DNA of 64,000 nt, from the NCBI GenBank assembly GCA_022844125.1, contig JALHMI010000014.1, positions 1-64,000 of the forward strand. Direction: 5' to 3'. Positions 1 to 64,000 of the stretch are shown one piece after another. A program made the position numbers and the translations under genes. A model generated the notes under the pieces. It was not told the DNA's origin, did no database searches, and saw nothing but the letters and a program-made list of their open reading frames with translations. The stretch is from Pirellulales bacterium. Its GTDB lineage: Bacteria; Planctomycetota; Planctomycetia; Pirellulales; PALSA-1355. Numbering within the stretch: position 1 is the stretch's first letter; every line of letters begins with the position of its first letter.

Positions 1-125
1 TTGCACAGCACGAGGCCTTCCTGCACGCCGCTCTCGCGTACGATCCGTTCGACCTCTGGCGTGATGTTCAAGAACGCCATTCGCTCCGGCAGGTTGAAGG
101 CGAGGTATTCGGTCTTAAATTTCAT
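1..125 (-). CDS. YjbQ/UPF0047 family protein, N-terminal part (cut by window edge)
   Basis: Only the first 41 codons are present; the gene runs off the left edge. The visible start reads [16 protein letters not shown] and continues with [17 protein letters not shown], which resembles the N-terminus of the YjbQ (UPF0047) family, small proteins for which weak thiamine-phosphate synthase activity has been described. The ATG at 123-125 is the first start. The gene is divergent from the carbonic anhydrase gene, so 126-310 must hold both promoters. The rest of the protein, including the conserved histidines, is outside the window. Confidence 0.7.
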
Positions 126-310
126 TTCTGACCCAGAGGGCAAAGGGCGGACACGTTCGAGATTCTAATGCCCCGCCGTGCCTTCGGCTAATGCTGACGG
201 GCTCCTACCCATTCTGCCGCAGGGTATTCAGCTTCCCGCTACCTTACGATTCATTAAGATATGCGAGCCACCTTCGACCAGAGCACATCAGACCCGCGCC
301 GAGCCCACAC

Positions 311-1183
311 ATGGAACTCATCTACCGTTACGACCCCTATCAGCCAGTCGTCATCCAGCATCCGGATACTCCCGAGGAGGCAGTGACCACGCTGATGTCG
401 GGCAACAGGCGACTGGTCTCGATGATCGACCGAATGCAAAAAGCTTCGCTCGACGGCAACGGCGTCGGTGCTAGCGAAGTCATTCCGGTCGACCTGGTAT
501 CGATGGGCCTGCCATTTATTCGTGGAGCTGCGCTCGATCAGGCGCCGTTTGCCCTGGTGCTGGGCTGCAGCGATGCTCGCGTGCCAATCGAGTCGGTGTT
601 CGATCAGTCGTTCAACGACTTGTTTGCGATTCGCATCGCGGGCAATGTGCTGGGTACCGAGTGCATCGGCAGCGTGGACTACGCGGTGCGAAATTTCGGC
701 AAGAGCTTACAGGCGATCGTCGTTGTCGGCCACACCGGCTGCGGCGCCGTGACGGCCGCGGTGGATACGTACCTCAGCCCGACGGCGTTTACGAACATCG
801 CGCTCACGCATCCGCTTCGGACTCTGGTGGATCGCATCATGATCGCCGTCCGCGCCGCGGCCAACGCGTTCGACCGCTGCTTCGGCCACGAGTTCCATAA
901 GCACCCACAGTATCGTGCAGCGCTCATCCATGCCGCGGTGTACCTGAATGCCGCGATTGCCGCCTTTGACCTGCAGCGCGAAGCACGCTCGGCGATGGCC
1001 GCGAATGTCAAAGCCTACTATGGCGTATGCGACATTGGAACGATGCTCGTGCGCGATCAACCCCCGCTGGTGCCTACGAGCGACCCGCACCTGAGCCTGG
1101 CGCCGAAAGATGCAGCGTCATTCATGACGCTTGCGAACGAGATTGTCACGGCGGTGGTCACGCTGCTGGATGCCGAAGTCTGA
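311..1183 (+). CDS. Beta-class carbonic anhydrase
   Basis: Cytoplasmic zinc enzyme that interconverts CO2 and bicarbonate. The 290-residue product carries the beta-class signature: CSDAR at residues 86-90 gives the first zinc cysteine and the Asp-Arg dyad, and HTGC at 141-144 gives the zinc histidine and second cysteine. The reading frame is open further upstream, to a possible start at 191, but that extension lacks similarity to the family, so the ATG at 311 (MELIYRYDPY) is preferred. The segment after the second zinc cysteine contains a long helical insert before the C-terminal strand, making the protein longer than the usual 200-230 residues. It stands alone, divergent from yjbQ and convergent with the TM2 protein gene. 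Confidence 0.9.
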   Translation: MELIYRYDPYQPVVIQHPDTPEEAVTTLMSGNRRLVSMIDRMQKASLDGNGVGASEVIPVDLVSMGLPFIRGAALDQAPFALVLGCSDARVPIESVFDQSFNDLFAIRIAGNVLGTECIGSVDYAVRNFGKSLQAIVVVGHTGCGAVTAAVDTYLSPTAFTNIALTHPLRTLVDRIMIAVRAAANAFDRCFGHEFHKHPQYRAALIHAAVYLNAAIAAFDLQREARSAMAANVKAYYGVCDIGTMLVRDQPPLVPTSDPHLSLAPKDAASFMTLANEIVTAVVTLLDAEV

Positions 1184-1194
1184 CCGGCGAATCG

Positions 1195-1629
1195 TTAGAC
1201 GCGTATGTAACCGCGGTTGATTTCATCGATTTGTTCGTTGAGCGTCCACAGGTCATAGAGCCAGCCCAGACCGAGGAGGCCGCCGGTCAGCAGCCAGATC
1301 ACGCCGGTCACCCACTTGCCCATATAGAAGCGGTGGATGCCCGGCACGCCCAAGAACGTGAGCAGGATCCAGGCGATCGTGTAGTCCAGCGGGCCCGGCG
1401 CATACCGCCAGTCCGCCTCGCGATCCATCGATGGGATCAAAAACAGATCGACGATCCAGCCGACGAAGAGCAGGCCCAGCGTGAAGAACCAGATCGTGCC
1501 AGTGATCGGCCGGCCGTAATAAAACCGGTGAGCCCCAAAGATCCCAAACAGCCACACAACGTAACCTACTACCAGCGAATGCGTGTTGGACGCGGCACGG
1601 GGTTCGAAGTACGGAGAAGCCGTGGACAT
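1195..1629 (-). CDS. Membrane protein with two TM2 domains
   Basis: A 144-residue inner-membrane protein built from two copies of the TM2 domain. Copy one spans about residues 18-64 and copy two about 84-129. Each has the family pattern of a short helix, a turn with G-hRFY-G ([16 protein letters not shown]), and a second helix ending in W-hxDL (GWIVDLF, GWLYDLW). TM2 proteins have no agreed biochemical role in bacteria. The ATG at 1629 is preferred over the adjacent GTG at 1632 because a GAGGA sequence lies about 8 nt upstream. The gene is convergent with the carbonic anhydrase gene, with an 11-nt gap. Confidence 0.85.
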
Positions 1630-1817
1630 CACTTGGGTTCCTCGAATTCGATGTACTCAAAGTGCGACTCGGCCGGGCAGCCGCTCAAGTGTAGTTCGCT
1701 CCTCAAAGCGCCATCTTGGCAGTTCCGACCGACGCGTCCATCCGAGGGGCAAACAGCGTGCCGACGACGTCCTGACTTACGTGTCCGAAAACGGCCAGCG
1801 GCCCCGCCGGACTCCGC

Positions 1818-1823
1818 TACAAT
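1818..1823 (+). promoter_or_regulatory. -10-like hexamer immediately upstream of the Ada-AlkA start
   Basis: The hexamer TACAAT (5 of 6 matches to TATAAT) ends 6 nt before the ATG at 1830, so transcription would begin on or next to the start codon and give a leaderless mRNA. No convincing -35 box is present at the usual spacing and no Shine-Dalgarno sequence precedes the ATG. This is an inference from position only. Confidence 0.35.
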
Positions 1824-1829
1824 TTGGAC

Positions 1830-3299
1830 ATGACGATCGACGACAATGCCTGCTATCGAGCACTTTCGGCTCGGGACTCCCGCTTCGACGGCCTGTATTT
1901 CACGGGTGTGCGAACGACAGGAATCTATTGCCGCCCCGTTTGCACGGCGAAGACTCCTGCCCGCTCGAGTTGCCGGTTTTTTGCCAGCGCGGCCTTAGCC
2001 GAGCAGGCCGGCTTTCGACCCTGCCTGCGTTGCCGTCCCGAGCTGGCCCCTGGCCATTCTCCCGTCGACAGCACGCGCACGCTGGCTCGTGCGGCGGCGG
2101 CACGGATCGAAGCCGGGGCACTGAACGACGGGGAAAGCCTGGAGTCGCTTGCCGGATCGCTCCGCATCAGTTCCCGGCAGCTTCGCCGCGCGATGCGACG
2201 CGAACTGGGCGTCTCGCCCGTGGAGTTGGCCCAAACCTGCCGGCTGCTGCTGGCCAGGCGTTTGATCGCGGACAGCCGGCTGCCGCTGGTGCAAGTGGCG
2301 TTTGCGGCGGGATTCGAAAGCGTCCGGCGCTTTAACGCCGCCTTTCGCAGTCACTATCGATTGACGCCCACCACCATGCGTCGCGCGTCCGGCGGCGGCA
2401 ATGCGGTGGGGGAGAATCTTCGCCTGTTGCTCGGATACCGACCGCCACTGGCCTGGAACGCACTGCTTCGATTCTTGGCGGCCCGCGCGATCGCCGGGGT
2501 CGAATGCGTCACTGCCGACGCCTACCACCGCACCGTCGCCATCGGCAAGCATCGTGGCTGGCTCAGCGTGAGGCAGTTTTCAGAAAAGAACCAGTTGGTG
2601 GTCGAACTCGCTCCATCGCTCGCGCCGGTGCTGCCGCAGGTCCTCGCTCGCCTGCGAAGCTTGTTCGACGTCGACGCCCGGCCCGATGTCATTGCCATGC
2701 ATCTGGCCGCTGACGAGCGTCTGGCCGCCGCCGTTAGGCGCGAGCCGGGCTTGCGCGTGCCTGGCGCCTTCGATGGCTTCGAACTATCCTGGCGGGCCGT
2801 CCTGGGACAGCAAGTCTCGGTGCGCGGGGCATCAACCCTGGCCGCCCGGCTCGCCGAGCGATTGGGAGAGCCAATTGCCACGTCGCTCCCTTGTCTCAAT
2901 CGTCTCACCCCGCCGCCCGCTGCGATTGCCGCGGCGCGAACCTCCACAATCTCCGGCATCGGCCTGCCCAGCGCGCGCGCCGAAACCCTGCGCGGGCTGG
3001 CGAAAGCCGTCGAGCGGGGCACGATCAGCTTCGAGCCTGGAGTCGATCCAGCAGAAACCGAAGACTCGCTCTTGCAACTTGCCGGCATTGGCCCCTGGAC
3101 CGCGGCCTACATCGCGATGCGCGGACTGCATTGGCCCGATGCTTTTCCCGTGGGAGACCTGGGGCTTGTTAAGGCGAGCGGACTCTCGAAACGAAAGCTG
3201 ATCGAAGCGACAGAACTCTGGCGACCGTGGCGGGCCTATGCCGCCATGCATCTCTGGGAAACTCTTCACGATGGGAATGTACGGAGCACCACCGCATGA
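1830..3299 (+). CDS. Ada-type regulator fused to AlkA DNA-3-methyladenine glycosylase
   Basis: A 489-residue repair protein with three parts. Residues 1-75 form the Ada zinc domain with four cysteines (C34, C38, C65, C68; GIYCRPVC and CLRC); the first is the methylphosphotriester acceptor that turns Ada into an activator. Residues about 85-175 form an AraC-type helix-turn-helix. Residues about 190-480 are an AlkA glycosylase with the helix-hairpin-helix (GIGPWTAAYIAMR) and the catalytic aspartate in FPVGDLGL, which removes alkylated bases. The track start at 1824 is a TTG; the ATG at 1830 is preferred. Its TGA overlaps the ATG of the next gene (ATGA), so the two are translationally coupled and form an adaptive-response operon. 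Confidence 0.9.
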   Translation: MTIDDNACYRALSARDSRFDGLYFTGVRTTGIYCRPVCTAKTPARSSCRFFASAALAEQAGFRPCLRCRPELAPGHSPVDSTRTLARAAAARIEAGALNDGESLESLAGSLRISSRQLRRAMRRELGVSPVELAQTCRLLLARRLIADSRLPLVQVAFAAGFESVRRFNAAFRSHYRLTPTTMRRASGGGNAVGENLRLLLGYRPPLAWNALLRFLAARAIAGVECVTADAYHRTVAIGKHRGWLSVRQFSEKNQLVVELAPSLAPVLPQVLARLRSLFDVDARPDVIAMHLAADERLAAAVRREPGLRVPGAFDGFELSWRAVLGQQVSVRGASTLAARLAERLGEPIATSLPCLNRLTPPPAAIAAARTSTISGIGLPSARAETLRGLAKAVERGTISFEPGVDPAETEDSLLQLAGIGPWTAAYIAMRGLHWPDAFPVGDLGLVKASGLSKRKLIEATELWRPWRAYAAMHLWETLHDGNVRSTTA

Positions 3300-3820
3300 G
3301 CGCACTCACTTACTTTGATTATCTGGGCAGTCCGCTCGGCGAGTTGTTGATCGTCGGCGACGGTCGGCACGTTACCCGGCTCTATCTGCCGAACCACAAG
3401 CGAGCCGTGCAGCCCGACGCGTCGTGGCGGCAGTCGATAGCGCCATTCGAACAAGCGCGCGAGGAACTCGCCGAATACTTTGCCGGCCAGCGGATGACTT
3501 TTGAAGTATCGGTTCGCGGAGCCGGTACTCCCTTTCAGCAACGCGTCTGGCAGGAGCTCGTGCAAATACCCTTCGGCACGACGATCTCCTACGCCGAACT
3601 CGCGCGCCGCGTCGGACAGCCGAACGCCTCGCGAGCCGTCGGCAACGCGAACGGCCGTAACCCGATCTCGATCATCGTGCCTTGCCACCGCGTGATCGGA
3701 GCCGATGGCCGCCTGACCGGCTACGCGGGCGGGCTCGACAACAAACGCTGGCTGCTCGATTTGGAACGGGGCGAACGGTCGCTGGCCTTCTCTGCGGAGG
3801 GGCAGGCGATAACTCACTGA
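3296..3820 (+). CDS. ogt: Methylated-DNA--protein-cysteine S-methyltransferase
   Basis: Suicide repair enzyme that transfers the alkyl group from O6-alkylguanine to its own cysteine. The 174-residue protein has the active-site motif PCHRV with C130 as acceptor, preceded by the RAVGNANGRNP segment, which contains the DNA-binding arginine finger, and followed by GYAGGLDNKRWLL. The start overlaps the stop of the Ada-AlkA gene by the ATGA arrangement. Together the two genes cover phosphotriester sensing, N-alkyl base excision and O6-alkyl reversal. The last 7 bp overlap the 3' end of the convergent hydrolase gene. Confidence 0.93.
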   Translation: MSALTYFDYLGSPLGELLIVGDGRHVTRLYLPNHKRAVQPDASWRQSIAPFEQAREELAEYFAGQRMTFEVSVRGAGTPFQQRVWQELVQIPFGTTISYAELARRVGQPNASRAVGNANGRNPISIIVPCHRVIGADGRLTGYAGGLDNKRWLLDLERGERSLAFSAEGQAITH

Positions 3821-5808
3821 TCGGACTTGAGCCGTTCCTTTAGCATCGCGGCCAGATCGGTCAGGTCGTAGTGCTCCAGCACTCCCGGCACGACGAGTTC
3901 CAGCAGTTGCGAGTCTCCCGGGCGCGCGACGACGTCGTCTTCCCACGAACGGATTGAATCGCGCAGCACGAGCGACGTGATCCGGTCGTCCAACGCCGCG
4001 GCATGCAGCGCAATTGGGCCGGCGCGGCGGCTAGCGATGACACGCAGGTCGGAAATATCGACATCAGGCAGCGCGGCCGCATAGGCCACCGCGGTCAACA
4101 GGTCCGAAGTTCGCTGAGCCAGCAGCGGCCGGCCAACGTGCATCGCGAGCATCGAAGTGCGGAAGCCCTCGTTCTGATATTTCGAGCCGGCCTTCTTGCT
4201 GTCGGCCGTTTCGCCGTAGCCGCGAAGGTCCACCGCCAACACGGCACAACCTTCTTCGACCAGCTTTACAATTACTCCCTGCTCGCCAATCTCCGCCGTC
4301 TTGCCCGCCGAGTCGACCAGGATGACCAGCGGGTGCTTTTCCGCATGGTCGCCAGGCTTGAAGTGCAGCGCCGGTAGCGGGAAGCCATCTGCACTCTTGA
4401 TAACGAGCTTCGAAGCAACCAACCCCGCAACGTCCGCTTCGCCGAATGGCTCGACCTCCACGGCTGCACTGGCCGGCCTGGGCAAGTTCATTGCCCGCCG
4501 AATCACCTCAATGCGCTGGCTCGGCGACAGGACCGACCAGGCCTCGCTACGCTGCTCTCGCAATTCCGCGGTGCGCTTCCGATTGAAATCCACAACCGTC
4601 TGTTCGTCTGCGAACTCCTGCACCACCTGACCGGAGCTGGTCACTCGCAAGGCGGCATCAGCTTGCAATTTAAGCGGTGGCTCGGCCACCGGCCGATCAT
4701 CGTCCAGCAGCCAGCGGCGCATCCAATGCACGGCCGCCTGGCGCCGCGGCTGGCTGAAGCCATGCTCATCGTCGTACGAAAACAGACCTGTCCGCTCGGG
4801 TTGTCCTAACACGCGGTAGACCGCTTCGGCCTCCTTGGCCGCGGTGCGTGTGCCGCCGAAATCGAAGAAATCCTGCTTCGCGGCAAGGATCAACGTTGGC
4901 TTCGGAGCCCGCATCGTGATCAGATCGGCGTGATCGATGCCCGCAGGTCCCTGACCGGGAAAATGCTGCTCGCAATCCTGTGGTCCAATCGTCTTGAACA
5001 ATCGCTCGAGCGTCGTGATGAAACACGACGGCGCCGCCACCGAAATCCGCTTGTCGATCGCCATCAACCAGGTCGTCATGGTGCCGCCGCCGGAGTTGCC
5101 CGTGCAGCCAAGTCGCGTGGGATCAACCTCGGGGCGCGAAGCGAGGTAATCCATGCTGCGCAGCCCGTCCCAGATGCGATAGTGTCCCGTACTGCGGCCA
5201 ACGAGCAGTGAACCGACCCCGACCAGCGTATGCTCGTTCGTACCATGACCGATTGGATCGGGAAGTTGATTTCGCTCTCCCTGGCCGATCGGATCGTAAA
5301 TCAACGCCGCGCAGCCGTTGAGCGCAAGCAGGATGCAAACGCTCTGGTAGGCCTCGCTGGCCTTGCCGTTCGCGCTATGGCCGCACGGCACCAGGACGCC
5401 TGGAACGGGCTTGGAAGTGTCTGCCGGTAGATAGAGATTCGCGGTGACGCGATGCTTCGGCCGGCTCTCGTAGACAACCCGCTCGATGCGGTACTGCGGA
5501 TAGATGCTCACGATCGAACCCACGGTGCGAGCGTTCAGTGGGGTGCGCTCAGGAAAATCTCCTACCAGCCGGGCGAAGTCCGCGCGGAGCTGCTGCTGCC
5601 GTGCTTGCAGCCCTTCGGGCGAGGCGGTGGCCGCTGCGACAGCCTCATTGCGAACTTCGTACTGCCGATCGAACTCCGCGAGCAGATGATCGTAGAGCAA
5701 GATATCCTGCCCCGGCGGCAACGTCCGCAGGCCGTCCTCGGCTGACGAGGGAACCGGCAGCCAGCCCCCCAGAACAACAGCTATCGCGGCGAGCAATCGC
5801 GAGCGCAT
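3814..5808 (-). CDS. Exported protein with two alpha/beta-hydrolase domains (acetyl-xylan-esterase-like)
   Basis: A 664-residue protein with an N-terminal signal peptide (residues 1-23, ending near SSAED). Residues about 95-380 form a complete alpha/beta hydrolase with the nucleophile elbow GNSGGG (S239), and are reminiscent of acetyl xylan esterase/dienelactone-hydrolase-type proteins found in many copies in planctomycetes. Residues about 440-660 are a second, more diverged hydrolase-like domain (LVDSAGKTAE, VLAVDLRGYGET) in which I see no clear nucleophile elbow; it may be structural. It probably acts on acetylated polysaccharide or a similar ester in the periplasm. It is convergent with ogt, overlapping by 7 bp, and divergent from the S45 acylase gene. 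Confidence 0.8.
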   Translation of the reverse strand: MRSRLLAAIAVVLGGWLPVPSSAEDGLRTLPPGQDILLYDHLLAEFDRQYEVRNEAVAAATASPEGLQARQQQLRADFARLVGDFPERTPLNARTVGSIVSIYPQYRIERVVYESRPKHRVTANLYLPADTSKPVPGVLVPCGHSANGKASEAYQSVCILLALNGCAALIYDPIGQGERNQLPDPIGHGTNEHTLVGVGSLLVGRSTGHYRIWDGLRSMDYLASRPEVDPTRLGCTGNSGGGTMTTWLMAIDKRISVAAPSCFITTLERLFKTIGPQDCEQHFPGQGPAGIDHADLITMRAPKPTLILAAKQDFFDFGGTRTAAKEAEAVYRVLGQPERTGLFSYDDEHGFSQPRRQAAVHWMRRWLLDDDRPVAEPPLKLQADAALRVTSSGQVVQEFADEQTVVDFNRKRTAELREQRSEAWSVLSPSQRIEVIRRAMNLPRPASAAVEVEPFGEADVAGLVASKLVIKSADGFPLPALHFKPGDHAEKHPLVILVDSAGKTAEIGEQGVIVKLVEEGCAVLAVDLRGYGETADSKKAGSKYQNEGFRTSMLAMHVGRPLLAQRTSDLLTAVAYAAALPDVDISDLRVIASRRAGPIALHAAALDDRITSLVLRDSIRSWEDDVVARPGDSQLLELVVPGVLEHYDLTDLAAMLKERLKSDQ

Positions 5809-5860
5809 GAAATTCCTGAAAAACGCTGAAACTTATCGCCCCAACACGGGTATCAATGCG

Positions 5861-5905
5861 GTAAACTCCGCAAGCATCGCGGGTGTCCGATGCGTCCCAG
5901 TTTAC
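5861..5905. repeat. Nested inverted repeat (stem-loop)
   Basis: Outer arms GTAAACT (5861-5867) and AGTTTAC (5899-5905) enclose inner arms GCATCG (5874-5879) and CGATGC (5888-5893) with an 8-nt loop. All pairs are perfect. It lies in the divergent promoter region, upstream of both genes, so it could be an operator or a leader structure. Confidence 0.55.
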
Positions 5906-5907
5906 TG

Positions 5908-5935
5908 GCAATGCGCAGCGTATTCCACGCATTGC
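5908..5935. repeat. Perfect 8-bp stem-loop next to the nested inverted repeat
   Basis: Arms GCAATGCG (5908-5915) and CGCATTGC (5928-5935) are perfect complements around a 12-nt loop. It begins 2 nt after the preceding stem-loop ends. There is no T-run on either strand, so a terminator role is unlikely. Confidence 0.5.
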
Positions 5936-6116
5936 GCAACAGGTCTCTGCTCGCGACTTGTCACGGCCGTCAGGGCTGGTTACTTTGTCACTTATCAGGG
6001 GACTTCTCAAACGGCCGGGCGTATTCCCCCAGAACACCGGCCAGTGACGCAGTTTATCGCGCCGCCGCGATTGGTTTCGCCCGCGAGCGCCGTTCTTACC
6101 GCTAAGGGGTGCACGC

Positions 6117-8372
6117 ATGTCCGAGGTTGCTGGTCTTCGCTTCCGTTTCGTTCGTCGCGCGATGATGCTCGCCGTCCTGCTGTTTGCTCCGCTCGCAGCG
6201 CGGGCGGCAGAAAATCTGCAATCGGAGCTCGATCCGAAGGTGCTTGCCCAGAGCGTGACGATCTATCGCGACGCCTATGGCATGCCCCACATCGACGGGC
6301 CGAACGATGAATCCGTGCTCTTCGGCTATGGCTACGCCCAGGCCGAGGACTACTTCTGGCAGATCGAAGACTCGTACGCCCTGGGTCTCGGCCGCTATAG
6401 CGAACTCTACGGCAAGCAGTTTCTGGCCAAGGACAAACGCAACCGTGCGTTCGAGATTCCGCAGCGTTCGAAAGTCGACTTCGAAAAGCTCGACCCGGAA
6501 CCCAAGCGCGCCGGCACCGCATTCATTATGGGCATCAACTACTACCTCGACACGCACCCCAGCGTAAAGCCGCGACTGCTCACGCGTTTTGAACCCTGGT
6601 ATTTGCTGGCCTTTGGCCGCGCCGCCACGCTCGAACTCCTCGGCGGTCACCTGCACGTTTCCACCGACGAAGTGCCGAGCGATTACGCCCGCAAAAAGCT
6701 TGAGGACGAAATCGAGGAAGCCCGCGGCTCGAATGCCTGGGCCATTTCGGGCAAGAAGACCCGCAGCGGCAAGCCGATGCTGCTGATCAATCCGCACCAG
6801 CCGTTCTTCGGATACGGCCAGTTCTATGAAGCTCACCTGCGCAGCGGCGCCGGCTGGAACTTTACCGGCGCTTCGTTCTTCGGCACGCCGCTGCCCGTGA
6901 TCGGACACAACGAGCACTGCGGTTGGGGCATGACCGTCAACGAACCGAACGTCGGCAGCTCGTGGAAGGAAACCTTCGACGACCCCAGCAATCCGCTCAA
7001 CTATCGCTATGGGGACGGCTATCGCACGGCCGAAGAGTGGACCGACACGATCCTGGTCAAGAACGGCCGGCGAATGGACAAGGTTGAGTGCACGTTCCGC
7101 AAGACGCATCACGGACCGATTCTCAAGAAGCTCAGCGACACCGAGTACGTTTCGGCCGCTCTGGGCAAGCTCTTTGAGGCCGTGCTTTCGCGACAAGGCA
7201 TCAAGATGCTCCGCTCGAAGAATCTCGACGAATTCAAAGAAGCCATGTCGATGCTCGAGTTGCCGCTGTTCAACATCGTGTACGCCGACATCGACGGCAA
7301 CATCTTCTATGCCTACAACGGCATCGTGCCGAAGCGCGACCCTTCCTTCGACTGGACCAAGACCGTCGACGGCAGCGATCCGCGCACCGAATGGCAGGGC
7401 ATCCATCCCTTCCGCGATCTGCCGCAACTCCTGAACCCCGAGTCGGGCTACATCCAGAACTGCAACTCCACGCCGTACACCACGACGGATGACGCGGGGC
7501 CGGCGATCGGCGATTACCCGGCCTACATGGTCGAAGACCGGTACGACGACAAGCGCCGGGCCAAGATGTCGCGCAAGATTCTCCGCGAGGCCACCGACGT
7601 CACGTTTGAGAAGTGGCAGGAAATGTCGTTCGACACCACGGTCTACTGGGCGCTGGCGGAGTTCCCGACCTACAAGCGCGAGCTCGAGAAGCTCAAGCAG
7701 TCCGATCCCAAGCTCGCGGCCGAAGTCGAGCCCTACCTGGCCCACCTGCTCGATTGGAATTGCGTCGGCACGCTCGAGAGCACCCAGGCCACGCTGTGCA
7801 TCGCCTGGTACGAGGAGCTCTACGGCTTCGGCTATCCGGCCGAAACGCTTAAGGCCCAATATGTGTCGAACGTGTCCGAACAGTTCAAAGCCCTCGTCAC
7901 CGCGGCCGGTAAGCTCAAGTCCAACTTCGGAGACTGGAAAGTTCCCTACGGCGACGCAAACCGCCTGCAGCGACACGCCAACGTCTCGGACTTCTATCGC
8001 ATCCCCTTCAGCGACAAACTCCCGAGTCTGCCGAGCGCCGGCATGCCGGGTCCGCCGGGCGTCGTGTTCACGATGTACTTCACACCGTCGATCTACCTGC
8101 CGCCGCTCAAGGAGATGAAGAACCACTATGCGGTTGTGGGCACGAGCTACTCGTGCATCGTCGAGTTCGGCGACAAGCTGAAGAGCAAGTCGCTACTCCA
8201 GTACGGCTCCAGCGGCGATCCGAAGAGCCCACACTTCTTCGACCAGGCAGAACTGATGTCCCAGAAGCAGATGAAGGACAACTACATCTACTTTGAAGAC
8301 GTGATTGCGAACGCCAAGCGGAAGTACCACCCCGGCGAAGAACAGCCGGTCGATTCGCAGGCCGCCAAATAG
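6117..8372 (+). CDS. Exported penicillin-acylase-family (S45) N-terminal-nucleophile hydrolase
   Basis: A 751-residue precursor of the S45 amidohydrolase family, which includes penicillin acylase and acyl-homoserine-lactone acylase. Residues 1-31 are a signal peptide. The alpha-chain region (about 45-200) has the family motif YRDAYGMPHI. The junction GSNAWAI supplies S205 as the likely autocatalytic N-terminal nucleophile of the beta chain, followed by the LLINPHQPF segment. The mature enzyme would be a processed alpha/beta dimer in the periplasm that hydrolyses an amide; the substrate cannot be read from sequence. A second member, encoded at 61776-63995, shares the same layout. The ATG has an AAGGGG sequence 8 nt upstream. 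Confidence 0.88.
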   Translation: MSEVAGLRFRFVRRAMMLAVLLFAPLAARAAENLQSELDPKVLAQSVTIYRDAYGMPHIDGPNDESVLFGYGYAQAEDYFWQIEDSYALGLGRYSELYGKQFLAKDKRNRAFEIPQRSKVDFEKLDPEPKRAGTAFIMGINYYLDTHPSVKPRLLTRFEPWYLLAFGRAATLELLGGHLHVSTDEVPSDYARKKLEDEIEEARGSNAWAISGKKTRSGKPMLLINPHQPFFGYGQFYEAHLRSGAGWNFTGASFFGTPLPVIGHNEHCGWGMTVNEPNVGSSWKETFDDPSNPLNYRYGDGYRTAEEWTDTILVKNGRRMDKVECTFRKTHHGPILKKLSDTEYVSAALGKLFEAVLSRQGIKMLRSKNLDEFKEAMSMLELPLFNIVYADIDGNIFYAYNGIVPKRDPSFDWTKTVDGSDPRTEWQGIHPFRDLPQLLNPESGYIQNCNSTPYTTTDDAGPAIGDYPAYMVEDRYDDKRRAKMSRKILREATDVTFEKWQEMSFDTTVYWALAEFPTYKRELEKLKQSDPKLAAEVEPYLAHLLDWNCVGTLESTQATLCIAWYEELYGFGYPAETLKAQYVSNVSEQFKALVTAAGKLKSNFGDWKVPYGDANRLQRHANVSDFYRIPFSDKLPSLPSAGMPGPPGVVFTMYFTPSIYLPPLKEMKNHYAVVGTSYSCIVEFGDKLKSKSLLQYGSSGDPKSPHFFDQAELMSQKQMKDNYIYFEDVIANAKRKYHPGEEQPVDSQAAK

Positions 8373-8399
8373 ACGGGCAACGCGCGTTTTAGCGTCGGT

Positions 8400-8876
8400 T
8401 CACGCGGCGCGTGCGCTGGCTTCTCGCTTCGAGCGCCACATGCGGTAGCGAGTGTAAACGAGCCCCGCAACCAACGCGGTATTTGCCACGGCCCATACCG
8501 GCAGCGGTAATTGGTCGCGATGCCGAAAGTGTGGGAGATCGTGGGAATCGATTTCCACGAGGTAGGACTCCTCGCCGGTCGCTTCGTCCTGAAATCGTGT
8601 GACTTGCGGCTTTTCGACGACGACTCGAAAAGACTCCGGCGGCGCGGTTAGCAGGTTGAGCAGGGGCCCCAGGTTGAAGACGAACATCAGCCCCAGAATG
8701 CTCCACTGCCACTTGCGGAAGTCGCGCATTGTGGGATCGGGCGTCTGCGGCGGCTCGGCGTAACGAGGCTTGGGCAGGATCCGCTCTTTATTCTTCGCGA
8801 GTTTCTCGGCCTGCTCATCCAGCCGCCGCCGCTCACGTTCGAGATATTTTTGCGATTCAAGCATGGGATGCCTCAT
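8400..8876 (-). CDS. Small membrane protein with two transmembrane helices, function unknown
   Basis: A 158-residue protein. The N-terminus is charged and likely coiled coil (YLERERRRLDEQAEKL), followed by a proline-rich stretch, a membrane helix at WSILGLMFVFNLGPLLNLL, an extracytoplasmic segment of about 50 residues and a second helix at LPVWAVANTALVAGLVY with a basic tail. I do not recognise the family. The ATG at 8876 overlaps the TGA of the upstream MFS transporter gene (ATGA), so the two are translationally coupled, suggesting a role with that transporter; this is inference from gene order only. A start at 8864 (MLESQKYL) is the alternative. Confidence 0.7.
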   Translation of the reverse strand: MRHPMLESQKYLERERRRLDEQAEKLAKNKERILPKPRYAEPPQTPDPTMRDFRKWQWSILGLMFVFNLGPLLNLLTAPPESFRVVVEKPQVTRFQDEATGEESYLVEIDSHDLPHFRHRDQLPLPVWAVANTALVAGLVYTRYRMWRSKREASARAA

Positions 8877-10150
8877 AACTCCGCCCGGTGCGTCTCTGCC
8901 GCCAGCCACACGCTCACCAGCGTGATCGCGGCCAGGAGCATCATATACACCGCCACGGGCCAAGGCTGGCCGCCGCTCCACTGTAGCAGGGCCGTCGCAA
9001 TCAAGGGTGCCAGACCGCCGGCCAGCGGCGACGCCATTTGATAGCCAATCGAAGCGCCCGTGTACCGCACATCGGTGCCGAACAGTTCGCTGAAGAAGGC
9101 CGCCTGCGGGGCATACATCGCCGCGTGGACGATCATCCCCAGCACGATCGCCAGCGTGATCGACCAGCCGCTCCCCAGATCGACCAGCCAGAAAAAGGGC
9201 AGGGCGTACACGGCCAGCCCCAAGGCACCCGACAGATAAATCGGCCGCCGGCCCAGCCGGTCCGACAGCATGCCGAAGGCCGGGATGATGAAGAACTGAA
9301 TCGCCGAGGCCACCAGCACGCCGTTCAAAATCACGTTCTTATCGACGCCGAGTTCCACCGTCGCGTAGCTCAGTACGAATACGGTGAACACATAGAACGA
9401 ACCGTTCTCGGCGAACCGAGCCCCCATCGCCAGCAGGATATTTCTTGGATAACGCCGGAGCACCGCAAACAGGGGCACCGGCGGAGGCGGTTTCGTCTCG
9501 CGAGCTTTCGCGAACACGGGGCTTTCAAATACCTGGATCCGGATGAACATGCCCACGGCCAGTAGCGCGATGCCCAGCAGAAACGGCACGCGCCAGCCCC
9601 AACTCAAAAACTCTTCGTCGGGCAGCAGCGAGAACAAATTGAACACCGCCGTGGCCAGCAGCAAGCCGGCGGGCACACCGGCTTGCACCCAACTGGCGTA
9701 CAGCCCACGCCGCCCGGCATGCCCGTGTTCGACGGCCATCAGCACGGCGCCGCCCCATTCGCCGCCGACGCCGAAGCCTTGCACGAATCGCAAGAGTACC
9801 AGCAGCACCGGCGCCGTCACGCCAATCTGATCGTACGTCGGCAGCACGCCGATCAAGAACGTCGCCATGCCCATCAGCATCAGCGTGGTGACGAGCATCG
9901 ACTTGCGGCCCATCCGATCGCCGAAGTGACCAAACACGATTCCGCCCACCGGCCGCGCGAAGAACCCGACCGCGTAGGTGGCGAACGAGGCCATGGTGCC
10001 GGCCAGCGGGTCGAGCGTCGGAAAGAACAGCTCGCCAAACACCAGCGCCGCGGCCGTCCCATACAGAAAGAAGTCGTACCACTCGATCGTCGTGCCAATG
10101 AAGCTGGCCAGCACGACACGAGCCACAGAGTTCGTTTCGGAGGTTTTCAT
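8873..10150 (-). CDS. MFS transporter, metabolite:H+ symporter (MHS) family
   Basis: A 425-residue, 12-helix inner-membrane symporter of the major facilitator superfamily. The opening ASFIGTTIEWYDFFLYGTAAAL and the cytoplasmic loop GHFGDRMGRKSML are characteristic of the MHS subfamily, whose members (ShiA, KgtP, ProP and similar) take up organic acids, osmolytes or amino-acid derivatives with protons. RFVQGFGVGGEWGGA in helix 4-5 is also typical. The substrate is not determinable here. It lies upstream of and overlaps the small membrane protein gene by 4 bp. Confidence 0.88.
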   Translation of the reverse strand: MKTSETNSVARVVLASFIGTTIEWYDFFLYGTAAALVFGELFFPTLDPLAGTMASFATYAVGFFARPVGGIVFGHFGDRMGRKSMLVTTLMLMGMATFLIGVLPTYDQIGVTAPVLLVLLRFVQGFGVGGEWGGAVLMAVEHGHAGRRGLYASWVQAGVPAGLLLATAVFNLFSLLPDEEFLSWGWRVPFLLGIALLAVGMFIRIQVFESPVFAKARETKPPPPVPLFAVLRRYPRNILLAMGARFAENGSFYVFTVFVLSYATVELGVDKNVILNGVLVASAIQFFIIPAFGMLSDRLGRRPIYLSGALGLAVYALPFFWLVDLGSGWSITLAIVLGMIVHAAMYAPQAAFFSELFGTDVRYTGASIGYQMASPLAGGLAPLIATALLQWSGGQPWPVAVYMMLLAAITLVSVWLAAETHRAEL

Positions 10151-10198
10151 TCGCGCCTAGTGAACCAGAGGGAACCGCCTGCCTCGACTGCCTGTCAA

Positions 10199-11689
10199 TT
10201 ATGCCAAGAGTTCCTGCCGCACCTGCCCCTCGCCGCCCACCGGCAGTGGCCGTCCCAGCCGATCGCGGATCAGCGTTTCGGGATCGATCCCCAGCAGGTG
10301 GTACATCGTGGCCAGGATGTCCTTCGGCGAGATGGGTGTCTCCTCGACGGAACCTGCGATGCGATCCGTCCGGCCGACGATCTTTCCCCGCGCCGCCCCA
10401 CCCCCGATCAGCAAGGTCGAGTAGGCCCGGGCCCAGTGACCGCGCCCACCGCCGGCGACGTTCTCCAGCTTCGGCGTCCGACCATGTTCCGTCGTGACGA
10501 CGATCAATGTCTCGTCGAGCATCCCGCGCAGTTCCAGATCGAGGACCAGGCTGCTCAGCGCCCCGTCAAGCCCCGGGCAGAGTTGCTCTCGCATCAATTC
10601 ATAGTGGTAGTAGTGCGTGTCCCAGGCACTGTTCACGAGTGCAAATTCGTCCCACAGCACCGTCACGAACTGACTGCCGGCCTCCAGCAGCCGTCGGGCA
10701 ACCAGCGAGGCCTGGCCGAACAACGTCATGCCGTATTGTTCGCGAATCGCGGCCGGCTCGCGCGAAACGTCTAGCGCCCCCGAGAGCGCGTCCGTCGTCA
10801 GGTAGTCGAATGCCTGCCGCTGAAAGTCGGCATAGGTCTTGGTCGACGCGTTCGCCTCGGCCAATCGTCGTGCATCCTCCACCTGCCCAAGCAACGACCG
10901 CCGGCGATTCAGCCGATCGAGCGTCAGCTCGCCGGGAAGCTGCGCATCGGCCGACAGCCCGAAACGGCAATCCTCCGCAAGCGGCCCATAAGGATCGTGG
11001 CAGCGAACCGTCTGTTCGCCAAACGTATAGGTGCTCTCGCGCGTGCCGGTGCCCTGAAAGTCCGTCCATAACGGATCGTACGCGCGACCGAGCCAAGCGC
11101 CGTAAGGCCCTGCATTGTCACCCGCCGCATACGGACGCCGCGAGCTCAACCGCCATGGCAAACCGACATTCCGCGCGACGGCCCGCTCCGCTTCGCCGCG
11201 CTGGTCCGCCAGGTAGTCGACCACCGATCCGATGAACGGCCAGTGCCTGGGATCGCGCGGGCTCATTTGCAGCGGTACGTCGATCGTCGGGATCGAAGTC
11301 AGCGTGTAGGCCGAGGCGTGCAGCGGGTAGGGATGCGTCATCGACCGCACGATCGTCGCCCGATCGACCACCCGCGAGAAGCGCGGCAGCAGTTCACCGA
11401 TCTGAATGCCGGGAACGCTGGTCGAGATCGCGCCAAGTTCGCCGCGCACTTCGCTCGGAGCCTTCGGCTTGGGATCGAAGGTTTCGATCTGGCTGGCGGC
11501 CCCGTACAGATAAAGCAAGATGCAGCGTTTCGCTTTGCCGAAAGAAGGCAACTTCGTCGACGCAGACGCAACTCTTGGCGCCTCGAACACGCCACCCAGG
11601 GTCAACATTCCGAGCGACGTCGCCGAGAGGAAATCTCGCCGCGACACTCCATCGCATAGCCGCTTTCGGGAACCGAGGATCCGTAGCAT
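10199..11689 (-). CDS. DUF1501 protein exported by the Tat pathway (sulfatase-like fold)
   Basis: A 496-residue protein of the DUF1501 family, which is expanded in planctomycetes and related to sulfatase/alkaline-phosphatase folds; no enzymatic activity is firmly assigned. The N-terminus carries a twin-arginine signal (SRRDFLSATSLG at about residues 16-27) followed by a hydrophobic stretch. Recognisable segments include CILLYLYGAASQIETFDPKP, a family hallmark, and ETLIVVTTEHGRTPK near the C-terminus, equivalent to the metal-binding histidine region. The frame is open upstream to 12037, overlapping the divergent gene; the ATG at 11689, just before the Tat signal and with an AGAGG sequence upstream, is preferred. 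These proteins are often encoded next to DUF1549/DUF1553 cytochrome genes, but none is nearby here. Confidence 0.88.
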   Translation of the reverse strand: MLRILGSRKRLCDGVSRRDFLSATSLGMLTLGGVFEAPRVASASTKLPSFGKAKRCILLYLYGAASQIETFDPKPKAPSEVRGELGAISTSVPGIQIGELLPRFSRVVDRATIVRSMTHPYPLHASAYTLTSIPTIDVPLQMSPRDPRHWPFIGSVVDYLADQRGEAERAVARNVGLPWRLSSRRPYAAGDNAGPYGAWLGRAYDPLWTDFQGTGTRESTYTFGEQTVRCHDPYGPLAEDCRFGLSADAQLPGELTLDRLNRRRSLLGQVEDARRLAEANASTKTYADFQRQAFDYLTTDALSGALDVSREPAAIREQYGMTLFGQASLVARRLLEAGSQFVTVLWDEFALVNSAWDTHYYHYELMREQLCPGLDGALSSLVLDLELRGMLDETLIVVTTEHGRTPKLENVAGGGRGHWARAYSTLLIGGGAARGKIVGRTDRIAGSVEETPISPKDILATMYHLLGIDPETLIRDRLGRPLPVGGEGQVRQELLA

Positions 11690-11944
11690 CGCCTCTGACT
11701 CGTGGGAGGTTGCACCTGCCCACAAAGTGTCGCGGGCAGGGGGGCGTCCATCGGCGGCCATTCTAGCCTCACGCCAGTGTGATGCGCAAGCGAAATTCTC
11801 GGCCAAACAAGGGTCCGAATCTGCCGATTGGTCTTGTTCTGACGGGTAGCCTCGCCGCCGCGGTGGTCTATCATTGTCGTAAGCCGGAGGCTTTACGAAG
11901 TTGGAGGACCGGATCCTCGTTCCTACTTCCTCGCGAGGCCCCGC

Positions 11945-12610
11945 ATGCCTGGCCAGCAAACTTCCTGTCGCACCACACGCCGCCGCTTCGCTTTCTGGGT
12001 TGGTTTCGGCATCTTCGCACTCGGCGAAAAGCTGCACGCCAAGGGCTTTGATACGCTCGCCGCGGCCACGATGCGGGCTACCGAAGCAAAGAAAGCCACG
12101 CCAAGTTCCGCGGACGGGCCGTCAACTAAGCTCCCCGAACATTGGACCGCCGGCGAGAACAACCATTGGCGCTGGTTCGAGCGTGAACAACTCATTGACG
12201 ATCAGTGGCGCGTCACGGGCATCACGACGCCAGTCCACAAGGACACCGGTGAGCTCGCCAAGGGCCGCGGCTATCTCGACGAGTCGCTGGTGCCCGAATC
12301 AATGCGTAAGCGAGGATTGGAAACAACTCACGGCGACGTCGCTGAAGCCCCATTCGAGCACGATCACGGCAAGCCCAGTCCCACGCGTCGCGCCCGTCAC
12401 GGCCGCCCACCCAGCCGCTGGCTTCGCAGTCTGAGGGCCGACGAGCTACACGTCTGGCTGAAGACGATCGACGTGCCCGAGGCCGGCGTGGAGGGCATGA
12501 CCTACGGGACGCACCTCACGCGTGATCATTCGTTTAGCCCTGATCGAATTGAAGGGTTAGACATCCCAGATCAAGCCAAGCTACACGCGGCCGCTCACTA
12601 CGGTTATTGA
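11945..12610 (+). CDS. Hypothetical protein with N-terminal signal-like helix
   Basis: A 221-residue protein that I do not recognise as a named family. It starts with basic residues (TTRRRF) and a hydrophobic segment (FAFWVGFGIFALGEKL) that could be a signal or anchor. The region about 65-100 is rich in aromatic and charged residues (ENNHWRWFEREQLIDDQWRVTG), and the C-terminus is polar with many histidines. It is divergent from the DUF1501 gene, and a long polypurine-poor gap separates it from the next gene. The regular codon use and absence of overlapping alternatives support a real gene, but no function can be proposed. Confidence 0.65.
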   Translation: MPGQQTSCRTTRRRFAFWVGFGIFALGEKLHAKGFDTLAAATMRATEAKKATPSSADGPSTKLPEHWTAGENNHWRWFEREQLIDDQWRVTGITTPVHKDTGELAKGRGYLDESLVPESMRKRGLETTHGDVAEAPFEHDHGKPSPTRRARHGRPPSRWLRSLRADELHVWLKTIDVPEAGVEGMTYGTHLTRDHSFSPDRIEGLDIPDQAKLHAAAHYGY

Positions 12611-12646
12611 GTGACTGCTGCCTGCCAGCAAGTCGGAAAGCGCGTG

Positions 12647-12695
12647 AAAAATCGCACCGCCGGCGACCCAAGCATGTGGGATACCGACGGTGCGA
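12647..12695 (-). terminator. Intrinsic terminator for the DUF892 gene
   Basis: Arms TCGCACCG (12652-12659) and CGGTGCGA (12688-12695) pair perfectly, with further internal pairing around CCCA/TGTGGG. Read on the minus strand the hairpin is followed by five T residues (A-run at 12647-12651 on the plus strand). It lies 38 bp after the stop codon of the minus-strand gene. Confidence 0.65.
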
Positions 12696-12732
12696 CAACG
12701 AAGGTTCCGATCGGTGGTTTGCTTCAGCGAGC

Positions 12733-13239
12733 CTACTTCTCGGTGGCCCCGCTCGCCGCCTCGACATTAATCTCCGACTCGGCAAGCTCGGTCAGCTTCC
12801 TGTCGGTTTCGCCTTCTTCGTCCAGCGTCGTCTGCAACAGGTCGGCGACCTTATTGTGCCCCAACAGTCGGGCAAACGTCCGAGCCACGCCGTAACCGGC
12901 GATTTCATAGTGCTCGACACGTTGTGCAGAGGCAATGATGCCGGCGTCAATGACCGCCTCGTCGCCGTCCTCCTCGAGCATTTCCGATCCTTCCTCGACC
13001 AAGCCTTCCATCGCGGCGCACTTTGGGCCGCGCGAGCTGACGTCAAGCATCTCGAAAACCTTCTCCAGCCGCTCCGCCTGATTTTTGGTGACTTCCAGGT
13101 GCTCATTGATGGCGTCGCGCAATGCTTCGGAGTGCGCGCCCTTGGCCATCTTCGGCAAAGCCCGGATTAACTGCTTCTCGGCGCTATACAGGTCGCGAAG
13201 CTCCTTCACTAACAGGTCTTCCAGACTCTTCAGTTTCAT
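12733..13239 (-). CDS. Ferritin-like DUF892 (YciE/YciF-type) stress protein
   Basis: A 168-residue all-helical protein of the DUF892 family. The opening LEDLLVKELRDLYSAEKQLIRALPKMA is typical, and E, H and EXXH-type residues spaced through the four-helix bundle (EHLEVT, RVEHYEIAGYG, EEGETDRKL) resemble the ferritin-like di-iron site. E. coli YciF/YciE, of the same family, are osmotic and general-stress proteins of unclear catalytic role. It sits at the start of a block of stress-type genes reaching to about 16.5 kb. It is divergent from the FAD-Rieske gene and has its own terminator. Confidence 0.88.
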   Translation of the reverse strand: MKLKSLEDLLVKELRDLYSAEKQLIRALPKMAKGAHSEALRDAINEHLEVTKNQAERLEKVFEMLDVSSRGPKCAAMEGLVEEGSEMLEEDGDEAVIDAGIIASAQRVEHYEIAGYGVARTFARLLGHNKVADLLQTTLDEEGETDRKLTELAESEINVEAASGATEK

Positions 13240-13553
13240 CGTGATCTCCTCTCCCGCCTCCGAATCAGTAAGCGGGCTTGCATGGGCCGAATTTTTCGCG
13301 TGCTCCCGACCGACGAGAGCGGCGTTTGTGCTTCGACAACGATCGTTGCAAGTCCGATGCCAGCAGATTCTCGATCAGACGTTCCGCTCGGACAAACCAG
13401 AGACCCGATCAACTGTTTGATGCAGCGAGAGGAGAACACGCAGGCACAGCGTTTGCGTTGTGGATCTTGTTGGCCGCTTCTAGTCAGAAACGCTGATCGT
13501 CGTTCGATCCCCGTGGCGGCTGACAGACCTGAATCCGAGTGCGAGGTCCTGCG
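13240..13553. other. Divergent intergenic region between DUF892 and FAD-Rieske genes
   Basis: About 310 bp with no convincing gene. A GAGG sequence lies about 8 nt before the ATG at 13554, and AGGAGA-type purines precede the DUF892 start on the other strand. A 12-bp palindrome (CAACGATCGTTG, 13337-13348) is present, but palindromes of this length are expected by chance in a window of this size. Confidence 0.5.
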
Positions 13554-15092
13554 ATGAAACGGCAGATTGCAACCCAGCAGCCATCCACCGACTCGATCTG
13601 GGCAGAAACACAGCCCAAGCTGGAATACCCGCCGCTCACCACCAGCACGACTTGCGACGTCTGCATTGTTGGCGGCGGGATCGCCGGACTATCGGTCGCC
13701 CACCAGCTAGGGCGCGCTCATCTTAGGGTCATCGTGCTTGACGACGGGCCACTCGGCGGTGGACAAACGGCCGTGACTACGGCACATTTGGCCAGCGCCA
13801 TCGACGATCGCTTCTGCGAAGTCGAACGCATCCGTGGCATACATGCGGCACGCCTGGCCGCCCAGAGCCACGCCGCCGCCATCAATCGCATTGAAGCAAA
13901 CGTCCGTGAACTGGACATCGCCTGCGACTTCCGCAGGGTGGATGGGTATCTGTTCGCCCCCCCCGGCGATTCTCGCCGCACGCTCGACGAAGAACTCGCG
14001 GCTGCCCGCCGTATCGGCGCCATTGAGGTCGAAGAGGTTGAGCGAGTTCCCTGGCCTGATTTCGATACGGGCCGAGCTCTCCGTTTCGCCCAGCAGGGAC
14101 AATTCCATCCGCTTAAGTACTTGAGTGGAATCGCACAGTCAATCGTTGACCTACGGGGCGAGCTCCATTCCGGCACCCATGTCCGCAGGGTTGAAGGAGG
14201 AGGCCAAGCGAAGATCGAGACAACCGATGGCAAAACCGTCACGGCCAAGCACGTCGTCGTGGCGACGAACCCACCGGTCAACGACACTCTGGCCATCCAT
14301 ACCAAGCAGGCGCCGTACATGAGCTATGTGATCGCCGCCCGCGTATCCAGGGGCAGCGTGCCACTTGCGCTCTACTGGGATACGCTCGATCCGTACCACT
14401 ACGTTCGCGTCCAACCAGCTCAAACATCGGACGAAGGCGACTTGCTGATCATCGGCGGCGAGGATCACAAAACGGGCCAAGCCGCAGACGGCGACGAGCG
14501 TTTCGCCCGCCTCGAAACCTGGGCTCGCGAACGCTTTCCGCAGCTCGGCCCCGTCGAGTATCACTGGTCGGGCCAGGTCATGGAAACGCTCGACGGCCTG
14601 GGCTATATCGGCCGCAATCCGGCGGATGAAGAGAACGTCTATATTGCAACCGGCGACTCCGGCATGGGCATGACCCATGGCGTGATCGCCGGAATATTGA
14701 TCAGCGACCTGATTCTGGGCCGCGAGAATCCCTGGCGCGAACTTTACGATCCGGCCCGCAAGCCGCTATCCGTTCGCGACTTTGCCAGCGAAAACCTGAA
14801 CGTCGCGGCTCAATACACGAGTTGGCTCACGCCCGGCGAAGTCGGCGACGTGGCCGAAATCCTGCCCGGTCACGGGGCAATCCTGCGGAGGGGCCTGCAG
14901 AAGATTGCGGCGTACCGCGACGAATCCGGCACCTTGCATCGCCTGTCGGCTGTGTGTCCGCACATGAAGTGTCTCGTGGCCTGGAATCCCACGGAACGCT
15001 CGTGGGATTGTCCCTGCCACGGCTCGCGCTTCTCGCCTGAGGGTCAGGTCATCGTAGGTCCGTCGAACGTCGACTTGCCGCCAGCGGAGTAA
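13554..15092 (+). CDS. FAD-dependent oxidoreductase with C-terminal Rieske [2Fe-2S] domain
   Basis: A 512-residue cytoplasmic fusion. The N-terminal two thirds is a DAO-type flavoprotein with the dinucleotide motif VGGGIAGLSVAHQL at about residues 39-52 and the C-terminal FAD-contact segment YIATGDSGMGMTHG. The last 80 or so residues form a Rieske domain with CPHMKC and CPCHGSRF supplying the two cysteine-histidine pairs that bind the cluster. Proteins of this architecture are widespread in bacteria and often lie among stress genes; the substrate is unknown. The ATG at 13554 with GAGG upstream is preferred over the in-frame GTG at 13539. Its neighbours (DUF892, DUF883, CsbD-like) suggest a role in osmotic or oxidative stress, by inference. 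Confidence 0.9.
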   Translation: MKRQIATQQPSTDSIWAETQPKLEYPPLTTSTTCDVCIVGGGIAGLSVAHQLGRAHLRVIVLDDGPLGGGQTAVTTAHLASAIDDRFCEVERIRGIHAARLAAQSHAAAINRIEANVRELDIACDFRRVDGYLFAPPGDSRRTLDEELAAARRIGAIEVEEVERVPWPDFDTGRALRFAQQGQFHPLKYLSGIAQSIVDLRGELHSGTHVRRVEGGGQAKIETTDGKTVTAKHVVVATNPPVNDTLAIHTKQAPYMSYVIAARVSRGSVPLALYWDTLDPYHYVRVQPAQTSDEGDLLIIGGEDHKTGQAADGDERFARLETWARERFPQLGPVEYHWSGQVMETLDGLGYIGRNPADEENVYIATGDSGMGMTHGVIAGILISDLILGRENPWRELYDPARKPLSVRDFASENLNVAAQYTSWLTPGEVGDVAEILPGHGAILRRGLQKIAAYRDESGTLHRLSAVCPHMKCLVAWNPTERSWDCPCHGSRFSPEGQVIVGPSNVDLPPAE

Positions 15093-15158
15093 AGGCCTGC
15101 CTGCGTTCGCGGACACGCGCGATCCAAACTCGGCCGGTAGGGGCGCAGAACAGAGGAA

Positions 15159-15192
15159 GGGGCCGGATTTGAACGAATCCAAATCCGGCCCC
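15159..15192. terminator. Perfect 13-bp stem-loop downstream of the FAD-Rieske gene
   Basis: Arms 15159-15171 (begins GGGGCCGG) and 15180-15192 (ends CCGGCCCC) are exact complements around an 8-nt loop. It lies 67 bp after the stop of the plus-strand gene and 98 bp beyond the stop of the convergent minus-strand gene, so it may terminate both. Neither side has a long T-run, so termination efficiency is uncertain. Confidence 0.6.
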
Positions 15193-15289
15193 AACGTGAG
15201 AAGCGATTAAATCTGAAGACCGCTCACTCGTCGCAGGATGCCCCTCTGCATACCACGACCAGCAAGCGACCAGTCCAACCGCCTCTTCA

Positions 15290-15487
15290 TTACCAAGGCT
15301 TCAGCTTCCAGCCCAACACGAAGCCGATGCCTAGGCACCATAGTGCGGCAGTTCCGGGCTTCTCCCGAGCATAGTCGGTGAGATACTGGATGACGTCCTG
15401 CGTCATTTCCTTGGCTTGCTCGGATGTCTCCTCGGCCGACTGCTCAAGTTGCCGGCGTGCACTCTGAGTTTTTGCGTTGGCTGCCAT
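15290..15487 (-). CDS. Short DUF883 (ElaB/YqjD)-like membrane-anchored protein
   Basis: A 65-residue protein with a helical, charged N-terminus (LEQSAEETSEQAKEMTQDV) and a C-terminal membrane helix with a GXXXG-type pattern (LWCLGIGFVLGWKL). This matches the ElaB/YqjD/YgaM (DUF883) layout; in E. coli such proteins are stationary-phase proteins that tether ribosomes to the inner membrane. The longer protein of the next gene carries a similar segment. An AGGAGCAATTCGC-type leader precedes the ATG on the minus strand (GGAG about 8 nt away). Confidence 0.75.
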   Translation of the reverse strand: MAANAKTQSARRQLEQSAEETSEQAKEMTQDVIQYLTDYAREKPGTAALWCLGIGFVLGWKLKPW

Positions 15488-15567
15488 AGCGAATTGCTCC
15501 TGCGATGTTGGGGTGTAGTAGGCCGAGAGCGGCCTATGTGGGAATCAGTTGAAGGCGCTTGTGGGTG

Positions 15568-16128
15568 CTACCGCCCGCCGAGGTAGTGATCCAGCGAGTC
15601 GCGAAGCTGCCGGCTCAACCGGCCCGCCGTGTCGCGACTCACGGTATAGGCACCACGTCCGCGGACATACGCGTCGTCCAGCATGTGGCGGCCGCGCTCA
15701 ACCGTCGTCGGTTGGGCCTTCTGCTTATTGCGCACCAGCAGTGCGACACCTAATCCGCAGACGATGCCCAAGCCAAACGCGGCGATCAGCGATTGCCCCG
15801 GCCGCTCGCGAACAATATCCTCCGCGCCTTCGACGGACTCGCGAAGCCTCTCGGCCCGCTGCCGCGCAACCTCGGCTACCTTGGCCGCGCCTTGCGAAGC
15901 CTTGGCACGCGCCTGCTCAATCATCCCTTTTCCTTCCTCAGTAAGTTCGCTCAGAAAGGCTTCAACCGCCTCCCGCGAGACGCCAGTCTTCTGATGAATC
16001 CGCCCGATGAGCTGATCGACGTTACCCGGGAACGTGGGAAGGTCGTCTTCCGCGAGGCGATCCCACTTTTCACAGAGCTTGTCTCGAACTTCATCCCAGT
16101 GATGGGCAAGTATTTGCTGGTTGACCAT
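15568..16128 (-). CDS. CsbD-like / DUF883 fusion stress protein
   Basis: A 186-residue protein. Residues 1-65 resemble a CsbD-type helical bundle (LAHHWDEVRDKLCEKWDRLAEDDL, then NVDQLIGRIHQKTG), and residues 75-140 resemble DUF883: a long amphipathic helix (QARAKASQGAAKVAEVARQR) followed by a membrane helix (SLIAAFGLGIVCGLGVALLV). The C-terminal tail of about 45 residues is basic and polar. It is probably a membrane-associated general-stress protein. It is encoded on the same strand as the short DUF883 gene 80 bp downstream and is probably cotranscribed with it. Confidence 0.75.
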   Translation of the reverse strand: MVNQQILAHHWDEVRDKLCEKWDRLAEDDLPTFPGNVDQLIGRIHQKTGVSREAVEAFLSELTEEGKGMIEQARAKASQGAAKVAEVARQRAERLRESVEGAEDIVRERPGQSLIAAFGLGIVCGLGVALLVRNKQKAQPTTVERGRHMLDDAYVRGRGAYTVSRDTAGRLSRQLRDSLDHYLGGR

Positions 16129-16197
16129 GGTTTCGATCCTTTTGTGAGGGGTTCTTCGTTGCGTTGGATTCGGGTGGTTTAGATACTCGCAATCAGT

Positions 16198-16542
16198 TCA
16201 GGTTATGTGCACCTGGTCGGCATGGACTTGCCACGCATCAAGCCGCTTCTTAATGTCATGGGCGCACTCGGCAGCCACGATCAGGTGCAGCTTTTGTTCT
16301 TCCGTGCGGGCTTCTTCCAACGCCGCCAGCTCTCGCTTTAGTCCTTCGAAGGCCTCCGGCGACGCGACAATCCAAACGACCACCTGCTCGCCATCCTTGG
16401 TCGCTTCGATGTCCGGGCTAAATCCAGCGACGGGACGTGCTGCTTCCAAACCAGGCACTCCCGTTGCCCGCACTCGGTATCCGTCTTGGGCGTAAGTGAG
16501 CGCCCAGCGTTCTGCCAGTTGTTCGCGTGAAACTCGGATCAT
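16198..16542 (-). CDS. Small hypothetical protein
   Basis: A 114-residue, apparently cytoplasmic protein, which I do not recognise. It has an alpha/beta pattern: an N-terminal helix (VSREQLAERWALTYAQDG), a strand-rich centre (FSPDIEATKDGEQVVVWIVAS) reminiscent of restriction-endonuclease-like strands but without a convincing D-EXK set, and a C-terminal helix plus strand. The ATG at 16542 has GGAG 8 nt upstream; the longer frame to 16587 is less likely. It precedes the CsbD-like gene on the same strand with a 69-bp gap, so it may be part of that stress operon. Confidence 0.65.
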   Translation of the reverse strand: MIRVSREQLAERWALTYAQDGYRVRATGVPGLEAARPVAGFSPDIEATKDGEQVVVWIVASPEAFEGLKRELAALEEARTEEQKLHLIVAAECAHDIKKRLDAWQVHADQVHIT

Positions 16543-16894
16543 GAGGGGAACTCCGGTTGACTGGACTAGTCGCCGACTAACGAGCAAAGCCCGTGCCCAG
16601 TGAGCGAAGCGCCAGTTTTCGCGATTCGACCGACTTAGTCCGGTCGCAATGCAACCACCTAGGAACCCATTGCATCAGCCGCGCGCGAGTGTGCGAAGCT
16701 GCTCGCCGGCGGATTGGTGCCCGATCGGATAGCGGTTCACTTTGAACCACTACCAGGAACGAATACTTTGCAGCGCCGGGTGGCCTTCTGCTATGTTGTC
16801 GGGGGGTTTGCAGCGCACGGCCAAGAGCGCTTCCCTCGCCAGGGCGGCGCCGTGTCCGCGATATCCCGAGAAACCTTCGGGGAGGGTTCGTTCC
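16543..16894. other. Divergent intergenic region upstream of the CFA-synthase-like gene
   Basis: About 350 bp without a convincing gene; the open frames here are out of phase with any recognisable protein. It contains a weak promoter candidate for the rightward operon (16768-16797) and a GGGGAGGG ribosome-binding sequence at 16879-16886. Confidence 0.5.
16768..16797 (+). promoter_or_regulatory. Possible sigma-70 promoter of the CFA-synthase-like operon
   Basis: TTGCAG (16768-16773), an 18-nt spacer and TATGTT (16792-16797). The match to consensus is moderate (3 of 6 and 4 of 6). It would give a leader of about 90 nt before the ATG at 16895. Confidence 0.3.
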
Positions 16895-18283
16895 ATGCAT
16901 CACGCAACTGGAGCCGACCGCGCGAGAGCTGACGAGGCCAAACTCGTTCCCCTCGCGCAGCCCACCGGCTCGGAAGTCACCGATGGCCGCCTGAGTACCT
17001 TTCTTCGCGTCGATCTGCCGGCGCCTGCCAGTAGCGACAGACCTGCTGCTGTCGTCCGCCCCTGGCACCGCTACCTGCTCTCCAAGTCGCTGGCAATGGT
17101 GGGCCGGCCACCACTGGTTGCGGTACTGTGGGACGGTCAGGAAGTGGCCATGAGTGGGCAGTCGCCCCTGGCGAAGATCATCATCCACAACGCCGCCACG
17201 CTGCGCCGCATCGCTGTCGACCCATTTTTCCAATTTGCCGAATCGTACGCGAACGGCCAGCTCGATATCGTGGGCGACCTGGTCGAAGCCATGGTGGCTG
17301 TGAATCGATCACTGAAAGCGTCGGCCACCGGTGGTCTGCTGTACAAACTCTCGTCAGAATGGTTTCGACTCCCGCGTTTCAATTCGCTGTCGAAGTCGCG
17401 CGACAATGTCTATCACCATTACGACATTGGCAACGACTTTTACCAGCTCTGGCTGGACGACCAACTGGCCTATACTTGCGCTTACTTCCCGGCCCCCGAA
17501 GCCACGCTCGAAGAAGCTCAGATTGCCAAGTTCGATCACGTCTGTCGCAAGCTGCAACTACGACCTGGCGAGCGCGTCGTCGAAGCCGGTTGCGGCTGGG
17601 GCGCCCTCGCTCTGCACATGGCTCGTCACTACGACGTCACGGTCCGGGCCTACAATGTTTCGCGCGAACAAATTGCCTACGCCCGCCAACGGGCGACCCG
17701 CGAAGGGCTCGCCGATCGTGTCGAGTTCATCGAGGACGACTGGCGAAACATCGTCGGTCGCCACGACGTGTTCGTCTCCGTTGGAATGCTCGAACACGTG
17801 GGTAAACACAACTATCGCAAACTCGGCGAAGTGATCCATCGTGCGCTTGAGCCGCACGGCCGCGGGCTTGTGCACTCGATTGGCCGCAACAAGCCGGCGC
17901 CGGTCGATCGCTGGATCGAGCGTCGTATTTTTCCCGGCAGCTATCCACCGTCGCTCTCGGAGATGATGCGAATTTTCGAGCCTCGGAATTTCTCCATCCT
18001 CGACGTCGAGAACCTGCGGCTTCACTACGCCCAGACGCTTCGACATTGGCTGGCACGCTTCGAGCGCGGCATTGATGCCGTCCGCCGCATGTTCGACGAG
18101 CAGTTCGTCCGCACCTGGCGACTGTATCTGGCCGGCTCGGTGGCAGCCTTCGAAACAGGCGACTTGCAACTGTTCCAAGTGGTATTCGCCCGGCCCGACT
18201 TGAATGATCTCGCGCGCACCCGCGCACATTTGTATCTGGACGAACCGCGTGCAGCGCTGCCCGCAACTCCTGCCGGAGGTTAG
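16895..18283 (+). CDS. Cyclopropane-fatty-acid-synthase family methyltransferase
   Basis: A 462-residue SAM-dependent enzyme that would methylate unsaturated acyl chains of phospholipids. Residues about 225-245 carry the SAM site (VVEAGCGWGALAL). The segment YHHYDIGNDFY (173-183) and all residues that bind the catalytic bicarbonate in characterised enzymes of the family are identifiable: C195 (YTCAYF), E300 (GMLEHVG), H327 (VHSIG) and Y378 (HYAQTL). The N-terminal 150 residues are the lipid-binding domain. The ATG at 16895, with GGAGG upstream, is chosen over an in-frame start at 16742. It is followed after 11 nt by a flavoprotein gene, so the product may be reduced further rather than remain a cyclopropane. 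Confidence 0.9.
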   Translation: MHHATGADRARADEAKLVPLAQPTGSEVTDGRLSTFLRVDLPAPASSDRPAAVVRPWHRYLLSKSLAMVGRPPLVAVLWDGQEVAMSGQSPLAKIIIHNAATLRRIAVDPFFQFAESYANGQLDIVGDLVEAMVAVNRSLKASATGGLLYKLSSEWFRLPRFNSLSKSRDNVYHHYDIGNDFYQLWLDDQLAYTCAYFPAPEATLEEAQIAKFDHVCRKLQLRPGERVVEAGCGWGALALHMARHYDVTVRAYNVSREQIAYARQRATREGLADRVEFIEDDWRNIVGRHDVFVSVGMLEHVGKHNYRKLGEVIHRALEPHGRGLVHSIGRNKPAPVDRWIERRIFPGSYPPSLSEMMRIFEPRNFSILDVENLRLHYAQTLRHWLARFERGIDAVRRMFDEQFVRTWRLYLAGSVAAFETGDLQLFQVVFARPDLNDLARTRAHLYLDEPRAALPATPAGG

Positions 18284-18294
18284 CACTGACCGCA

Positions 18295-19434
18295 ATGGAT
18301 AATTGCGATGTACTCATCGTGGGCGGCGGGCCGGCTGGATCGTCCTGCGCCTGGGGTCTGGCAGGCGCTGGACTCGACGTCCGCCTGGTCGATCGGAAGG
18401 TGTTCCCACGCGACAAAGTCTGCGCGGGCTGGATCACACCGCAAGTTGTCGAGTCGCTCCAGCTCGACCTGGCCGACTATGCCCGACGGAATGTCTGCCA
18501 GCCGATCACCGGCTTCCGGACCGGCATGATCGGTGGCCGCGCAGTAGAGAACCACTACGACCATCCGGTGAGTTACGGCATTCGGCGCTGTGAGTTCGAT
18601 CACTACCTGCGAGTCCGCACTCCTGCCCGCCATGAAACCTGGTCGATCGAATCACTCGAGCGGGCTGGGGAAGAGTGGATCGTGAATGGCTCGCTGCGGA
18701 CCAAGCTATTGGTCGGCGCGGGCGGACATTTCTGCCCGATCGGTCGATTACTCGGCGCTCGAACGAGTGATGCTTGGCACGTGGTCGCCGCGCAAGAGAT
18801 CGAGTTCGCGGCGACGGAGGAGCAACTGGCGGCCGGTTCGGTCGACGCCGCCGTGCCGGAGCTCTATTTCTGTCCGGACCTGGCGGGCTACGGCTGGTGC
18901 TTCCGCAAAGGGCCGTACCTGAACATTGGCCTCGGTCGCACCGATCACGTACAACTCAGCACGCATGTCGAAGCCTTCGTCAGTTTTCTGCGCGACCGAG
19001 GCAAGATCGCTGGCGAGTTCCCCGGCCGCTTTCACGGCCACGCCTATCAACTCTACGAGCGCAGCGTGCCGCGACTTGTCGAGAATCAGGTTCTGCTGAT
19101 TGGCGACTCCGCCGGACTGGCTTATCCGCAGAGCGGCGAGGGGATTCGCCCGGCCGTCGAATCCGGCCTGCTGGCAGCGCGGACGATCCATCAAGCAGCG
19201 GGACACTACGACCGGGATCGATTGCAACCCTATGCCGAGGCCTTGACCGCCCGGCTGGGCGCGCCGCGGTCTAATGCCGCCGGCGATTGGCTCCCGGCAA
19301 GCTGGCTACAGTTCGTCGCCGCCCGGCTGATGGCCTCGCGCCACTTCGCGCGCCGCGTCGTGATCGAGAACTGGTTTTTGCATAGGCACGAGCCAGCACT
19401 CTCGCCAGAACCAGCGGCTACCGCAGTGGTTTGA
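18295..19434 (+). CDS. Geranylgeranyl-reductase-type FAD-dependent oxidoreductase
   Basis: A 379-residue flavoprotein of the geranylgeranyl reductase family, whose members reduce isolated double bonds in isoprenoid or lipid substrates. The FAD motif VGGGPAGSSCAWGL is at residues 9-22, the family segment PRDKVCAGWITP follows, and the second FAD motif GDSAGLAYPQSGEGIRPA is near residue 268. No signal peptide is present. It begins 11 nt after the CFA-synthase-like gene, implying cotranscription and a joint pathway on a lipid. Its last 17 bp overlap the 3' end of the convergent DUF1080 gene. Confidence 0.87.
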   Translation: MDNCDVLIVGGGPAGSSCAWGLAGAGLDVRLVDRKVFPRDKVCAGWITPQVVESLQLDLADYARRNVCQPITGFRTGMIGGRAVENHYDHPVSYGIRRCEFDHYLRVRTPARHETWSIESLERAGEEWIVNGSLRTKLLVGAGGHFCPIGRLLGARTSDAWHVVAAQEIEFAATEEQLAAGSVDAAVPELYFCPDLAGYGWCFRKGPYLNIGLGRTDHVQLSTHVEAFVSFLRDRGKIAGEFPGRFHGHAYQLYERSVPRLVENQVLLIGDSAGLAYPQSGEGIRPAVESGLLAARTIHQAAGHYDRDRLQPYAEALTARLGAPRSNAAGDWLPASWLQFVAARLMASRHFARRVVIENWFLHRHEPALSPEPAATAVV

Positions 19435-20560
19435 TCCGCACGTTCTTGAATTCGACCCGGGCTCCATGTCCCAAAAAGCCAATGTGGCCCCGCTCATTGG
19501 CCAGGCCCGGGTGTTCTTTCTTGTCGAGCGTGCCGTCCTTCGTCGCTTCATCGAGATTCGCGTCGACGATCGTCTCGCCGTTCAAGATCACGGTGATCTG
19601 TCGGCCGTTGGCGATGATCTCTTCGTGGTTCCACTCGCCCAGTGGCTTCTGAAAGCCGCGTTTCGCCGGCACGATTCCATAGATCGAACCATGGGCCTGC
19701 CAGGGCTGAATCATCTTGGCGTATTTCTCCGAGTGATCGTCGAGAACCTGGATTTCCATGCCCACGTAGGCCGGATCTCCCTTCAGCGGAGTACGGATGC
19801 CGACGCCGTTGTTCCCCTCGGCCGTCATCTTGAAGTCAAAGCGGAACGAAAAGTCGCCATACTCATCGGCCGTGAACAGCCGTCCGCCAATCGGCCGGCA
19901 AACCATCGCGCCATCCTCGACCGCATAGCCGCGCGTGTCGCCAGTCCATCCCGCCAGATCACGCCCGTTGAACAGCGTCGTGTAATCGAGATCCGTAAGT
20001 TCGATATTGCGAAACTCAAACTGCCCGCCCAGGGGGACTTCCGATTGCAGCCCGACGTAACCATCTGCTGCTTCCAAGCCCGCAGCCTTCCACGCCTTTT
20101 GACCGTTGATTTCAAGCTCGGCCGTGTCGCCCACCACCGTGATCTTGAAATGATTCCAATCGCCCGGCTTGATCAGGCCCTTGGTCGTCGCACCGTCCAG
20201 CCCCAGCAAGTTGCCCTCGGCACCCTGCTTGAGATTGATCTGGTAGCGCGCCGGGAACGGCTTGCCTTCGGCCGGCTCGGCCGCGCGGATGTAGATGCCC
20301 GAGTCATACCCCTCGGACTTCCGCGCTTTCCAATCGAGCTCAAGCACAAAGTCGCCGTGCTTCTCATTCGTCCGCAGCCAACCGTCTGGGCCATTCAGAA
20401 CCAACAGCCCGTCTTCGACGAGCGGCTCACATCCGCTTACTTTCCAGCCGTCGAGATTCTGTCCGTTGAAGAGCGATGTCTTGTAGCCTGGGCCGTCGGC
20501 CGAACAGCGTGAAGTTAACAGGCAGATGACAAGCGTGAGCAGTGGAAGCTGGCGGAGCAT
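19418..20560 (-). CDS. Exported protein with two DUF1080 (3-keto-disaccharide hydrolase) domains
   Basis: A 380-residue protein with a signal peptide (residues 1-22). It contains two DUF1080 domains: about 26-190 (SLFNGQNLDGW to FEFRNIEL) and about 197-380 (TLFNGRDLAGW to VEFKNVRI). Each is a concanavalin-like beta-sandwich starting with the hallmark LFNGxxLxGW. Family members have been described as cleaving 3-keto-glycosides, acting after a C3 dehydrogenase. The ATG at 20560 starts a clean signal peptide; the open frame upstream is not conserved in character. The divergent neighbour encodes a Tat-exported Gfo/Idh/MocA oxidoreductase, a plausible partner dehydrogenase. Confidence 0.9.
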   Translation of the reverse strand: MLRQLPLLTLVICLLTSRCSADGPGYKTSLFNGQNLDGWKVSGCEPLVEDGLLVLNGPDGWLRTNEKHGDFVLELDWKARKSEGYDSGIYIRAAEPAEGKPFPARYQINLKQGAEGNLLGLDGATTKGLIKPGDWNHFKITVVGDTAELEINGQKAWKAAGLEAADGYVGLQSEVPLGGQFEFRNIELTDLDYTTLFNGRDLAGWTGDTRGYAVEDGAMVCRPIGGRLFTADEYGDFSFRFDFKMTAEGNNGVGIRTPLKGDPAYVGMEIQVLDDHSEKYAKMIQPWQAHGSIYGIVPAKRGFQKPLGEWNHEEIIANGRQITVILNGETIVDANLDEATKDGTLDKKEHPGLANERGHIGFLGHGARVEFKNVRIKPLR

Positions 20561-20893
20561 GCTGGAAACCTCGGGGGCGGGATTAATTGCGGTCGGGTGT
20601 TGCTTGCGGTCGGGGGTGCCGGTCGACGCTGGAATTCGGCGATCCTGGAAATTCTCATGATCATGCCCGCCCCGGCGCACGTAATCAATTGTGCGGCCTT
20701 CCAGAATCGCTGGAATCTGCCGGCGCGTCAGCCAAAAAGTGGGGGTAAATGCCGGCGTTTCGCGCAAAACTTGCCCCCAGACTAATTGCGGCCTCCGCAG
20801 CCAGAGATTATCGTTTCAATTAGGGTGCACCCGTGTTAATCCCGCCTTGCGATCCCTCGCCCTAAATCCAACCACATCAAGGAGTATTAATCC
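20561..20893. other. Divergent promoter region of the DUF1080 and Gfo/Idh genes
   Basis: A 333-bp gap with no gene. It contains a short direct repeat (TTGCGGTCGGG-like, twice between about 20587 and 20613), a promoter candidate for the rightward gene at 20786-20814 and AAGGAG at 20879-20884 before the ATG at 20894. Confidence 0.5.
20786..20814 (+). promoter_or_regulatory. Possible sigma-70 promoter of the Gfo/Idh/MocA gene
   Basis: TTGCGG (20786-20791), an exact 17-nt spacer and TATCGT (20809-20814). The same -10 hexamer with the same spacing occurs upstream of the TPR lipoprotein gene (52680-52708). It predicts a leader of about 75 nt. Confidence 0.4.
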
Positions 20894-22219
20894 ATGTCGT
20901 ACTTGACCGATCGTCGTCGCTTTTTGAAGAGCACGGCGCTGACCGGCGTGGGCGTGTTCGTCGCCGGCAAGGCCGCGGCCGAAGACAGCAAATCGCCCAA
21001 CGAGCGAATTCGCTTCGCCTGTATCGGCGTCGGTGGCAAGGGTGGCAGCGATTCAAGCGATGCTTCGAAGGAAGGCGACATCGTCGCGATCTGCGACGTC
21101 GACGACAAGACCTTGGAGAAGGCCAGCAAGTTCTATCCCAAGGCCGCCAAGTACAACGACTATCGCAAGATGCTCGACGAGATGGGCGGCAGCATCGACG
21201 CCGTCACCGTCAGCACCCCCGACCACATGCATGCCCCCGCTTCGGCCCTCGCCATGCGGATGGGCAAGGCTTGCTTCACGCAAAAGCCGCTGACCCGTTC
21301 GATCTGGGAAGCCCGCGAACTCGGCAAGATCGCCGCCGAAGCCAAGGTCGCCACGCAGATGGGTAACCAGGGCACTGCCGCCAATAGCCTCCGCAAGACG
21401 GCTGCCGTCGTCCGCTCGGGCGCGCTGGGCAACGTCAAGGAAGTTCACGTCTGGACCAACCGTCCGATCTGGCCGCAGGGTGGTGGGCGTCCGGCCGAAG
21501 CCCCCGTGCCGGAAAACGTGCACTGGGATCTCTGGCTCGGTTGCGCTCCTGTTCGTCCCTATGCTCCCGGCTATCACCCGTTCGCGTGGCGCGGCTGGTG
21601 GGACTTCGGTTCGGGCGCGCTTGGCGACATGGCCTGCCACACGGTCAACATGCCGTTCATGGCCTTGAACCTCCGCGACCCCTCGGGCGTACAAGCCACG
21701 ACCTCGGGCCACAATCAAGAAACCTATCCGAAGTGGTCGGTCATCGAATACGACTTCCCGAAGCTCGACGATCGCGAAGCCCTCAAGATGGTCTGGTACG
21801 ACGGCGGCAAGAAGCCATCTTCCGACCTGTTCGAAGGCGAGCAAGTCAGCGAGACAGGTGTGCTGCTGATCGGCGACAAGGGTAAGCTCTTCGCTCCGGG
21901 CGACTACTGCGAACGCGGCTACAAGCTGATGGCCGGCGCCACCGATCCGGGCGACGTCGAGTTCGAAGCTTCGCCGGGTCACTTTCCGGAATTCGCCCGC
22001 GCGATCAAGGGTGGTCCCGAGGCCCGCAGCAACTTCGCCAATTACGCGGTGCCGCTGACCGAGACGATTCTGCTCGGCAACCTGGCCGTGTGGGCGGCGG
22101 CCGCTGCGGAAACCCCGGGCAAGAAGATCGAATGGGATGCCGTCAATCTGAAGGCCACCAACGCGCCCGAGGTTGAATTGGTGGTTAAGCCGACGTATCG
22201 CGAGGGCTACACGCTCTAA
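20894..22219 (+). CDS. Tat-exported Gfo/Idh/MocA-family oxidoreductase
   Basis: A 441-residue NAD(P)-dependent dehydrogenase-type protein of the family expanded in planctomycetes. The N-terminus has a twin-arginine signal (TDRRRFLKSTALTG, residues 5-18), implying export in folded state with bound cofactor. The nucleotide-binding turn IGVGGKG is at about 44-50 and the family segment usually containing EKP reads TQKPLTRS here, as in related planctomycete proteins. It likely oxidises or rearranges a sugar or glycoside in the periplasm. A textbook AAGGAG ribosome-binding site lies 9 nt before the ATG. A strong terminator follows. It is divergent from the DUF1080 gene. Confidence 0.9.
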   Translation: MSYLTDRRRFLKSTALTGVGVFVAGKAAAEDSKSPNERIRFACIGVGGKGGSDSSDASKEGDIVAICDVDDKTLEKASKFYPKAAKYNDYRKMLDEMGGSIDAVTVSTPDHMHAPASALAMRMGKACFTQKPLTRSIWEARELGKIAAEAKVATQMGNQGTAANSLRKTAAVVRSGALGNVKEVHVWTNRPIWPQGGGRPAEAPVPENVHWDLWLGCAPVRPYAPGYHPFAWRGWWDFGSGALGDMACHTVNMPFMALNLRDPSGVQATTSGHNQETYPKWSVIEYDFPKLDDREALKMVWYDGGKKPSSDLFEGEQVSETGVLLIGDKGKLFAPGDYCERGYKLMAGATDPGDVEFEASPGHFPEFARAIKGGPEARSNFANYAVPLTETILLGNLAVWAAAAAETPGKKIEWDAVNLKATNAPEVELVVKPTYREGYTL

Positions 22220-22240
22220 GCGAGCTCCGTTAAGATGAAC

Positions 22241-22285
22241 CGGCTGCGAGAGGTTCCAAGCGAGCCTCTCGCAGCCGTTCTTATT
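22241..22285 (+). terminator. Intrinsic terminator after the Gfo/Idh/MocA gene
   Basis: Perfect 13-bp arms (22241-22253, begins CGGCTGCG; 22265-22277, ends CGCAGCCG) with an 11-nt loop, followed by TTCTTATT. It starts 21 bp after the stop codon. Confidence 0.8.
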
Positions 22286-22349
22286 GGCACGCGAAGCGTC
22301 GGTTAATCTGGCTCCGCGTGTGAGTCCACATTTTAAGAGGACTGGTTCG

Positions 22350-23726
22350 ATGTCGTGCCGCTGCTGGATGTGTTCGCTCGTCGCATTGATGCTCGCTATT
22401 GCTCTGGCAGGTGGTTGCACCCGGAAGCAAGAACCGGCTGGCGAGGCGGCAAGCAAGGACATTTCCGCGGAGGCTGAGAAGGCCGAAGCCGGCGAGCCTG
22501 AAACCGCGGCCACCGAGCCTGCCAAAGCAGAACCGGCCGCTCCGGCCGCTGACGATCCCGACGCGGTGAAGGCCATTGAAGCCGCCGGCGGCAAACTCAC
22601 CAAGAACAAAGACGGCCAGGTCACCGGCGTCGCCTTCAACACGCCGCAAGTCAAAGAACTCGACTTCGCGGTACTGGCTAAACTGCCGGCGCTCGACACG
22701 CTTGAGCTCTGGGGCGCGGAAATCAACAACGAGACGCTCGACAAGCTCAAGGGCCTGAAGCTTAAAGAGCTGGCTCTTGAGAATACCGAGCTCACCGACG
22801 TCGGGCTCGCCAAGCTGGCCGAGTTCCCGACGCTCAAGACGCTCAACCTCCGCCGCTCTTCCTATCTCACGGATGCCGGCCTGGAGCATCTCACCAAGCT
22901 GCCGAACATAGAAGTATTGGTCCTGCTCTATAACAACTTTGGCGACGCAGGCATGGAACACGTTGCCAAGATGTCCAAGGTCCGTGTGCTCGATCTCCGC
23001 GGAAACGTGTACGTTACCGACCTCGGCCTCGGCCATCTGGCCAAACTTGAAAACCTCGAGCGGCTCAAGCTTCGCAGCCCCAACGTCACCGATGCCGGAC
23101 TCGAAGCGCTCAAGGGTCTTTCCAAAATGCGCGGCATCGGCTTTGAAGACGCCGCCCAGGTGAGCGACGATGGCCTGGCGCATCTGGCCGGCATGCCCAA
23201 GCTGGATGAGCTCTACCTGATGCGAACCAACATCAGCGACGCCGGCCTCGTGCACCTGAAAGGGCTTAAAGAGATGAAGCGGCTTGAGCTCCGTGCTGCC
23301 GCCATCGACGGCTCGGGCCTCGAAAACATCAAGGGCATGTCGAAGCTAGCCGTTCTTGATCTGGCCGAAACCGTCGCCGGCGACGCCGGCCTCGCCTCGC
23401 TGTCAGGGCTCTCCTCGCTGACGCAGCTCGACCTCTGGAACACCCCGGTCAGCGATGAAGGCCTGCCGCACCTGAAGGATCTGGTGAACCTGAAGTACCT
23501 GAACCTCGACAGCACCCGAACCAGCGACGCCGGGCTCGACAATCTCAAGAACCTGACCAACCTCGAGACGCTAAATCTCTCGAACACGCAGGTTACCGAC
23601 GCCGGCCTGGAAAAGCTCGCCGGGCTCAAGAAGCTCAAAGAGCTTTCGCTCAGCTTCACCCAGACCACGCCCGAAGGCCGCAAGAAGCTCCAGAATGCCA
23701 TCCCGGGGTTGAAAATCGTCGACTAA
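22350..23726 (+). CDS. Leucine-rich-repeat lipoprotein
   Basis: A 458-residue protein with an N-terminal lipoprotein-like signal (MSCRCWMCSLVALMLAIALAGGC) whose lipobox cysteine would be residue 23, though the -3 position is an alanine rather than leucine. An Ala/Glu/Pro-rich linker (about 25-70) follows, then about 14 leucine-rich repeats of roughly 24 residues with the consensus LTDAGLxxLxxLxxLxxLxL, a cysteine-containing-type LRR common in planctomycetes. It is probably an envelope-anchored protein-interaction scaffold. The frame is open from 22284, but the ATG at 22350 begins the signal peptide. A palindromic 28-nt repeat begins at the first base of its stop codon. Confidence 0.88.
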   Translation: MSCRCWMCSLVALMLAIALAGGCTRKQEPAGEAASKDISAEAEKAEAGEPETAATEPAKAEPAAPAADDPDAVKAIEAAGGKLTKNKDGQVTGVAFNTPQVKELDFAVLAKLPALDTLELWGAEINNETLDKLKGLKLKELALENTELTDVGLAKLAEFPTLKTLNLRRSSYLTDAGLEHLTKLPNIEVLVLLYNNFGDAGMEHVAKMSKVRVLDLRGNVYVTDLGLGHLAKLENLERLKLRSPNVTDAGLEALKGLSKMRGIGFEDAAQVSDDGLAHLAGMPKLDELYLMRTNISDAGLVHLKGLKEMKRLELRAAAIDGSGLENIKGMSKLAVLDLAETVAGDAGLASLSGLSSLTQLDLWNTPVSDEGLPHLKDLVNLKYLNLDSTRTSDAGLDNLKNLTNLETLNLSNTQVTDAGLEKLAGLKKLKELSLSFTQTTPEGRKKLQNAIPGLKIVD

Positions 23727-23751
23727 AGCCAGGGGAATACCTTCCCCTGGA
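23724..23751. repeat. 28-nt palindromic repeat, copy 1
   Basis: Identical base for base to 57742-57769. The core is an inverted repeat CCAGGGGAA-N4-TTCCCCTGG (23729-23750). The copy starts with the TAA stop of the LRR gene and could act as its terminator, although no T-run follows. Confidence 0.85.
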
Positions 23752-23782
23752 ATCATCTCGACTTCTCACGCAAAGCCTGCGC

Positions 23783-24250
23783 TCACTCCATCCCCTTACT
23801 GAACACCACCATGTCGTCCCCAGCGGCATAGTATCCCGCGATCGTGGCGGCCTGCGTGTAGCCGTGTTTCGCATAGAACTTCCGCGCGGGCTCATAATGC
23901 GGCAGTGAGCTCGTCTCAACGAGCAGGATCCGACCGCGTTGCTGGCGCACTTCATCTTCGGCCAACCTGAGCAGCTCGCTACCGATGCCCTTGGCCTGCG
24001 TGCCAGGCATTACGGCGATCCACCACAGATACCACGTGCGGTCGGTCATGGCAGCGGGCGCAAAGTAAGCGAACCCTTGGATCGTGCCATCGACGGCTGT
24101 CAGCGCCCGATGGCCGAGCGCCTTGTTCGTGGCGAAATAATCGCACAGTACTTCTTCCAGCGCGACGAGTTCCAGCGGCTTGAAAACTTCGGTCGAGGCG
24201 GCCAGCGCCACCAGCGATTGAGTGTCGGCAGGTTCGGTGGAGCGAATCAC
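23783..24250 (-). CDS. GNAT-family N-acetyltransferase
   Basis: A 155-residue acetyltransferase of the GNAT superfamily. The acetyl-CoA-binding motif A is visible as LWWIAVMPGTQAKGIGSELL (about residues 74-93), with the Q/R-x-x-G-x-G/A pattern QAKGIG, and the C-terminal motif ARKFYAKHGYTQAATI is typical. The acceptor substrate cannot be predicted. The start is a GTG at 24250, the only suitable start. The gene is convergent with the LRR lipoprotein gene and divergent from the OPT transporter gene. Confidence 0.87.
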   Translation of the reverse strand: MIRSTEPADTQSLVALAASTEVFKPLELVALEEVLCDYFATNKALGHRALTAVDGTIQGFAYFAPAAMTDRTWYLWWIAVMPGTQAKGIGSELLRLAEDEVRQQRGRILLVETSSLPHYEPARKFYAKHGYTQAATIAGYYAAGDDMVVFSKGME

Positions 24251-24479
24251 GCGCTAGGCCTCGTTCAGTCGGTTCCGTGCGAGTGGGCGCCCGCTGCCGG
24301 GAGCCGCCCTCTGAGGATAACGCCCGCCGAGCGGCAGGCAAGGGTGGCCACGACGCGGTCAGGCTTGTTGCGACTTCGACTCCAATGGCTTCACCGGCCC
24401 CGGCTCGATAGAATGTGGGCTCGAATTATGCCCCGCACGGCGTGGGGACCGCATCCACTGGACAGGCGGAACTTCTGGC

Positions 24480-26747
24480 ATGGCAGCACCGACCACGGAA
24501 AAGAAGCCCGCGGCTGCATCCGCAGCTCAGAGCGCGCATGACTCCTACGTTCCGGCCAACGTTACGATGCCGGAATTCACCTGGGGAGCGGTTACCGCAG
24601 GCGTCATTCTTGGCATCATCTTCGGCGCATCCTCGCTGTACCTTGTGCTCAAGGTGGGCATGACCGTCTCGGCCTCGATCCCGGTGGCCGTGCTCTCGAT
24701 CACGCTGTTCCGCCTGCTCTCAAAAATTTTTCGCCTGCGGCCGGCCACGATTCTGGAAAACAACATCGTCCAGACGACCGGTTCCGCCGGCGAATCGATC
24801 GCCTTCGGCCTTGGCGTGACAATCCCCGCGCTCTTGCTGCTGGGCCACGACATGACAATCATCCGCGTGATGACTGTCGGCGCCCTGGGTGGCCTGTTGG
24901 GAATCCTGATGATGATCCCGCTCCGCCGGGCCTTCATCGTCCAGCAGCACGGCAAGCTGAAGTATCCCGAGGGTACTGCCTGCGCCGACGTGCTGATCGT
25001 GGGCGAAGAGGGGGGCGCTTCGGCAAAAACGGTTTTCGTCGGTTTTGGCCTCGCCGCCGTCCACAAGTTCTGCATGGACGCGCTCGGCCTTTGGCGCCGC
25101 GACGTCGAACAACCGCTTTACACCGAGAGCGGGGCCGGCCTGCAAGGTGGCGTCATCGGGTCGGAAGTTGCTCCCGAACTCCTTGGCGTGGGTTACATCA
25201 TCGGTCCGCGAATCGCTTCGATCATGATCGCCGGCGGCGTGCTCGCATATTTGATCATCGTGCCGCTCATCAAAATGTTCGGCGACGGGCTCACCCAGCC
25301 GCTCGCGCCCGCGACAGACGAGCTTATTCGCGACATGGATGTGATGGATGTGCGCGACAAGTACGTCGTCTATATCGGCGCGGGCGCCGTGGCGGCCGGC
25401 GGCATCATCAGCATGTTCCAGGTGCTGCCGATGATCTTTCACTCGATTCGCAGCGCGATGGGCGATTTGATCGCATCGCGTGGCGAGGGTGCCTCGCGTG
25501 CAAAGCTGCCCCGCACCGAACGCGATTTGCCGCTCTGGATCGTGTTCGTCGGCAGTCTCGGACTTGTGATCGCGATGGCAGCGCTGCCGCAACTCGGCCT
25601 CGGTTTCAACAGCTTTGGACTGCTCGGAGCAGCGCTGATCGTCCTGTTTGGATTCCTGTTCGTCACGGTCTCCTCGCGACTGACGGGCGAGATTGGCTCC
25701 TCGAGCAATCCGATCTCCGGCATGACGGTGGCTACCTTGCTGCTGACGTGTCTAGTCTTCGTCGCCTTCGGTCGCACGGGGCACGCCGCCACGCTGACCG
25801 CACTTACCATCGCCGCCGTGGTCTGCATCGCCGCATCGAACGGCGGAACGACTTCGCAGGATCTGAAGACCGGCTACCTGGTGGGTGGCACCCCTTGGCT
25901 GCAGCAGGTTGCGATCCTGGTTGGCGCGCTCACCTCGGCACTCGTGATCGGCGTCACGCTGCAACTGCTCAACGCGTCGGGCACGGTCTATACCACGCGT
26001 CCCGAGTACGTGCCCAATGTGCGAATTTCGAACGTCGCCGACCTGACCGAAATGGAAGCGCCTGGGGGTGAGTACGCCGGCAAGGACGACAAGCAGTACC
26101 ACGTCCTGCATGCGCGAGAGGGACTTTACGTCGGCATCCCGCAAGGCAAGTACCTCGTTGACGACACCGGGCTGCTGGTCTATCTGGTCGATCCGGCCAT
26201 CAACGGCCGCGTGAAAGTGCGCGACGACGACAGTGTCGTCACCAACAAGTTCGATGCCCCCAAAACCAGGCTGATGGCCTTGATCATTGATGGCATCTTG
26301 AACGGGAAGCTGCCCTGGGAACTCGTACTGCTCGGGGCGTTAATCTCGATCGTGCTCGAACTCTCCGGCGTACCCTCGCTCCCCTTCGCCGTGGGCGTTT
26401 ACCTGCCGATCCAGACATCGATGCCGATCTTCATCGGCGGCATGGTCCGCTGGGTCGCGGACAAGTTGAGCGGCAAAACCGACGATTCCGACAGCAGTCC
26501 CGCCGTGCTGCTCAGTTCAGGCTACATCGCCGGCGGCTCGATCGCGGGCGTGCTGATTGGTTTCCTGGCCTTCCGTCAATCATGGGCGGATGCTCTGAAT
26601 CTGTCCTCAAAGTTGCCTGCCTGGTGGACCGGGAGCGTCTGGCCTGCCATCGGCACGTTCTCGTTCTTGATCTTTATTCTGTTCCTCACCGGCGTGGGCG
26701 TGTTGTTCCGCGATGCCAAGCTAGGTAAACGCATCGGTGGAAAGTAG
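24480..26747 (+). CDS. OPT-family oligopeptide transporter
   Basis: A 755-residue polytopic inner-membrane transporter of the OPT family. The N-terminal region (FTWGAVTAGVILGIIFGASSLYLVLKVG) and KYPEGTACADVL are typical of the bacterial branch, and about 14-16 hydrophobic helices are spread through the protein, with a hydrophilic insert at about 500-600. OPT proteins import oligopeptides or metal chelates with protons. The gene is followed 46 bp later by an S46 dipeptidyl-peptidase gene on the same strand, so uptake of peptides or dipeptides is likely. The ATG at 24480 is the first start. Confidence 0.92.
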   Translation: MAAPTTEKKPAAASAAQSAHDSYVPANVTMPEFTWGAVTAGVILGIIFGASSLYLVLKVGMTVSASIPVAVLSITLFRLLSKIFRLRPATILENNIVQTTGSAGESIAFGLGVTIPALLLLGHDMTIIRVMTVGALGGLLGILMMIPLRRAFIVQQHGKLKYPEGTACADVLIVGEEGGASAKTVFVGFGLAAVHKFCMDALGLWRRDVEQPLYTESGAGLQGGVIGSEVAPELLGVGYIIGPRIASIMIAGGVLAYLIIVPLIKMFGDGLTQPLAPATDELIRDMDVMDVRDKYVVYIGAGAVAAGGIISMFQVLPMIFHSIRSAMGDLIASRGEGASRAKLPRTERDLPLWIVFVGSLGLVIAMAALPQLGLGFNSFGLLGAALIVLFGFLFVTVSSRLTGEIGSSSNPISGMTVATLLLTCLVFVAFGRTGHAATLTALTIAAVVCIAASNGGTTSQDLKTGYLVGGTPWLQQVAILVGALTSALVIGVTLQLLNASGTVYTTRPEYVPNVRISNVADLTEMEAPGGEYAGKDDKQYHVLHAREGLYVGIPQGKYLVDDTGLLVYLVDPAINGRVKVRDDDSVVTNKFDAPKTRLMALIIDGILNGKLPWELVLLGALISIVLELSGVPSLPFAVGVYLPIQTSMPIFIGGMVRWVADKLSGKTDDSDSSPAVLLSSGYIAGGSIAGVLIGFLAFRQSWADALNLSSKLPAWWTGSVWPAIGTFSFLIFILFLTGVGVLFRDAKLGKRIGGK

Positions 26748-26793
26748 TCGCCCTCATAGTTGAATCAATACTTACCTTTCCATAGGTCGTCCC

Positions 26794-28893
26794 ATGTCAT
26801 TCGCTCGTAACTGGCTCGGAATCCTCATGATGTTCGCCACCGCACTCGGCCGCCTGCCGCACGCCTCCGCCGACGAGGGCATGTGGCTCTTTAACGATCC
26901 CCCCCGCGAACTCCTCAAAGAGCGCTACGGCTTCGAGCCGTCGGACAAGTGGCTTGAGCATCTGCAGAAGTCCGCGGTCCGCTTCAACAGCGGCGGTTCC
27001 GGCTCGTTCGTCTCGAAGGACGGGCTCGTGATGACCAACCATCACGTTGCGGCCGACGCCTTGCACAAGCTCAGCACCGTGGATCGCGACTTGCTCGAAG
27101 AAGGCTTCCACGCCAAGACGCGTGAAGAAGAGCTGAAGTGTGTCGACCTCGAACTCAACGTGCTGATGTCCATCGAAGACGTCACCGAACGCGTGAACGC
27201 CGCCGTGAAACCCGGCATGAGCGCCGCCGAAGCCCAGCAGTCTCGCCGCGCAGTCACCAACACGATCGAGAAGGAGTCGCTGGACAAGACCGGCCTCCGC
27301 AGCGACGTGGTCACGCTCTACCAGGGTGGCCGCTATAACCTCTATCGCTACAAGAAGTACACCGATGTCCGGCTCGTGTTCGCTCCGGAAAAAGACATCG
27401 CCTTCTTCGGCGGCGATCCGGACAACTTCGAGTACCCGCGTTACGATCTCGACATGGCCTTCTTCCGGATCTACGAAGACGGCAAGCCCGCCACGCCCCC
27501 CGATCACCTCGGGTGGAGCAAATCCGGCGCTCAGGACGAGGAACTGATCTTCGTGGCAGGCCATCCCGGCCGCACCAACCGCTTGAACACGGTCGCGCAC
27601 CTGGAGTTCCTCCGCGATGTTTCGTTCCCCGACCTGCTGAACATCATCCGCCGCCGCGAGGTGAACCTCCGGGTTTACGCCGATCGGGGGCTCGAAAATG
27701 CACGGCAGGCCCAGGATGAGCTGTTCGGCTATCAAAACTCGCGTAAGGCCCGCCTCGGCGGCCTGCTCGGCTTGCAAACCCCCGCGATCATGGACGCCAA
27801 GCGTCAGGCTGAAAAGGCACTGCAAGAAGCGGTCGCGAAGGATCCCAAGCTGAAAGACGCCGCCGGAGCCTGGAAGGAAGTTGACGCCGCGCTGGCCGCC
27901 TGGCGCGAAATGTATGTGAACTACACGCTCTACGAGCGTGCCATGGCCTTTAACAGCGAATTGTACACGGTTGCTCGTGGGCTGGTGCGGCTGGCCGATG
28001 AAACCGCCAAGCCCAACGAAGAACGTCTTCGCGAATACGCCGAAGCGGGCCTCGACTCGCTTAAACAGCAGCTATTCTCCGAAGCGCCAATTTATCCCGC
28101 GCTCGAAACTTCCAAATTCGCCGACTCGCTCAGCTACTTGCTCGAACAATCGGCCGGTCAAAATGAGGCCGACCGCGACTTCGCCCTCCAATTGCTGGCC
28201 AACATGTCACCCGCCGATCGAGCCGCCCAGCTTGTGAACGGCTCGAAGCTGGCCGACGTCGAAGTACGCAAGAAGCTGGCTGAAGGTGGTACCGGCGCCA
28301 TTGCGGCCTCGGATGACCCGATGATCGTGCTGGCCCGGATGATCGATCCCAAGGCCCGCGCCGTTCGCAAGCAGTATGAAGAGCAGGTCGAAGAGCCGCT
28401 GCGGCAGGCTTATGCCAAGATCGCGCAGGCCAAGTTCGCCGTCGAAGGCACCAGCACCTATCCCGATGCCACGTTCACGCTCCGCCTGGCTTTCGGTCAG
28501 GTGAAAGGCTACGAGGATCAGGGCCAGACCTACAAGCCCTGGACCACGATCGGCGGCACCTATCCGCACGCCGAAGAACACGGCAGCTTGCCGCCATTCA
28601 AGCTCCCCAAGTCATGGCTCGAAAAGAAGTCGAAGCTCGACTTGGAAACGCCATTCAACTTCGTCAGTACGGCCGACATCATCGGCGGCAACTCAGGCAG
28701 CCCCGTCGTGAACCAGAAGGGTGAAGTCGTGGGCCTGATCTTCGACGGCAACATGCAGTCGCTGGTCCTCGATTTCGTCTACACGGACAAAGTTGCCCGG
28801 GCCATCTCGGTGCACTCCTCGGCGATCCTTGAAGCGTTGCGCAAGGTCTACGGCGCCGATGCACTCGTGGCGGAGCTAACCGGCGGGAAATAG
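26794..28893 (+). CDS. S46-family dipeptidyl-peptidase (DPP7/DPP11 type)
   Basis: A 699-residue periplasmic serine peptidase that removes dipeptides from peptide N-termini. Residues 1-26 are a signal peptide. The catalytic triad is identifiable: His in TNHHV (83-84), Asp220 in YDLDMAFFR, and Ser634 in GGNSGSPV. The residue 18 positions after the serine, which selects the P1 side chain in characterised enzymes (Gly in DPP7, Arg in DPP11), is Gly652 (FDGN), predicting DPP7-like preference for hydrophobic or broad P1 rather than acidic residues. It is probably cotranscribed with the OPT transporter gene upstream. Confidence 0.92.
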   Translation: MSFARNWLGILMMFATALGRLPHASADEGMWLFNDPPRELLKERYGFEPSDKWLEHLQKSAVRFNSGGSGSFVSKDGLVMTNHHVAADALHKLSTVDRDLLEEGFHAKTREEELKCVDLELNVLMSIEDVTERVNAAVKPGMSAAEAQQSRRAVTNTIEKESLDKTGLRSDVVTLYQGGRYNLYRYKKYTDVRLVFAPEKDIAFFGGDPDNFEYPRYDLDMAFFRIYEDGKPATPPDHLGWSKSGAQDEELIFVAGHPGRTNRLNTVAHLEFLRDVSFPDLLNIIRRREVNLRVYADRGLENARQAQDELFGYQNSRKARLGGLLGLQTPAIMDAKRQAEKALQEAVAKDPKLKDAAGAWKEVDAALAAWREMYVNYTLYERAMAFNSELYTVARGLVRLADETAKPNEERLREYAEAGLDSLKQQLFSEAPIYPALETSKFADSLSYLLEQSAGQNEADRDFALQLLANMSPADRAAQLVNGSKLADVEVRKKLAEGGTGAIAASDDPMIVLARMIDPKARAVRKQYEEQVEEPLRQAYAKIAQAKFAVEGTSTYPDATFTLRLAFGQVKGYEDQGQTYKPWTTIGGTYPHAEEHGSLPPFKLPKSWLEKKSKLDLETPFNFVSTADIIGGNSGSPVVNQKGEVVGLIFDGNMQSLVLDFVYTDKVARAISVHSSAILEALRKVYGADALVAELTGGK

Positions 28894-28908
28894 CGAGCTG
28901 GATTTGCG

Positions 28909-30171
28909 TCATCGAAACGGCTGCCGGGGCAGGGCGTTCAAAAAATACCGCTCCGCCGCGGCTCGCGCCTCGGGCACGCCCTGATCGATCGTCACCTCGC
29001 GATCCCCCGTCCAGCGGTCGGCACGGCCAAAGCGGATGAACCGGGCTCGCTCGGCCAGACCCGCCCCTTCCGCAACGGCGATCGCGACGCCCAGTTGCAC
29101 CCGGGCCTGTGGATAGATCGGCGCGTGCCTGGAACTCAACGACCAGCGATCGAGACGCACGGTGAGCCAGGCATCGTGCTCATCGGCCGGCGACTCGACA
29201 AACGGCAGCAGCGAATCTGGTAGCTGCGATTGCGCAACCCGGTGCACTTGCAGCGACACTCGTTCGGCACTGGATGCATACAGGCCCCAACTTGGCCATA
29301 GGTCAAACAAGCTCCACGGCTCGGTGAGCGGCAGGCCCACTACGGCCAGCACCAGCGCTAGCACCGGCCAGGGCGCTCGCTGCGGCGGTAGCCTGACTTC
29401 ATCAGTCTCCGCCAAGCTTCGCTCCGGCCAGAAAAGCACCAGGTCCTGGACGATGAAGTACGCATTCCAGAGTAAGACCCCCGGCTGATGCGCGAGACCC
29501 CATGGTCCGAGTATCGCGAGCAGCAGCAAATGCAGTAACACCGCGGCCGCAAGCGCGATCGTGCGCGTCTTTCGAAACACCAGTCCCAACGCAACCAGCG
29601 CCTCGCCCACTGGGAACACGGCCGCGGCCGCCAGCCGCGCCGCGGGGCTCCAACCGTCCACGCTCGCGCCGAACAGCCCCGCGAGCGCCGCCAGAAACTG
29701 CTGTCCAAGCGTGTGCAGGAACGAATAGTCAAACTTGGTCAGAGCCGACTCAAAATAGAACGCGATGACGAGCACTCGCGCCAAAGTCATCGCCACTCTG
29801 GGGCCGCAACTGGCCAACAGCATCGCGAGCAGTAGAAACTGATACGCCCAGGGCTGCATCCTTCCCTGATCGAAGAGCATGGCCGCGGCGAAGCCGATCA
29901 CCATCAGAACGCAGGCGGTCCGAGCAGGCCGTCCCGACGGAAGCACAAACATCGCCACCAGCGCCGACAGGAGCAACCCAGACACCAGCCACTGCGCCCA
30001 GTCTCCGGGCAGCCACTGCCCCGGCACGAGCGGCACCTGAGGAAACACCGCCTCGGGCGTCCATAGCGGCCAGGTCGCCGCAACGAGCAAGAACCCGAAC
30101 AACGCCACAACTCGGCGCAGCCAAAGCGCGCGGTGCTCGAGAGGTACAGACGAGGCGGTGTTCGATTTCAT
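28909..30171 (-). CDS. Polytopic membrane protein, MauE/DoxX-like
   Basis: A 420-residue protein with about eight hydrophobic helices in its first 290 residues and a soluble C-terminal domain of about 130 residues. The central part (ARVLVIAFYFESALTKFDY, AAVFPVGEALVALGLVF) resembles MauE/DoxX or HTTM-type membrane proteins, which form a four-helix core; the assignment is tentative. The C-terminal domain (LTVRLDRWSLSSRHAPIYP) has no recognisable motif. It is convergent with the S46 gene (15-bp gap). Confidence 0.7.
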   Translation of the reverse strand: MKSNTASSVPLEHRALWLRRVVALFGFLLVAATWPLWTPEAVFPQVPLVPGQWLPGDWAQWLVSGLLLSALVAMFVLPSGRPARTACVLMVIGFAAAMLFDQGRMQPWAYQFLLLAMLLASCGPRVAMTLARVLVIAFYFESALTKFDYSFLHTLGQQFLAALAGLFGASVDGWSPAARLAAAAVFPVGEALVALGLVFRKTRTIALAAAVLLHLLLLAILGPWGLAHQPGVLLWNAYFIVQDLVLFWPERSLAETDEVRLPPQRAPWPVLALVLAVVGLPLTEPWSLFDLWPSWGLYASSAERVSLQVHRVAQSQLPDSLLPFVESPADEHDAWLTVRLDRWSLSSRHAPIYPQARVQLGVAIAVAEGAGLAERARFIRFGRADRWTGDREVTIDQGVPEARAAAERYFLNALPRQPFR

Positions 30172-30243
30172 GGAACCCGCGAGTCTAACCGCTCGCCGTG
30201 CTCACCGCATCCCAGAAGATGCCGGCATCCCCAAACACAAAGA

Positions 30244-30280
30244 GGCTGCCCCGGCGGTTACGCTCTGGGGGCAGCCTCTC
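30244..30280 (-). terminator. Terminator of the small minus-strand gene
   Basis: Perfect 11-bp arms GAGGCTGCCCC (30244-30254) and GGGGCAGCCTC (30270-30280) with a 15-nt loop. On the minus strand the stem is followed by TTTGTGTTT. It lies about 147 bp downstream of the stop of the gene at 30427-30630. Confidence 0.65.
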
Positions 30281-30426
30281 GGTGGTTATGTCGACGCCCG
30301 CGCCGCATCGAACCAGGCGGGCTTCCCTACGGGCGTGTCACGCGGCAGGACCGGTGGCGCCCAGAGCGCGGCGAAAGTCCGCCGGCGCTCGAGGCGTGCA
30401 TTTTGGGTGAAGGGTAACAGGCCGGA

Positions 30427-30630
30427 TCAGTTGACTTCGTACTCGCCGATTCCCCCTGGCAACTCGAGCTCCGAGATCGTCGGCGGCATCCAACTGGCTC
30501 GCTTGACGCCCAGTCGTCGGGCGCGTTCGCGGGGAGACCATTGGTTGCGGATCTCAAGGCTGCGCTCGCGAATCTGGTCGGGGGTGGGATCCATGGCCGA
30601 CATGTCCGTGGGATGTGCTTTGCGTATCAT
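30427..30630 (-). CDS. Small conserved protein of planctomycete type, function unknown
   Basis: A 67-residue, soluble, charged protein with the core TPDQIRERSLEIRNQWSPRERARR, followed by a short C-terminal tail rich in acidic residues and glycine (ELPGGIGEYEVN). I associate short proteins with a helix-plus-QxxWSxxER motif with planctomycete genomes, but I cannot name the family. The ATG at 30630 has AGAGG 9 nt upstream; the frame also allows a start at 30684. It has its own downstream terminator. Confidence 0.65.
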   Translation of the reverse strand: MIRKAHPTDMSAMDPTPDQIRERSLEIRNQWSPRERARRLGVKRASWMPPTISELELPGGIGEYEVN

Positions 30631-30762
30631 GTCGAAGTGCCTCTGCGATAAGAGATGGGAATCGATCCAGACGTGACCTGGCATCGCGAGCCACCCTTAG
30701 GCAGCGGCCCCCGAAGCGAGGCTGAATCTCTCTGCTTCCGACGTAACAAGCTTTAGTACGCT

Positions 30763-30808
30763 GCGGCGGAAAACCTGGGTCACGAAAAACCCAAACTTTT
30801 TCCGCTGC
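30763..30808. repeat. Long stem-loop
   Basis: Eleven pairs, one of them G-U, join 30763-30773 (GCGGCGGAAAA) with 30798-30808 (TTTTCCGCTGC); after a small internal loop TGGGT (30776-30780) pairs with ACCCA (30789-30793) around an 8-nt loop. No adjacent T-run. Confidence 0.5.
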
Positions 30809-30859
30809 TTGTGCCCGTCGGCAGACTGTCGCCTGACCGCAGGCTCGTTCCGCTTATCC

Positions 30860-30880
30860 GCACTGTTCGGCTGACAGTGC
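30860..30880 (+). terminator. Small hairpin followed by T-rich sequence
   Basis: Perfect 7-bp arms GCACTGT (30860-30866) and ACAGTGC (30874-30880), 7-nt loop, then TCTTCCGTTCTC. It could end a short rightward transcript; the poor T-run makes this weak. Confidence 0.3.
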
Positions 30881-31247
30881 TCTTCCGTTCTCTAAGACGT
30901 GCTTCGAAGGTTGGGCGAATCGGAGATGTGTGTGCCGTGAATGCGAGCCCAATCCACCAACTGTTATAACGGGGGGCAGGGAGCCCAACAATTGGCCACA
31001 GACCATTTCGCGCGTTCTCGCAATTCTTATTCGCGCCCCCCGCTAGCTCTTTCCGTTGCGAGCGCCAGGATCCCCGGCCTGCGTTACAATCCGACCGGTC
31101 GGAAGGTTTTCGCTACCAGTTGTGAAAGAATTCACAAGCCCGCCGCGCGGTCCGCCCTCTCGATACAGCCGGCCCTCGCGGTATCCTATGTTTGCGTACT
31201 TCCTGCACGCTGTTTCTCGCCCTACCGGCCATTCATCTACCCCGCCC

Positions 31248-32108
31248 ATGCAAGTTGTCATCACCGCTGTTGGCCCCGATAATCGTGGCCTCGCCGACCC
31301 GATCATTCATCACGTGACTGGACTCGATGCAAACATCGCCGAGATCCAGATGTACGATCACGACGAGATGAGCCTGTTCGCGATGCTGCTGCGCATCGAT
31401 CTGCCCGAGGCGAGTTGGCAGGGGCTGCGTCCCCAGTTACTCGAAATCGGCAAGCTCAAGGGACTCAGCGTGCGCGTTTGGTCGCCGGATGAGCGTCGCG
31501 CGAAACCGCGTCTGGCGATCTGCACGACGTACCGCCCCGAACCCTCGCTGGCTTTGCTCCGCGCGATTCGCGACGGCCGGATCCGCGCCGAGGCGGCCGT
31601 GATGATCGGCAATCGCCAGAACTGTCGTTCGCTGGCCGAACAGTTTGGCGTCGATTGGCACCTGGTCGGCGATGATCGTGGCGCTGCCGACGACGACCAG
31701 ATGATGCGGATCTGCGACGAGTATAACGTCGACTACCTGATCCTGGCCCGCTACATGCGCATCCTGCCGGCCGCTAGTTGCTGGAAGTATGCCGGCGGGC
31801 GCATCGTCAACCTCCATCACGGCTTGCTCCCCAGTTTCCCCGGCATCAGGCCCTATCACGAGGCCTATGCCAGCCGGATGCTGACCTACGGAGCGACCTG
31901 CCACTTCATCGTTCCCGAGCTGGACGCTGGCAACCAGATCATCTACCAGTCGACGTTCACCGTCCCCCACGCATCAAAGCTCGAAGAGATCATTCGCCGC
32001 GGCCAGGAAGACAACGAACCGCATTGCCTGGTCGAGGGAGTCCGACGCGTCGTCGACCGCGAGGTCCAGCTTCATTTCCACCGGGTCATCGCCACGCCGA
32101 CGGTCTAG
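31248..32108 (+). CDS. purU: Formyltetrahydrofolate deformylase
   Basis: Hydrolyses 10-formyl-tetrahydrofolate to formate and tetrahydrofolate, balancing one-carbon pools. The 286-residue protein has an N-terminal ACT regulatory domain (residues 1-80, MQVVITAVGPDNRGLADPI) and a formyltransferase domain. The catalytic Asn-His pair is in NLHHGLLPSFPGIRPYHEA and the catalytic Asp in PELDAGNQI. The frame is open far upstream, but the ATG at 31248 coincides with the start of the ACT domain. It is an isolated gene in front of the amino-acid permease gene. Confidence 0.9.
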   Translation: MQVVITAVGPDNRGLADPIIHHVTGLDANIAEIQMYDHDEMSLFAMLLRIDLPEASWQGLRPQLLEIGKLKGLSVRVWSPDERRAKPRLAICTTYRPEPSLALLRAIRDGRIRAEAAVMIGNRQNCRSLAEQFGVDWHLVGDDRGAADDDQMMRICDEYNVDYLILARYMRILPAASCWKYAGGRIVNLHHGLLPSFPGIRPYHEAYASRMLTYGATCHFIVPELDAGNQIIYQSTFTVPHASKLEEIIRRGQEDNEPHCLVEGVRRVVDREVQLHFHRVIATPTV

Positions 32109-32222
32109 CGGCCGATCGCCCCGCGGTCTGCTCGACTTTGGGCAAAGAATTTGCATCGCGGGGGGCTCCTGCGCCAAACTGGGGCAGCTCTCGCCTTCCG
32201 ACTCTGCTGGCAAGGATCGACC

Positions 32223-33653
32223 ATGACCACCGCAGCCATCTCCGGCGAATCGCGCATTGCCACGCTCTCCACCTGGGACACGGTGAGCGTAATCGTGGGC
32301 ATCGTGATCGGGGCCGGCATCTATGAAACCCCGCCGCTGATCTTCAGCAGCGTCAGCAGCGGAACCGGGGCCATGGTCGCCTGGGCTGTTGGCGGCCTGC
32401 TGTGCTTGAATGGCGCATTCACCTACGCCGAGTTGGCCAGCACTTATCCTCGCTCTGGCGGTGACTATGTCTACCTCACTCGCGCGTTCGGCCGCTGGCT
32501 GGGCTTCCTGTTCGGCTGGGCCCAGATCTCGGTGATCCTCACCGGCTCGATCGGCATGATGGCCTACGTCTTCGCCAACTATGCCTCGACGCTCATCGAC
32601 CTCGGCTCGTACACGCCGCTCATTCTGGCGCTTGGTTCGGTCATTGTGCTTAGCCTGACCAACCTTTGCGGCGTGGCTCTTGGAAAACACGTTCAGAATG
32701 TGCTCTCCTCGGTGAAACTCCTCGGACTAGCCGCGGTAATCCTGGCGGGCCTGCTCGTGTCGCGCGCAGCCGAGACGGCTCCCGGCAGCGTGACGGCGGA
32801 TGCCGCCGGCGGCTTCTCGCTCGCCGCCTTCGCCTCGGCGCTGGTCCTGGTGTTCCTGACTTATGGCGGCTGGAACGACGCCGCGTTCTTCGTCGCCGAC
32901 ATGCGCGACCGCAAGATGATCGTTCGCGCACTCACTCTGGGCATTCTGATCATTACGCTCGTCTATCTGCTGATCAATGCCGCGTACTTGCGTGCGCTCG
33001 GCTGGCCCGCGGTCAGGGAGTCGCAGGCCATTGCCGCCGACTCAATGCGGGCCGCGTTCGGCGCCGGCTATGGAGATTACGCCGCGGGCGGCGTGGCATT
33101 GCTGGTGAGCATCTCGGCCCTGGGCGCCGTCAATGGGCTGATCTTCGCCGGTTCGCGCGTATACGCCGCAGTGGGTGAGGAGCACCTGCTGTTCGCCCGG
33201 CTCGCGCGAAAGAGCTCCCGGTTCGGCTCACCCGTCTGGTCGATTGCGGTTCAGGCTGCGATCACCGTGGCCATGATCCTGGTCGTGGGCACCGAAGCCG
33301 GCCAGCAGGCACTCAATCGCACGTTTACGTCGCTGGGAGTCGAGGAAGTGAACTGGGCCGGAAAGGGCGGTTTCGACACGCTGCTCCGCTGCACCGCCCC
33401 CGTGTTCTGGCTGTTTTTCCTGCTGACCAGCATGTCACTCTTTATCCTGCGGCTTCGCGAACCCTACGTCGAACGGCCATTCCGGACGCCGCTCTATCCG
33501 CTATGCCCGATTTTGTTTTCGCTCACTTGCGCCTATATGCTGTACGGCGGCATCGAATACGCCGGCAGCCTCGGCTGGGTCGGACTCTCGCTGCTCCTGG
33601 CCGGCGTTCCGGTGTATGTGGTTTCGTGCCTGGTGACGAGACGCGCCGAATAG
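32223..33653 (+). CDS. APC-family amino-acid permease
   Basis: A 476-residue polytopic transporter with about 12 helices. The first helix IVGIVIGAGIYETPP has the G-hGxGI unwound substrate-binding segment of the amino acid-polyamine-organocation family. The layout resembles exchangers or uptake permeases of the LAT type. The substrate is unknown. The ATG at 32223 has AAGGA 7 nt upstream, and the longer frame to 32151 is not needed. Confidence 0.88.
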   Translation: MTTAAISGESRIATLSTWDTVSVIVGIVIGAGIYETPPLIFSSVSSGTGAMVAWAVGGLLCLNGAFTYAELASTYPRSGGDYVYLTRAFGRWLGFLFGWAQISVILTGSIGMMAYVFANYASTLIDLGSYTPLILALGSVIVLSLTNLCGVALGKHVQNVLSSVKLLGLAAVILAGLLVSRAAETAPGSVTADAAGGFSLAAFASALVLVFLTYGGWNDAAFFVADMRDRKMIVRALTLGILIITLVYLLINAAYLRALGWPAVRESQAIAADSMRAAFGAGYGDYAAGGVALLVSISALGAVNGLIFAGSRVYAAVGEEHLLFARLARKSSRFGSPVWSIAVQAAITVAMILVVGTEAGQQALNRTFTSLGVEEVNWAGKGGFDTLLRCTAPVFWLFFLLTSMSLFILRLREPYVERPFRTPLYPLCPILFSLTCAYMLYGGIEYAGSLGWVGLSLLLAGVPVYVVSCLVTRRAE

Positions 33654-33736
33654 GCCCCAGGCATACGTTTTGCATTCCGAATTCCATTACCCGAGTTGTG
33701 CATCGAGAATTCATCACACCTGAGGGAGAGATCGTC

Positions 33737-34333
33737 ATGACTGCCTTCACTCGCTGCGTGCTGCCGGCCGTGCTCGCCTGTCTCCTGCTCCCCACCGTCG
33801 CTGCCTGCCAGGAAACAAAAACAGAGCCCAAGACGCCTGACGTGATCTTCGTGCCCACGCCTCAGGCCGTCGTTGACAAGATGCTCGAACTGGCCGAGGT
33901 GGATGACAAAGACCTGGTCTATGATCTGGGCTGCGGCAACGGCATCATCGTTGTGTCGGCCGCCAAGCGGGGTGCCAAGGCCGTTGGATTCGATGTCGAT
34001 CCGCAGCGAATCAAGGAAACCCAGGAAAACATCGCGCAGAACAAAGTCGGCGATCGAGCCACAGTGATGCAAAAAGACATCTTCACGCTCGATCTCAGCA
34101 AGGCAAGCGTAATTACGCTTTATCTGCTCCCCTCACTCAACGAGAAGCTCATTCCGCAACTCCAAAAACTCAAACCCGGATCGAAAATCGTCTCGCATGA
34201 CTTTGCCATGGCCGGGGTGAAGCCGAAGAAGGTTGTCAAAGTTGAAGCGCCGGATCGCGAGCACACGGTTTACCTCTGGGAAGCTCCCATCGTGGTCGAC
34301 GAGAATGAAAAACCTGCAGACCCATTTGAATAA
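33737..34333 (+). CDS. Class I methyltransferase-fold protein with lipoprotein signal
   Basis: A 198-residue protein whose residues 40-180 form a Rossmann-type methyltransferase domain (motif I VYDLGCGNGIIVV, motif II AVGFDVDP). Unusually, residues 1-24 form a signal peptide ending in the lipobox VAAC, with C24 as the predicted lipidated cysteine, so it would be anchored outside the cytoplasm, where SAM is not expected. Related planctomycete proteins have GCGDGRIV at motif I; here it reads GCGNGIIV. The substrate and even the activity are uncertain. The ATG at 33737 follows a GAGGGAGAG ribosome-binding sequence; the longer frame from 33503 overlaps the permease gene and is rejected. A terminator follows. 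Confidence 0.8.
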   Translation: MTAFTRCVLPAVLACLLLPTVAACQETKTEPKTPDVIFVPTPQAVVDKMLELAEVDDKDLVYDLGCGNGIIVVSAAKRGAKAVGFDVDPQRIKETQENIAQNKVGDRATVMQKDIFTLDLSKASVITLYLLPSLNEKLIPQLQKLKPGSKIVSHDFAMAGVKPKKVVKVEAPDREHTVYLWEAPIVVDENEKPADPFE

Positions 34334-34403
34334 GACAACTTGAGCGGGTTCGCACGCATCGTCCGTCCGAACGCGAGCACGCACCGCCGGGTCCTAGCAA
34401 CAG

Positions 34404-34447
34404 GCGGCGATTCCAGCTAAAACTGGGGTCGCCGCTTTAATTGTTTT
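34404..34447 (+). terminator. Intrinsic terminator after the methyltransferase-like gene
   Basis: A 13-bp stem with two G-U pairs joins 34404-34416 (GCGGCGATTCCAG) and 34423-34435 (CTGGGGTCGCCGC) around a 6-nt loop, followed by TTTAATTGTTTT. Confidence 0.75.
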
Positions 34448-34472
34448 CTGGCTCACAAGTTCTCGGATAGCC

Positions 34473-35615
34473 ATGCCCCCCGTTTTTGATGCTGCCGTCG
34501 TCGGGGCTGGAGTGCTCGGCCTGGCGCATGCTTATCATCTGGCCCGCCGCGGTCTTCGTGTCGTCGTCTTCGAGCGCAGCCCGAAGGCCTGCGGTGCTTC
34601 GATTCGCAACTTCGGCATGCTTTGGCCGATCGGTCAACCGGCCGGCCTCATGCGTGAGATCGCCCTCCGCAGTCGCGAGTTCTGGCTCGAACTGCTTCCC
34701 AAGGCCGGCATCTGGCACGAGCGCACCGGCTCGATGCACCTGGCCTACCAGGACGATGAAGCTCAGGTGCTCGGCGAGTTCGTCGAACGCAGCGAGGGCG
34801 CTGCCGAGCTGATTTCGCCGACCGAAGTCGCCTCGCGCTCTCCAGCGGTAAAAACTGCCGGACTCAAGGCAGCCATCTGGAGCCCTAGCGAAACTTGCGT
34901 CGACCCCAGACAAGTAATCGCCGAGCTTCCGGCGTGGCTCGAAAGGCAGTACGGCGTTCAGTTCGAGTTTAGCACCGCGGTCTCTGCATACGACGCCCCT
35001 ACCATCACCGCCGGCGGTCGCGCCTACGCGTCACAACAGCTCCTCGTTTGCTCGGGCGATGACTTTCAGTCGCTTTTTCCAGAAGCTTACGCAGGCTGTG
35101 GTCTGCTCCGCTGCAAACTTCAGATGATGCGTTCGCAAAGCTATGCAGGGCGTTTGAAGCTCGGCCCGATGCTCGCTGGCGGCCTTACGCTGCGGCACTA
35201 CAAGAACTTTCAGGACTGCCCGACACTCGCGGCTGTCAAAGAGCGCGTCGCGCGCGAATCACCCGAGTTCGACGAGTTCGGCATTCACGTGATGGCCTCG
35301 CAAAACGGCCTGGGCGAACTCATCCTCGGCGATTCGCACGAGTACAATGACGCGATCCAGCCGTTCGACAAGCCGCGGATCGACGACTTGATTCTGGAGT
35401 ATCTGCACACGTTTCTGAACGTGCCGGATCTCCAGATCGCCGCTCGCTGGCACGGCACCTATGCCAAGCATCCGAAGGAAAGCTACCTGGTGCGGCAGCC
35501 CGCGCCCGGCGCGACGTGCGTTACCGCAGTCGGTGGCGCAGGCATGACGCTGTCGTTTGGCCTGGCCGATCAGGTCGTCAGTCAGATCGTTGGAGAGAGT
35601 CAAAGAGCAGGATAG
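34473..35615 (+). CDS. hpnW: FAD-dependent oxidoreductase of phosphonate clusters (TIGR03364, HpnW type)
   Basis: A 380-residue DAO-type flavoprotein with the FAD motif VVGAGVLGLAHAYHLARRG near the N-terminus. The segment KACGASIRNFGMLWPIGQPAG is typical of the TIGR03364 family, which is syntenically tied to a phosphonatase-like hydrolase (TIGR03351). Both are present here, separated by 11 nt. It probably oxidises an aminophosphonate or its N-methyl derivative to release an aldehyde or amine. No signal peptide is seen. The ATG at 34473 is the family start. Confidence 0.85.
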   Translation: MPPVFDAAVVGAGVLGLAHAYHLARRGLRVVVFERSPKACGASIRNFGMLWPIGQPAGLMREIALRSREFWLELLPKAGIWHERTGSMHLAYQDDEAQVLGEFVERSEGAAELISPTEVASRSPAVKTAGLKAAIWSPSETCVDPRQVIAELPAWLERQYGVQFEFSTAVSAYDAPTITAGGRAYASQQLLVCSGDDFQSLFPEAYAGCGLLRCKLQMMRSQSYAGRLKLGPMLAGGLTLRHYKNFQDCPTLAAVKERVARESPEFDEFGIHVMASQNGLGELILGDSHEYNDAIQPFDKPRIDDLILEYLHTFLNVPDLQIAARWHGTYAKHPKESYLVRQPAPGATCVTAVGGAGMTLSFGLADQVVSQIVGESQRAG

Positions 35616-35626
35616 GGGAGCACGCA

Positions 35627-36307
35627 GTGGCGATTGAGCTGGTGGTTTTGGACATGGCCGGTACCACGATCCACGACGATGACGGCGTGAACCGAGCTGT
35701 TCGCGCCGCACTCGACGCGGTGAGCGTGCCCGTCACGCGCGACGCAGTCAACGAAGTGATGGGCATCCCCAAGCCTGCCGCCATTCGACACTTGCTGGAA
35801 ACATCCGGCCGCCTGGACCTGGTGCCGCAACTCGACGCCATTCACGCCGATTTCGTCCGCCGCATGATCGAGTTCTACCGGACGGACCCTTCGGTCCGAG
35901 AGATTCCCGGCGCGGCCGATACCTTCCGCCGGTTGCGCGCGGCCGGTATCAAAACCGCCCTCGATACTGGCTTCAGTCGCAACATCGTCGACGTGCTCCT
36001 GGAGCGGCTGGGCTGGCAGGACAGCTCGCTGCTCGACACGACCATTACCAGCGACGAAGTGCCGCGCGGCCGCCCGCATCCCGACATGATCCAGAAAGCG
36101 ATGCGCGAGCTAGGGATCACGGACTCCAGGAAAGTCGCCAAGGTCGGCGACACCCCATCGGATCTGGAAGAAGGCATGTCCGCCGGATGTGGAATGGTCG
36201 TGGGCGTCACGCGCGGATCGCACACCGAGGCTCAACTTAAACCGCACGCGCATACGCATTTGATCGGCACGGTCGCCGAATTACCGGCGCTGCTCGGCAT
36301 CGCTTGA
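35627..36307 (+). CDS. Phosphonatase-like HAD hydrolase (TIGR03351, PhnX-like)
   Basis: A 226-residue HAD-superfamily enzyme related to phosphonoacetaldehyde hydrolase. The nucleophile motif is DMAGTTI (Asp9-Ile15), as in PhnX (DWAGTT). The cap-domain segment MGIPKPAAIR aligns with MGLLKIDHVR of PhnX, so the Schiff-base lysine appears to be present. GDTPSDLEEG supplies HAD motif III/IV. It would cleave a C-P bond of an aldehyde intermediate. The start is a GTG at 35627 with AGGGGAG 6 nt upstream, 11 nt after hpnW; the longer frame overlapping hpnW is rejected. It ends 1 nt before the convergent phnZ gene. Confidence 0.82.
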   Translation: MAIELVVLDMAGTTIHDDDGVNRAVRAALDAVSVPVTRDAVNEVMGIPKPAAIRHLLETSGRLDLVPQLDAIHADFVRRMIEFYRTDPSVREIPGAADTFRRLRAAGIKTALDTGFSRNIVDVLLERLGWQDSSLLDTTITSDEVPRGRPHPDMIQKAMRELGITDSRKVAKVGDTPSDLEEGMSAGCGMVVGVTRGSHTEAQLKPHAHTHLIGTVAELPALLGIA

Positions 36308-36308
36308 A

Positions 36309-36857
36309 CTAAGCGTCGCGCAATACTCGCTCCAGCCGAGGCCGATAGGACTCCAGCGGCGGCACCTCCAGATTCGGAATCTTCGCCAGATCGTCCCACC
36401 GCCGCAATGCCACCGCGGCGCGAAAGTGCGGATTCAGCTCGAAATCGGCAACTTCATCGGCCTTGAACGGTCCGCCTTGCAGTGCCAAACTCTGAATCGA
36501 AGCTGGCGAAAGCTGCGCCTGGTATTCAGCATCCGTCGCGCACAGATACCGCTTGGCCGGCACGTGCAGGCGAATCGGCTCCGTGACTTCGGGCCCGCAG
36601 TAACGCTTCAGCCACGCCCCGCCGAGGTGCTCATGTCGCGTGTCGATGCCGTGGTCGGCTGCGTCCTCGGGCAGCTTATGAATCAAGTGGCCGATGTCGT
36701 GCAAGAGCGCCGCGACGACCAGCTCGTCGCTCGCTCGCTCGCGCTCGGCAAAGTAAGCGGCCTGCAACCCATGCTCGAGCTGCGAGACCGGCTCGCCCAC
36801 ATACGCATCGTGCCCTCTGGTGGCAAACAGCTCCATCACTTCATCGACGACGTTCAT
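36309..36857 (-). CDS. phnZ: PhnZ-type HD-domain mixed-valent di-iron oxygenase
   Basis: A 182-residue HD-domain protein that matches PhnZ, which oxidatively cleaves 2-amino-1-hydroxyethylphosphonate to glycine and phosphate using O2. The metal and lid residues known from PhnZ are identifiable at nearly constant offset: Y19 and E22 (YVGEP), H29, H53-D54 (LLHDIGH), H57, H75, H98, K102 and D155 or D156. Typical family stretches RLHVPAKRYLCATD and SIQSLALQGGPF are present. Its ATG overlaps the stop of the transporter gene (ATGA), so it is translated with it. The usual partner, the 2-oxoglutarate dioxygenase PhnY, is not in the window. Confidence 0.9.
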   Translation of the reverse strand: MNVVDEVMELFATRGHDAYVGEPVSQLEHGLQAAYFAERERASDELVVAALLHDIGHLIHKLPEDAADHGIDTRHEHLGGAWLKRYCGPEVTEPIRLHVPAKRYLCATDAEYQAQLSPASIQSLALQGGPFKADEVADFELNPHFRAAVALRRWDDLAKIPNLEVPPLESYRPRLERVLRDA

Positions 36858-38212
36858 ACATCCATCCCCGCACCCGGCAGTTTCTTTCGTTCGAGCAAAT
36901 AGAACACCAGTCCAGCCACGCTGGTTGCGAAGGCCACCAGAGCGAGCGTACGAAACACGCCGGCCCAGCCATAACTGACGGTCAAACGGGCCACGGTATC
37001 GCCGGCCAGCATGCCACCAAGATATCCCACGCCGTCGATAATTCCACAGGCCGTGGCCGCTCCCCGCTTCCCGCCCAGATCGAGGGAAATGGCGCCGGCC
37101 AGGTAGGAATACGGCCCCAGCATCAGAAAGCTCACAAGCGCAATGAGCGACACGGCCGCCACGGCACTGCCGGAAAAATCAAAGCTCCCGAGAATCCACA
37201 TCACGACTCCGGCCAGAGTGCACCCCGTGAAAATTACGATTGCGCGCCCTGTCGGACCGAGTTGATCTCCGAGCCACCCCGCCACGAGCACCGAGGCGCC
37301 GCCCAGCAGCGGGAACAGCGCGCTTTGCGCCGCAGCTTGCGACTGCGTGGAACCCACCACTTCGGTAAAGTAGGTCGGCGTCCACAGGTTGAACGTCTCT
37401 CGCAGCAGGGTGAGCCCCAGCGAAAGCACGCACACCGTTAGAAACGCCGGACTCGTGAGCAGCGGCGCCAGCAGCTTCTTCAAGCTTTGCGGCGACTCGT
37501 CGGCGGCGCTCGTTGTACCGTACACGTTCAGCGGATTCGCCTCCGGCTCTTCGTGGCCCACGTCGCGCGGACTCTCGCGAAGCCACAACCAGCACAGCAT
37601 CGTCAGCGCAAACAGGACGCCCGCGCATACGTAGAACACTTCACGCCAACTGAGTCCGAACTGAATCAAAAGCGACATGAACGCACGTGCGGCGGCATCG
37701 CCAAACAAATAGCTGAGGCTCACCACACCCATCGCCGTGCCATAGGCGCTATAGCTGAACCAGCGGCCGGTGACTTTCACCATGCCCGTCCAGCACAGCG
37801 ACTGCACGGCGCGATTGCCAAACCAGGCCAGCGAGAAGATAGGTAGTCCGCCACCCAGCGCAAACAGCATCGTGAACAACACGCTGCCGAACATCCCAAA
37901 AAGGACATTTCTGCGTCCGCCCAGGAAATCGGCGACGCTCCCGGTTACGAACTTACCAATGGTGTAGGCCAGGACGCCCAGCGTGGCGACCTGACCCATC
38001 CGAATTCTGGCGGTATCGGCAGTCATTCCCGACGCCGTCAACTCCTCAGCTATCGCCCCCAGGAACACGGAAAAATTGGAGCGGCAAAGATAACATCCCG
38101 AGTAGCCAAGGACCATCAGCACCACGGTAACTACTTGCCACTTAACAAGATGTCGATTGGTGGTTTCCAAAAACAGCGCAATCCTTGAAACGACCGTTGT
38201 TAAACGAACCAA
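36854..38212 (-). CDS. OPA-family transporter (GlpT/UhpT type), probably for an organophosphonate
   Basis: A 452-residue MFS transporter with 12 helices. The segment GYSGCYLCRSNFSVFLGAI resembles the organophosphate:phosphate antiporter family, in which arginines bind the phosphate group. Encoded directly upstream of phnZ with a 4-bp overlap, it most likely imports a phosphonate such as 2-aminoethylphosphonate. The start is uncertain: TTG at 38212 lacks a Shine-Dalgarno sequence, while a TTG at 38170 has AAGGA upstream. A 14-bp palindrome at 38209-38222 would then lie 39-52 nt upstream. Confidence 0.8.
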   Translation of the reverse strand: MVRLTTVVSRIALFLETTNRHLVKWQVVTVVLMVLGYSGCYLCRSNFSVFLGAIAEELTASGMTADTARIRMGQVATLGVLAYTIGKFVTGSVADFLGGRRNVLFGMFGSVLFTMLFALGGGLPIFSLAWFGNRAVQSLCWTGMVKVTGRWFSYSAYGTAMGVVSLSYLFGDAAARAFMSLLIQFGLSWREVFYVCAGVLFALTMLCWLWLRESPRDVGHEEPEANPLNVYGTTSAADESPQSLKKLLAPLLTSPAFLTVCVLSLGLTLLRETFNLWTPTYFTEVVGSTQSQAAAQSALFPLLGGASVLVAGWLGDQLGPTGRAIVIFTGCTLAGVVMWILGSFDFSGSAVAAVSLIALVSFLMLGPYSYLAGAISLDLGGKRGAATACGIIDGVGYLGGMLAGDTVARLTVSYGWAGVFRTLALVAFATSVAGLVFYLLERKKLPGAGMDV

Positions 38213-38222
38213 ACATGTTTGG
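38209..38222. promoter_or_regulatory. 14-bp palindrome at the phosphonate transporter start
   Basis: CCAAACATGTTTGG is a perfect palindrome overlapping the upstream end of the transporter gene and positioned as an operator for the phnZ operon would be. Palindromes of this length are expected about four times in 64 kb by chance, so position, not length, is the main argument. Confidence 0.35.
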
Positions 38223-38371
38223 CGAAAGTAGACAATGAAGGCTGTCGGTAACTTAGCCGATCGAACGGCAACTGGGTTAGTGAGGAAGTTATCAGATCAA
38301 CATTCACCTACGTAAGTCCTTCGTCGGTGTTGAATGACGGTTTAGCCCGATTGAGAGTTTTGCCTGCTCGC

Positions 38372-38399
38372 GTGACAACAAGCGCGTACCGGCTAAGAT
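38372..38399 (+). promoter_or_regulatory. Possible sigma-70 promoter of the LuxR-type regulator
   Basis: GTGACA (38372-38377, 5 of 6 matches), a 16-nt spacer and TAAGAT (38394-38399, 4 of 6). It predicts transcription from about 38406, 24 nt before the ATG. Confidence 0.4.
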
Positions 38400-38429
38400 G
38401 GGGGCCTGTGCCGCCCTGGATAAGGTGTT

Positions 38430-39674
38430 ATGGATCAAAGCTCCCAGCGTGTTTTGCTTGATCCTGCGCGCGACTACCCTAGCGAAGTCGAACGTAGCGC
38501 CGCTTGGCGCGAATTCACCGGCGAGGCCGGGCCGTTTCGCGCGGCGTTTGATCACGCGGCCATTGGCATGGCCATCGTCGATCTCGACGGCCGCTTCCTG
38601 CAGGTGAATCCCGCCCTGCTCAGTATCGTCGGTTACGACGAGGTGGAGTTGCTAGCGACCGACTTCCAGTCGATCACCCACCCTGGCGACCTGGAGTCCG
38701 ACGTGGCGCTCGCCCGCCAACTCATGGCGGGCGAGATCGAACACTACCACATGGAAAAACGCTATCTCCACAAAGACGGACACGTCGTGTGGATTTTGCT
38801 CAGTACTTCCATCGCCCGCGACAAAGCCGGTCGGGCTTGCTTCGCCGTTTCGCAAATTCAGGACATTTCCGATCGCAAAGCCGCGGCCGAGGAGATCGCC
38901 CGCCGACTGCGGCAGATTGATCGCCTGACGCAGACCGTGCGCTCCATCTTGCAGTGTGTTGCGCAGCAGCAAGGCAACCAGCTTTACAATTCGGTGGTCC
39001 GGGTGGTAATGCGAACTTTTGGCAGTCCGCTGGGAATCTTCCTGCGCCGGACTGGCAACGACGAGTTGGTCGGCCTGCAAGTGGCACACGAAGAGACCTC
39101 CGAAATGCGCTGCCGGCTGTCCGATGCTCATGACTCGTGGCATCAGGCCCTGCTGACCGGAACGGGCATCATCGACCGCAGCGAAAGCAAGTTGCCGTGT
39201 GGCACGCCTGTTCGAAACTGGCTCACCGCTCCGATCGTCCACGACGGAGTGCCGTGCGGCTTGTTTGCCGTCGGCAACACTCCCCATGAGTATGACGAAG
39301 ACGATCGTGACTTGCTGATCCGCGTCAGCGCGATCATTGGGCCGGCGCTGCATGCCCGGATCCAACGCGACAAGCTCACACCGCGCGAAGCGGAAGTCAT
39401 GGATTTGATCGTGGCCGGAATGTCGCAAAAGCAGATCGCGACGACGCTCGGCATCAGCGTCCAGACGACAGCTAAACACCGTACGCGTGTCCTGGAAAAG
39501 CTCCATCTCACGAGCGACGTGCAACTCGTCCATCTTGCGCTGCAGATGAAATCGCCCTGGACGGACGGCGCGATGATGCCCGATAGTGGTCGGCTCACCG
39601 CAAATTCAGACGGCCTGCAAAGCCAGCTCGACGGCCACGCCGGGCATCAGGAGCCGGGACGAACCTCGGAATAA
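38430..39674 (+). CDS. PAS-GAF-LuxR-type transcriptional regulator
   Basis: A 414-residue cytoplasmic regulator. Residues about 35-150 form a PAS sensor domain (FDHAAIGMAIVDLDGRFLQV to VSQIQDISDRK). Residues about 165-310 resemble a GAF domain. Residues 316-372 are a LuxR/GerE helix-turn-helix (LTPREAEVMDLIVAGMSQKQ). It contains no receiver domain, so it is likely activated by a ligand or redox/light signal through PAS or GAF. The ATG at 38430 follows AAGGTG. Its last 28 bp overlap the 3' end of the convergent Ser/Thr kinase gene. Confidence 0.88.
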   Translation: MDQSSQRVLLDPARDYPSEVERSAAWREFTGEAGPFRAAFDHAAIGMAIVDLDGRFLQVNPALLSIVGYDEVELLATDFQSITHPGDLESDVALARQLMAGEIEHYHMEKRYLHKDGHVVWILLSTSIARDKAGRACFAVSQIQDISDRKAAAEEIARRLRQIDRLTQTVRSILQCVAQQQGNQLYNSVVRVVMRTFGSPLGIFLRRTGNDELVGLQVAHEETSEMRCRLSDAHDSWHQALLTGTGIIDRSESKLPCGTPVRNWLTAPIVHDGVPCGLFAVGNTPHEYDEDDRDLLIRVSAIIGPALHARIQRDKLTPREAEVMDLIVAGMSQKQIATTLGISVQTTAKHRTRVLEKLHLTSDVQLVHLALQMKSPWTDGAMMPDSGRLTANSDGLQSQLDGHAGHQEPGRTSE

Positions 39675-41857
39675 CCCTTGGTCGCTCCGAGTGAGTGCTC
39701 GATCGTAGCCATCGAATCGACGGGCATCTCCCGCGTTTCCTGATTCTGTTGCCACCACGCGGCCGCCTCGGCCTGTCCCCACGACTCCAGCGGCACGCAC
39801 TGCTCAAGCAAGGCCATCAGTTCGGCAGCCGACTGTGGCCGATCGCTGGGCAACTTGGCCAGAAGTTGCAGAATCACGGCTTCCAGCGAGCGAGAAATCT
39901 GCCGTCCCGCCCGCTCGCTGGGCGGCACCGGCTTCGACTCGACATGCGCACGCATGATCTCCAGCACGCTCGACGACTCGAATACCGCATGCCCCGTAAG
40001 CAAAAAATATCCCACCGCGCCAAGCGCATACAAATCGCCCCGCGCGTCACAACCTTCGGTGTCGCGCACCGTCTCGGGCGCCATGTACAGCGGCGTGCCC
40101 GTCACGGTATCGGCCGCGGTCAGGGTCTGCATCTTGTGACTGTCGATCGCTTTGACCAGTCCAAAGTCCAGTAGCTTGACGAAGTCGAAAATTCCCCCCC
40201 GAGCCGTGATCATGATGTTCGCGGGTTTGATGTCGCGATGCATTAGCCCCGCCGCATGCGCTTCCTGCAGCGATCCACACACCTGCGCCAGGATGTTGAT
40301 CACGCGACCGTCCGGCAGCGGGCCAAATCGCCGAACCAGCACGTCCAGCGAATACCCGTCGAGAAACTCCATGGCGTAATAGAACACGCCCTCTGCCGTG
40401 CGGCCGTAATCGTAAATCGTGATCGTGTTGGGATGGTTGAGCTGGCTGGTCAGCTGCACCTCACGCTCAAAACGGGCGACGGACACGTCCGTGGTCTTGG
40501 ACGGTTCGAGCAGCTTCACCGCAGTCGGCCGTCGCAGCAGCGCGTGCCGCGCGCGATACACGCTGCCCATTCCTCCCTCGCCGATTTTCTGCTCCAGCGC
40601 GTACTGCCCGAGTTGCCCGACCGCGATCACGGCATCTCGCATCTGGCGATCCAATCGACCGGCCAGCAGCGTGAGCGCGAGCAAAAGTGCGGCCAGCGCG
40701 GCCAGAAGACCGAACAGGACCCAGAACACGAATCTGAGCACGTACACGGGGCGATACGCTTCAGCCAGATCCATCTCGGTGGCCACACCCAGATCGAAAC
40801 CCGGCAGCCAGGCCCAGGCACCCACTGAGGGGACGCCACGATAATCGAGATAGCCGTCGACGTCCACGCCCGGCTCGGCGATGCCCGGCTTGCGATGGAT
40901 CGCGTCCTCGGCCAGTTCCGTCAGCGGCTGTTTGTCGCGTGAAAGCGCCGCCCTCGCGCCGGTACTGAGGTCCACCCCCGGGTTCCGCAGTTCCACGTTG
41001 AGCACGCTCTGCGCCTGCGGACGATCGGGCAACAGCGCGAGCTGTTTGAGCTGATCATCAAACCTGCTTCGCGACAGGAACACTCCCTGCTCATTGAAGG
41101 CGTAAGTCTCGCCGGTCGCCCCTGGTTGCGCCACTCCCAAGATCTGACTGAACTCCAGAGCCGGGTCGATTCGCAGCGCCACCACCGCTGCCGGCTTCTC
41201 GTTGGGACCGATCACGGGCGCCGCGACGAACATTACCGGCACGCCTGCCATCGGCACACCATCCGGGCCAGGCAGCATGATCCGTGAGGGAAAAGGATGC
41301 GAGACCGTCGGCTTTCCGGCCAGCACCTTCTCCAGAAACTTTTGCTGGTCCGACATGATCACATTGCGCCCCAGCAGCAAGTCTTCGTCCGTCGCGATGA
41401 TCAGGCCGTCGAGATTAAACACCACAAAGCCTGTGTAGGCCTGACGATCGACCCAGGGCTTCAGTTCCGCGGCCAGCGGCAACTGTTGCGGGGCGTCATC
41501 GAGTTGGGCGGGTTTGCCGCCCGTTGTGCGCGAGTAGTCGAGTAGTTCAAGTACCAGCTTCCGAATCACCGGATCGCCGGCAATCACCGCGGCGTTCTCT
41601 TCCTGGATGCGCATCCAGAGCTTGAGCGCTTCGACGTCCGCCCGCAGCACCGTGGTCAATTCCGCCGCCGTCTGATCTTGAATGGCATCTTCGATGTGTG
41701 TGCGCACCCACAGCCCGGCAATCACCAGGGCAATCAGGGCCGCCACGGGCACGATCCACAGATGGCGTTGTGCGATGCCACGCGTAGTCGACAACGCACC
41801 AGCGCGTTTTGCCCACGCACGTATGGACGTTCGAGATCGCTCGGAGCTTTTTTCCAC
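39647..41857 (-). CDS. Receptor Ser/Thr protein kinase with extracytoplasmic Cache domain
   Basis: A 736-residue transmembrane kinase of the Hanks type. A membrane helix at 33-50 and another at 372-400 bracket a Cache-like sensor domain (about 51-370; FNLDGLIIATDEDLLLGR is a typical signature). The kinase domain begins near 419: glycine loop GEGGMGSVY (426-434), catalytic lysine K448 (AVKLL), HRDIKPAN (540-547), DFG (564-566) and APE. It signals from the periplasm to cytoplasmic substrates. The start is a GTG at 41857. Its 3' end overlaps that of the LuxR-type gene by 28 bp. Confidence 0.9.
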   Translation of the reverse strand: MEKSSERSRTSIRAWAKRAGALSTTRGIAQRHLWIVPVAALIALVIAGLWVRTHIEDAIQDQTAAELTTVLRADVEALKLWMRIQEENAAVIAGDPVIRKLVLELLDYSRTTGGKPAQLDDAPQQLPLAAELKPWVDRQAYTGFVVFNLDGLIIATDEDLLLGRNVIMSDQQKFLEKVLAGKPTVSHPFPSRIMLPGPDGVPMAGVPVMFVAAPVIGPNEKPAAVVALRIDPALEFSQILGVAQPGATGETYAFNEQGVFLSRSRFDDQLKQLALLPDRPQAQSVLNVELRNPGVDLSTGARAALSRDKQPLTELAEDAIHRKPGIAEPGVDVDGYLDYRGVPSVGAWAWLPGFDLGVATEMDLAEAYRPVYVLRFVFWVLFGLLAALAALLLALTLLAGRLDRQMRDAVIAVGQLGQYALEQKIGEGGMGSVYRARHALLRRPTAVKLLEPSKTTDVSVARFEREVQLTSQLNHPNTITIYDYGRTAEGVFYYAMEFLDGYSLDVLVRRFGPLPDGRVINILAQVCGSLQEAHAAGLMHRDIKPANIMITARGGIFDFVKLLDFGLVKAIDSHKMQTLTAADTVTGTPLYMAPETVRDTEGCDARGDLYALGAVGYFLLTGHAVFESSSVLEIMRAHVESKPVPPSERAGRQISRSLEAVILQLLAKLPSDRPQSAAELMALLEQCVPLESWGQAEAAAWWQQNQETREMPVDSMATIEHSLGATKGYSEVRPGS

Positions 41858-42002
41858 GGCAAGCGGTGCTCACGGTCGGATGGCCAGAGAGACGGCGGGC
41901 AGGAAGCATGACCGCAGTCTGGTTCCATAGCCAGCCTACCCCCGGTTGGCCTTCCGCTCAACCAGGTTGCCACCATCTGACACATCGGCAGCGCAGGAAC
42001 AA

Positions 42003-42047
42003 ACCCTGCGGCCGCGCCAATCGTTGTCTTGAACGCGACCGCAGGGT
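42003..42047 (-). terminator. Terminator of the csbD-like gene
   Basis: A 14-bp stem with one mismatch joins 42003-42016 and 42034-42047 around a 17-nt loop; on the minus strand it is followed by TTTGTTCC. It begins 24 bp after the gene's stop codon. Confidence 0.6.
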
Positions 42048-42070
42048 GCTCGTGATGGAAGCGCTAAGAG

Positions 42071-42298
42071 CTACCTCGGCTGTGCGGGCCGGTAGTCGTA
42101 GTTCGCCTCTCGCTCATAGCCGCTGAGCCGGGACTCGATTTCATCTTTCGACTGGCCGTACTTTTTCTGTAAAGCGCCGACGAGTTGCTCGCGCTGGCCT
42201 TCAAATTTATCCAACTCGTCATCCGTCAGATCACCCCACGTTTCCTTCAGCCTGCCTTTGAACTGCTTCCAAGTGCCTTTGACCGTATCCGAATTCAT
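42071..42298 (-). CDS. CsbD-family stress protein
   Basis: A 75-residue hydrophilic protein with the CsbD pattern MNSDTVKGTWKQFKGRLKE followed by WGDLTDDELDKFEGQREQLV. CsbD proteins are general-stress proteins of unknown mechanism, induced by the sigma-B or equivalent response. The ATG at 42298 is the family start; the longer frame to 42493 is not. A perfect 12-bp stem-loop lies 35-65 nt upstream in the leader. A terminator follows. Confidence 0.88.
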   Translation of the reverse strand: MNSDTVKGTWKQFKGRLKETWGDLTDDELDKFEGQREQLVGALQKKYGQSKDEIESRLSGYEREANYDYRPAQPR

Positions 42299-42662
42299 GG
42301 TTGAACTCCTGAGGTTAGAAAATCGACCCGGGTGGCCGATCGGGCATCCGACCCGATCGGCCATCCAGTCACGAAGGACCCAGCAAAGAGGGTCGAATCG
42401 AACAATCGCCTTGCGCTTGGGGGCACGGCGATGTGTACGTGCTGGGACGCACCGCGGCAAACGGCAAGCGCCCTGTAGTGAACCTGGTAGCAAAGTTAAG
42501 ATGCACAGAGCATGCCATTTGCGCCGAAACGGGCGCGAACGACGCGATCACTAGAAGAGGCCGAGACTTGCGTCAAATAGCCCTGGGCCGCATTTCGACT
42601 TGCGCTGGAGGATTTGCTGCCAACGAGCAGCCTGATGACTCACGAACTGATGCGGGGCGAGC
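42299..42662. other. Gap between csbD and the His-rich protein gene
   Basis: About 360 bp without a convincing gene. It holds a perfect 12-bp stem-loop at 42333-42363. Confidence 0.5.
42333..42363. repeat. Perfect 12-bp stem-loop in the csbD leader
   Basis: Arms TGGCCGATCGGG (42333-42344) and CCCGATCGGCCA (42352-42363) with a 7-nt loop. It is upstream of csbD on the minus strand. No T-run follows the stem directly on either strand, so it is more likely a leader or operator element than a terminator. Confidence 0.6.
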
Positions 42663-42872
42663 CTAGGGCGCTGCTTCGACTGGCGCACTGTCGATGGCGC
42701 CCGGTGGCGGCCCACCCGGCTGGATCGCCTCGTCGTCGCTAAGCACGTACATCAACATGGCACCCAGCATCAGAACCACGCCGATCCACACCAGCCAACT
42801 TGTCTTCGCCTTCGACTTCCCGTGGTGGTGTTTCTGATCGTGACCGTGCTTGTCGTGGTCGTGGTGGGTCAT
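42663..42872 (-). CDS. Histidine-rich single-helix membrane peptide
   Basis: A 69-residue protein. The N-terminus is very rich in histidine and aspartate (MTHHDHDKHGHDQKHHHGKS), a pattern that could bind metals such as nickel, zinc or copper. One membrane helix follows (WLVWIGVVLMLGAMLMYVL), and a proline-rich acidic tail ends the protein. The family is not recognised; similar small His-rich proteins occur next to metal homeostasis genes, but no such gene is adjacent. The ATG at 42872 starts the His-rich run; the frame is open to 42965. Confidence 0.65.
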   Translation of the reverse strand: MTHHDHDKHGHDQKHHHGKSKAKTSWLVWIGVVLMLGAMLMYVLSDDEAIQPGGPPPGAIDSAPVEAAP

Positions 42873-43129
42873 GGTCGCTGGGGTGCTCAGGAGGGAAGGG
42901 GGACCGTGCGATAAACCGCGGTACATCAAAAGTTTAACCTCCTCGGCCGCGTGTGCGGAGCGCAAACGGCCCAGATTGCATCAGTAAGCCCAATTCTCGC
43001 GTGCTAAGTCGCTCAGCCGCTAGGTATTAGACCGATTCTGAGGGCGTCGAGGTTCCGCCGCTTGTTTCGCCATGCCGCTACCGCATACGATCAGGGTGCA
43101 ACACTTCCGCCGCAGTTCGATTGAAGTCC

Positions 43130-44518
43130 ATGCTGCAATTGCAACCCACCGCCGCACATGCGGAGCAACCGCTCGACGTCATCGTCGTCGGTGCGGGCAT
43201 GGCCGGACTATGTGCCGCGCGTCGCCTCGCCGAGCGAGGTGTGTCGTACGTCGTTTTGGAAGCCCGCGATCGCGTCGGCGGCCGCACGCTCAGCCAATCA
43301 CTTGGCGGCGGAATGATCGATCTGGGCGGTCAGTGGATCGGACCGACGCAGCATCGGCTGGCAGTGCTGGCCAAGGAACTCGGCGTCGCCACGTTTCCTC
43401 AGTTCCACGCAGGTACCAAGCTACTGAGCTGGGGAGGCAAGCTCCAGCGCTACAACGCCGACCTGCCAAAACTTTCACTGTGGGCTCAACTCGAACTCTT
43501 TCAAGCCGACCGTCGCTGGAAGAACTTCGCCAGCCAGATTCCGCCCGATGCTCCCTGGCTCGCGCCCCGGGCTGCCGAGTGGGATTCCATGACGCTCGAA
43601 ACCTGGAAACAGCGACATACCCGTTCTGCCGGCGCGCGACTCTTTATCGACGCAGTCTGTCGGGCCGTGCTCACCAGCGAACCGCGCGATGTCTCGCTGC
43701 TGTACTTTCTCAGCTACCTCCGCTGGGGCGAGGGGCTCGAAACGCTCATCTCGATCCCGCGCGGCGCGCAGCAAGACCGGTTCGTTGGCGGAGCACAGCA
43801 GATCTCCCACCGCCTGGCTGATCGGCTGGCGCCAAACGTCGTACTCAGCTCGCCGGTGCATGCCATTGAGCAGGACGCTGACGGCGTCACTATTCGCACC
43901 GCGCGTGCGAACTATCGGGCCAGACTCGCCATCATCGCACTGCCGCCTGCCCTCGCCGGCCGTATTCACTACACGGCGCCGCTTCCCGCACGCCGCGATC
44001 AGCTTTGTACGCGGATGCCAATGGGTTCGGTCATCAAGTACATTGCCGTCTACGAGCGCCCGTTCTGGCGCGAAGCGGGTCTTTCCGGCGAAGTCGTCAG
44101 CGATACCGGGATTACGGTCACCACGTTCGACGACTCCTCGGACGATGGCCGCCATGCTGCGCTGGTCACCTTCAGCGACGGCCAGGCTGCGCGCGACTGG
44201 TCCGATCGCTCGCCAGACGAGCGCCGTGCAGCGGTGCTCAGCGAGTTCGTCAGGTTCTTCGGCCCCCAGGCGGCCCGTCCCATCGACTTTGCCGAGAAGA
44301 ATTGGAACGACGATCCCTGGAGTCGCGGTTGTTATGTGGGAGTCGCCGGACCGGGCGTGTTGACTGCTTGCGGACAGGCGCTCCGCGAGCCTTGCGGCCG
44401 GCTGCACTGGTCTGGCACGGAAACTGCCACAGAGTGGACGGGTTATCTCGAAGGGGCCATACAGTCGGGTGAACGCGCGGCCCTCGAAGTTGCTGCTCGC
44501 CTGAATGCCACGCGCTGA
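43130..44518 (+). CDS. Flavin-containing amine oxidase (monoamine oxidase family)
   Basis: A 462-residue FAD-dependent enzyme. The N-terminal FAD motif VVGAGMAGLCAARRLAERG is followed by EARDRVGGRT, a hallmark of the amine oxidase (MAO/PAO/LSD) family. The C-terminal region contains GRLHWSGTETATEWTGYLEGAI, typical of MAO with the FAD-anchoring pattern. It oxidises an amine to an aldehyde, producing H2O2. The ATG at 43130 is chosen over a TTG at 43121. It is followed 46 bp later by a YegS-like kinase and then peroxide-detoxification genes on the same strand. Confidence 0.9.
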   Translation: MLQLQPTAAHAEQPLDVIVVGAGMAGLCAARRLAERGVSYVVLEARDRVGGRTLSQSLGGGMIDLGGQWIGPTQHRLAVLAKELGVATFPQFHAGTKLLSWGGKLQRYNADLPKLSLWAQLELFQADRRWKNFASQIPPDAPWLAPRAAEWDSMTLETWKQRHTRSAGARLFIDAVCRAVLTSEPRDVSLLYFLSYLRWGEGLETLISIPRGAQQDRFVGGAQQISHRLADRLAPNVVLSSPVHAIEQDADGVTIRTARANYRARLAIIALPPALAGRIHYTAPLPARRDQLCTRMPMGSVIKYIAVYERPFWREAGLSGEVVSDTGITVTTFDDSSDDGRHAALVTFSDGQAARDWSDRSPDERRAAVLSEFVRFFGPQAARPIDFAEKNWNDDPWSRGCYVGVAGPGVLTACGQALREPCGRLHWSGTETATEWTGYLEGAIQSGERAALEVAARLNATR

Positions 44519-44564
44519 AAATCGGCTTTTCTCACCCTCGCGACTTTTGAAAGCACTCCGTCGC

Positions 44565-45512
44565 ATGAACAGCAAGAAGTCGAACGGTGAAAGTCGCAGC
44601 ATCCGCGTGGTTCTCAACGGCAAGTCTGCCGAACTGCCCGAAGTGCGCGCGGCGGTCCTGGCCTGCCGCAAGGCGGGGCACGATGTCGAGGTCCGCGTCA
44701 CCTGGGAGGGTGGCCAGTCCGCCGAGTTCGCCGAGGAAGCCGCCCGCCAGGGTCGCGACATCGTGATTGCCGCCGGCGGTGACGGCACGGTGAGCGATGT
44801 TTCAGCCGGCATAATCGCCGCGGGCGAAGGCGTTCTAACCGCGATCGGCATCATGCCCCTGGGCACCGCGAACGACTTCGCCACGGCCTGCGGAATTCCC
44901 CGCGACATGACGGCCGCACTCAACTTTGCTGTCCAAGCAACGCCTCGCCGGATCGACGTCGGCACCGTCAACGATCGGCCGTTCATCAACGTGGCCAGCG
45001 CCGGGATCGGAGCCCAGATCACGGCCGAGACTCCCGCCGGCATGAAGCGCATGCTGGGCGGAGCGGCCTACTCGCTGGTGGGAATCTTCAAGGCCTTCAC
45101 GATGACTCCCAACGAGGGCCGGTTGATCACGCCCGAAGGAACCTATTCTGGCAAAATGATGCTGATGGCGATTGGCAACTCGCGTCTGGCCGGCGGTGGA
45201 TTTCGCGTTGCGCCTCGGGCACTGCTCGATGACGGCCTGCTGGACCTGGTGATCGTGCCCGACGTCAGCATTCCGGAAACCGGTTCAATCGTCAGCGAGA
45301 TGATCCGCCTTGACACCGAAGAGCCTCAACAGGTCGTCTATCGGCAGCTCCCGTCATTTACAATCGAATCGAGTCACGGGATTCCCATGAACCTCGATGG
45401 CGAGCCGATCCACGCCAACCGTTTCGAGGTAAACATCCTGCCGCGTCGGTTGCGATTCCTGTTGCCGGCCGAAGCGCCGCTCTCCGAAGTTGCGCCCGAT
45501 GGAAACCAGTAG
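44565..45512 (+). CDS. YegS/diacylglycerol-kinase-family lipid kinase
   Basis: A 315-residue kinase of the DAGK/YegS family. The catalytic motif GGDGTVSDV and PLGTANDFA are present, and the C-terminal beta-sandwich (RRIDVGTVNDRPFINVASAG) is typical. It phosphorylates a lipid such as phosphatidylglycerol or diacylglycerol. The ATG at 44565 is the family start; an in-frame ATG at 44505 would overlap the amine oxidase gene. Confidence 0.88.
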   Translation: MNSKKSNGESRSIRVVLNGKSAELPEVRAAVLACRKAGHDVEVRVTWEGGQSAEFAEEAARQGRDIVIAAGGDGTVSDVSAGIIAAGEGVLTAIGIMPLGTANDFATACGIPRDMTAALNFAVQATPRRIDVGTVNDRPFINVASAGIGAQITAETPAGMKRMLGGAAYSLVGIFKAFTMTPNEGRLITPEGTYSGKMMLMAIGNSRLAGGGFRVAPRALLDDGLLDLVIVPDVSIPETGSIVSEMIRLDTEEPQQVVYRQLPSFTIESSHGIPMNLDGEPIHANRFEVNILPRRLRFLLPAEAPLSEVAPDGNQ

Positions 45513-45528
45513 TGCGAGCAAGCCAGCG

Positions 45529-46017
45529 ATGACATCCGTCTATGACTTCACAGCCACGGCCATCGACGGCCGCGACGTTTCGCTGGCCGAGTTTCGCGGC
45601 CAGGTTCTTTTGATCGTGAACGTCGCCAGCCGCTGCGGGTTCACCCCGCAGTACGCCGTGCTCGAAGCACTCTATCGCAAGTACCACGCGCAACGTTTTT
45701 CGGTACTCGGCTTCCCGTGCGATCAGTTCCTGCACCAGGAGCCGGGCGATGAAGCCGAGATTAAGAACTTCTGCTCGCTGAATTATGACGTCACATTTCC
45801 GCTGTTCGCCAAGGTTCATGTCAACGGCCCGCAAGCGCATCCACTGTTCGCCTATCTGAAGTCCATTCAGCGCGGCCTGCTGGGCACCGGAACAATCAAA
45901 TGGAACTTCACCAAGTTTCTCGTCGATCGGCAGGGCAGGGCGGTGCAGCGGTTCTCGCCGCGAACGGTCGACCAGCTCGAGGCGGCGATCCATCGCTTGC
46001 TAACCGCCGTAGAATAA
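45529..46017 (+). CDS. Glutathione-peroxidase-family (thioredoxin-dependent) peroxidase
   Basis: A 162-residue thiol peroxidase that reduces peroxides. The peroxidatic cysteine is C36 (NVASRCGFT), with Q66 (GFPCDQF) and W125 (KWNFTKFL) completing the catalytic set. C82 (FCSLNY) is in the position of the resolving cysteine of two-cysteine, thioredoxin-dependent members, such as plant GPx, so it probably uses thioredoxin rather than glutathione. The ATG at 45529 matches the family start (VYDFTA); an ATG at 45499 is also in frame. A thioredoxin gene follows after 41 bp. Confidence 0.9.
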   Translation: MTSVYDFTATAIDGRDVSLAEFRGQVLLIVNVASRCGFTPQYAVLEALYRKYHAQRFSVLGFPCDQFLHQEPGDEAEIKNFCSLNYDVTFPLFAKVHVNGPQAHPLFAYLKSIQRGLLGTGTIKWNFTKFLVDRQGRAVQRFSPRTVDQLEAAIHRLLTAVE

Positions 46018-46058
46018 CGGTGCCATCAACCAAAGGCTATTGAATCGCGAGTGTCATC

Positions 46059-46376
46059 ATGTTGCTCAAGTCGTTCAACTGGAATCAGGAAGTCATGTTC
46101 TCCGCGGAGCCGGTGCTCGTCGATTTTTGGGCGCCCTGGTGCGGGCCCTGTCGCGCGATGCATCCCACGCTTGAGTCGCTGGCCAAGGATTTCAAAGTCG
46201 CACAAGTGAACGTCGACAAGAATCCGCAATTGGCCAGCGCCTACAACGTGTCCTCGATTCCAGCCATTATGATCTTCAAGGGGGGTAAAGTCGTGGCCAG
46301 CCATCTGGGCGTCACGCCCGAGGCCACGCTCCGCGCCGAACTTGAGAAGTTCAGCGATTCGCCGGCCAGGAGCTAA
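46059..46376 (+). CDS. Thioredoxin
   Basis: A 105-residue thioredoxin-fold protein with the redox motif WCGPC (C28 and C31), VDFWAPWCGPC being canonical. The cis-proline is in VSSIPAIM. No signal peptide is present, so it acts in the cytoplasm. It is encoded directly after the thioredoxin-type glutathione peroxidase and is a likely electron donor to it. Confidence 0.93.
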   Translation: MLLKSFNWNQEVMFSAEPVLVDFWAPWCGPCRAMHPTLESLAKDFKVAQVNVDKNPQLASAYNVSSIPAIMIFKGGKVVASHLGVTPEATLRAELEKFSDSPARS

Positions 46377-46466
46377 TTGCCTTTGCTCGCGGGGTAAGCG
46401 GATGACGCGGCCCATTTACTGGCATACACTGGCGTCTTCCACAATCTTTCCGGAGGATCGCCAGCC

Positions 46467-47267
46467 ATGCTTGCTTCACTTCTGCTTTTGTGCTGCGGCT
46501 TGGCCACGAGTGCCGATGACGCGCTACCAATCGAACTCATCGCGCACCGCGGCGGTGTCGTCGACCAGCGACTGATCGAGAACAATCTGCCCGGCATCGA
46601 AGAAGCCATCCGCCGCGGGTATTGGATGCTCGAAGTCGACATTCGGGAAAGCAGGGACGGTCATCTGGTCGTCCATCACGATGCCGATTTCCGGCGATTC
46701 TACGGCGACGAGCGCCGCGTCGCCGACATGACCTGGGACGAGATCAAGCTGCTCCGCAGCACGCCCGGCGACCTGCGACCGCTCGAATTCGCCGAGTACG
46801 CAGCAGCTTGTCGAGGCCGGATTCGCTTGATGCTCGATATCAAAGGGCCTGACCACTCGCAGGCCTTCTTCAGCACACTCATTGCCACGCTGGAAGAGAA
46901 CGACCTCCTCGACTCAGCCTACGTGATCGGCACCGAGCAGTCGCGGAAGCTGCTCCTGGATCGCGCCAAGATCGGCATCAATCCCCGTAAGCTGGTCGAC
47001 CATGTTTCCGGCGGCGAGGACGTGGGCCGACGCTACTTCCTGTTCGCCCACGCCAAGGATTTCGAACAGGAAGCACTTGAACTGGCCCGCAGCCGTGGCG
47101 TCGACATTGTGCCGTCGATCAACACGTTCCACTATCCGGTAAAGACGAACATGCAAGATGCCGCGGCCGACATCACCCGGCTGAAAAAGCTGGGCGTCAC
47201 CCGGTTTCAAATCGATTCAGTCTACGAGCCGCTCTGCCGCGAGCCGTCGACCTTGCAGCAGGACTGA
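46467..47267 (+). CDS. Glycerophosphodiester phosphodiesterase family protein
   Basis: A 266-residue phosphodiesterase of the GDPD family, which cleaves glycerophosphodiesters to glycerol-3-phosphate and an alcohol. Residues 1-17 look like a signal peptide (MLASLLLLCCGLATSADD). The TIM-barrel catalytic residues are visible: H27-R28 (IAHRG), E39-N40, E56 and D58 (LEVDIR), and H71-D72 (VVHHD). The ATG at 46467 has GGAGG upstream. It lies 90 bp after trx, on the same strand. Confidence 0.85.
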   Translation: MLASLLLLCCGLATSADDALPIELIAHRGGVVDQRLIENNLPGIEEAIRRGYWMLEVDIRESRDGHLVVHHDADFRRFYGDERRVADMTWDEIKLLRSTPGDLRPLEFAEYAAACRGRIRLMLDIKGPDHSQAFFSTLIATLEENDLLDSAYVIGTEQSRKLLLDRAKIGINPRKLVDHVSGGEDVGRRYFLFAHAKDFEQEALELARSRGVDIVPSINTFHYPVKTNMQDAAADITRLKKLGVTRFQIDSVYEPLCREPSTLQQD

Positions 47268-47282
47268 CTACTTTCCGACGGA

Positions 47283-48722
47283 TTACTTTCCGTCAGTGGC
47301 TTTCGCCTGGGCATCGGCCACGCGCTCGGCCAGCGCGTTCAAGATCAGGCCCGCCGTGTCCGGACCGACGCTGTTTCGCTCGCCATACTGTGCGCTCTCG
47401 CGCTCGTAGGCATGTGGCGGTTTCACGTCCCATTGACGCTTGGGGACGATGTAGCCCACTTCGTCATTGGCCAGACCGATCACCATCATCTTGCTCGATG
47501 GCAGCGTTTCGGCAATGCTCGGCTCCGGAGCGGCATCCAGAAAGTCCGCACCCGGATCGATCGGATCCTGATACTTGCCGTACACGCACTCGGGGTAAAT
47601 CTCGCCCGGGATCGCCGCAATTGCCAGCTCCCCCAGTTGCAGGTAAGCGACTTCCGTCTCCAGAGCCATTCGCCCCGTGGCCGCGTGCGGAGCAACCTGA
47701 TCGCCCCGCTGGTACTTATCGCCGGTCCACTCATAAGCCGGCCGATTGAGCACGCCAATCGCCAGGGCCTGTACGAAGCCCGGATTGTCGAGCGGCAGCA
47801 GAACCTGCTTGGTCTGCACGGTCATCGGCGAAAGCTCGATCGGCTGGGCTGCGGCCAGAGCTCGATCGGCGAGGTCTGCCGTCGCCGCACCTACCGCGTC
47901 AATGAAGGCGAAGATCTCGGTCGGCAGCCGCCCTGCCTTGGCTTCCTCGACCAGCTTCTTGGGCGTGCCCATCAGACCGCCGATGGCGCCTTGAAAGTAA
48001 ATCACGGGGCAGCCGTGCCGCTTCTCGAGCGCGTCGACCATCGAACCCATGAAGTCGCGCGTCACGAGCGGGTTGTTGCTGGGCTCGATGCCGTGCGCAT
48101 TCCACTGCACAACGACGCCGGCCGGCTGCTTTTTGCCCACACGCTGAAATCGCAGGATGCGCAGCACGCCGTCATAAACCTCGGGCAGCCTGAAATCGCC
48201 CAACAGCGTTTCATCTTCAGCGGTGCCATACTCAGCGGCCGAGGGCGCACTCGCGGCATCCGCTTGCCGAACCGCGGCGACCAGCCCCGCCTCAAGTTGT
48301 TCGACATACGCCGGAACGACACCCGACTTATCGTCAGACGGTCCCCAAATTCCGATCACATCCGGCGTGGCATGCGAATGGGTCGCCGCCACCAGCACAT
48401 AGGCAAAGTCCTTTAACTTCCCACGCACGCTCTGCACCAGCGGGTACGGCAGGCCAATCGAATCGGCCGAGACCAGCGCCACCTTCTTGCCCCGATCGCG
48501 CAGCACCACTGCCCGGGCAAATAACGGGTCGTGAACGCCGGTTGCCGCGCGGTTCTTCTCCAGTCCCGCCAGCCAGATCGGCTGCCCTTGTTCCAGCTTG
48601 GGAGTCACGTCCACCGTGGCAAAGCCCACGTCGACCGCGCGCGAGTCAGTCGCGCTCGCCAGGATGGCGCCCGCCACCACGAATGAAAGCACTATCGAGA
48701 AGCGAAGTCGCTGAGCAAACAT
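47283..48722 (-). CDS. Exported neutral/alkaline ceramidase-like hydrolase
   Basis: A 479-residue protein with a signal peptide (MFAQRLRFSIVLSFVVAGAILA). The region VGFATVDVTPKL at the mature N-terminus and the Zn-ligand segment AATHSHATPD are typical of the neutral/alkaline non-lysosomal ceramidase family; QWNAHGIEPSNNPLVTRDFMG contains further metal-site residues. It would hydrolyse an amide-linked lipid, but planctomycete members often have unknown substrates. The ATG at 48722 begins the signal peptide; the frame is open to 48926. It is on the same strand as the epimerase gene, 49 bp downstream of it. Confidence 0.82.
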   Translation of the reverse strand: MFAQRLRFSIVLSFVVAGAILASATDSRAVDVGFATVDVTPKLEQGQPIWLAGLEKNRAATGVHDPLFARAVVLRDRGKKVALVSADSIGLPYPLVQSVRGKLKDFAYVLVAATHSHATPDVIGIWGPSDDKSGVVPAYVEQLEAGLVAAVRQADAASAPSAAEYGTAEDETLLGDFRLPEVYDGVLRILRFQRVGKKQPAGVVVQWNAHGIEPSNNPLVTRDFMGSMVDALEKRHGCPVIYFQGAIGGLMGTPKKLVEEAKAGRLPTEIFAFIDAVGAATADLADRALAAAQPIELSPMTVQTKQVLLPLDNPGFVQALAIGVLNRPAYEWTGDKYQRGDQVAPHAATGRMALETEVAYLQLGELAIAAIPGEIYPECVYGKYQDPIDPGADFLDAAPEPSIAETLPSSKMMVIGLANDEVGYIVPKRQWDVKPPHAYERESAQYGERNSVGPDTAGLILNALAERVADAQAKATDGK

Positions 48723-48771
48723 CAGGGCACCTGCGCGTGACAGTTCTAGACCAGAGGATGCACCGCCAGCG

Positions 48772-49761
48772 TCAGCGTATCTGAAGCGCCCGGGTGCTTT
48801 CAATGACTTCGCGAATCGTGGTTTCCAGATCATACTGCGGCCGATAGGCGATCGTCCGCCGCAACCGCGAAAGATCTGGAATTCGCGACCGCACGTCTTC
48901 GAAATCCGCGTCGTAGGCCTCGGCATATGATTGAAACTGAATCTCCAGCCTCGGATTCACTTGGGCCAGGACATTCTTGGCGAGCTGCAAGATACTCACC
49001 GGCTGATCGCTGCCGATGTTGAACACACCAGCAATGGCCGAGTCGGTCTCCATCAGCTCGATCACCGAGCGAACGATGTCGTTCACGTGCGCGAAGCAGC
49101 GCACCTGCCGTCCGTCGTCATGAACTACCAGCGGCCGGCCAGCCAGCGCCGCCTCGACAAAACGCGGCAGCACCATGCCGTAGCGACCCGTCTGCCGCGG
49201 ACCGACGACATTGAAGAACCGCCCGATCACGACCGGCAGCCGATGCTGCCGCCAGTAGGCGAGCGCCAGAAACTCGTCGATCGCCTTCGACGCGCCGTAC
49301 GACCAACGGGCCTTGGTCGTGGGGCCAAGCACAATGTCGTCGTCCTCGCTCCAGATCGGCTTCGGGTTCTTGCCGTACACTTCGCTGGAGCTGGCCAGGA
49401 ACAACTTCACGGCGTAACCGTCGCGCTTGCGGCGCAGCAGTTCGTTGAGCACGAGCTCGCAGGGATAAATGTTCGTTTCGATCGTGTGAATTGGCGCGGT
49501 CGAGATCAACTGCACGCCCACCGCTGCGGCCAGGTGATACACCTCGTCGACATCCGCCACGAGTTGCCGCACCAGATTCTTGTCGGCGGCGCTGCCGACC
49601 ACGAAGCTGAAGTTGAAATGGTCGCGGACCGCGGCCAGGTTCTCAGCTGTGCCGGTCGATTCGTCGTCGAGCACCGTAACGCGATAATCGCGTGCAAGCA
49701 GAGCTTCCGCGAGGTGACTGCCGATAAATCCGGCGCCGCCGGTGATAAGTGCGTGTTTCAC
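48772..49761 (-). CDS. NAD-dependent sugar-nucleotide epimerase/dehydratase (extended SDR)
   Basis: A 329-residue enzyme of the extended short-chain dehydrogenase family. The NAD motif GGAGFIGSHLAEAL opens the protein, and the active-site Tyr-Lys pair is in YGASK, with the catalytic serine in LASSSEVYG. It resembles UDP-glucose 4-epimerase or UDP-glucuronate decarboxylase-type enzymes that supply envelope polysaccharide precursors. The start is a GTG at 49761. Confidence 0.88.
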   Translation of the reverse strand: MKHALITGGAGFIGSHLAEALLARDYRVTVLDDESTGTAENLAAVRDHFNFSFVVGSAADKNLVRQLVADVDEVYHLAAAVGVQLISTAPIHTIETNIYPCELVLNELLRRKRDGYAVKLFLASSSEVYGKNPKPIWSEDDDIVLGPTTKARWSYGASKAIDEFLALAYWRQHRLPVVIGRFFNVVGPRQTGRYGMVLPRFVEAALAGRPLVVHDDGRQVRCFAHVNDIVRSVIELMETDSAIAGVFNIGSDQPVSILQLAKNVLAQVNPRLEIQFQSYAEAYDADFEDVRSRIPDLSRLRRTIAYRPQYDLETTIREVIESTRALQIR

Positions 49762-49892
49762 GTGCGCTGGAGCCGAGGGCTTCTAAAGCAGGAATCGCCT
49801 ACCCACAAAGTGTACGCCACGGGCGGCCGCGTCAAGCTAAACCGCGGCCTTCCGTCCATTCCTTCGAAGCTCCACCGGGGATTTCTACCCAC

Positions 49893-50975
49893 CTAGTGCC
49901 CGACCGGATCACGCTGGTCGAGTTCGGGATTCACGTCCGACGGCTTCGCCTCGGGATCGGCCAGGGCTGCCAGTTCCCGGGCCGCATCCCGGCGGTTGGC
50001 AATCAGCGAGGCAATGATCGACACGGCCAGCAGCGACAGGATGATGAGCAGTGACACGGCGGGGTCGAACATGTGATGCCCCGTCCACCAGTCGCCCAGC
50101 ATCTTGAACCCCACAAAGGCCAGCACGGCACTCAGCCCGTAGTTCAGGTAACGGAACATGTCCATCACGCCGGCCAACAGGAAGTACAGCGCTCGAAGGC
50201 CCAGGATGGCAAAGATATTCGATGTGAACACTGTGAACGCATCCTGCGTGATGCCGAAAATCGCCGGTACGCTGTCCACCGCGAACAGCACGTCCGTGCT
50301 CTCGACGACCAGCAGCACCAGAAACAGCGGCGTCATGCACCACTTGCCGTTCTCCACGACGAAAAACGTCTCGCCATGCGTCTGCTTGGCAACCGGGAAC
50401 AGCTTCCGCGCAATCCGCAGCAGGATGTTCTTTTCGGGATTCACATCCGAGTCGCCGTGCGTCGCGAGCTTGAACGCCGTATAGACCAGGAATGCGCCGA
50501 AGATCGGCATGACCCAATCGAATCGCTCGATGAGCGCAGCGCCCAGCACAATGAAGATCAGCCTCATGACGACCGCGCCGAGGATGCCCCAGAACAGGAC
50601 GCGGTACTGATACTTCAGCGGCACGCCGAAGAAACTAAACACCACGGCGAACACGAAGACGTTGTCCATCGACAACGACCATTCGACCAGGTAGCCGGTG
50701 AGAAATTGGATCGCAATCTCGCTACCCCGCCACCACCAGACCAGCCCATTGAAGGCCAGAGCCAGCGAACACCAGATCACGGTCCAGAGGGCCGATTCAC
50801 GGAGCGTGGGCTCGTGTGAGTTCCTGTGGAACACAAACAGATCGAGCACTAGTACGACGACGACAAAGGCCCCGAAGGCCAACCAGTGCCATAGCTGCAC
50901 GTCGGAAACGCCGAGCTGCGGTGGCGCCTGAGCCAACAGGCTCGCGGTAGCCGAGGTAAAAGTGGAAAGTTCCAA
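49893..50975 (-). CDS. TerC/Alx-family membrane protein
   Basis: A 360-residue integral membrane protein of the TerC family, linked to manganese efflux and metallation of exported proteins (Alx in E. coli). Seven to nine hydrophobic helices are visible. The conserved acidic metal-site segments WSLSMDNVFVFAVVF and VVESTDVLFAVDSVPAIF are both present with their aspartates. The start is TTG at 50975, the only suitable start ahead of the first helix. The 288-bp upstream region was checked for a yybP-ykoY-type manganese riboswitch, and none was recognised. Confidence 0.88.
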   Translation of the reverse strand: MELSTFTSATASLLAQAPPQLGVSDVQLWHWLAFGAFVVVVLVLDLFVFHRNSHEPTLRESALWTVIWCSLALAFNGLVWWWRGSEIAIQFLTGYLVEWSLSMDNVFVFAVVFSFFGVPLKYQYRVLFWGILGAVVMRLIFIVLGAALIERFDWVMPIFGAFLVYTAFKLATHGDSDVNPEKNILLRIARKLFPVAKQTHGETFFVVENGKWCMTPLFLVLLVVESTDVLFAVDSVPAIFGITQDAFTVFTSNIFAILGLRALYFLLAGVMDMFRYLNYGLSAVLAFVGFKMLGDWWTGHHMFDPAVSLLIILSLLAVSIIASLIANRRDAARELAALADPEAKPSDVNPELDQRDPVGH

Positions 50976-51263
50976 CGCCTTGATGTCCCGCTTAGAAACT
51001 CGCTCTCAGGCCCCCCAGATCGCCTGTGGTGCCCTGTTTGCAAACGCTCGCAAGCGATCAATCATAGAGGTGCCCCGGCGACCAAGCAACGGCATATCAA
51101 AGTGCCCGGGGCGGACTGGCGTCGCAAGTCGAGCCGGTACCCGCGCAGCATACGTCGTATGTCGCAACGGAGTTGCACAGAGACCTTACCGACCCCACCT
51201 GGGAAGCGCAGGGCGCAAACCCAAAGTCCCTACCGAGCGGTCAAAATCGACGGCAGCAGCCGT

Positions 51264-51485
51264 TTAGTCCCGCAGCGAGAGCAACTTCTTGTTGCGCGAC
51301 TCTTCGATTGCCAGCTTGCCCTCGCGAGCCAACCAGCCGACAGCCTGCATGATCACGTCACGCGGCGCATCGATGTCCTTGGCGACCTGCGTCAGGCTGC
51401 ACGCGCCGTTTTCGTTCAGATAGTGCCAGATCACACCGGCGGTATCACCAATCTGCTCCAGAACCGAATGTTGAGCGGTGGCCAT
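51264..51485 (-). CDS. Small winged-helix protein (DUF2582-type)
   Basis: A 73-residue protein with the pattern LEQIGDTAGVIWHYLNENG, SLTQVAKDIDAPRDV and WLAREGKLAI, which matches the winged helix-turn-helix DUF2582 family. The function is unknown; it may bind nucleic acid or a protein. The ATG at 51485 is preferred over the long frame to 51725, with GGAG 11 nt upstream. It precedes terC on the same strand, 288 bp away. Confidence 0.8.
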   Translation of the reverse strand: MATAQHSVLEQIGDTAGVIWHYLNENGACSLTQVAKDIDAPRDVIMQAVGWLAREGKLAIEESRNKKLLSLRD

Positions 51486-52148
51486 GTTCGTTTGCTCCTC
51501 AACGATCGAGACTTTGAAATCCCAGCCCTCATGCCGCCCTCGACTGGCGGAAGTATATCGCCCGAAGCGGCCACGACTCAAGTACCAAGGATCATCGTCC
51601 TCGGCCCCAGGGCGCGGCCTCCCGACTTCTAAGCACATCAAAAGCTTAGGACGTCTCCCGAATTCCGCGGCGGCCAGGCACGGACCGCTTATTCCGGAAG
51701 TGCCGGACAGAGGTGGACTCCACAACCGTTGGCACGGATCGTGCCGAGGCGGCCTGTCAACAAAAAAAGGGCCCGCCTGGCAACTCGATGTGCCAGGCGG
51801 GCCCTTCGACCGTGAAAAACAGGTGCGTCCCGAGTTGGGAAAATAGTCGCCATACCCCGGCGACCACCGCTAAGATTCACGGCTCGTCATTCATGTTCGC
51901 TGATCGCGTTTGCTCGCGGTTCGTGGCGAGTCGTCCCACTCTCCTCAAAACCACGCTGGGTCGAACGCGTTTGCGAAGATCGTAAAAGCACGCCGCGTGC
52001 CGAAGTAGCGATCCGCAATCGCAGTTTCTGCCGCAACCGCTCTAAGTCGCCAGCCGCAAATGAGTTCGATTCCTAACAGCCAACGTCAGACGCGCCGTCG
52101 GCCTGCCAGCACCGACTTGTAAAAATTGCAGAATGCCGCGTGGCAGCA
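51486..52148. other. Gene-free region with a strong minus-strand terminator
   Basis: About 660 bp without a convincing protein. It contains one strong intrinsic terminator for minus-strand transcription at 51762-51804. The region from 51805 to 52148 would be a 344-nt 3' untranslated segment of the minus-strand gene or a separate small RNA. Confidence 0.5.
51762..51804 (-). terminator. Strong intrinsic terminator
   Basis: Perfect 14-bp arms (51769-51782 and 51791-51804, GC-rich) around an 8-nt loop; on the minus strand the stem is followed by seven T residues (A-run at 51762-51768). Confidence 0.85.
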
Positions 52149-52580
52149 CTAAGAACTGCCCGTCAGCAGGCTCATGGTCATCGCCCGAAACACCGGCCCG
52201 GCCGTTACCAGCTCGCGATCCTCGGCCTGGCACAGGATGAGGCAAGTTGCATCCGCCGTGCGAAAGCTGCGAATCAGGGCAGTATTGGTGAGATCGAGGT
52301 AAAAGAAGTTCACGTCGTAGCCTCGTAACTCTTGTCCGGCCACCTCCTCGCTCGCCGGCTCGGCCTCGGAACCTTCGTATTCGGCCTTCAGGGCATTGAG
52401 CGTCTCGGCCGCCAGCTTCTTCGGGTCGGCGGATCGGTCATGAAGCACGACCGACCAGAACGCTCCGCCTGGACTATAGACCGTAACCGAGTTGTTGCCG
52501 GCAATTGCTTCCTGCTCATCCAGCGTCCAATTGTCGGGATACATAAAGCGTATCCCCAGCTTGTCGAATACGGCCGGCAC
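52149..52580 (-). CDS. Hypothetical protein with PsbP/DcrB-like N-terminus
   Basis: A 143-residue soluble protein. The start (KLGIRFMYPDNWTLDEQE) resembles the opening strand and turn of PsbP/DcrB-type domains, in which a YPxxW motif begins a beta sheet; the remainder alternates strands and helices (VTVYSPGGAFWSVVLHD). No signal peptide is seen. The start is a GTG at 52580. It is divergent from the TPR lipoprotein gene and followed by a terminator far downstream. Confidence 0.6.
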   Translation of the reverse strand: MPAVFDKLGIRFMYPDNWTLDEQEAIAGNNSVTVYSPGGAFWSVVLHDRSADPKKLAAETLNALKAEYEGSEAEPASEEVAGQELRGYDVNFFYLDLTNTALIRSFRTADATCLILCQAEDRELVTAGPVFRAMTMSLLTGSS

Positions 52581-52679
52581 GGCTGTCTCTCGCCATGGAA
52601 CATCGATGAATTCATAACGCCAGCGTCATTCTAGAGCTCCGGGTCGAGATCAGCCAGCACCGCTCGCCAGCCTGCCGCC

Positions 52680-52708
52680 TTGCCGGCAAGACCTCGATTT
52701 GCTATCGT
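52680..52708 (+). promoter_or_regulatory. Possible sigma-70 promoter of the TPR lipoprotein gene
   Basis: TTGCCG (52680-52685), an exact 17-nt spacer and TATCGT (52703-52708). It predicts transcription from about 52715, 55 nt before the ATG. The same -10 and spacing occur upstream of the Gfo/Idh gene. Confidence 0.4.
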
Positions 52709-52769
52709 TCGCGGCCCTTTTTCGGTCCGTCCGTCCGCTGGCCGCATCTCCTTTATCGTGGGCAAACGC

Positions 52770-53672
52770 ATGCCTCGACCGTGCTGCAATCGACCGTGCC
52801 GAGTGGCGCTGGCTGCGTCGCTGTGCGCCGCTGCGCTGGCCGGCTGCCGCACGCTCGATCGCGGGCCGGTCTCGCAATCGGTCGTTGAGGGCCGACAACT
52901 CACCCAGCAAGGTGTCAACGCCATGGATCGCGGCGACTGGCGGCGGGCCGAGTCGCTGCTCGAACGCGCAGTCTCCACCAGTGGCAAGGACGTCGACGCG
53001 CGCCGCAACTATGCTGAGACTCTCTGGCAACGTGGTGCCAAGAGGGACGCTCTGGCCCAGTTCGAAGCCGCCCGCGAGCTCGACGACTGCAACCCGGGGC
53101 TGGCGGTTCGCACCGGTGAAATTTATCTGGCCCTGGGACAAACCAACTCGGCCAGCGAAATGGTTGAGGTGGCACTGCGCGCCGATCCCAAGTTTGCCCA
53201 GGCCTGGGCGCTGCGCGGAAGTGTCGCGGCAGCCGGTGGCAAACAGCGTGAGGCGCTCGCCGACTTTCAGCGAGCGCTCGGCTACGCTCCCGACAGCTAC
53301 GACTTCGCGGTACGCGTCGCCGAGACGTATCGCGCCCTCAACGAACCCGAACAGGCTTTGGTGGCTCTGGAAACCCTGGCTGAACGATATCCGCCTGGCG
53401 AGGCGCCGCAACAAGTTCTGCACCTGCAAGGTTTAACCCTGGCAGCACTCGCTCGTCATGACGACGCGGCTCGCACGCTCGCCGCGGCCGCCCAGCGGGA
53501 GCGTCCCAACTCCGAGTTACTTTATCATCTGGCTCGGGCCGAGTTCGCCTCCGGCCGGCCGAAACACGCGCACTATGCGCTTCAGCAAGCGCTCGCGCAG
53601 GATCCCGCGCACGCGCCGAGCCAGGCCCTGGCCGCTCAACTCACTGCATCAAATACGCCAGTGCGACGGTAG
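52770..53672 (+). CDS. Tetratricopeptide-repeat lipoprotein
   Basis: A 300-residue protein with a lipoprotein signal (VALAASLCAAALAGC, lipobox LAGC) followed by about six TPR units. Alternating helices with the W/L-G-Y/F-A-P pattern of TPRs are visible from about residue 45 (GDWRRAESLLERAV) to 290 (HYALQQALAQDP). It is probably an outer-membrane or periplasmic scaffold. The ATG at 52770 is chosen over the ATG-initiated longer frame from 52680, which contains the promoter candidate. Confidence 0.88.
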   Translation: MPRPCCNRPCRVALAASLCAAALAGCRTLDRGPVSQSVVEGRQLTQQGVNAMDRGDWRRAESLLERAVSTSGKDVDARRNYAETLWQRGAKRDALAQFEAARELDDCNPGLAVRTGEIYLALGQTNSASEMVEVALRADPKFAQAWALRGSVAAAGGKQREALADFQRALGYAPDSYDFAVRVAETYRALNEPEQALVALETLAERYPPGEAPQQVLHLQGLTLAALARHDDAARTLAAAAQRERPNSELLYHLARAEFASGRPKHAHYALQQALAQDPAHAPSQALAAQLTASNTPVRR

Positions 53673-53966
53673 CCTGGCGACGACGCGGCAGCCGGTCCCC
53701 TGGGCTCCGGATCATCACTCCCCATGCGAACGTTACAACCGACCAGCGGGCCCCCCGAAAGATTTGCCCCCTGGGCTTCGGCGACCTAAGGTTGCATTGC
53801 GTGGGAGAGCCTACGCCCCAACTTTGCTGCGCCATGACGATCGACCGTAGCCAGCGCACGAGAGGTGCGTCTGGATTTGCTACCCGAAGGCCGAGGAACG
53901 CAATCGAGCGGCCGGCTTTCGACCGCCCTGTGAGAGCAGGGACACCTTTTCAAGGAGCCCGCAGTG

Positions 53967-54221
53967 ATGACACCGTCCACTGCATTGGATGCGCCGGCCG
54001 CTACGCCCGAAGCCCCCTTTGTCGATCGCCGCAGCTATGATCCTGGCGTGGGGATGCCCGGCCGCGAGCGCCGCCAGTTCACGAACAGCCACGAAGAGCT
54101 GTCGCCCGAAGCGCGCGAACTCGCCCAGGCGATTGACCAGTACAAGCTGACGCACCGCCGCCGCTTCATCACCTACGAAGAGATGCTGGGCGTCATCAAA
54201 TCGCTCGGCTATCAGAAGTAG
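53967..54221 (+). CDS. Small conserved protein of planctomycete type, function unknown
   Basis: An 84-residue soluble protein. The C-terminal half (LSPEARELAQAIDQYKLTHR, then RRFITYEEMLGVIKSLGY) is a helical module that I have seen as a recurrent short protein in planctomycetes, but I know of no assigned function. AAGGAG lies 9 nt before the ATG at 53967; a GTG at 53964 is also possible. It lies between the TPR gene and the transhydrogenase operon. Confidence 0.7.
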   Translation: MTPSTALDAPAATPEAPFVDRRSYDPGVGMPGRERRQFTNSHEELSPEARELAQAIDQYKLTHRRRFITYEEMLGVIKSLGYQK

Positions 54222-54236
54222 TCCAACAAGAGCCGC

Positions 54237-55748
54237 CTACAGCGACTTCACTTCCGCCACGAGCTTCGTCAGCGAGCTCTTGGCGTCGCCAAACAGCAGT
54301 GCCGTTTTCGGATCGTAAAACAGCTCGTTCTCGATCCCCGCAAAGCCTGGATTCATGCTCCGCTTGAGCACGATGATGCTCCTGGCTTGATCGGCATTCA
54401 GAATCGGCATCCCAAAGATGGGGCTCGAACGGTCATTCCGCGCCGCCGGGTTCACCACGTCGTTCGCGCCGATCACGAGCGCCACGTCCGCCCGCGGGAA
54501 CTGATCGTTGATCTCGTCCATCTCCAGCATCTTGTCGTAGGGCACGTTTGCCTCGGCTAGCAGCACGTTCATGTGCCCTGGCATACGGCCGGCGACCGGA
54601 TGGATCGCGAACTTCACTTCGCCGCCCCGTCTTTCGATCAGCTCGGCCAGTTCGCGGACCTGATGCTGGGCTTGAGCCACGGCCATCCCATAGCCCGGCA
54701 CCACGATCACTTCGCTCGCATAGGCCAACTGTGCCGCCGCGTCCTCGACCGAGACGCTCTTCACCGTCATCCCTGCGGAGCTCGCCTTGCCGGCCGTTTC
54801 GACCGGCGTGCCGAAGGCTCCGAACAAAACGTTCGCGAACGAGCGGTTCATCGCCCGGCTCATCAGGATTGAGAGAATGAAACCGCTGGCCCCGTCGAGC
54901 GCGCCCGCGATGATCAGTAGGTTGTTGCCCAGTGCAAAACCCATCGCCGAAGCCGCCAGCCCCGCATAGCTGTTCATCAGCGAAATCACGACCGGCATGT
55001 CCGCCCCGCCGATCGGAATCACGATCAGCACGCCCACGGCCAGCCCGGCGAGCACCATCAGGTAGAACACCGTCGTGTGACCGCCCCACGCCGTCGGCGC
55101 CAGCACCAGGTACAAAAACATCAGCGCGGTAACGGCAAACAGCCCGATGTTGGTCTCGTTTTGGAAGGGGTACGTAATCGGCGCACCCGGCAACAGCTCC
55201 TGCAGCTTTCCGAAAGCCATCAAACTGCCGGTGATCGTCAGCGAGCCGAACATCACTTCAAAGCCGAGCGCCGCCATCTCGACGTGTCCGACTTCTGTGC
55301 CCAGGATCCGCGTCAGAAAATCGAAGTGCGAAATGCCGACGAGCGTCGCCGCCAGCGCGCCGAACGCGTGCGAGATTGCCGTCCGCTGCGGAATCGCCGT
55401 CATCGGCATCCAGATCGAGATCGCCGCGCCTATCCCGGAACCAAGCAACAACCCCAGCAGAATCCACTTGTAGTCGAGGATCCGCGCGTCGATCAGCGTG
55501 CCGATCACGGCCACCAGCATGCCGGCCGCGGCCAGTTGCATCCCCCGGCGAGCTTTGTCGGGCGCGGTCAGCCCGCGCAAACCGAGAATAAACAACACGC
55601 TCGCGGCCAGGTACGAGCCTTCAATCAGGAACTGCCGCAACCCCTCATTCACCGCGCCGTGCGCATCGGCCGTGTGCTGAGCGAGCAGGGGAGTGGCGAG
55701 CAGATTGTCGAACAGGGGCAGGCTGGGCATCGTCGTTCCGTCGGTCAC
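54237..55748 (-). CDS. pntB: NAD(P)+ transhydrogenase beta subunit
   Basis: A 503-residue subunit of the proton-pumping nicotinamide nucleotide transhydrogenase, which drives NADPH formation from NADH with the proton motive force. The N-terminal half (about 40-290) contains the membrane helices and the C-terminal part the NADP-binding domain, with the typical segments VIVVPGYGMAVAQAQHQVREL and GRMPGHMNVLLAEA and the C-terminal GDAKSS. The GTG start at 55748 overlaps the stop of pntAB (GTGA). Confidence 0.95.
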   Translation of the reverse strand: MTDGTTMPSLPLFDNLLATPLLAQHTADAHGAVNEGLRQFLIEGSYLAASVLFILGLRGLTAPDKARRGMQLAAAGMLVAVIGTLIDARILDYKWILLGLLLGSGIGAAISIWMPMTAIPQRTAISHAFGALAATLVGISHFDFLTRILGTEVGHVEMAALGFEVMFGSLTITGSLMAFGKLQELLPGAPITYPFQNETNIGLFAVTALMFLYLVLAPTAWGGHTTVFYLMVLAGLAVGVLIVIPIGGADMPVVISLMNSYAGLAASAMGFALGNNLLIIAGALDGASGFILSILMSRAMNRSFANVLFGAFGTPVETAGKASSAGMTVKSVSVEDAAAQLAYASEVIVVPGYGMAVAQAQHQVRELAELIERRGGEVKFAIHPVAGRMPGHMNVLLAEANVPYDKMLEMDEINDQFPRADVALVIGANDVVNPAARNDRSSPIFGMPILNADQARSIIVLKRSMNPGFAGIENELFYDPKTALLFGDAKSSLTKLVAEVKSL

Positions 55749-56080
55749 CGCTCGTAGCGTTTGAACATCTTCAGCATGCGGTCGGTAATCATGAACCCGC
55801 CGACGACGTTAATCGTGGCCGCAGTCACGGCGATGAACCCGAGCAGAGTGCTGTAATAGCTGTGCTGAGCGCCGGCGGCGACCAGTGCGCCGACCAGCGC
55901 GATTCCGCTGATCGCGTTCGTGGCCGACATCAGCGGCGTGTGCAGCAAGGCCGGCACCTTGGTGATGATCTGAAACCCGATGAAGCCGGCCAGCACGAAG
56001 ACGTACAGCCGCAGGAACGACGTCGTCATCGGCGCGGCTTCCTGGGCCAGCAGCGGCACGCTATGGAGCAAATCCAGCAT
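55745..56080 (-). CDS. pntAB: NAD(P)+ transhydrogenase, membrane part of the alpha subunit (PntAB)
   Basis: A 111-residue protein with three to four membrane helices, equivalent to the C-terminal part of E. coli PntA; the family is split into PntAA and PntAB in many bacteria. The segment GFIGFQIITKVPALLHTPLM SATNAISG is the hallmark of this subunit. The ATG at 56080 is chosen over the longer frame to 56158. It overlaps pntB by 4 bp. The gap to pntAA is 363 bp, far larger than usual. Confidence 0.92.
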   Translation of the reverse strand: MLDLLHSVPLLAQEAAPMTTSFLRLYVFVLAGFIGFQIITKVPALLHTPLMSATNAISGIALVGALVAAGAQHSYYSTLLGFIAVTAATINVVGGFMITDRMLKMFKRYER

Positions 56081-56176
56081 CGGCGAGAGATATCCAGCGG
56101 CTAAGCAGCAGTCGATAGAAGTCACATCGCGGCCAATGCTACCCCGTCTTCCCCGCAAGATGCAAGGGGAAGGCCG

Positions 56177-56377
56177 TTGGGGCTCGATGCCGGGCTACGA
56201 CTAGTCCTGGTCGTGATGAAGTGCCTTGTTGCCGAAATCAAGGCGGTCGAACAGCTCATTCCGATCTGTGATGCTCAACTCCTGACCCATCTAACGCTGA
56301 CCGGATACCGACCGGGCCTGATCATCAACTTCAACACCTCGCTGATCAAGTACTGTATCAAGCGCATCGCTCGATAG
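56177..56377 (+). pseudogene. GxxExxY-family protein, C-terminal remnant
   Basis: The 66 codons here end in sequence typical of the C-terminus of GxxExxY (TIGR04256) proteins: LVAEIKAVEQLIPICDAQLL followed by LTGYRPGLIINFN. The N-terminal half (which holds the GxxExxY motif itself) is missing; upstream frame sequence back to 56105 shows no similarity. The family has a PD-(D/E)XK-like core, D-x(n)-ExK. The ExK pair remains (EIK), but the preceding Asp position reads RLVLVV instead of RLDLVV, so the remnant is probably inactive. It lies on the plus strand between two minus-strand transhydrogenase genes. Confidence 0.75.
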
Positions 56378-56443
56378 GCTAGTTGCTAACAGAACATCTT
56401 CTTTGTGCCCTTCGTAACTTCATGGTTCCCACGTTTTCCCACT

Positions 56444-57643
56444 TCACTCCAGCTCAATCGCCCCTTCCATCCAGTCCTTCTCCGCAGGCTTGATGCCTAA
56501 CAGCTCGCGCACGGTCTCACTAACCACCTGGCCGTCTTTTGCTACCAGTGTGTCGCGCGTGATCTCGTCCTTGGTGTCGATGTTCCACGCGCCCTCCTTG
56601 GTCGTCAGGTGCGCAAGCAGCGTCGTCACGTTCTTGGCGAACATCTGGCTCGCGTGATTCGGCACTTCGGCCGCCAAGTTCGTCGGTCCCAGGATCGTCA
56701 CGCCATCAACCACGACCGTCTCGCCCGGTTTGGTCAGCTCGCAGTTCCCGCCGCGCTCGGCCGCCAGGTCCACGATCACCGAACCCGGCGCCATCGCTTC
56801 TACCATCTCGGCGGTCACCAGCGTCGGCGCTGGCTTGCCCGGAATCGCTGCTGTGGTGATCAGCACATCCTGGTTGGCCACGACTTCGCGCATCGCCTCA
56901 CGCTGCTTCTGATAAAAGTCTTCATCCATTGCCCGGGCATAGCCGCCTGCCGCCTCTGCGCCCGAGCCTGCCGGGGCCGCGCTCGACTCGACGAACTTCG
57001 CCCCCAGGCTCTGCACTTGTTCTTTCACCGCGGCGCGCACATCCGTCGCCGAAACAACCGCCCCCAGTCGCTTGGCCGTGGCGATCGCCTGCAAACCGGC
57101 CACGCCCGCGCCGAACACAAACACCCGGGCCGGTGTGATCGTGCCGGCAGCCGTGGTCATCATCGGGAAGATCTTGGGAAGCGTCGTCGCCGCCAGCAGC
57201 ACCGCTCGATAACCCGCAATCGAAGCCTGCGAGCTGAGTACGTCCATCGCCTGGGCCCGGCTGATCCGTGGCACCATTTCCAGGGCGAACAGCGTCACGC
57301 CGCGCTCGGCCAGTTCCTGCACGGCGGCCGGCTGGTTGAGCGGATCGGCCAGCCCGATCACTACCTGCCCCGAGCGCAGGTTCGCCAGGTCCACTCGCCC
57401 AGCCCCGGGATTCGCCCCCAGCGTGCGAACCTGCAGCAGGCAGTCGGCCTGCAAAGCTTCCGCTCGCGAAACGACCTCGGCCCCTTTCTCCGCGTAATGG
57501 GCGTCGGTAAACCCTGCCCCCTCGCCGGCTCCGGATTCGATCCGAACGGTCCAGCCCGCTTTCACCAAGGGCGTTACCGAGGCAGGGATCAGGGCGACCC
57601 GGCGTTCACCGGGAAATGTCTCGCGAAGGGCAGCTACGATCAT
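56444..57643 (-). CDS. pntAA: NAD(P)+ transhydrogenase, NAD-binding alpha subunit (PntAA)
   Basis: A 399-residue soluble, NAD(H)-binding subunit. It starts with MIVAALRETFPGERRVALIP, followed by the alanine-dehydrogenase-like fold; the NAD-binding turn is VFVFGAGVAGLQAIATAKR, and the segment RMD-like loop reads YARAMDEDFYQKQ. The ATG at 57643 is the family start; the frame is open to 58012, which would enter the rplM gene region. It is the first gene of a pntAA-pntAB-pntB operon on the minus strand, with an unusual 363-bp insertion after it. Confidence 0.95.
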   Translation of the reverse strand: MIVAALRETFPGERRVALIPASVTPLVKAGWTVRIESGAGEGAGFTDAHYAEKGAEVVSRAEALQADCLLQVRTLGANPGAGRVDLANLRSGQVVIGLADPLNQPAAVQELAERGVTLFALEMVPRISRAQAMDVLSSQASIAGYRAVLLAATTLPKIFPMMTTAAGTITPARVFVFGAGVAGLQAIATAKRLGAVVSATDVRAAVKEQVQSLGAKFVESSAAPAGSGAEAAGGYARAMDEDFYQKQREAMREVVANQDVLITTAAIPGKPAPTLVTAEMVEAMAPGSVIVDLAAERGGNCELTKPGETVVVDGVTILGPTNLAAEVPNHASQMFAKNVTTLLAHLTTKEGAWNIDTKDEITRDTLVAKDGQVVSETVRELLGIKPAEKDWMEGAIELE

Positions 57644-57741
57644 GGTCAGCGGGGGGCTCGAGCGGGGTGATGGCCAGCAGAAACGGCCGATTGTGGCAGA
57701 ATTCGCGACAAGCGAAAAGCGAGTGATTGCTTCATCAACCA

Positions 57742-57769
57742 TAAAGCCAGGGGAATACCTTCCCCTGGA
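57742..57769. repeat. 28-nt palindromic repeat, copy 2
   Basis: Identical over 28 nt to 23724-23751, including the inverted repeat CCAGGGGAA-N4-TTCCCCTGG (57747-57768). Here it lies between divergent genes rather than after a stop codon, so a terminator role does not explain it. Confidence 0.85.
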
Positions 57770-57818
57770 GCGACCCATGATGCCCGCCACGGCCCATAAA
57801 CTTATGTCTCTCCCCGCC

Positions 57819-57847
57819 TTGAACGTTTTGCAGTAGGCCGCTAAATT
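57819..57847 (+). promoter_or_regulatory. Possible sigma-70 promoter of rplM-rpsI
   Basis: TTGAAC (57819-57824), an exact 17-nt spacer and TAAATT (57842-57847). It predicts a leader of about 145 nt before the ATG at 58000, long enough for a regulatory structure; none is recognised. Confidence 0.4.
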
Positions 57848-57999
57848 AGTGGTTTCCCCCAGGGACGCTGGAGGCCGCGTGGGAGGTACCGGCTTCGCGA
57901 CCCAGGTGAGAATCCTCGCTTGCGAACCCCTCGCGGATTCGCAGCAACCCGATCCATGACCCCGAATACATCGACCCTGAAATAACGACGAGTGAAAGC

Positions 58000-58449
58000 A
58001 TGCAGACGGCAACCGTCAGAAGCTATATGGCCAAGGCCGGCGAACTCGAGAAGCAGTGGTTTGTCGTCGACGCCACCGACAAGGTCGTCGGCCGGCTGGC
58101 CAGCGACATCGCCATGATTCTGATGGGCAAACACAAGCCCACCTACACCCCGCACGTCGACACGGGCGACTTTGTCGTCGTGGTCAACGTCGAGAAGATC
58201 CAGCTCACCGGCAAGAAGTGGGACCAGAAGGTTTACACCTGGACCACCGGCTATCCCGGATTGAAAAGCGAAACCGCTCGGACCCGGTTCGAACGCGACC
58301 CAGGCTCGATCCTCACCGAAGCCGTCCGCCGGATGCTGCCGAAGAACAAGCTCGCTCGCCACATGCTCGACAAGCTGAAGGTCTACACGGGCGACAAGCA
58401 CCCGCACCAGGCCCAGAATCCGCAGCCCAAAGAGCTGGCCGTAAAGTAA
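58000..58449 (+). CDS. rplM: 50S ribosomal protein L13
   Basis: A 149-residue ribosomal protein with the family features WFVVDATDKVVGRLASDIA, then VVVNVEKIQLTGKK and GMLP-type motif AVRRMLPKNKLARHML. The first nine residues (MQTATVRSY) form the expected N-terminal extension. It is followed 67 bp later by rpsI in the usual bacterial order. Confidence 0.97.
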   Translation: MQTATVRSYMAKAGELEKQWFVVDATDKVVGRLASDIAMILMGKHKPTYTPHVDTGDFVVVVNVEKIQLTGKKWDQKVYTWTTGYPGLKSETARTRFERDPGSILTEAVRRMLPKNKLARHMLDKLKVYTGDKHPHQAQNPQPKELAVK

Positions 58450-58516
58450 GCCATCCGCGTCGCATCGCGGAAATCGAAGAACCCAACCTCACCGCCGGAT
58501 TGAGAAAGTAACAGCG

Positions 58517-58927
58517 ATGGCAGAAGCCAAAGTGAACAAGTCGAATGACACCCTCGGCACCGGACGCCGCAAGACTTCGGTGGCTCGCGTCCGCATTCGC
58601 CCCGGTAAGGGCAACATCACGATCAACGATCGTCCGTTCGAAGTGTACTTCGTTAACGATCAGGATCGCCGCAACGTGCTCGCTCCGCTCGACAAGAGCG
58701 GCAAGCGCGATAGCGTCGACGTCACGATCCGCGTTCATGGTGGTGGCTCAACCGGCCAGTCGGGCGCCGTGATGCTCGGTCTCGCCCGCGCCTTGGTGAA
58801 GTTCGATACGGAAACGTTCGATCCGCTTCGTCACAGCCATCTGCTCACGCGCGACAGCCGCATGAAGGAACGCAAGCACTACGGTCTGCGTGGTGCCCGC
58901 CGTGGTACGCAGTTCTCGAAGCGTTAA
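58517..58927 (+). CDS. rpsI: 30S ribosomal protein S9
   Basis: A 136-residue ribosomal protein with the signature GTGRRKTSVARVRIRPGKG near the N-terminus and the C-terminal basic tail ERKHYGLRGARRGTQFSKR, whose terminal arginine contacts P-site tRNA in the ribosome. It is cotranscribed with rplM and followed by a strong terminator. Confidence 0.97.
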   Translation: MAEAKVNKSNDTLGTGRRKTSVARVRIRPGKGNITINDRPFEVYFVNDQDRRNVLAPLDKSGKRDSVDVTIRVHGGGSTGQSGAVMLGLARALVKFDTETFDPLRHSHLLTRDSRMKERKHYGLRGARRGTQFSKR

Positions 58928-58943
58928 TTCGAACATTCAAGTA

Positions 58944-58980
58944 GCCGAGTGCCGCACACCGCTGCGGCACTCGGCTTTTT
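58944..58980 (+). terminator. Intrinsic terminator after rplM-rpsI
   Basis: Perfect 13-bp arms GCCGAGTGCCGCA (58944-58956) and TGCGGCACTCGGC (58963-58975) with a 6-nt loop, followed by TTTTT. Confidence 0.92.
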
Positions 58981-59034
58981 CCATTGTTGGCCCACGTGAA
59001 GCCGCATCGTGGCCGCGGTTGTTCCGCTTTCGGC

Positions 59035-59970
59035 TTAGCAGGCCTCGCTAAACGCCAGGCTCGCCGCTCCCGCCAGTCCAGCGTCGTTTCCCAATTCAGC
59101 CTTCACTATCCGCACGCTGCCAACCGGGACCATCGTCGCCCGAGCTGCGCATGCTTCCATCGCCGGCCGCCAAAGCTCGAACTGTGCGTCGCCCAGACCG
59201 CCGCCGAGCACGACCACCTCGGGCATGAACGTGTGCAGTACGGTCCAGGTCGCCATCTCCAAAGCGCGCTTCACGCGCTCGATGATTCTGGCCGCGTTCG
59301 CATCACCACGCTCGCAGGCCGCCAGCACCGCGCGGCTGTCGTCCCATCCAAAGGCCTTTCCTGCCTCGGCCACAGCCGTTCCCGAGGCGATCGCCTCCAA
59401 ACACCCCCGCGTCCCGCAGTAGCATGCCGGTGCGGCGTCCCCTTCAGAAGCGAACTGGGCGATCGGCATGTGTCCTAGTTCGGGATGCTCTCCCCGCACA
59501 CCGCGATAGATGCGACCCTCGAGCACGACGCCGCCACCCACTCCAGTGCCAAGCGTCAGCATCACGACTCGCGAGGCTCCCCGTGCCGCGCCGGCAAACC
59601 ACTCACCTAGCGCCGCAGAGTCCGCGTCGTTCTCCAGGTAGGCCGGCTTGCCCAGCGCCGTCCGCAGCGGAGTCACGATGTCGCAATTGCTCCAGGTAGG
59701 TAGCGTGTAAGGATTGTCAATAACGCCCCGCTGGGCACTCACGGGCCCTGCACATCCAACTCCCACTCCGCACAGCTCACGGCGGGTCCAGCCAGCCCGG
59801 GCCAACACTTCGTCCCCGGCGGCGAGCATCCGCTCAACCGCCTGGCCGAAGCCCCGTTCGGCCTCTGTAACCAGCGACGTCTGGGCATGGATCCTGCCCG
59901 CACTATCGACCGCTGCCACGGCGATTTTGGTCCCGCCGATATCGATTCCCAGGGCTCGCCGCTCGCTCAT
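59035..59970 (-). CDS. ROK-family sugar kinase (glucokinase-like)
   Basis: A 311-residue cytoplasmic kinase of the ROK family. The phosphate-binding loop GIDIGGTKIAVAAVD opens the protein, the catalytic Asp is in ENDAD, and the zinc-binding motif CYCGTRGCLEAIASG and EXGH (HPELGH) are complete. It likely phosphorylates glucose or a related hexose. There is no fused helix-turn-helix, so it is a kinase rather than a ROK repressor. It is divergent from the DUF4097-like lipoprotein gene. Confidence 0.9.
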   Translation of the reverse strand: MSERRALGIDIGGTKIAVAAVDSAGRIHAQTSLVTEAERGFGQAVERMLAAGDEVLARAGWTRRELCGVGVGCAGPVSAQRGVIDNPYTLPTWSNCDIVTPLRTALGKPAYLENDADSAALGEWFAGAARGASRVVMLTLGTGVGGGVVLEGRIYRGVRGEHPELGHMPIAQFASEGDAAPACYCGTRGCLEAIASGTAVAEAGKAFGWDDSRAVLAACERGDANAARIIERVKRALEMATWTVLHTFMPEVVVLGGGLGDAQFELWRPAMEACAARATMVPVGSVRIVKAELGNDAGLAGAASLAFSEAC

Positions 59971-60163
59971 GACTGCTCCGAAGTTGTCGTCTGATGCTCA
60001 AAATTCCTGCCGAGCTGCTAATATCGGGTGAGGCTTCCTGGACCGCAACCAATCCTTGGCCGAGGGAGTTTTGCCGGCCGGGGCCAAGATCCGCCCTCTG
60101 CCGGCGAATACGCCTCTGAAGCCCCGCTCTTCGATTGCAAACCAACCACAGGGAATTCGTGCC

Positions 60164-61009
60164 ATGAACCACCGCACATCCGCTTCCCGAAACACCTTGC
60201 TGGCCGCGTCATTCCTGGGGGTTCTCACCGTAGTGGCAGCCGGCTGCGACATCCCCCTGTACCGGGCCACGGAAACGCTCACCGATGTGTTTGCGACCAG
60301 CTCCAAGCCAAAAGTAATCGTCGAAACGTTTAACGGTTCGATCGACGTCTCGAATGGAAACGATAAGGAAGTCGTAGTCGAAGTGACAAAGCGGGCCAGT
60401 GGCTTTGATCAAAGCGCCGCCGATCGCAACCTCGAAAACCTCGAAGTCACCATGCTCGCCGAGAACGAGGATGAAGTCATCATCCGCATCAAACGTGTGG
60501 GCAGCACTGTGGGCGATTGTGGAGCCTCGGTCATCCTGGCGGTTCCGGCCGACGCAAGCGTGGAACTCAAATCCAGCAATGGCTACATCGTCAGCGAGGG
60601 GTTGCGCGGCAACCTCAAGGCGGATACCTCCAATGCCAAGGTCGACGTCGTCGAAGCCACCGGCAATATCGAGGTCGAAACCAGTAACGGCCCGATCCTG
60701 ATTGAAGCCCAGGATGCTCACGTCCACGCGGACACTTCCAACTCGGGCGTCCGCTTCCGCGGCACCCTAGCCTCGGGCGACCATCAACTCTCCACTTCGA
60801 ATGGCCCGATCGACGTTCGTCTGCCGGCGGACAGCCAGTTCCGCTTCGTCGCCGAAACCTCGAACGGCGGCGTGGACGTCGAGTTCGACTACGAGGGGGA
60901 AGAGTCGCGCCGTCGCCGTAAGCGATCCGGCACCGTCGGCGACGATCCCCAGTTCTCGCTCGAACTTGAGACCAGCAACAGCTCGATTAATCTCCGCAAG
61001 GACAATTGA
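60164..61009 (+). CDS. DUF4097-like lipoprotein
   Basis: A 281-residue protein with a lipoprotein signal ending in VVAAGC (cysteine at about residue 28). The rest is a right-handed beta-structure with about seven repeats of the type VETFNGSIDV, LKSSNGYIVS, VETSNGPILI, LSTSNGPIDV and LETSNSSINL, typical of DUF4097/adhesin-type beta-solenoids. A basic patch (SRRRRKRSG) precedes the last repeat. It is probably envelope-anchored. The ATG at 60164 is chosen over the longer frame to 60056. Confidence 0.87.
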   Translation: MNHRTSASRNTLLAASFLGVLTVVAAGCDIPLYRATETLTDVFATSSKPKVIVETFNGSIDVSNGNDKEVVVEVTKRASGFDQSAADRNLENLEVTMLAENEDEVIIRIKRVGSTVGDCGASVILAVPADASVELKSSNGYIVSEGLRGNLKADTSNAKVDVVEATGNIEVETSNGPILIEAQDAHVHADTSNSGVRFRGTLASGDHQLSTSNGPIDVRLPADSQFRFVAETSNGGVDVEFDYEGEESRRRRKRSGTVGDDPQFSLELETSNSSINLRKDN

Positions 61010-61115
61010 TCCGGCAAGCGACCAATTTGCTTGCCGCCGACATGCCAGGGCTGTACGCTGACCATCCAGGCGGCACGAACGACTTCGCGCCCATGTTCTC
61101 CGCGGAGCGATCACC

Positions 61116-61730
61116 GTGGGCCTCTACAGCAACTTCATCTTTCCGCATATGCTCGAGTACCTGCTCGGCAGTAAGCAGGCGATGGAGTTTCGTCGGCGCA
61201 CGCTGGCCGACGCGCGCGGCGACGTGCTCGAGATCGGCTTCGGCACCGGACTCAATCTCGAGTGCTATCCCGCGGCCGTCCAGCGGCTCACGATCATCGA
61301 CCCCGCGAAACTCCTGCCGCGACGGGTCGCCAAACGGATAGCGGCCGTTCACATGCCCGTTGAGGAAGCCTTCCTAGACGCCGAGCATCTGCCGTTCCAA
61401 AACGCGCGGTTCGATACGGTCGTTTCCACCTGGACGCTGTGCACCATTCCCGATGCGGTCGGCGCACTCCAGGAAGTGCGCCGCGTGCTGAAGCCCGATG
61501 GCAAGCTATTGTTCCTCGAGCACGGCCGCAGCGGCGACGCGACCATCGCCCGCAAACAGGACCGCTGGAACGGCGTACAACGTGTGGTCGGCCTCGGCTG
61601 CAACTTGAATCGGCCGATCGACGAATTGATCTCAGGCGCCGGCCTCAAGATCCGCTCACTCGACCGCTTCCAGATGCCGCGCACTCCCAAAATCGGAGCC
61701 GAGCACTACCTCGGCGTGGCGAGCGTGTAA
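61116..61730 (+). CDS. Class I SAM-dependent methyltransferase
   Basis: A 204-residue soluble methyltransferase of the methyltransferase-11 type. Motif I is DVLEIGFGTGLNLECY and the post-motif WTLCTIPDAVGALQEVRRVLKPDG is typical of thiol or lipid methyltransferases of the METTL7/UbiE group. The substrate is unknown. The start is GTG at 61116. It lies 107 bp after the DUF4097-like gene and is convergent with the S45 acylase gene. Confidence 0.85.
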   Translation: MGLYSNFIFPHMLEYLLGSKQAMEFRRRTLADARGDVLEIGFGTGLNLECYPAAVQRLTIIDPAKLLPRRVAKRIAAVHMPVEEAFLDAEHLPFQNARFDTVVSTWTLCTIPDAVGALQEVRRVLKPDGKLLFLEHGRSGDATIARKQDRWNGVQRVVGLGCNLNRPIDELISGAGLKIRSLDRFQMPRTPKIGAEHYLGVASV

Positions 61731-61775
61731 CCTTAGGTGCCACGCCGCGTTGCGGCTCACCCGTGCTGGAGAACG

Positions 61776-63995
61776 TCACTCTTCGCCCGGACGATACTTT
61801 GTCACGAGCGCTTCGTTGATTTCAGCATCCGTGAACGCCGCTCGCTTGAACTTGCCCGCGGCGAAGAGCGCCGCCTGGTCGTTGTAATAGGGCGAGCTGG
61901 GAATCTCGCTCTGGCTGTAAGCGAGCACCGTGTACCCGCGCGGCGGCTCACTGAACTCGACCATGAACACATAGCTGTCTCCGCCCCGCGACGATTCCTT
62001 GCCATCGGCGTCTTCATGGAAATCAAGCACGCGGAAGCAACCCATCAGCCCCGAGCCACCGGAGAGCGGCAAATCGACCGGGCCCTTGCGGAAGCGGTGC
62101 GTGTCGCCCCAGGCCACGTCGATCGTGCCGAACCGCCGCTTCAAGTTGTCCATCGCTTCACGGAAAGTGGTCCGTGCAAGGTCCGGGTCAGCCAGCCCGC
62201 GCGGCGTCTTCGTCGGCTCATCCGTGTTCCAAGCCACCGCGAACTGTCCTTTCGCCTTCTCATAGCGCTTCCACCACTCGGTGAACAGCGTCGCCCCCCG
62301 GCTGCCGGCCGCGACCTGATTGTCCCAGGCCTTCAGCAGCGCGGCTGCCGCTGCGAACTCTTCGCTCTCCGACGAATCGCCAAGTGCCGCGAGCAAGTCA
62401 TCCTTCACACGGTCCGCCACCAGGATCCTGGGGCTGTGCTTTCGCTCGCGAATCTCCTCCAGCGAAAGCTTGTCGTCGCCGCCGATCAACTCCAGGCTGT
62501 GCTGCGTGCGCAGGCTGACAGAGTTTTCTCGCAAGTATTGCGGAAACTTCTCTGGATCCAGGAGCGACTTCAGGTTCGTGTAGTACGGCGGCGAATTGCA
62601 GTTCTGCACGTATCCGCCCGCGGGATTCACCAACTGCGGCAACTCTTCGGTGTGCAAGAAATCCGTCCAGATGTCGTCCGTGCATTTCGCCGGAATCGCC
62701 TTCGTCGTCTGTCGCTCGTGCGGCAGCTTGGGCACCGTGCCGTTAAACAGGTAATAGATGTTCCCCGCCCGGTCCGCATAGCAGATGTTAAACATCGGAA
62801 TCTGGTTCATCGCCACGACCTGGCGAAACTCGTCGAAGCTCTTCGTCTGCATCATCTTCAGCCACTGCTCGTACGCCCGGTAGTTCTCCCAGCAGGCGCT
62901 CCGCAGCACGAATGCCTTGTGCGCGGTCTTGTGAATCACCGGTCCCAGCGGCGTGTGCCAGAACGTGAACTTCTCGATCTTTCGCGGCGCATTGCCGTCG
63001 CGCACGGCAATCTCGACCTTCTCGCGCTCGAGCGGCACCGACCCGCCATCGAACAAATAGTGATCCGGCCGATCGGCGTCGAGCTCCAACTCATAAATCT
63101 CCTCCATGTCCGGATAGTTTACCGTATGCGACCAGCCAAGATACTCATTCCAGCCGGAAGTGAGCACGGGCCGGCCGATAAACGTCGAGCCATAAAAGTT
63201 CATCTTTCCCGGCACGATCAAATGGGCTTCGTAGTAAGTCGAGACTGGCGCCCACGGCTGATGCGGATTTCCCATCAGCAGCGCGCGGCCCGACTGGCTC
63301 CGGCTCGGTGCGAAGGCCCACATGTTCGAACCGACCTCGGCTTCGCTCCCATGTCCGAATGTTCCTTCGAACGCTGGGTGCCGCGGCTCACCCGTGCTCA
63401 TCGCGGCCGTCTCGACACCTTGCTCCTTCAAGAAGCCCTCGATGATCTTGCCGCGATTGAACGCAAACCGCATTACCCCCGCTTGTCCATAAGCCACGAC
63501 GTCGTGCCCCGTCACCTTCGGAGCCCAGGCCGGAGCGTTCTGCGGATGACGTGCAACGTACTCGTTGATCCCTGCCGCGAAGCCCTCGCACATCGTGCGA
63601 TAGTCCGGATCGAGCTTGTGATACGTGTCAACCGCGCGGCGATAAATGCGAAACTGCCGACTGAAGCGATCCGCCGCCACATGCTTGCCGTCGCCCGGCT
63701 CGCGTTCGTCGGCGCCAAAGGTGATCGCCAGCTCCCCGCGCGCCCCGACGATCCCGCGCAGAATGTTCGGCAGATGATCCTCTGCCTGGCAGTACCCGAA
63801 ACCGAACGCCACGGCCTCCAGCGTGTCGCCCTGGATGTGGGGCACGCCGTACTCGGTCCGGCGAATTTCGACCTGCTTGGCCAGGTCCTTGGCATCCGCC
63901 GCCAGCGCGGTCGTCGCGCTCGGCGAGATTGCCACCAGCGCCGTTGCTAAGAGCAAAACAGACCAGGTAACGTATCGCTTGATTCGCGTGATCAT
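61776..63995 (-). CDS. Exported penicillin-acylase-family (S45) hydrolase, second copy
   Basis: A 739-residue S45 Ntn-hydrolase precursor with a signal peptide (residues 1-33). The alpha-chain motif RRTEYGVPHIQG (45-56), the nucleophile junction GSNMWAF with S223, and LLMGNPHQPW all match the family and the copy at 6117-8372. The sequences are clearly diverged, so they probably differ in substrate. The ATG at 63995 is 5 bp from the window edge. Confidence 0.88.
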   Translation of the reverse strand: MITRIKRYVTWSVLLLATALVAISPSATTALAADAKDLAKQVEIRRTEYGVPHIQGDTLEAVAFGFGYCQAEDHLPNILRGIVGARGELAITFGADEREPGDGKHVAADRFSRQFRIYRRAVDTYHKLDPDYRTMCEGFAAGINEYVARHPQNAPAWAPKVTGHDVVAYGQAGVMRFAFNRGKIIEGFLKEQGVETAAMSTGEPRHPAFEGTFGHGSEAEVGSNMWAFAPSRSQSGRALLMGNPHQPWAPVSTYYEAHLIVPGKMNFYGSTFIGRPVLTSGWNEYLGWSHTVNYPDMEEIYELELDADRPDHYLFDGGSVPLEREKVEIAVRDGNAPRKIEKFTFWHTPLGPVIHKTAHKAFVLRSACWENYRAYEQWLKMMQTKSFDEFRQVVAMNQIPMFNICYADRAGNIYYLFNGTVPKLPHERQTTKAIPAKCTDDIWTDFLHTEELPQLVNPAGGYVQNCNSPPYYTNLKSLLDPEKFPQYLRENSVSLRTQHSLELIGGDDKLSLEEIRERKHSPRILVADRVKDDLLAALGDSSESEEFAAAAALLKAWDNQVAAGSRGATLFTEWWKRYEKAKGQFAVAWNTDEPTKTPRGLADPDLARTTFREAMDNLKRRFGTIDVAWGDTHRFRKGPVDLPLSGGSGLMGCFRVLDFHEDADGKESSRGGDSYVFMVEFSEPPRGYTVLAYSQSEIPSSPYYNDQAALFAAGKFKRAAFTDAEINEALVTKYRPGEE

Positions 63996-64000
63996 GACTG

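Follow-up and report, generated by a model that had tools for sequence, protein, structure and literature searches.

The window, by which we mean the whole 64,000-nucleotide stretch of DNA analysed here, probably (we put the chance at roughly 80%) contains a copy of an arm-gene-arm element that has lost its left part and is dead; in its intact form the element is a PD-(D/E)XK-type gene lying between two inverted arms. The intact element type is common to many bacterial phyla. For the family of its gene, TIGR04256, which is very common and uncharacterised, the arrangement suggests a definite candidate substrate, namely the inverted arms around the gene, and this hypothesis can be tested directly with the purified protein of 130 residues and a hairpin made from an arm. 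The arrangement may also account for a large class of intergenic palindromic repeats, so far unexplained, that occurs in planctomycetes and other phyla.

The GxxExxY remnant and its remaining arm

A profile search with the 66-residue translation of the remnant frame gave a match to TIGR04256 (GxxExxY) with an E-value of 6.3e-14 and 52.3 bits, spanning positions 56-115 of the 116 in the profile, and a second match to PF13366 (PDDEXK_3) with an E-value of 2e-11. Both lie above the curated cut-offs of the two families, which for TIGR04256 is 35 bits. The sequence-only reading had taken this 66-codon fragment for the C-terminal half of a GxxExxY gene, and the frame is almost certainly a remnant of such a gene. 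The window genome has six matches to TIGR04256, this one included, and two of the six are the halves of one broken gene. When an intact relative (L046) was compared with positions 55700-56800, only its residues 66-127, which belong to the C-terminal half, could be aligned (E 4e-19), and no homology to the N-terminal half was detected in any frame of this interval, in line with the earlier statement that this half is missing. Because it is gone, the remnant is a fragment and no functional member of TIGR04256.

Table 1. Position and state of the features in and around the pntAA-pntAB gap.
Feature	Coordinates	Strand	Remarks
pntB (transhydrogenase beta)	54237..55748	-	apparently intact
pntAB (transhydrogenase alpha, 4TM part)	55745..56080	-	ATG at 56080; apparently intact
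Left part of pntAA-pntAB gap	56081..56176		a left arm and the gene's 5' half would be expected here; neither detectable
GxxExxY remnant	56177..56377	+	C-terminal half only (profile 56-115 of 116); Asp to Val, Tyr to His
Surviving right-hand arm	56401..56426	-	ACCATGAAGTTACGAAGGGCACAAAG; three tandem RCRRAG-type units, one mismatch to the arm pattern
pntAA (transhydrogenase alpha, part 1)	56444..57643	-	apparently intact

Intact relatives keep the G..E..Y, D, E.K and Q residues of the family, whereas the window copy is devoid of the GxxExxY motif, which lies in the N-terminal half, and of the core Asp. The alignments show that Glu, Lys and Gln of the D...ExK...Q core are kept and that Val replaces the Asp of the PD-(D/E)XK-like site, as had been noticed before. 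Expressed by alignment column, the remnant keeps E80, K82, Q94, N111, F112 and R123 and is changed at D70 (to V) and at Y98 (to H), the latter four residues past the core Gln. With half of the gene absent and the core Asp lost, the earlier description of the fragment as decayed is borne out. That the 66 codons, which are open and lie inside a 90-codon open frame, encode a functional small protein or a regulator of the pnt genes is hardly conceivable: half of the fold is missing, neither the catalytic Asp nor the conserved Tyr has been kept, and homology to GxxExxY sets in at the start codon. Since the left arm, the 5' half of the gene and the core Asp are gone, no protein function is expected, and the remnant itself is inert, junk DNA.

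In intact loci, a GxxExxY gene of about 130 codons has an inverted arm on either side. Both arms point inward and follow the pattern ACC(RCRRAG-N0-3)x3, that is, ACC and then about three tandem RCRRAG units with a spacing of 0-3 nt; the tandem units measure 8-9 nt. The 26-bp right arm of the window copy consists of ACC and the units ATGAAG, ACGAAG and ACAAAG, with TT between the first two and GGC between the last two. It is the sole match to the arm pattern in the window, where none is expected (100 shuffles), and it lies 24 bp past the stop codon of the remnant, which is the usual place of the right arm in intact copies. This arm is the downstream CTTCGT-type repeat that the earlier reading had associated with such genes. 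Beside the remnant no left partner arm was found, and a right arm without a left one indicates a truncated copy of the arm-gene-arm element; we therefore consider it highly probable that the copy in the window is of this kind, dead and truncated on its left side. The stretch with the remnant and its arm folds no better than chance (z 0.06). The strict arm pattern matches just once in the window genome, which is thus no rich host of arms.

A G/C-rich inverted repeat (CCCCGTCTTCCCC ... GGGGAAGGCCGTTGGGG, window 56133-56180) lies immediately to the left of the onset of GxxExxY homology and may be linked to the truncation of the remnant. The window genome also has a second decayed GxxExxY copy (L005, at C1:424351), which carries an internal deletion and is immediately followed by a gene-less palindrome, AACCACAACGACACAACG ... 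CGTTGTGTCGTTGCGGTT.

Intact loci and the GxxExxY protein

Analysis of about 30 loci from the window genome and its order gave a median best local score between paired flanks of 22.5, against 10.5 when the flanks came from different loci and 10.0 around pntAB. A second, separate set comprised 70 loci of many phyla (Chloroflexota, Acidobacteria, Cyanobacteria, Verrucomicrobia, Bacteroidetes, Proteobacteria, Planctomycetota, Methanosarcinales and others). Here 83% of the loci reached an arm score of at least 15; mispaired flanks did so in 18% of cases and flanks taken 1 kb away in 2%. The mean arm score was 21.4, and none of 20,000 permutations gave a mean above 13.7. The arms are locus-specific, since the two arms of one locus are more alike than arms of different loci. 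Strong paired arms accompany four of eight plasmid-borne GxxExxY copies and moderate ones (score 18) a fifth; the remaining three score at chance, some of them with other tandem-unit sequences. No GxxExxY gene was detected in a phage collection at an E-value of 1e-5, nor in E. coli genomes by a search at the DNA level.

The arm-gene-arm arrangement behaves as a single insertion unit, present or absent at a given site. In Bacteroides finegoldii, TTCACCACAGAGGACGCAGAGG ... GxxExxY ... CCTCTGTGTCCTCTGTGGTGAA fills the gap between radA and a gene for a FAD protein, and in Parabacteroides distasonis, where the unit is absent, these two genes are 13 bp apart. Similarly, an arm-GxxExxY-arm unit lies between fabD and fabG of Sphingomonas parapaucimobilis, and fabD and fabG are directly adjacent, without the unit, in S. 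paeninsulae and Sinorhizobium meliloti. The comparison comprises these two sites, both in organisms other than that of the window and with flanks too diverged for a target duplication to be read, and the pairs of occupied and empty sites show that gaps within operons are open to insertion of such a unit. In the Sphingomonas parapaucimobilis locus (L239:2489-2919), the right arm is translated as a portion of the C-terminal end of the GxxExxY frame, which stops 2 bp short of fabG.

An alignment of 55 relatives revealed invariant columns at G25, G27, E30, Y33, D70, E80, Q94, Y98, N111, F112 and R123, with K82 nearly invariant. Codon differences are far more frequent at the third position (0.67) than at the second (0.16), which indicates that many lineages have preserved the gene for its protein product. 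The structural model built from this alignment has a pLDDT of 94.7 and a pTM of 0.88 and supersedes one from a shallower alignment (pLDDT 54.8). A search by sequence found no solved structure for GxxExxY; the solved folds nearest to the model are those of Cas4 (SSO0001, 4ic1), LHK-Exo, RecE and lambda exonuclease (entries 4ic1, 3sz4, 3h4r and 1avq), all as weak matches with a best E-value of 1.4e-3, and there is a weak Cas4 profile match as well (E 3e-4). On the basis of the model, the protein is confidently predicted to have a small PD-(D/E)XK fold nearest to Cas4 and the lambda-type exonucleases, from which it differs in being shorter (about 130 residues). The annotated GxxExxY loci that were read show no cas or recombination-operon context.

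The pntAA-pntAB gap

The reading frames of all three pnt genes are open. The remnant lies antisense to the pnt operon in the 363-bp gap between pntAA and pntAB, as reported from the sequence alone. Measured from the pntAA stop codon to residue 24 of pntAB, the distance is 436 bp in the window and 18-276 bp in those tandem relatives for which it was determined, with one exception of 612 bp, in a list in which G031 is entered twice. The sequence-only reading had held that the two genes are normally adjacent and that a GxxExxY gene entered the operon between them. The first claim stands for the wider order and fails for three relatives of the same family (G001, G002 and G003) and for G039, in which pntAA lies beyond pntB in convergent orientation. 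The tandem order of the window is shared by G031 and more distant relatives, and rplM-rpsI neighbours pntAA in G001-G003, in the window and in G031.

Given the convergent pntAA of the nearest kin, the remnant could also mark a rearrangement junction, at which pntAB-pntB was turned or moved beside pntAA and a GxxExxY fragment was carried along. We consider this a live but rather unlikely alternative: the tandem order of G031 and of more distant relatives suggests that tandem may be the ancestral state, and an insertion would account for the additional length of the gap. Entry of a GxxExxY gene into the operon, the second claim, agrees with the long gap and with the whole-unit insertions at sites of other organisms, and has the junction as its competitor. 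No intact GxxExxY gene was seen at the pntAA-pntAB site in relatives. A scan of positions 55950-56600 found no promoter- or terminator-like sites, so that any influence of the insertion on the coupling of the pnt genes, which had also been suggested, is speculation. When window positions 54237-57643 were compared with four loci of the nearest relatives (L080, L081, L082 and L083), the pntAB-pntB block was inverted relative to pntAA.

Gene-less palindromes and the spread of the arms

The strict arm pattern occurs in up to about 200 copies in some planctomycete genomes, the number being genome-specific and ranging from 0 to 200, and the reversed-pattern control gave almost always 0. At least two arms were found in 28 of the 34 order-level genomes with GxxExxY and in one of the 22 without it. 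The corresponding figures for 195 planctomycete genomes, a sample that shares a few genomes with the order-level one, are 62 of 93 with and 11 of 102 without the gene (odds ratio 16.5, p 1.5e-16, in statistics that ignore shared ancestry). Many of these arms are paired into palindromes of about 70-230 bp that contain no gene and are often nested. The usual arm length depends on the genome, being mostly 25 in G020, 26 in G031 and 27 in G207, and the GxxExxY gene on contig C25 of G031 shares the 26-bp arm type with the gene-less palindromes of that genome. Such gene-less, multicopy, hairpin-forming inverted pairs are present in relatives and not in the window genome. Two palindromes of G020 (L202 and L206) enclose other frames, one of 110 residues that ends in a likely membrane helix and one of 70 residues that contains Cys and has a sub-threshold DUF7445 match only. 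A strand bias of the arms in G207 was considered and rejected, as the full position list has both strands throughout.

If the arms were ordinary intergenic RNA or terminator structures, with GxxExxY as a stationary gene nearby, their position close to gene ends would be explained, as would the strong hairpins formed by three of the four gene-less copies that were folded (z -6.9 to -13.4). Such an origin is very improbable in view of the locus-specific matching of the arms, the nested palindromes, the copy numbers between 0 and 200 and the occupied and empty sites described above.

Among known systems, foldback transposons resemble the present element in having long inverted ends made up of short tandem repeats; they differ in their eukaryotic hosts and much greater length. 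The intervening sequences of 23S rRNA genes have inverted terminal stems, and differ in encoding another protein family and in being inserted in rRNA genes, not operon gaps. With their S23 ORF, they are described in PMC4990558 as selfish elements that are short (428 nt) and carry a single small ORF. Also similar in organisation are the REPINs with their RAYTs (PMC3116915), likewise gene-less multicopy palindromes of two inverted short repeats, associated with the gene of an enzyme that processes DNA; however, the gene here is PD-(D/E)XK-like and not a tyrosine HUH transposase, and the arms are tandem-unit arrays, locus-specific and often nested. In the open-licence papers searched we found no description of the arm-gene-arm arrangement, a text search of such papers for the arm strings gave no hits, and the name GxxExxY appears in just two papers of this literature, each time as a bare annotation. 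As the search covered open-licence papers only, the novelty of the arrangement is provisional.

We propose that the arms of the intact element would fold into a hairpin or cruciform, and that GxxExxY, as a minimal nuclease of the Cas4/lambda-exonuclease kind, would act on the arm ends by opening or trimming the hairpins. This action could let its own unit spread together with the gene-less palindromes that bear the same arms, and template switching between the arms, which PMC8604942 treats as a general mechanism, may keep the pair alike. Whether GxxExxY is the driver of the spread is, in our judgement, an evenly balanced question. More tentatively, GxxExxY and its arms may represent an undescribed, pan-prokaryotic class of self-spreading palindromic elements that are nuclease-driven and also spread and nest gene-less palindromes.

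The main rival to a driving role of the nuclease is that GxxExxY is a passenger, the commonest cargo of palindromes that are moved by a RAYT-like HUH transposase or by a DDE transposase on MITEs. Room for it is left by the arms found without TIGR04256, by the G020 palindromes with other small ORFs and by G207, where an element of about 240-317 bp with outer terminal repeats of its own amplified an inner arm pair. The 11 arm-bearing genomes among the 102 without the gene indicate that it is dispensable for the persistence of arms or that another gene serves. On the other hand, every order-level genome with at least five arms has GxxExxY, and a long ORF inside an arm pair is nearly always GxxExxY, in a collection in which many loci were chosen for carrying the gene. 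We regard the passenger role as possible, if somewhat doubtful.

The G207 element (L270-L309) is 240-317 bp long, has the outer ends CTTRTCCTTACCCACATC and occurs in dozens of copies. Of the copies that were read, nearly all occupy the centre of CCCCCTTT...AAAGGGGG palindromes, and the element is often flanked by direct repeats of about 9 bp, for example TTTAGAAAA.
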